Source: Planctomycetota bacterium (GTDB taxonomy: Bacteria; Planctomycetota; Phycisphaerae; Sedimentisphaerales; Anaerohalosphaeraceae). Taken from it: DNA of 11,840 nucleotides. Below the pieces are notes generated by a model, which saw only the letters and a list, made by a program, of their open reading frames with translations, did no database searches and was not told where the DNA came from. The stretch covers positions 1 to 11,840 of the forward strand of contig QNBS01000037.1 of assembly GCA_003644175.1 (NCBI GenBank), in the 5' to 3' direction. Made by a program: the position numbers and the translations under genes. Of this stretch, positions 1 to 11,840 are shown in pieces. Every line of letters starts with the position of its first letter. The first letter of the stretch is position 1.

Positions 1-2
1 AC

Positions 3-602
3 GACATCAAAAATGCGCGGCTCGTCGCCAATCCCGGCTGCTATCCTACCGGGGCGACGCTTGCGATTGCACCGCTCCTGAAGAAAGGCCTGATCGAGAC
101 CAGCGGGATTATCGTCAATTCCGTGACGGGCGTTTCAGGCGCCGGCAAGAACCCGTCGGCGGTGTTTCATTATCCGAATATAAATGAGAATATCCTGCCC
201 TACGCTATCGGCTCGCACAGGCACATGCCGGAGATGGAGCAGATCGCATCGGCAGTCGCCCAGACGCAGGTAGATATCCTGTTCCAGCCGCATGTCGGAC
301 CGTTCGACCGGGGCATTCTCTCGACGGTGTACTGCGAGGCGAAGAAGGATCTGTCGCAGGATGAGCTCAATAAAATTTATAACACGTTCTATCATTCCGA
401 GCCGTTCGTGCAGGTCTTAGACGGCCCGCCTGCCGTCAAGAACGTGGCGAAGAGCAATTACTGTCATGTCTATCCAACGGCGGCAAAGGGAAAGATCATC
501 TGCTTCTCGGCGATAGATAACCTGGTCAAGGGAGCGTCGGGCCAGGCGATTCAGAACATGAATATCATATTCGGCCTGGACGAAACACTCGGTTTGAAAT
601 AA
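3..602 (+). CDS. argC: N-acetyl-gamma-glutamyl-phosphate reductase, 3' part
   Basis: ArgC reduces N-acetyl-glutamyl phosphate to the semialdehyde with NADPH, a cytoplasmic step of arginine (ornithine) synthesis. The reading frame is already open at base 3 and runs 199 codons to TAA at 600-602. The start lies outside the window, so roughly the first 145 of about 345 residues are missing. The NPGCYPT motif, whose Cys (bases 39-41) is the catalytic nucleophile of the family, is visible. It is followed by VTGVSGAGK and by the GSHRHMPEMEQ segment carrying the conserved active-site His. The C-terminal part NLVKGASGQAIQNMN is the usual ArgC dimer and cofactor region, and the protein ends normally at GLK. 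The next arginine gene, argJ, lies 3.8 kb downstream on the same strand. The family call is very secure. Confidence 0.96.
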   Translation, partial: DIKNARLVANPGCYPTGATLAIAPLLKKGLIETSGIIVNSVTGVSGAGKNPSAVFHYPNINENILPYAIGSHRHMPEMEQIASAVAQTQVDILFQPHVGPFDRGILSTVYCEAKKDLSQDELNKIYNTFYHSEPFVQVLDGPPAVKNVAKSNYCHVYPTAAKGKIICFSAIDNLVKGASGQAIQNMNIIFGLDETLGLK

Positions 603-614
603 TTGTTGAATATC

Positions 615-635
615 GAATCCGTCGGGAGCGGATTC
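615..635 (+). terminator. Hairpin just after argC
   Basis: A perfect 7-bp stem (GAATCCG at 615-621, CGGATTC at 629-635) with a 7-base loop starts 12 bases after the argC stop codon. There is no T-run after it, so it is a weak candidate for an intrinsic terminator. It could instead be an mRNA 3'-end stabiliser. The hairpin overlaps one of two short direct repeats that flank the toxin-antitoxin-like island. Confidence 0.4.
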
Positions 636-731
636 AATGGTTTGGGCAAGTACAAATGGATTGGGCTTATTTCGCAGTTTTTAGGTGTACAGGTACGCTT
701 CACCGTAAAGCCAGATGCCAATTACTTTATT

Positions 732-760
732 TTGACATTTTTTCTTTAGGGGTTTAGAAT
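732..760 (+). promoter_or_regulatory. Sigma70-like promoter of the HTH/ImmA-DUF4411 pair
   Basis: TTGACA at 732-737 is followed, after exactly 17 bases, by TAGAAT at 755-760. This is one mismatch from consensus over both hexamers with ideal spacing. Transcription would begin near 767 and give a leader of about 70 bases before the ATG at 839. It lies in the AT-rich gap after argC and faces the HTH/ImmA gene, so it probably makes the module independent of the arginine genes. Seen in sequence; activity is inferred. Confidence 0.65.
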
Positions 761-794
761 ACAAAAGTCGTATAGATTCATACCCGAAACGGTA

Positions 795-815
795 ATATGC
801 CGATATGCAGATATG
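795..815 (+). repeat. Three ATATG repeats, possible operator
   Basis: ATATG occurs three times at an exact 8-base period (795-799, 803-807, 811-815), between the predicted transcription start and the HTH/ImmA start codon. HTH proteins of toxin-antitoxin modules often bind repeats in their own leader, so this is a reasonable candidate operator for autoregulation. An 8-base period is shorter than a helical turn, which argues against three simultaneous HTH contacts on one face. The repeat is seen; its role is a guess. Confidence 0.35.
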
Positions 816-838
816 AAACTGACAAGTAACGGCTGAAA

Positions 839-1981
839 ATGGAACGAATAAACATACAACCGAAATTTTTCCTTTGGGCTCTTGAGCGAAGCGGCAAAAC
901 TGAATCTTCAATAAAGAGTAGGTTTCCGAAGATCGCGGATTGGTTATGTGGCAAAGCTGCCCCTACGCTGAAACAGTTGGAAAAATTTGCAGCTGCAACA
1001 TACACACCTTTAGGTTATTTTTTCCTGAATGAACCGCCTGAGGACAAGTTGCCAATACCTGATTTCAGAACGGTCAACGGTCAACCTGAGCGTCCCAGCC
1101 CAAATTTATTGGACACAATTCAAACCATGCAATCCAGGCGTGAATGGATGCGGGAGTTTTTGGTTGAGGAAGGACAGGAACCGCTATCCTTCATTAAGAG
1201 CGCTACGTTACAAGCAGACCCTGTCAAAGTGGCAACGGAGATGCACACGATTCTCTCTCTCTCTAATGGCTGGGCTAACACAACTCGTACCTGGGCTGAC
1301 GCTTTAAGGTTGTTGCGCAAGGCAATAGAAGACGCAGGTGTTATGATTGTCATTAATGGGGTAGTCGGCAATAACACGCATCGCCCTCTGGATGTGGCGG
1401 AATTTCGGGGGTTCGCTCTCGTTGATGAATATGCACCATTGATTTTCATTAATGGGTGTGATTCCAAATCTGCCCAGATGTTTACTGTTATCCATGAGTT
1501 AAGTCATTTATGGCTGGGCTTTGAAGGGGTATCCAATTTTGATGAATTGCAGCCCGTTGAGACAAATGTGGAAATACTCTGTAATCAGGTTGCAGCAGAG
1601 TTTCTTGTGCCTTCTGACGAGTTCAAAAAAGTTCTGGAAAGAAATCCCATAGGTAATGATGACGGAGTTTTTCAAAATATAGCGAGGAGGTTCAAGGTTA
1701 GTCCTCTTGTGGTTGGACGGCGAGCACTGGATATGAAGTATATCAGCAAGGAACGGTTTTTTGAGTTTTACAATAATTATGCCAAAGAGAGCAAAAAGCT
1801 TAAGCCCAAAAGAGATGGTGGAAATTTCTGGAATACTCAGATAGTTCGCATAGGAGAGCTTTTTGGCGGTGCCGTAGCTCAGGCAACTTTAGAAGGCAGG
1901 CTGCTTTATCGTGACGCATATCGACTCACAGGATTACATGGAAAGAGTTTTGATAAATATGTCGCACAACTTGGTTTTTAG
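839..1981 (+). CDS. Xre-type HTH / ImmA-IrrE (M78) metallopeptidase
   Basis: This 380-residue protein has an N-terminal Xre-like DNA-binding region (about residues 11-62, including APTLKQLEKFAA and PLGYFFL) and a central zinc peptidase domain of the M78/ImmA family. The zinc site is visible: HELSH at 219-223 (His219, Glu220, His223) and a downstream Glu245 in VEILCNQVAAEFLVP as likely third ligand. Residues 300-380 are a C-terminal extension found in longer members. ImmA proteins cleave partner repressors; fused HTH-ImmA proteins commonly act as the antitoxin or regulator of a paired toxin. The ATG at 839 has no strong Shine-Dalgarno sequence. A good promoter lies upstream, and the DUF4411 gene follows after 9 bases, so the two are surely co-transcribed. 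Base composition is more AT-rich than in the arginine genes, suggesting transfer. The domain call is strong; the antitoxin role is inferred. Confidence 0.9.
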   Translation: MERINIQPKFFLWALERSGKTESSIKSRFPKIADWLCGKAAPTLKQLEKFAAATYTPLGYFFLNEPPEDKLPIPDFRTVNGQPERPSPNLLDTIQTMQSRREWMREFLVEEGQEPLSFIKSATLQADPVKVATEMHTILSLSNGWANTTRTWADALRLLRKAIEDAGVMIVINGVVGNNTHRPLDVAEFRGFALVDEYAPLIFINGCDSKSAQMFTVIHELSHLWLGFEGVSNFDELQPVETNVEILCNQVAAEFLVPSDEFKKVLERNPIGNDDGVFQNIARRFKVSPLVVGRRALDMKYISKERFFEFYNNYAKESKKLKPKRDGGNFWNTQIVRIGELFGGAVAQATLEGRLLYRDAYRLTGLHGKSFDKYVAQLGF

Positions 1982-1990
1982 GTTGTAAGT

Positions 1991-2497
1991 ATGCCCGATG
2001 CCGTAAAATATATATTGGATGCAAATATATTCATAGAAGCCAAACGCAGATATTATGCGTTCGATTTGTGTCCCGGATTCTGGAAGGCCTTACTGTATCA
2101 CAACAGCAAGGGTAATCTTGTGAGTATTGACCGTGTTAAAAAAGAACTTTTAGAAGGCAAAGATGATTTAGCGGACTGGAGCAAAAAAACACCTGATTTG
2201 TTTACCTCTACCGATAGTGCGTCAGTTATAAGTGCTTATAGAGCCATCAATCAGTGGGCACAAAATCAAGGTCGTTTCAGTGATACAGCGAAAAGTGAAT
2301 TTGCCGATGATCCGGATGCATGGGTCATTGCTTATGCAAGAGCTAACAATGTGACTGTTGTTACCCATGAACGTTCTGCGAGAAGATCAAGAAAAATCAA
2401 GATCCCGGATGTGTGTGATAAGTTTAGTGTTCAATGCACAAACACCTTTGATATGCTTCAGAGATTAGGAGTAGTTTTTAATTGGAGCGTATCATAA
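1991..2497 (+). CDS. DUF4411 PIN-like protein, putative toxin
   Basis: This 168-residue protein resembles the DUF4411 family, a PIN-like fold. Candidate metal-binding acidic residues are spread as in PIN nucleases: Asp10 in YILDANIFIEA, Glu52 in VKKELLEG, Asp107 and Asp109 in FADDPDAWVIAYA, and Glu127 in VVTHERSA. PIN toxins cut RNA. No RNA target can be read from the sequence. The ATG at 1991 begins 9 bases after the HTH/ImmA stop, consistent with a translationally linked operon. HTH-ImmA plus DUF4411 is a recurring gene pair, so a type II toxin-antitoxin role is likely but not proven here. The AT-rich composition matches its partner and differs from the hydrolase gene that follows. Confidence 0.85.
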   Translation: MPDAVKYILDANIFIEAKRRYYAFDLCPGFWKALLYHNSKGNLVSIDRVKKELLEGKDDLADWSKKTPDLFTSTDSASVISAYRAINQWAQNQGRFSDTAKSEFADDPDAWVIAYARANNVTVVTHERSARRSRKIKIPDVCDKFSVQCTNTFDMLQRLGVVFNWSVS

Positions 2498-2592
2498 GGG
2501 TTTCTTGTTCCTCCGATTTCAATACCTCCTGTTTTATGCCCTTTGGGATAGTAAATTCCCGCGAAGAGATGGAAAGTTTCAATCTGTGGCAG

Positions 2593-2606
2593 TTGTAATA
2601 TCGAAT
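2593..2606. repeat. Right copy of direct repeat flanking the HTH/ImmA-DUF4411 island
   Basis: TTGTAATATCGAAT here matches TTGTTGAATATCGAAT at 603-618 immediately after the argC stop, apart from a 2-base gap; the last 10 bases are identical. The two copies bracket the AT-rich HTH/ImmA-DUF4411 segment, so they could be a target duplication or attachment-like site left by its insertion. The short length and the gap keep confidence modest. Apart from this repeat, nothing is seen in the 132 bases between 2497 and 2630. Confidence 0.35.
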
Positions 2607-2629
2607 GATAAAGTCTTGGTGATTATGTT

Positions 2630-3466
2630 TTGAAGGTTGCGAGTTGTCAGTTCGGGGTCGGCGGGGATGTTCGAGCCAATTGTGCGCGGATTTGTGAGTT
2701 TATGCGCAAGGCCAAAGATGGGCATGCCGACATTGTTCATTTTTCCGAATGTGCGCTGAGTGGTTATGCTGGTACGGATTTTGAGACGTTTGAGGGGTTT
2801 AACTGGCAGCTTCTGCACGCCGAAACGCAGAAGGTCATGGCGCTGGCGGCCGAGTTGAAGATATGGGTCGTATTGGGCAGTTCGCATCGTTTGACCGAGC
2901 CGAACAAGCCGCACAACAGTCTGTATCTTATCTCGCCGGACGGCAAGATCGTGGATCGCTATGACAAACGCTTCGGCACGCCGATCGATCTGGGCAATTA
3001 CACGTCGGGCAACCGGTTTGTAAACTTCGAGCTGAAAGGAGTCAGGTGTTCGCTGCTGATCTGTTTTGACCTGCGATTTCCCGAGATTTACCGCGAGCTT
3101 TACAAACAGGGCGTCCAGTGCATCTTTCAATCGTTCTACAACGCACGCCGGCAGGGTCCAAGCATCCACAGCGACATCATGCGCCAGACCATGCAGTGCC
3201 GGGCGGCGACGAATTACATGTGGATCAGCATGACCAATTCCAGCGCGTGGTATTCGCCGTATCCATCCTGTTTCATCCGCCCGGACGGCAAGATAGTCGA
3301 GCAGTTGGGCCGGAACAAAGAAGGCATGATGATCAACACCGTCGATCTAAGTAAAAAGCTCTACGACCCGATGGCCGACTTCCGCCAAACAGCAATAGAC
3401 GGCAGCCTGACCAACGCCGGCGGCGAAATCGACGACCCGCGATCAAAGGATACGACGAACCTTTAG
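2630..3466 (+). CDS. Carbon-nitrogen hydrolase (nitrilase superfamily)
   Basis: This 278-residue enzyme of the nitrilase superfamily hydrolyses C-N bonds of amides, carbamoyl compounds or nitriles. The catalytic Glu-Lys-Cys triad is clear and correctly spaced: Glu40 in HFSECALSGY, Lys113 in DRYDKRFGT, Cys145 in LLICFDLRFPE. The N-terminus MKVASCQFGV is the typical first strand of the family, which supports the TTG start at 2630. The in-frame stop at 2609-2611 leaves no room for a longer protein, and no clear Shine-Dalgarno sequence is present. The substrate cannot be assigned. The position between argC and argJ makes an N-carbamoyl or amide compound of nitrogen metabolism plausible, but that is only context. 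GC content rises at this gene relative to the DUF4411 gene, marking the right edge of the AT-rich island. Confidence 0.88.
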   Translation: MKVASCQFGVGGDVRANCARICEFMRKAKDGHADIVHFSECALSGYAGTDFETFEGFNWQLLHAETQKVMALAAELKIWVVLGSSHRLTEPNKPHNSLYLISPDGKIVDRYDKRFGTPIDLGNYTSGNRFVNFELKGVRCSLLICFDLRFPEIYRELYKQGVQCIFQSFYNARRQGPSIHSDIMRQTMQCRAATNYMWISMTNSSAWYSPYPSCFIRPDGKIVEQLGRNKEGMMINTVDLSKKLYDPMADFRQTAIDGSLTNAGGEIDDPRSKDTTNL

Positions 3467-3513
3467 CAGATAAATGCCGCAGGATCACCTTGGCCGGTAA
3501 AGGGAGTAAAATT

Positions 3514-3753
3514 ATGAAGGCGAAAACAGGGCTTAAGATAGCGACGTGGATTGTGTCGATTGGGTTGGCTGTTGGTCTTTCTGCGCTGGCCTGCCTGCTG
3601 GTGATCGCGTTTGTGCCGAGTCCCGGAACGCCCATCGACCTCGTGCTGCTGCTGACGGTTTCGGTCGGACTGGGGGTTGCGGCGTTCGGGGTTGTGTGGT
3701 TTATTTATCGGTTGGTGAAGATTCACGTGTTTAAGACGGACAGCAAGGAGTAA
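3514..3753 (+). CDS. Small two-helix membrane protein, unknown function
   Basis: This 79-residue protein is not recognised as a named family. After a basic N-terminus (MKAKTGLK) it has two hydrophobic segments, about residues 9-32 and 39-64, separated by a short PSPGTP turn. It ends in a charged tail (KIHVFKTDSKE). The N-terminal basic residues suggest both ends are cytoplasmic. The ATG at 3514 is preferred to a TTG at 3490 because GGGAG lies at 3502-3506, 7 bases before it. Its last codons contain AAGGAG (3745-3750), a perfect Shine-Dalgarno sequence that now leads into a decayed argJ start, so the gene was probably coupled to argJ in an ancestor. Confidence 0.6.
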   Translation: MKAKTGLKIATWIVSIGLAVGLSALACLLVIAFVPSPGTPIDLVLLLTVSVGLGVAAFGVVWFIYRLVKIHVFKTDSKE

Positions 3754-3755
3754 CC

Positions 3756-3798
3756 ATAGCAAATGGAACGATTACGGCGGTGAAGCGTTTTCTTGCAG
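3756..3798 (+). pseudogene. Vestigial duplicate of the argJ 5' end
   Basis: These 43 bases match the start of argJ (4446-4488) without gaps at 35 of 43 positions, a constant offset of 690 bases. Read in frame, the fragment gives ANGTITAVKRFLAG against ANRTITAAKGFLAA in ArgJ. The start codon has become ATA. A perfect AAGGAG lies at 3745-3750, 5 bases before that codon, inside the end of the preceding membrane gene. The match stops abruptly on both sides. The simplest reading is that this was the original argJ start and that the following repeat-rich DNA was inserted with duplication of the gene start. The homology is seen directly; the history is inferred. Confidence 0.75.
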
Positions 3799-3802
3799 GA
3801 AA

Positions 3803-3815
3803 CCGCCTTCGGCGG
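3803..3815. repeat. Short GC-rich hairpin
   Basis: CCGCC-TTC-GGCGG forms a perfect 5-bp stem with a 3-base loop directly after the argJ vestige. No T-run follows, so it is not a convincing terminator. It marks the start of the inserted repeat region. Confidence 0.45.
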
Positions 3816-3828
3816 ATACTAAGTTATT

Positions 3829-3855
3829 CTGGATTCCCGCCTGCGCGGGAATGAC
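3829..3855 (-). repeat. Diverged copy of the 30-bp palindromic repeat
   Basis: This copy shares both arms with the perfect 30-bp repeats (CTGGATTCCCGC and CGCGGGAATGAC) but has CTG instead of TTT in the loop and a different last 3 bases. It has the orientation of the copy at 4346. Its right arm runs directly into the 19-bp tandem array, whose unit looks derived from this arm. Confidence 0.85.
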
Positions 3856-3937
3856 ATTAATGCGCGGGAATGACATTAATGCGCACCAATGACATTAATA
3901 TGCGACAATAGCGTTAATGCACTGGAATGACATTAGT
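3843..3937 (+). repeat. 19-bp tandem array, five units
   Basis: Five consecutive 19-base units start at 3843, 3862, 3881, 3900 and 3919. Units 1 and 2 are identical (GCGCGGGAATGACATTAAT), unit 3 differs by 3 bases, and units 4 and 5 are more decayed. The unit contains the right arm of the neighbouring palindromic repeat plus ATTAAT. It is therefore best explained as slippage amplification of half a palindrome. There are no spacers, so it is not a CRISPR. Confidence 0.85.
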
Positions 3938-3961
3938 ACTCTGTCAAGATAGATTATGCCA

Positions 3962-3991
3962 CTTGTCATTCCCGCGAAAGCGGGAATCCAG
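3962..3991 (+). repeat. 30-bp palindromic repeat, left of the GIY-YIG gene
   Basis: The unit has an 8-bp perfect stem (ATTCCCGC at 3968-3975, GCGGGAAT at 3980-3987) closed by a GAAA loop, with asymmetric ends CTTGTC and CCAG. In RNA the CGAAAG closing would form a stable GNRA tetraloop. The unit is identical to 8340-8369 and is the exact reverse complement of 4346-4375. It ends 11 bases before the GTG start of the GIY-YIG gene, so its hairpin lies in that gene's leader. Confidence 0.93.
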
Positions 3992-4002
3992 AAACGGAAA
4001 CC

Positions 4003-4293
4003 GTGAAGCAATACTTCGTATACATTCTTGCAAGTAAAAGAAATGGGACACTCTACATTGGAGTAACCAACAATTTGAACAAAAGAGTATGGCAGCATAA
4101 GAGCGGGCTGGTCGATGGTTTCACCAAAAAATACAGTGTTGGCATGCTGGTCTATTACGAGCGATTTGGTAACATCGATAGCGCTATAGTGCGAGAAAAA
4201 CGACTAAAAAAGTGGAACAGAAAGTGGAAGCTTGAACTGATCGAGAAGTTCAATCCCGAATGGAAGGATTTGTTTGAAGAGCGGGATTGGTAA
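4003..4293 (+). CDS. Small GIY-YIG nuclease
   Basis: This is a 96-residue single-domain GIY-YIG endonuclease of the short UPF0213-like type. The divergent first motif is FVYIL (Tyr7) and the second is LYIG (Tyr18, Gly20). The catalytic-face Arg28 lies in NKRVWQH with His32, and the metal-binding Glu65 lies in IVREKRLKKW. All catalytic positions of the family are present, so it should be active in cutting DNA. The GTG at 4003 gives the normal N-terminus (KQYFVYILASK), but no good Shine-Dalgarno sequence is visible. The gene lies between two perfect 30-bp inverted repeats (3962-3991 and 4346-4375), in a segment inserted before argJ. That context suggests the nuclease helps mobilise the palindromes. 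This role is inferred and the substrate is unknown. Confidence 0.9.
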   Translation: MKQYFVYILASKRNGTLYIGVTNNLNKRVWQHKSGLVDGFTKKYSVGMLVYYERFGNIDSAIVREKRLKKWNRKWKLELIEKFNPEWKDLFEERDW

Positions 4294-4318
4294 TCGATGC
4301 TTCTTTTTTAATTTGGAT

Positions 4319-4333
4319 TGAGGCTTTGCCTCA
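4319..4333 (+). terminator. Hairpin after the GIY-YIG gene
   Basis: TGAGGC-TTT-GCCTCA forms a perfect 6-bp stem with a 3-base loop, 25 bases after the GIY-YIG stop. A T-rich run (4300-4308) lies before it, and a short TATTTTAT follows after 5 bases. It is a weak intrinsic terminator candidate. Confidence 0.4.
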
Positions 4334-4345
4334 GGCTATTTTATG

Positions 4346-4375
4346 CTGGATTCCCGCTTTCGCGGGAATGACAAG
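4346..4375 (-). repeat. 30-bp palindromic repeat, right of the GIY-YIG gene
   Basis: This is the exact reverse complement, over all 30 bases, of the copy at 3962-3991. The two face each other across the GIY-YIG gene like terminal inverted repeats, 354 bases apart. Its right part (from 4358) is repeated once more 35 bases downstream. Confidence 0.93.
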
Positions 4376-4417
4376 GGGGGCGGGTAACCGGGTTTCGCGG
4401 GAATGACAAGGGGGGCG
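4358..4417 (+). repeat. 25-bp direct duplication of the palindrome's right arm
   Basis: Bases 4358-4382 and 4393-4417 are identical over 25 positions at a 35-base period. Each copy includes the GCGGGAATGACAAG arm and the following G-run. It is a local tandem duplication between the palindrome and the argJ ribosome-binding site. Confidence 0.85.
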
Positions 4418-4445
4418 CAAATGGATAATTGGAAGGTTTCTTAAT

Positions 4446-5648
4446 ATGGCAAACAGGACGATTACGGCGGCGAAGGGTTTTCTGGCGGCTGGTGTGGCTT
4501 GCGGGATCAAGCGTTCGGGCAAGCCGGATATGGCTGTGTTACACTGCCCGGCAGGCGCCACGGCGGCGGCGGTCTTTACCACCAATCGCATTGTCTCAGC
4601 GGCCGTAGAGGTGTGTCGCGAGCATGTCAAGCGGCCCAAGGTGTACGGTGTGGTGGTCAATTCCGGCAACGCCAACGCCTGCACCGGCAAGAAGGGGATC
4701 GCCGACGCCATCGGTATGTGCAAGACGACGGCGCAGCAGTTGAACGTCGCCGGCGGTGATATTCTGGTCGCATCGACCGGGATCATCGGCGAAACGCTGC
4801 CCATGAAAAAGATCACTGTCGGAATCGAAAAGGCGGCGGCAAAGTTGTCGGCAAGGGCCAGGGCAGGCGCAAGTTTCGCCAGGGCGATTATGACAACGGA
4901 TACGCGGCCCAAGCAGGCCGTGCGCAAGGTGCGGATGTCGGGCAGGGAGATAACGATTGCCGGCGCCGTCAAGGGCGCAGGGATGATCGGGCCGAACATG
5001 GCGACGACAATATGCGTGATCACCACCGATGTCGCGATACGCAAGCGGCTTTTGCAGAAGGCGCTGCGGGATGCAATCGGCGGGTCGCTAAACAAGCTCA
5101 CCGTCGACGGCCACCAGAGCACCAACGATACGGCGATGATATTGGCGTCCGGCGCCGCCGAGAACCCTCCGATTACAGGCCAGTGTCCGCGATACAGGAA
5201 ATTGGCAAAAACCTTAGGCGATTTGTGCGAGGACCTCGTAATGCAGATGGCCCTGGATGCCGAAGGCGCTACACGGGTATTCAAGGTCGTCGTCAAGGGC
5301 GCCGCGAGCAAGGCCGACGCCGCCAAAGCCGCCCGTGCCGTCGCCGATTACGACCTCGTCAAATGCGCCGTCGGCGGCGGCGACCCCAACTGGGGCAGGA
5401 TTATCTGTGCAGTGGGGTCATGCGGGGCGAAACTAAAACCCGAAAAGCTGAGTTGCAGGATAGGTGATATCAGTGTCTTTAGAAACGGCAAACCCGCAAA
5501 ATTCGACGCCAGGAAGGCCGGCAAGGTCGTTTCCCGGCAATTTCACAGCATTACCGTCGATCTGGGGGCGGGCAAATTTACGGATTTCTGTTACGGATGC
5601 GATTTGAGCAAAGAATATGTGACAATTAACGCCGATTACCACACATAG
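4446..5648 (+). CDS. argJ: Glutamate N-acetyltransferase / ornithine acetyltransferase
   Basis: ArgJ moves the acetyl group from N-acetylornithine to glutamate and in many bacteria also makes N-acetylglutamate from acetyl-CoA, closing the cyclic arginine pathway. The 400-residue length is normal. The self-cleavage site is clear: in GAGMIGPNMATT the precursor is expected to split between Ala186 and Thr187, exposing the nucleophilic Thr187 of the beta chain. Other landmarks are VNSGNANACTG (residues 71-81), ASTGIIGE (109-116), TVDGHQSTNDT, GGDPNWGRI and the usual C-terminal end INADYHT. The ATG at 4446 has GGAAGG at 4431-4436 upstream. The gene lies downstream of the GIY-YIG/palindrome unit, and a decayed copy of its first 43 bases sits 690 bases upstream (3756-3798). 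Whether it can act on acetyl-CoA cannot be told from sequence. Confidence 0.96.
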   Translation: MANRTITAAKGFLAAGVACGIKRSGKPDMAVLHCPAGATAAAVFTTNRIVSAAVEVCREHVKRPKVYGVVVNSGNANACTGKKGIADAIGMCKTTAQQLNVAGGDILVASTGIIGETLPMKKITVGIEKAAAKLSARARAGASFARAIMTTDTRPKQAVRKVRMSGREITIAGAVKGAGMIGPNMATTICVITTDVAIRKRLLQKALRDAIGGSLNKLTVDGHQSTNDTAMILASGAAENPPITGQCPRYRKLAKTLGDLCEDLVMQMALDAEGATRVFKVVVKGAASKADAAKAARAVADYDLVKCAVGGGDPNWGRIICAVGSCGAKLKPEKLSCRIGDISVFRNGKPAKFDARKAGKVVSRQFHSITVDLGAGKFTDFCYGCDLSKEYVTINADYHT

Positions 5649-5671
5649 CCGATAATACAATCGTATTGGCT
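5647..5671 (+). terminator. Bulged hairpin at the argJ stop
   Basis: AGCC (5647-5650) and AATAC (5654-5658) pair with GTATT (5663-5667) and GGCT (5668-5671), with a 3-base bulge and a 4-base loop. The hairpin starts inside the argJ stop codon and is followed by GTTTG. It is a weak terminator candidate because the T-run is short. Confidence 0.35.
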
Positions 5672-5704
5672 GTTTGCACCATTGTGCTATTCGCCGGAAA
5701 ACAC

Positions 5705-5732
5705 TTGAAAAGAGAAGATTAGTCGTTACACT
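5705..5732 (+). promoter_or_regulatory. Possible promoter of hppA
   Basis: TTGAAA at 5705-5710 and TACACT at 5727-5732 are separated by 16 bases in the 150-base gap between argJ and hppA. Each hexamer is an imperfect match. An inverted pair, CCGGAAA (5694-5700) and TTTCCGG (5732-5738), brackets the region and might be a binding site. The rest of the gap shows nothing else. Confidence 0.3.
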
Positions 5733-5798
5733 TTCCGGTCCCTGTTGGGCATCTTCTTCAAAACGTTTTAACTCTGTTTAAGTTGGAAAGGACAGGCA

Positions 5799-8195
5799 GT
5801 GAAAAAAATGTCTACATCCGGATGGCCGGTTGTCGTTTTACCGGTATTGGCTTTCGCGGCGACCGCAATGGCCGGCGACGGCGCTGAAAGCGGCGGCGGT
5901 GTTGCCGGCACATGGGCGCCGTTCGGGGCAGTGGCGGCGGCGGTGTTGGCTTTGGGCTTTGCCTGGTATTTCTACAGGAAAGTAATGGCGGCGCCCGAAG
6001 GCAATGAAACGATGATCGAGATCGCCCGTCACGTGCGCGAAGGCGCATACGCATATCTGTTCAGGCAGTACGGCGTGGTCTCGTTCGTATTCCTGATCCT
6101 GCTGATTATCTTCACGGTCTTAGCCTATATCGGGGTGCAGAATCCGTTTGTGCCGGTGGCGTTTCTTACCGGCGGTTTCTTCAGCGGCCTGTGCGGCTTT
6201 CTGGGGATGAAGACGGCGACGAATGCGTCGTCGCGTACGGCCCAGGGCGCAAGCGAAAGCCTTAACCGCGGCCTGCAGGTGGCGTTCCGTTCCGGCGCGG
6301 TCATGGGCCTGGTGGTTGTGGGCTTTGGCCTGCTGGATATCGCGCTGTGGTATCTCATTCTCGACAGGTTGATTTACACGACCAGTCACATGGCCGATGG
6401 CGTGAATTTCCTGGGGCTTCAGTTGGTGCCCGCAGGCATGGATGCGGGTCATAAGCTGGTTGAAATAACCACCACGATGATCACCTTCGGGATGGGTGCT
6501 TCGACACAGGCGCTGTTTGCCCGTGTCGGCGGCGGCATCTATACCAAGGCGGCCGACGTCGGCGCCGACCTCGTGGGTAAGGTCGAGGCCGGTATTCCCG
6601 AAGACGATCCGCGGAACCCGGCTACTATCGCCGACAACGTCGGTGATAACGTCGGCGACGTCGCCGGTATGGGCGCCGACCTCTACGAAAGCTATTGCGG
6701 TTCGATTCTTGCGACGGCGGCCCTTGGTGCGGCGTTATCGGCATCCGCCCTGGCGAAGAAAGGTATGGACCCGACGATGGCGGTGCTGGCGCCGATGATT
6801 GTCGCCGGTGTCGGCATTCTGCTGTCGATAATCGGCATATTCATGGTCAAATGCAAAGAAGGCGCCGGCCAGAAGAACCTGCTGGGCGCTCTGCTGTTCG
6901 GGACCCTGGGCAGTTCTGTCTTGATCCTGGCGGTTCTGGCGATCATGGCGGGATTCGGCATGATCACCTGGGGCATCTTCGGCTCGGTGGTCGCGGGTCT
7001 GGTTGCAGGTGTGGTCATCGGCCAGATAACCGAGTACTATACATCCGACGCCAATAAACCCGTCAGGGGCATTGCCGAACAGGCCGTCATGGGGCCGGCG
7101 ACGACCATTATCGACGGATTTGCAACGGGTATGTATTCCACCGGCTTGTGCGTGGTGACCATTGTAATCGGCATTCTTTGTGCGTTTGCATTTGCCGGCG
7201 GTTTCGAAGAGCTTTCGATGGGCCTTTACGGCATCGGCTTTGCGGCCGTCGGAATGCTCTCGACCTTAGGCATTACATTAGCGACCGATGCATACGGCCC
7301 GATCGCAGACAACGCCGGCGGCAACGCCGAAATGAGCGGTCTCGGACCGGAAGTCAGGGAGCGCACAGACGCACTCGATTCCCTGGGCAATACGACCGCT
7401 GCTACGGGCAAGGGTTTTGCGATCGGCTCAGCTGCTCTGACGGCGATGGCTCTTCTGGCGGCCTACATCGAAGAAGTGCGAATCTGGATCGGAAGATTGG
7501 CGGACAAGGCGGCCGACGGCATATATACAGTGGGCGCCTTTGAGTTCACCGCCGAATCCGTAAAGACCGCATCGGTGATGGATTTTGTCAATGCTTATAA
7601 TCTGACGATTATGAACCCCAAGCTGATCTGCGGGCTCTTCCTCGGCGCCATGATGGCGTTTGTGTTCTGTGCCATGACGATGAAGGCCGTCGGGCGGGCG
7701 GCAGGCGCCATGGTCAACGAGGTGCGCCGCCAGTTCAGGGAAATACCCGGAATCATGGAAGGAACCGGCAAGCCCGATTACGCCGAGTGTGTTTCCATTT
7801 CAACCAAAGGCGCTCAGAGGGAGATGATTCTGCCGTCGCTGTTGGCGATCTTCATGCCGGTTGCAACGGGGCTGTTTCTTGGCGTCGCAGGCGTGATGGG
7901 CCTGCTCGCCGGCGGTCTTACCGCCGGCTTCGTGCTGGCTATCACGCTGAACAACGCAGGCGGCGCATGGGACAACGCCAAGAAGTACATCGAAAAAGGC
8001 GCCCACGGCGGCAAAGGCTCCGACACCCACAAAGCCAGCGTAGTCGGCGATACCGTTGGCGATCCGTTCAAGGACACCTCCGGACCCAGCCTTAATATCC
8101 TCATCAAGCTAATGACGATGGTCAGCGTCGTATTCTCCGGTGTCATTGTCAAGTTTGGACCGACCATCGCCGGCTGGCTCCACATGGGCGAATAA
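5799..8195 (+). CDS. hppA: K+-dependent membrane pyrophosphatase (ion pump)
   Basis: Membrane pyrophosphatases hydrolyse PPi and pump H+ and/or Na+ across the membrane. The 798-residue length and about 16 hydrophobic helices fit the family. Substrate-site motifs are intact: DVGADLVGKVE at 253-263, EDDPRNPATIADNVGDNVGDVAG at about 268-290, IADNAGGNAEMSG, and a C-terminal segment from GGAWDNAKKYIEKG to VGDTVGDPFKDTSGPS. Ala534 and Gly537 in GNTTAATGKG are the K+-dependent signature; K+-independent enzymes carry Lys and Thr there. Glu297 in GADLYES is at the gate position used by Na+ pumps, but some H+ pumps share it, so the pumped ion is undecided. The GTG at 5799 is preferred to ATG 5808 because AAAGGA ends 6 bases before it. 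A strong terminator at 8234-8266 closes the unit. Confidence 0.96.
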   Translation: MKKMSTSGWPVVVLPVLAFAATAMAGDGAESGGGVAGTWAPFGAVAAAVLALGFAWYFYRKVMAAPEGNETMIEIARHVREGAYAYLFRQYGVVSFVFLILLIIFTVLAYIGVQNPFVPVAFLTGGFFSGLCGFLGMKTATNASSRTAQGASESLNRGLQVAFRSGAVMGLVVVGFGLLDIALWYLILDRLIYTTSHMADGVNFLGLQLVPAGMDAGHKLVEITTTMITFGMGASTQALFARVGGGIYTKAADVGADLVGKVEAGIPEDDPRNPATIADNVGDNVGDVAGMGADLYESYCGSILATAALGAALSASALAKKGMDPTMAVLAPMIVAGVGILLSIIGIFMVKCKEGAGQKNLLGALLFGTLGSSVLILAVLAIMAGFGMITWGIFGSVVAGLVAGVVIGQITEYYTSDANKPVRGIAEQAVMGPATTIIDGFATGMYSTGLCVVTIVIGILCAFAFAGGFEELSMGLYGIGFAAVGMLSTLGITLATDAYGPIADNAGGNAEMSGLGPEVRERTDALDSLGNTTAATGKGFAIGSAALTAMALLAAYIEEVRIWIGRLADKAADGIYTVGAFEFTAESVKTASVMDFVNAYNLTIMNPKLICGLFLGAMMAFVFCAMTMKAVGRAAGAMVNEVRRQFREIPGIMEGTGKPDYAECVSISTKGAQREMILPSLLAIFMPVATGLFLGVAGVMGLLAGGLTAGFVLAITLNNAGGAWDNAKKYIEKGAHGGKGSDTHKASVVGDTVGDPFKDTSGPSLNILIKLMTMVSVVFSGVIVKFGPTIAGWLHMGE

Positions 8196-8202
8196 CCATT
8201 TC

Positions 8203-8218
8203 TTGACGAACCCGTCAA
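8203..8218. other. Short hairpin after hppA
   Basis: TTGACG (8203-8208) and CGTCAA (8213-8218) form a perfect 6-bp stem with a 4-base loop just after the hppA stop and before the main terminator. It may protect the mRNA end. No T-run follows. Confidence 0.35.
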
Positions 8219-8233
8219 ATCTTTGTAATATAT

Positions 8234-8266
8234 CAGGGGTGGCCGGAAACGGCCGCCCCTGTTTTT
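8234..8266 (+). terminator. Strong intrinsic terminator of hppA
   Basis: A 12-base stem (CAGGGGTGGCCG at 8234-8245 with CGGCCGCCCCTG at 8250-8261), with a single G-T pair, is closed by a GAAA tetraloop and followed directly by TTTTT (8262-8266). This is a textbook rho-independent terminator 38 bases after the hppA stop. It separates hppA from the repeat cluster and rsfS. Confidence 0.92.
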
Positions 8267-8339
8267 GATGTGACGCCGGTAGTCCGCGTTGTGGTTTATA
8301 TGTGGAAAGGGGTAACACTTTAGCCAAGTGTGAGATTTG

Positions 8340-8369
8340 CTTGTCATTCCCGCGAAAGCGGGAATCCAG
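8340..8369 (+). repeat. 30-bp palindromic repeat before rsfS
   Basis: This copy is identical over all 30 bases to 3962-3991, 4.4 kb away, including the GAAA loop and the asymmetric CTTGTC and CCAG ends. It shows that the family is dispersed and recently active or homogenised. Confidence 0.93.
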
Positions 8370-8389
8370 TATAAAACAGCTTCCGCCGC

Positions 8390-8420
8390 AGAGCCTGCCC
8401 TGAGCGTAGCCGAACGGGCG
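8390..8420 (+). repeat. Possible second dispersed repeat piece
   Basis: The segment around CCTGAGCGTAGCCGAACGGG resembles another short repeat that I recall as common between genes in GC-rich bacterial genomes, often next to the palindrome seen here. Only one copy is present in this window, so the repeat status rests on recall and not on internal evidence. Confidence 0.35.
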
Positions 8421-8468
8421 GTTTCCTGCTTCTTGCACACGTGGCTAAAATATTACGGAAAGGGTAAC

Positions 8469-8828
8469 TTGGCGGACAAGCGAGATGATGAAGGCAGAGA
8501 ACTTGCCGTTGCCGCGGCAAAGATTGCGATTGAGCGAAACTGCACCGATATAACGGTTCTGGATTTGCGCGGTCTTAGCCCTGCGACAGACTACTTTGTA
8601 ATCGCAACCGGTGCGAGCGACCGGCAGCGGCGGACCGTGATAGACGAAATCTGCGTGCACGCCAAAAAAACCGGCCACACGCGATTCGGACAGGCCGGCT
8701 ACGAACAGGGCAGATGGATACTCGCCGATTTCGTCGACGTCGTAATCCACGTCTTCGACGACGAGTATCGCCGCTATTACGACCTGGAGATGCTCTGGGG
8801 AGACGCAAAGCGATTGACTATTGATTAA
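8469..8828 (+). CDS. rsfS: Ribosomal silencing factor RsfS
   Basis: RsfS binds ribosomal protein uL14 and blocks joining of the subunits, lowering translation in starvation. The 119-residue product covers the whole family domain: VLDLRGLSPATDYFVIATGASDRQ (about residues 30-53), GYEQGRWILADFVDVVIHVF, and the C-terminal YRRYYDLEMLWGDAK. The TTG at 8469 is the chosen start. GAAAGGG lies at 8458-8464, 4 bases before it, and the protein then begins MADKRDDEGREL, where homologues begin. A longer frame to 8337 would read through the palindromic repeat and is not credible. A partial echo of this start lies 153 bases upstream (8304-8336). The gene is read separately from hppA, which ends in a strong terminator. 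Confidence 0.92.
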   Translation: MADKRDDEGRELAVAAAKIAIERNCTDITVLDLRGLSPATDYFVIATGASDRQRRTVIDEICVHAKKTGHTRFGQAGYEQGRWILADFVDVVIHVFDDEYRRYYDLEMLWGDAKRLTID

Positions 8829-8849
8829 TGATAATAACAGGAGTTAAAT

Positions 8850-8969
8850 ATGCCTGAGATTTGTAGATTTTACGGTATCATTATAGCCATGTTTTTTGAT
8901 GACCACAATCCGCCTCATTTCCACGCAAGATATGGGTGTCTTAATGATACACGATGTTATCAAAGCTGA
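8850..8969 (+). pseudogene. Truncated DUF4160 gene
   Basis: The ATG at 8850 has a good AGGAG 6 bases upstream (8839-8843). The product begins MPEICRFYGIIIAMFF and DDHNPPHFHARYG, a clear N-terminal half of DUF4160, a short family of about 80-90 residues. After residue 29 the match stops and ten unrelated residues lead to TGA at 8967-8969, giving only 39 residues. About 50 residues of the C-terminal half are missing. The ORF overlaps the start of the DUF2442 gene by 26 bases. In other genomes DUF4160 and DUF2442 genes are commonly adjacent, so a deletion has probably removed the end of DUF4160 and the gap between the two. It may still serve as a leader that couples translation. Confidence 0.7.
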
Positions 8970-9213
8970 ATACAAAGCAGACTACAAAATACAGTTGGTC
9001 TTTGATGACGGCAAGACCGGGCTTGTAGATTTCTCAAAGTTTATCGCAAAGGGGGGCGTTTTTAAAAAACTCGAAGATCACGAATTTTTCAAAAATTTCA
9101 CCATAAACAAAGACCTTGGTGTGATTAGCTGGAACAATGAAATCGATATTGCACCGGAAACCCTCTATAGCGAAGCAACCAATACACCATTGCCGGAATG
9201 GATGACAGAGTAA
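8944..9213 (+). CDS. DUF2442 family protein
   Basis: This 89-residue protein of the DUF2442 family has no established biochemical role. It begins MIHDVIKAEYKADYKIQLVFDDG and ends with the family's conserved tail (GVISWNNEIDIAPETLYSEA, then TPLPEWMTE). It looks complete. The ATG at 8944 is preferred because homologues start there; in-frame ATGs at 8932 and 8896 would add residues encoded inside the DUF4160 fragment. It overlaps that fragment in another frame, so translation may be coupled. DUF4160-DUF2442 pairs have been suggested to be toxin-antitoxin-like; if so, this module has lost half of one partner. The stop lies 8 bases before the argS start. Confidence 0.8.
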   Translation: MIHDVIKAEYKADYKIQLVFDDGKTGLVDFSKFIAKGGVFKKLEDHEFFKNFTINKDLGVISWNNEIDIAPETLYSEATNTPLPEWMTE

Positions 9214-9221
9214 ACATCACA

Positions 9222-10988
9222 ATGAAGCCCGTTATTGACATACTTGAAGAGAGAATCAGCCTAGCGTTGGCCGATGTCACAGGACTGGGTCCCCTGCCGG
9301 CGCTGGTCAAGCCCGCTACTGATGCGAAGTTCGGAGACTATCAGGCCAACGGCGTTATGGCCGCAGCTAAAAAACTCAAGACAAACCCCCGCGCACTTGC
9401 AGAAAAGCTCGTCGCCCAACTCAAACTGGACGATATCTGCATGCCGCCTGAGATCGCAGGACCGGGCTTCATCAATCTCAGACTCAAGACCGATTTTCTG
9501 ACCGGCAATCTCCTGGAGATAAACGCCGATACAGCCCATCTCGGCATCAGCAGGACCGAAAACCCCAAAACGATAGTCGTCGATTTCTCCTGCCCCAATA
9601 TCGCCAAGCAGATGCACGTCGGGCACCTGAGAAGCACAATCATCGGCGACAGCATCTGCAGAATATTGGACTTCCAGGGCCACAAAGTAATCCGCCAAAA
9701 CCACATCGGAGACTGGGGCACGCAGTTCGGGATGCTCATCGCATACCTGAAGCAGGCCAACCCCGAGGTTATCGAGGACCCCGATTCGATACATATTGCC
9801 GATCTTGAGCAGTTCTACAAGAACGCCAAGGCCCGATGCGATGCCAATGAGGATTTTGCCGTCCTGTCGCGACAGGAAGTGGTGGCTCTTCACGCCGGAA
9901 ACAAAGAAACGCTCAATGTATGGCGGCATATTGTAGACGAATCACGAAGCCACTACCAGCCAGTCTACGACATTCTTGACGTGAACCTGCACCAGGCCAA
10001 TGAACGCGGCGAAAGCTTCTACGCCGACAGGCTCTCCGGCATCGTTGAGGAGTTGAAGCAAAAAGGTATTGCCGTGGAATCCGACGGCGCGACCTGTGTT
10101 TTTCCGGAAGGTTTTACCAACAAGCAAGGCGAGCCTCTGCCTTTTATTATCCAGAAATCCGACGGGGCGTTTCTTTACGCGACGACGGACCTGGCGGCGA
10201 TCAAGTATCGGATCGATGAACTAAAGGCCGACAAGATCATTTATGTTACCGATGCGCGGCAGAAGCTGCATTTCGAGATGCTCTTTGCGACGGCGCGATT
10301 AGCCGGATGGGTGCACGCCGGCGTCGAACTGGTCCATGTTGCTTTCGGCACGGTGTTAGGCGAAAACAACAGGCCTCTCAAAACACGCTCCGGAGAAAAC
10401 GTCAAACTCAAAGAGCTTCTCGATGAAGCGATTCAACGGGCTCGCGCCGTCGTTGAGGAAAAGAACCCGGAGCTTGCCGAGGCAAAGAAGGAGCGGATTG
10501 CAGAGGCCGTCGGTGTCGGCGCGGTCAAATACGCCGACTATTCCAACAATCGCACAAGCGATTATGTATTCAGCTTCGACAAGATGTTGGCCATGGACGG
10601 CAATACCGCTCCGTACATGCAGTACGCTTACGCCCGGGTCAAGTCGATCGAGCGCAAGGCGGCGAAGAAGGATGTGGATGTCGAAAGCGAACTGGCGGGC
10701 ATCACAGATTTGAATCTGAGCGAGCCGGCGGAACTGGATCTGGCAAAGCACTTGATTCGTTACGGTGAAATCATCGAAAGCGCGTTTGCCGATTGTCGGC
10801 CGAACTATTTGACACAGTATTTATATGAACTGGCCCAGAAGTTCAGCGCCTTCTATAATGCCTGCCCCGTCCTGGCGGCCGACAAAGCAACTCGACCGAC
10901 GCGCCTGCTGCTGTGCGACCTGACGGCCCGGACGATCAGGCACGGGCTGAGTGAACTGTTGGGTATCCGCGTGGTTGAGCAGATGTAG
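9222..10988 (+). CDS. argS: Arginyl-tRNA synthetase
   Basis: ArgRS joins arginine to tRNA-Arg using ATP. The 588-residue length from ATG 9222 is normal for the class I enzyme. An N-terminal Add-1 domain (about residues 1-100) precedes the catalytic core, which opens with VDFSCPNIAKQMHVGHLRST, where HVGH is the HIGH signature. GDWGTQFGMLI follows, and PLKTRSGENVKL replaces a canonical KMSKS as usual for ArgRS. The C-terminal DALR-type anticodon-binding domain contains MQYAYARVKSI and ends with LGIRVVEQM. An in-frame ATG at 9198 would overlap the DUF2442 stop and add 8 residues with no family match, so 9222 is preferred. The Shine-Dalgarno sequence is weak. The close spacing to DUF2442 suggests co-transcription with rsfS. 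Confidence 0.96.
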   Translation: MKPVIDILEERISLALADVTGLGPLPALVKPATDAKFGDYQANGVMAAAKKLKTNPRALAEKLVAQLKLDDICMPPEIAGPGFINLRLKTDFLTGNLLEINADTAHLGISRTENPKTIVVDFSCPNIAKQMHVGHLRSTIIGDSICRILDFQGHKVIRQNHIGDWGTQFGMLIAYLKQANPEVIEDPDSIHIADLEQFYKNAKARCDANEDFAVLSRQEVVALHAGNKETLNVWRHIVDESRSHYQPVYDILDVNLHQANERGESFYADRLSGIVEELKQKGIAVESDGATCVFPEGFTNKQGEPLPFIIQKSDGAFLYATTDLAAIKYRIDELKADKIIYVTDARQKLHFEMLFATARLAGWVHAGVELVHVAFGTVLGENNRPLKTRSGENVKLKELLDEAIQRARAVVEEKNPELAEAKKERIAEAVGVGAVKYADYSNNRTSDYVFSFDKMLAMDGNTAPYMQYAYARVKSIERKAAKKDVDVESELAGITDLNLSEPAELDLAKHLIRYGEIIESAFADCRPNYLTQYLYELAQKFSAFYNACPVLAADKATRPTRLLLCDLTARTIRHGLSELLGIRVVEQM

Positions 10989-11016
10989 GATGCCGGCGGG
11001 CCAAAAGGAGATTGTT

Positions 11017-11172
11017 ATGACGATTATCAATGAGACATTGGCGGTGTCGACGCAGCGACGCTGTGAGATGGTGGATATCACGCGGCAGGCGATATACTTC
11101 TGCGAATTCGACGGACCAGGAAACAGAAAAGTGGCTGTTCAAGTCCGCGGCTCGCAGGGGATTGCAACGTAA
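11017..11172 (+). pseudogene. UPF0047 (YjbQ-like) relic with internal deletion
   Basis: The ATG at 11017 has a strong AAAAGGAG (11003-11010) 6 bases upstream and lies 28 bases after argS. The 51-residue product reads as the two ends of a UPF0047/YjbQ protein joined in frame. Residues 1-24 (MTIINETLAVSTQRRCEMVDITRQ region) match the N-terminus of the family. Residues 25-48 (AIYFCEFDGPGNRKV and on) match its C-terminal strand, normally GxWQxIFxxEFDGPR. The middle, about 85-90 residues that include the conserved His/Glu active site, is absent. Full-length relatives have about 135-140 residues and are linked to thiamine-phosphate synthase activity. The product is surely inactive as an enzyme. The deletion could be a genuine genomic event or an assembly fault. 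Confidence 0.75.
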
Positions 11173-11188
11173 AAATGCGCATAAAAAT

Positions 11189-11243
11189 GGCGAGGTGGTG
11201 GGTCCGTCTGGGGGGGAAAACGGGATCCCACGTTACCCTCGCC
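11189..11243 (+). other. Long GC-rich hairpin, possible structured RNA or terminator
   Basis: GGCGAGG (11189-11195) pairs with CCTCGCC (11237-11243). Inside, GTGGG (11198-11202) pairs with CCCAC (11227-11231) and TCC (11203-11205) with GGA (11223-11225), leaving a 17-base loop and small bulges. A second small hairpin, GTCTT-TTAT-AAGAC, follows at 11259-11272. The pair lies just after the YjbQ relic and may end the argS transcript, although no proper T-run follows the first stem. Confidence 0.45.
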
Positions 11244-11272
11244 GAGGTTTATGATAAAGTCTTTTATAAGAC

Positions 11273-11460
11273 CTTATATTCGATTCATATACTATATCGG
11301 ACGGCTCATCGAAAGTCAATCAAAAAAAACGGAAAAAACGGAAAAAACTTGCGAAATCTGCAAATTATTTGCCTTTACAGGCCTCAACAGGCGTTTTTAC
11401 GTGGACTTTGTTCTGTCGGGGACCCGTGAAAAATGAAAGTCGGACCTCAAGCAATAATCC
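11273..11460. other. Non-coding stretch before the topoisomerase gene
   Basis: No gene is supported here. Visible structures are CGGAAAAAA twice in tandem (11330-11347), a 10-base tandem GCCTTTACAG/GCCTCAACAG (11371-11390) followed by GCGTTTTT, and a 7-bp hairpin CCTCAAG/CTTGAGG spanning 11445-11466. Two open frames cover part of it (11175-11436), but neither resembles a protein or has a ribosome-binding site. Confidence 0.5.
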
Positions 11461-11489
11461 TTGAGGAATGTGTTCCCCTGGCGTAATAT
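11461..11489 (+). promoter_or_regulatory. Possible promoter of the topoisomerase VI A gene
   Basis: TTGAGG at 11461-11466 is followed after 17 bases by TAATAT at 11484-11489. Transcription would start near 11496 and give a leader of about 37 bases. The -35 element overlaps the right arm of the 7-bp hairpin at 11445-11466, which could also serve as a binding site. Imperfect hexamers keep confidence moderate. Confidence 0.4.
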
Positions 11490-11532
11490 GCTGCGGGGCT
11501 TGTAAGTTGGTTTTTATGGGAGTAATGAGCGT

Positions 11533-11840
11533 ATGCCGGCGAGGAAAAAACCTGCTGTCAAAGAAAAGATCGAGGACAACGCCAGGAACGTCTACGATAA
11601 GATACTGAAGAGACAAAAGCCCACGATGAGTACGCCCATTCGGTCTCTGTCCAACGTGAAATATCACGCTAAGAAAGGCTACTTCGAGATGTTGGGCAAG
11701 GTCAAGAAGCGTACGCTGACGGTCGGCACCGTCAAGACGTTCGCCCAGACGCTGAAGATGATGGCGCTGTCCAGGGAGCTCATCGAGAAAGACGACATGG
11801 CGACGAAGAGGGAGGCCTACTACATCTCCAAAAACTGGGG
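11533..11840 (+). CDS. top6A: DNA topoisomerase VI subunit A (Spo11-like), 5' part
   Basis: Topoisomerase VI is a type IIB enzyme (A2B2) that passes one DNA duplex through another. Subunit A carries the catalytic tyrosine and subunit B the ATPase. The 102 complete codons seen cover the N-terminal winged-helix part of subunit A: ARNVYDKILKRQKPTMSTPIR, then VGTVKTFAQTLKMMALSRELI, then the catalytic motif TKREAYYISKNWG, in which Tyr97 (second of the pair) is the expected nucleophile. The enzyme is usual in archaea and plants but occurs in only some bacteria, including some planctomycetes. GGAG at 11519-11522 lies 10 bases before the ATG at 11533. The gene runs off the window, so the Toprim domain and any subunit B gene are not visible. 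Confidence 0.9.
   Translation, partial: MPARKKPAVKEKIEDNARNVYDKILKRQKPTMSTPIRSLSNVKYHAKKGYFEMLGKVKKRTLTVGTVKTFAQTLKMMALSRELIEKDDMATKREAYYISKNW

What the first reader, a model, noticed from the sequence alone, without database searches (positions are those of the whole stretch)
3962..4375. GIY-YIG nuclease gene bracketed by perfect 30-bp inverted palindromes: a candidate minimal mobile unit
The two 30-base copies are exact reverse complements facing each other across a complete GIY-YIG gene, and each is itself a hairpin with an 8-bp stem. A DNA nuclease enclosed by the same palindromes that are scattered elsewhere in the window recalls the RAYT/REP partnership, but with a different nuclease class. 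GIY-YIG enzymes mobilise some homing elements. The working idea is that this nuclease spreads the palindrome, with the whole 414-bp unit as the autonomous form and single palindromes as the non-autonomous form. I do not know of an established description of this pairing, and cannot search for one.
Basis: partly seen in the sequence, partly recalled or inferred. Interest (0 to 1): 0.78.

Follow-up and report, generated by a model that had tools for sequence, protein, structure and literature searches.

The report
Nuclease gene paired with bacterial palindromes
A tiny DNA-cutting-enzyme gene sits between two copies of a scattered hairpin repeat, and many relatives of that gene in very different bacteria sit between similar hairpins, which suggests it is the missing partner that spreads this large class of bacterial repeats.

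Summary
A 96-codon GIY-YIG gene (4003-4293) lies between perfect 30-bp inverted copies (3962-3991, 4346-4375) of a repeat present 118 times in the assembly. The repeat is a CGTC-1 REP by Di Nocera's 2013 definition; [quoted passage not shown] The pairing generalises: of 145 GIY-YIG relatives, 126 have an xGTC/xCTC-tagged palindrome within 250 bp and 97 on both sides, against 105 and 11 of 919 control ORFs. The Y1 (RAYT-type) transposase loci and other small GIY-YIG genes fetched from REP-rich genomes lack them. Flanking REP sequence tracks protein sequence (Mantel r 0.54). In 392 genomes of the phylum, gene presence predicts REP copies (odds ratio 34), though 15 genomes with 5 or more REPs count as gene-negative. 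The unit is present or absent at orthologous sites, exists as two diverged copies in one genome, and has decayed and palindrome-only forms. Best reading: a 'CGTC REPtron' built on a GIY-YIG nuclease. Cleavage and copying are inferred. A 2025 paper on GIY-YIG 'Ssn' single-strand nucleases, recalled but not retrievable here, may cover part of this.

The parts
3962..3991 (+). left REP (CGTC-1 type): TGTC tag outward, 8-bp stem, GAAA loop, CCAG tail
4003..4293 (+). GIY-YIG nuclease gene, 96 aa; Y7, G20, R28, N84 invariant and Y18, E65 at least 90% conserved in an alignment of 63 sequences
4346..4375 (-). right REP, exact reverse complement of the left one, tag outward (head-head dimer)
3827..3856 (-). 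further REP of the cluster (loop GCAG)
3842..3955 (+). 19-bp tandem array that begins inside that REP (TGCGCGGGAATGACATTAA units, decaying)
   Evidence: D1
4388..4410 (-). partial REP; the relative L012 has a longer stretch with a REP pair here
8317..8451 (+). MITE-like element with imperfect inverted ends (ACTTTAGCCAAGTGTGAG / GCACACGTGGCTAAAAT) carrying REP 8340-8369; absent from the close relative G001
   Evidence: end coordinates read by eye
3756..3796 (+). 41-bp copy (83%) of the argJ 5' end 4446-4486, so the REP/GIY cluster is bracketed by a direct repeat
   Evidence: (D8)

Best explanation
The 414-bp stretch is an autonomous 'CGTC REPtron': a minimal mobile unit made of a head-head pair of CGTC-tagged REPs around a single-domain GIY-YIG nuclease. 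Shown here: this nuclease subfamily is physically paired with xGTC-tagged palindromes in many phyla; the palindrome sequence follows the protein sequence; the unit exists as two diverged copies in one genome, is present or absent at orthologous sites, and has decayed (REP-remnant-REP) and palindrome-only forms. Inferred: the nuclease recognises the tagged hairpin, most likely as single-stranded DNA (replication forks, transcription bubbles, incoming DNA), and nicks it. The freed end is then copied into a new place by host replication or repair, which spreads either the whole unit or the gene-less palindromes, dimers and singles. As in RAYT/REP systems, the enzyme gene is a low-copy driver and the palindromes are the high-copy non-autonomous form, but the chemistry would be GIY-YIG hydrolysis rather than a HUH tyrosine linkage.
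For: (1) Enrichment: 126 of 145 relatives have a generic tagged palindrome within 250 bp and 97 on both sides, against 105 and 11 of 919 control ORFs (mechanical ORFs of 70-400 aa, over 600 bp away in the same loci); strict AT-stem definition 109/76 of 145 against 46/8 of 919. Density is 10.3/kb in the 50 bp upstream and 0.01-0.15/kb at 500-3000 bp upstream; 1 in 444 kb of dinucleotide shuffles. (2) Layout: of the 97 two-sided loci, the nearest pair is head-head (tags outward) in 66; median tag distance, where an outward tag was found, 49 bp upstream (102 loci) and 54 bp past the last aligned codon (101 loci). (3) Specificity: 30 Y1_Tnp loci (of 35 matches listed) from 12 REP-rich genomes hold 1 strict REP in 90,223 bases, about 420 bp from its gene; 0 of 12 fetched small GIY-YIG genes of other subfamilies from REP-rich genomes have one within 250 bp. 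(4) Co-diversification: Mantel r=0.54, n=127, 0 of 2000 permutations; pruned to 48 proteins r=0.47, 0 of 2000; the two REPs of a unit resemble each other (0.310 against 0.577+-0.016 shuffled, 99 loci). (5) Copy number: REP>=2 in 32 of 43 gene-positive and 27 of 349 gene-negative genomes, p 1e-21. (6) Unit ends: L013 and L014, one genome, unlike flanks, 363 bp at 81%, ending within 3 bp of the outer tags. (7) Polymorphism: Azospirillum sufB-unit-sufC against three relatives without it; Sphingobium full unit / palindrome only / nothing at one site; upstream of argJ, unit in G000 and G001, 140-bp REP-remnant-REP in G446, neither in L235, L236, L239.
Against: No enzymatic activity was tested. 15 of 349 gene-negative genomes have >=5 REPs (one of them, G228, has a weaker match at 4e-13). 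Of nine of these searched with PF01541, G326 (50 REPs) gave no hit at all (not even UvrC, so the search may miss some) and G133 (119) only long, UvrC-like ones. 19 of 145 relatives have no palindrome near. In the gonococcal relative the nearest two REPs are not in head-head order. Y1_Tnp presence also tracks REP copies (39 of 41 REP>=5 genomes, 183 of 351 others; read by hand, test). No target duplications around 19 REP clusters. Many REPs examined in this genome lie inside longer inverted repeats that some other transposase could move. GIY-YIG enzymes hydrolyse DNA and have no known joining activity (recalled), so copying must be borrowed from the host. The Mantel result could partly be common descent of a linked pair.
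Confidence: 0.62

Rival explanations
1. Single-strand nuclease with a guarding role: the protein is an Ssn-type GIY-YIG enzyme that cuts single-stranded DNA at the repeats, limiting uptake or recombination; REPs are its target marks and spread by other means.
For: A Neisseria gonorrhoeae relative (59.6% identity) sits among CGTC-1/dRS3-type repeats, not in simple head-head order (L244). The Ssn literature is recalled, not retrieved (searches found no copy). In Planktothrix plasmid p1 the gene lies between MmeI and DISARM drmA.
Against: Does not by itself explain the head-head packaging of the gene, the two diverged copies in one genome or the decayed unit. It is compatible with the best explanation, since the same cut could serve both.
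Confidence: 0.2
2. Passenger: the GIY-YIG gene is cargo carried inside a composite of REPs that some other enzyme (Y1 transposase, MITE transposase) mobilises.
For: REPs in this genome sit inside MITE-like elements with their own inverted ends; Y1_Tnp genes are present in 39 of 41 REP>=5 genomes.
Against: Cargo should vary, but in only 2 of 919 control ORFs is the nearest pair head-head, against 66 of 145 GIY genes. The Y1_Tnp loci fetched from REP-rich genomes are not near REPs (1 REP in 90 kb), in line with Di Nocera's statement that none of the tyrosine transposase genes of CGTC-positive species was flanked by CGTC sequences.
Confidence: 0.1
3. Hairpins as gene parts: the REPs around the gene work only as RNA structures (terminator, mRNA stabiliser, autoregulation) and happen to be drawn from the abundant repeat.
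For: REPs are often plausibly transcribed and near gene ends (PMC3733652, abstract and passages).
Against: Would not predict a tagged palindrome upstream in reverse orientation, genome copy number tracking the gene, or presence/absence of the whole unit.
Confidence: 0.05
4. Chance or insertion hot spot: REPs land next to any small foreign gene.
For: A single window could be chance.
Against: Control ORFs, Y1_Tnp loci and other small GIY-YIG genes are not flanked at such rates.
Confidence: 0.01

Closest known systems
REPtron / RAYT (TnpA-REP, HUH Y1 transposase) with GTAG REPs
   Same: Low-copy enzyme gene bracketed by inverted copies of a tagged palindrome that is scattered genome-wide as single units and dimers
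   Different: Enzyme is GIY-YIG, not HUH/Y1; tag is xGTC, not GTAG; gene is sometimes multi-copy (up to 11 matches in one genome)
CGTC-tagged REPs (Di Nocera 2013), including Neisseria dRS3 and Rickettsia RPE-4/6
   Same: Palindromes of the window meet the CGTC-1 definition (tag, 8-bp stem, 4-nt loop, CCA tail), head-head dimers included
   Different: That paper found no dedicated transposase and has 0 occurrences of GIY-YIG
Ssn single-strand-specific GIY-YIG nucleases (recalled: Chenal et al. 2025; not in the library)
   Same: Probably the same protein family; as recalled, the Neisseria enzyme cuts a sequence repeated many times in its genome
   Different: As recalled, presented as a nuclease family affecting transformation, not as a repeat-spreading mobile unit; I could not check whether flanking repeats are reported
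UPF0213 GIY-YIG proteins of solved structure (1zg2, 1ywl)
   Same: Similar size and GIY-YIG fold: 1zg2 Foldseek E 5.2e-4, phmmer 1e-3; 1ywl Foldseek E 7.5e-3, phmmer 1.6e-4
   Different: 25-28% identity in the structural alignments; listed only as hypothetical UPF0213 proteins
Penelope-like elements and homing GIY-YIG endonucleases
   Same: GIY-YIG nuclease as the DNA-cutting part of a mobile element (recalled)
   Different: No reverse transcriptase, intron or large specificity domain here; ends are hairpins

Membership tests
CGTC-1 REP | CGTC/TGTC/CCTC tag at one end, 8-bp stem starting AT, 4-nt loop, CCA tail (PMC3733652) | tested here: met
   Direct reading of 3962-3991 against the definition
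CGTC-1 REP | High copy number, mostly intergenic, head-head dimers common | tested here: met
   118 copies; 9 of 20 fetched loci hold a head-head dimer at 63-bp tag spacing, but about half of the 20 were picked because one search showed a pair there. Intergenic position not tested genome-wide
GIY-YIG nuclease | PF01541 domain with catalytic Y, Y, R, E, N | tested here: met
   Y7, G20, R28, N84 invariant, Y18 and E65 at least 90% in 63 sequences; AlphaFold mean pLDDT 93.4
REPtron (RAYT type) | HUH/Y1 transposase gene | tested here: not met
   The enclosed gene is PF01541; the Y1_Tnp loci fetched from REP-rich genomes lack these REPs
REPtron (as an architecture) | Enzyme gene flanked by the cognate palindrome in opposite orientation, palindrome scattered elsewhere | tested here: met
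Classical insertion sequence | Short target-site duplication of constant length | tested here: not met
   19 clusters in G000: matched scores no higher than mismatched. Around 97 GIY units direct repeats are in excess (11 at score >=16 against 0.5% of mismatched pairs), but the strongest look like REP-array repeats and lengths vary
Ssn nuclease | Cuts single-stranded DNA at a specific sequence | not testable with these tools
   Recalled family; bench assay needed
Mobile unit | Unit present/absent at orthologous sites; copies at unrelated sites with ends at the palindromes | tested here: met

The most novel reading that the evidence does not exclude
A lone, one-domain GIY-YIG nuclease with no transposase or ligase drives a whole superfamily of bacterial palindromes (CGTC REPs, including Neisseria dRS3 and Rickettsia RPE, and probably the wider xGTC palindromes such as TGTCATCCTGAGCGCAGCGAAGGATC). 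That would be a second, chemically independent invention of the REP/RAYT system, spreading by nick-and-copy through host repair.
Probability: 0.45. Interest if true: 0.9.

Novelty: new variant of a known kind. Interest (0 to 1): 0.76.

Why it matters
CGTC REPs are one of the two large REP super-families, and their mover was explicitly listed as missing in 2013. A consistently linked nuclease gives that question a named candidate that can be assayed with one small protein and one oligonucleotide. It would also explain many unnamed palindromes in environmental genomes, and would link repeat spread to control of single-stranded DNA.

Tried and rejected
Target-site duplications: the argJ 41-bp repeat and a 19-bp match near 8300/8450 suggested them. 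Around 97 GIY units, direct repeats are in excess (score >=16 in 11, against 0.5% of mismatched pairs), but the best ones (L137, L038, L086, L219) look like REP-array repeats, and 19 REP clusters of the genome show none. Of 20 family loci with argJ only the window and its close relative carry the argJ duplication. Rejected as a general feature.

RAYT as mover: tested by proximity and not supported, although Y1_Tnp presence also correlates with REP count.

My strict REP motif (AT-starting 8-9 bp stem) missed other tagged classes, so a generic one was added after seeing the misses; both are reported. Rows dropped or repeated: one search dropped L074 and L134 as identical in gene sequence to L073 and L054; L138 and L144 are the same places as L080 and L077 but stayed in the 145; the Mantel set still held such duplicates in its n=127, not in the pruned 48. 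L203 (same as L013), L221 and L010 (the genome's second GIY-YIG copy, no strict REP in 2,883 bases) were not in the set. The 80 loci are the best 80 of 447, chosen by similarity, not at random. The 40 paralogue regions are part of the matches, whose list was cut. 10 of 31 plasmid records and 17 loci of the matches were examined for flanks. Five genomes with matches between 1e-20 and 1e-10 count as gene-negative. One search's printed list was cut; its totals and those are complete. A DUF2442 presence control was planned and not obtained.

L224 was not used as an empty site because its orientation was not verified. Phages: no relative.

Full report
OBSERVATION. The window is G000:C37:1-11840 of a 2.51-Mb, 405-contig assembly, 76.6% complete. 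It carries ArgC-like, M78 peptidase (IrrE-like)/DUF4411, carbon-nitrogen hydrolase, ArgJ, proton-pumping pyrophosphatase, RsfS, DUF2442 and arginyl-tRNA synthetase genes (the ArgC, pyrophosphatase and synthetase names are from reading, not from a search). Positions 3962-3991 and 4346-4375 are exact reverse complements, each TGTC-ATTCCCGC-GAAA-GCGGGAAT-CCAG. Between them lies one complete ORF, 4003-4293, 96 aa, PF01541 E 1.3e-16. The assembly holds 118 copies of the palindrome with at most 3 mismatches, none for the reversed control.

WHAT THE PALINDROME IS. Di Nocera et al. 2013 (PMC3733652; abstract, parts 1-3 of 8 of the text and find-passages seen) define CGTC REPs: CGTC, TGTC or CCTC tag, 8- or 9-bp stem almost always starting AT, 4-5 nt loop, tail mostly CCA, mostly head-head dimers; Neisseria dRS3 and Rickettsia RPE-4/6 belong here. 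The window repeat meets the CGTC-1 definition. [quoted passage not shown] GIY-YIG has 0 occurrences in it.

DOES THE PAIRING RECUR. A scan of the genome-contig collection gave 447 relatives, of which the best 80 were fetched, by their record titles from many phyla. A strict REP lies within 300 bp of 73 of the 80 and on both sides of 57. Density falls from 10.3/kb (0-50 bp upstream) to 0.13, 0.15 and 0.01/kb (500-1000, 1000-2000, 2000-3000 bp), and from 8.8/kb downstream to 0.00-0.29/kb beyond 500 bp; dinucleotide shuffles give 1 in 444 kb. With paralogues from multi-copy genomes, loci of the window's phylum and plasmid records, 145 genes were tested (two of them, L138 and L144, repeat L080 and L077). 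Generic tagged palindrome: any 126, both sides 97, nearest pair head-head 66; control ORFs 105, 11 and 2 of 919. Strict: 109, 76, 56 against 46, 8, 2. By source, generic any/both: 72/61 of 79, 30/21 of 39, 14/8 of 17, 10/7 of 10. Divergent relatives sit beside other tagged palindromes such as TGTCATCCTGAGCGCAGCGAAGGATC or CGTCACCCCGGGCTTGACCCGGGGTC.

SPECIFICITY. Thirty Y1_Tnp loci (of 35 matches listed) from 12 REP-rich genomes contain one strict REP in 90,223 bases. Twelve fetched small GIY-YIG genes of other subfamilies from REP-rich genomes have none within 250 bp; of seven long UvrC-like ones, one has a strict REP within about 250 bp (gene positions in these loci taken from the match coordinates and flank length).

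CO-DIVERSIFICATION. Protein distance and distance of the nearest palindrome correlate (r=0.54, n=127; after pruning related proteins r=0.47, n=48; 0 of 2000 permutations each). The two palindromes of one unit are more alike than shuffled pairs (0.310 against 0.577+-0.016; 99 loci). Vertical co-inheritance could contribute.

COPY NUMBER. The tool names no organisms; I take the phylum to be Planctomycetota because the 96%-identical relative L012 bears that name and shares the locus. In 392 genomes of the phylum, drawn with a completeness floor of 80% (own genome included although below it), the gene at E<=1e-20 is in 43; REP>=2 in 32 of 43 and 27 of 349; REP>=5 in 26 of 43 and 15 of 349, odds ratio 34 (counts copied by hand from the listings; five genomes with weaker matches count as negative). 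The pattern used sees CGTC-1-like REPs only, so gene-positive genomes with other palindrome classes score zero. Against: REP-rich genomes without the gene exist. Of nine such genomes searched with PF01541, one (G326) has no hit at all, four have only long UvrC-like hits, and four have small GIY-YIG genes, those fetched unlinked to REPs. Y1_Tnp also correlates (39 of 41 against 183 of 351, odds ratio 18), but the loci fetched are not near the repeats.

MOBILITY. (a) L013 and L014, one genome: 363 bp at 81%, ends within 3 bp of both outer tags, flanks without detected homology. Over 1,246 locus pairs, homology stops within 6 bp of the tag 222 times on the left and 152 on the right, and runs past it 15 and 18 times; most comparisons end before it (570, 546). 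REPs resemble each other anyway, so this is supportive, not proof. (b) Azospirillum lipoferum 4B carries the unit between sufB and sufC; A. ramasamyi, A. oryzae and strain B510 do not. (c) Sphingobium, one site between fnrL and a response regulator: TomTYG46 and TomTYG73 have palindrome-gene-palindrome (the TomTYG73 gene looks frameshifted), TomTYG64 and, less perfectly, TomTYG74 only one palindrome tagged at both ends, TomTYG72 neither; direction of change is not shown. (d) Upstream of argJ in the window's family: unit in G000 and its relative G001 (G450, same contig and place, same genus); in G446 a 140-bp REP-remnant-REP with only about the first 19 codons of the gene recognisable; in L235, L236 and L239 the two neighbours lie 194, 34 and 60 bp apart without it; in most of the other family loci the hydrolase neighbour was not found within the stretch. 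(e) The REP element at 8317-8451 is absent from G001, whose flanks are 90-92% identical.

STRUCTURE OF THE NON-AUTONOMOUS FORMS. Of 20 REP loci fetched from this genome (about half picked because one search showed a pair), nine are head-head heterodimers with a constant 63-bp tag spacing, most of them inside an imperfect outer inverted repeat (TAGTTCCTGTTGCGGAAA); others lie in a second MITE-like family with ends like TTTAGCCA-GTGTG. No target duplication was found.

PROTEIN. AlphaFold2 on an alignment of 63 sequences: mean pLDDT 93.4. Closest solved folds: UPF0213 1zg2, Slx1, 1ywl, and further down the UvrC N-domain. There is no extra DNA-binding domain, so hairpin recognition would have to lie in the nuclease domain itself (inference).

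MECHANISM. Shown: pairing, orientation, specificity, co-diversification, copy-number link, presence/absence. Inferred: hairpin recognition as single strand, nicking near the tag, copying by host repair. The head-head dimer and the decayed unit fit a driver that loses its gene and leaves mobilisable palindromes, as in RAYT/REP. The absence of target duplications argues against staggered double-strand integration.

LITERATURE. In ten searches of an open-access library no title or abstract start that was listed joins GIY-YIG with REPs; lists were cut. Find-passages of PMC12306157, PMC8266576 and PMC6006769 hold no 'GIY'. From memory only: Chenal et al. 2025, a GIY-YIG single-strand site-specific nuclease family (Ssn) in Neisseria whose site is repeated in the genome. 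If correct it supports the cutting step and lowers novelty; the library does not hold it. A gonococcal relative here lies among dRS3-type repeats, though its nearest two REPs are not in head-head order.

VERDICT. The association is secure; the claim that the nuclease spreads the repeat is likely but unproven.

Noticed in passing
window 3756-3796 and 4446-4486: The argJ 5' end is partly duplicated (83%) upstream of the REP/GIY cluster; shared with relative G001 and not seen in the other 18 family loci examined.
   Followed up: partly
G000 loci L182-L187, L189, L191, L199: A MITE-like family of about 130 bp with imperfect inverted ends like TAGTTCCTGTTGCGGAAA enclosing a REP head-head heterodimer; its transposase was not sought.
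   Followed up: partly
window 839-2497: IrrE-like M78 peptidase/antitoxin-type gene followed by DUF4411: looks like a toxin-antitoxin pair.
   Followed up: no
window 8851-9213: Short ORF beginning MPEICRFYG, apparently cut off early (from reading, DUF4160-like by recall), followed by DUF2442 (antitoxin DhiA-like, below cut-off): a possibly broken toxin-antitoxin pair.
   Followed up: no
L253, L254: Palindrome tagged at both ends (CCGTCACCCCGGG-TCAAG-CCCGGGGTGACGG in L253, a less perfect one in L254) at the site where relatives carry the full unit: excision product or insertion target.
   Followed up: partly
L217 (G132): Three GIY-YIG matches close together, each preceded by TGTCATTGCGAGGGTCTTTTCCGAAGCAATC.
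   Followed up: no
L122-L131 (G011), L026: One alphaproteobacterial MAG had 11 matches to this protein, two of them cut by contig ends, some beside palindromes of several different classes and some beside none.
   Followed up: partly
L245, Planktothrix agardhii plasmid p1: The GIY-YIG gene lies between a type IIL restriction enzyme (MmeI) and DISARM drmA.
   Followed up: no
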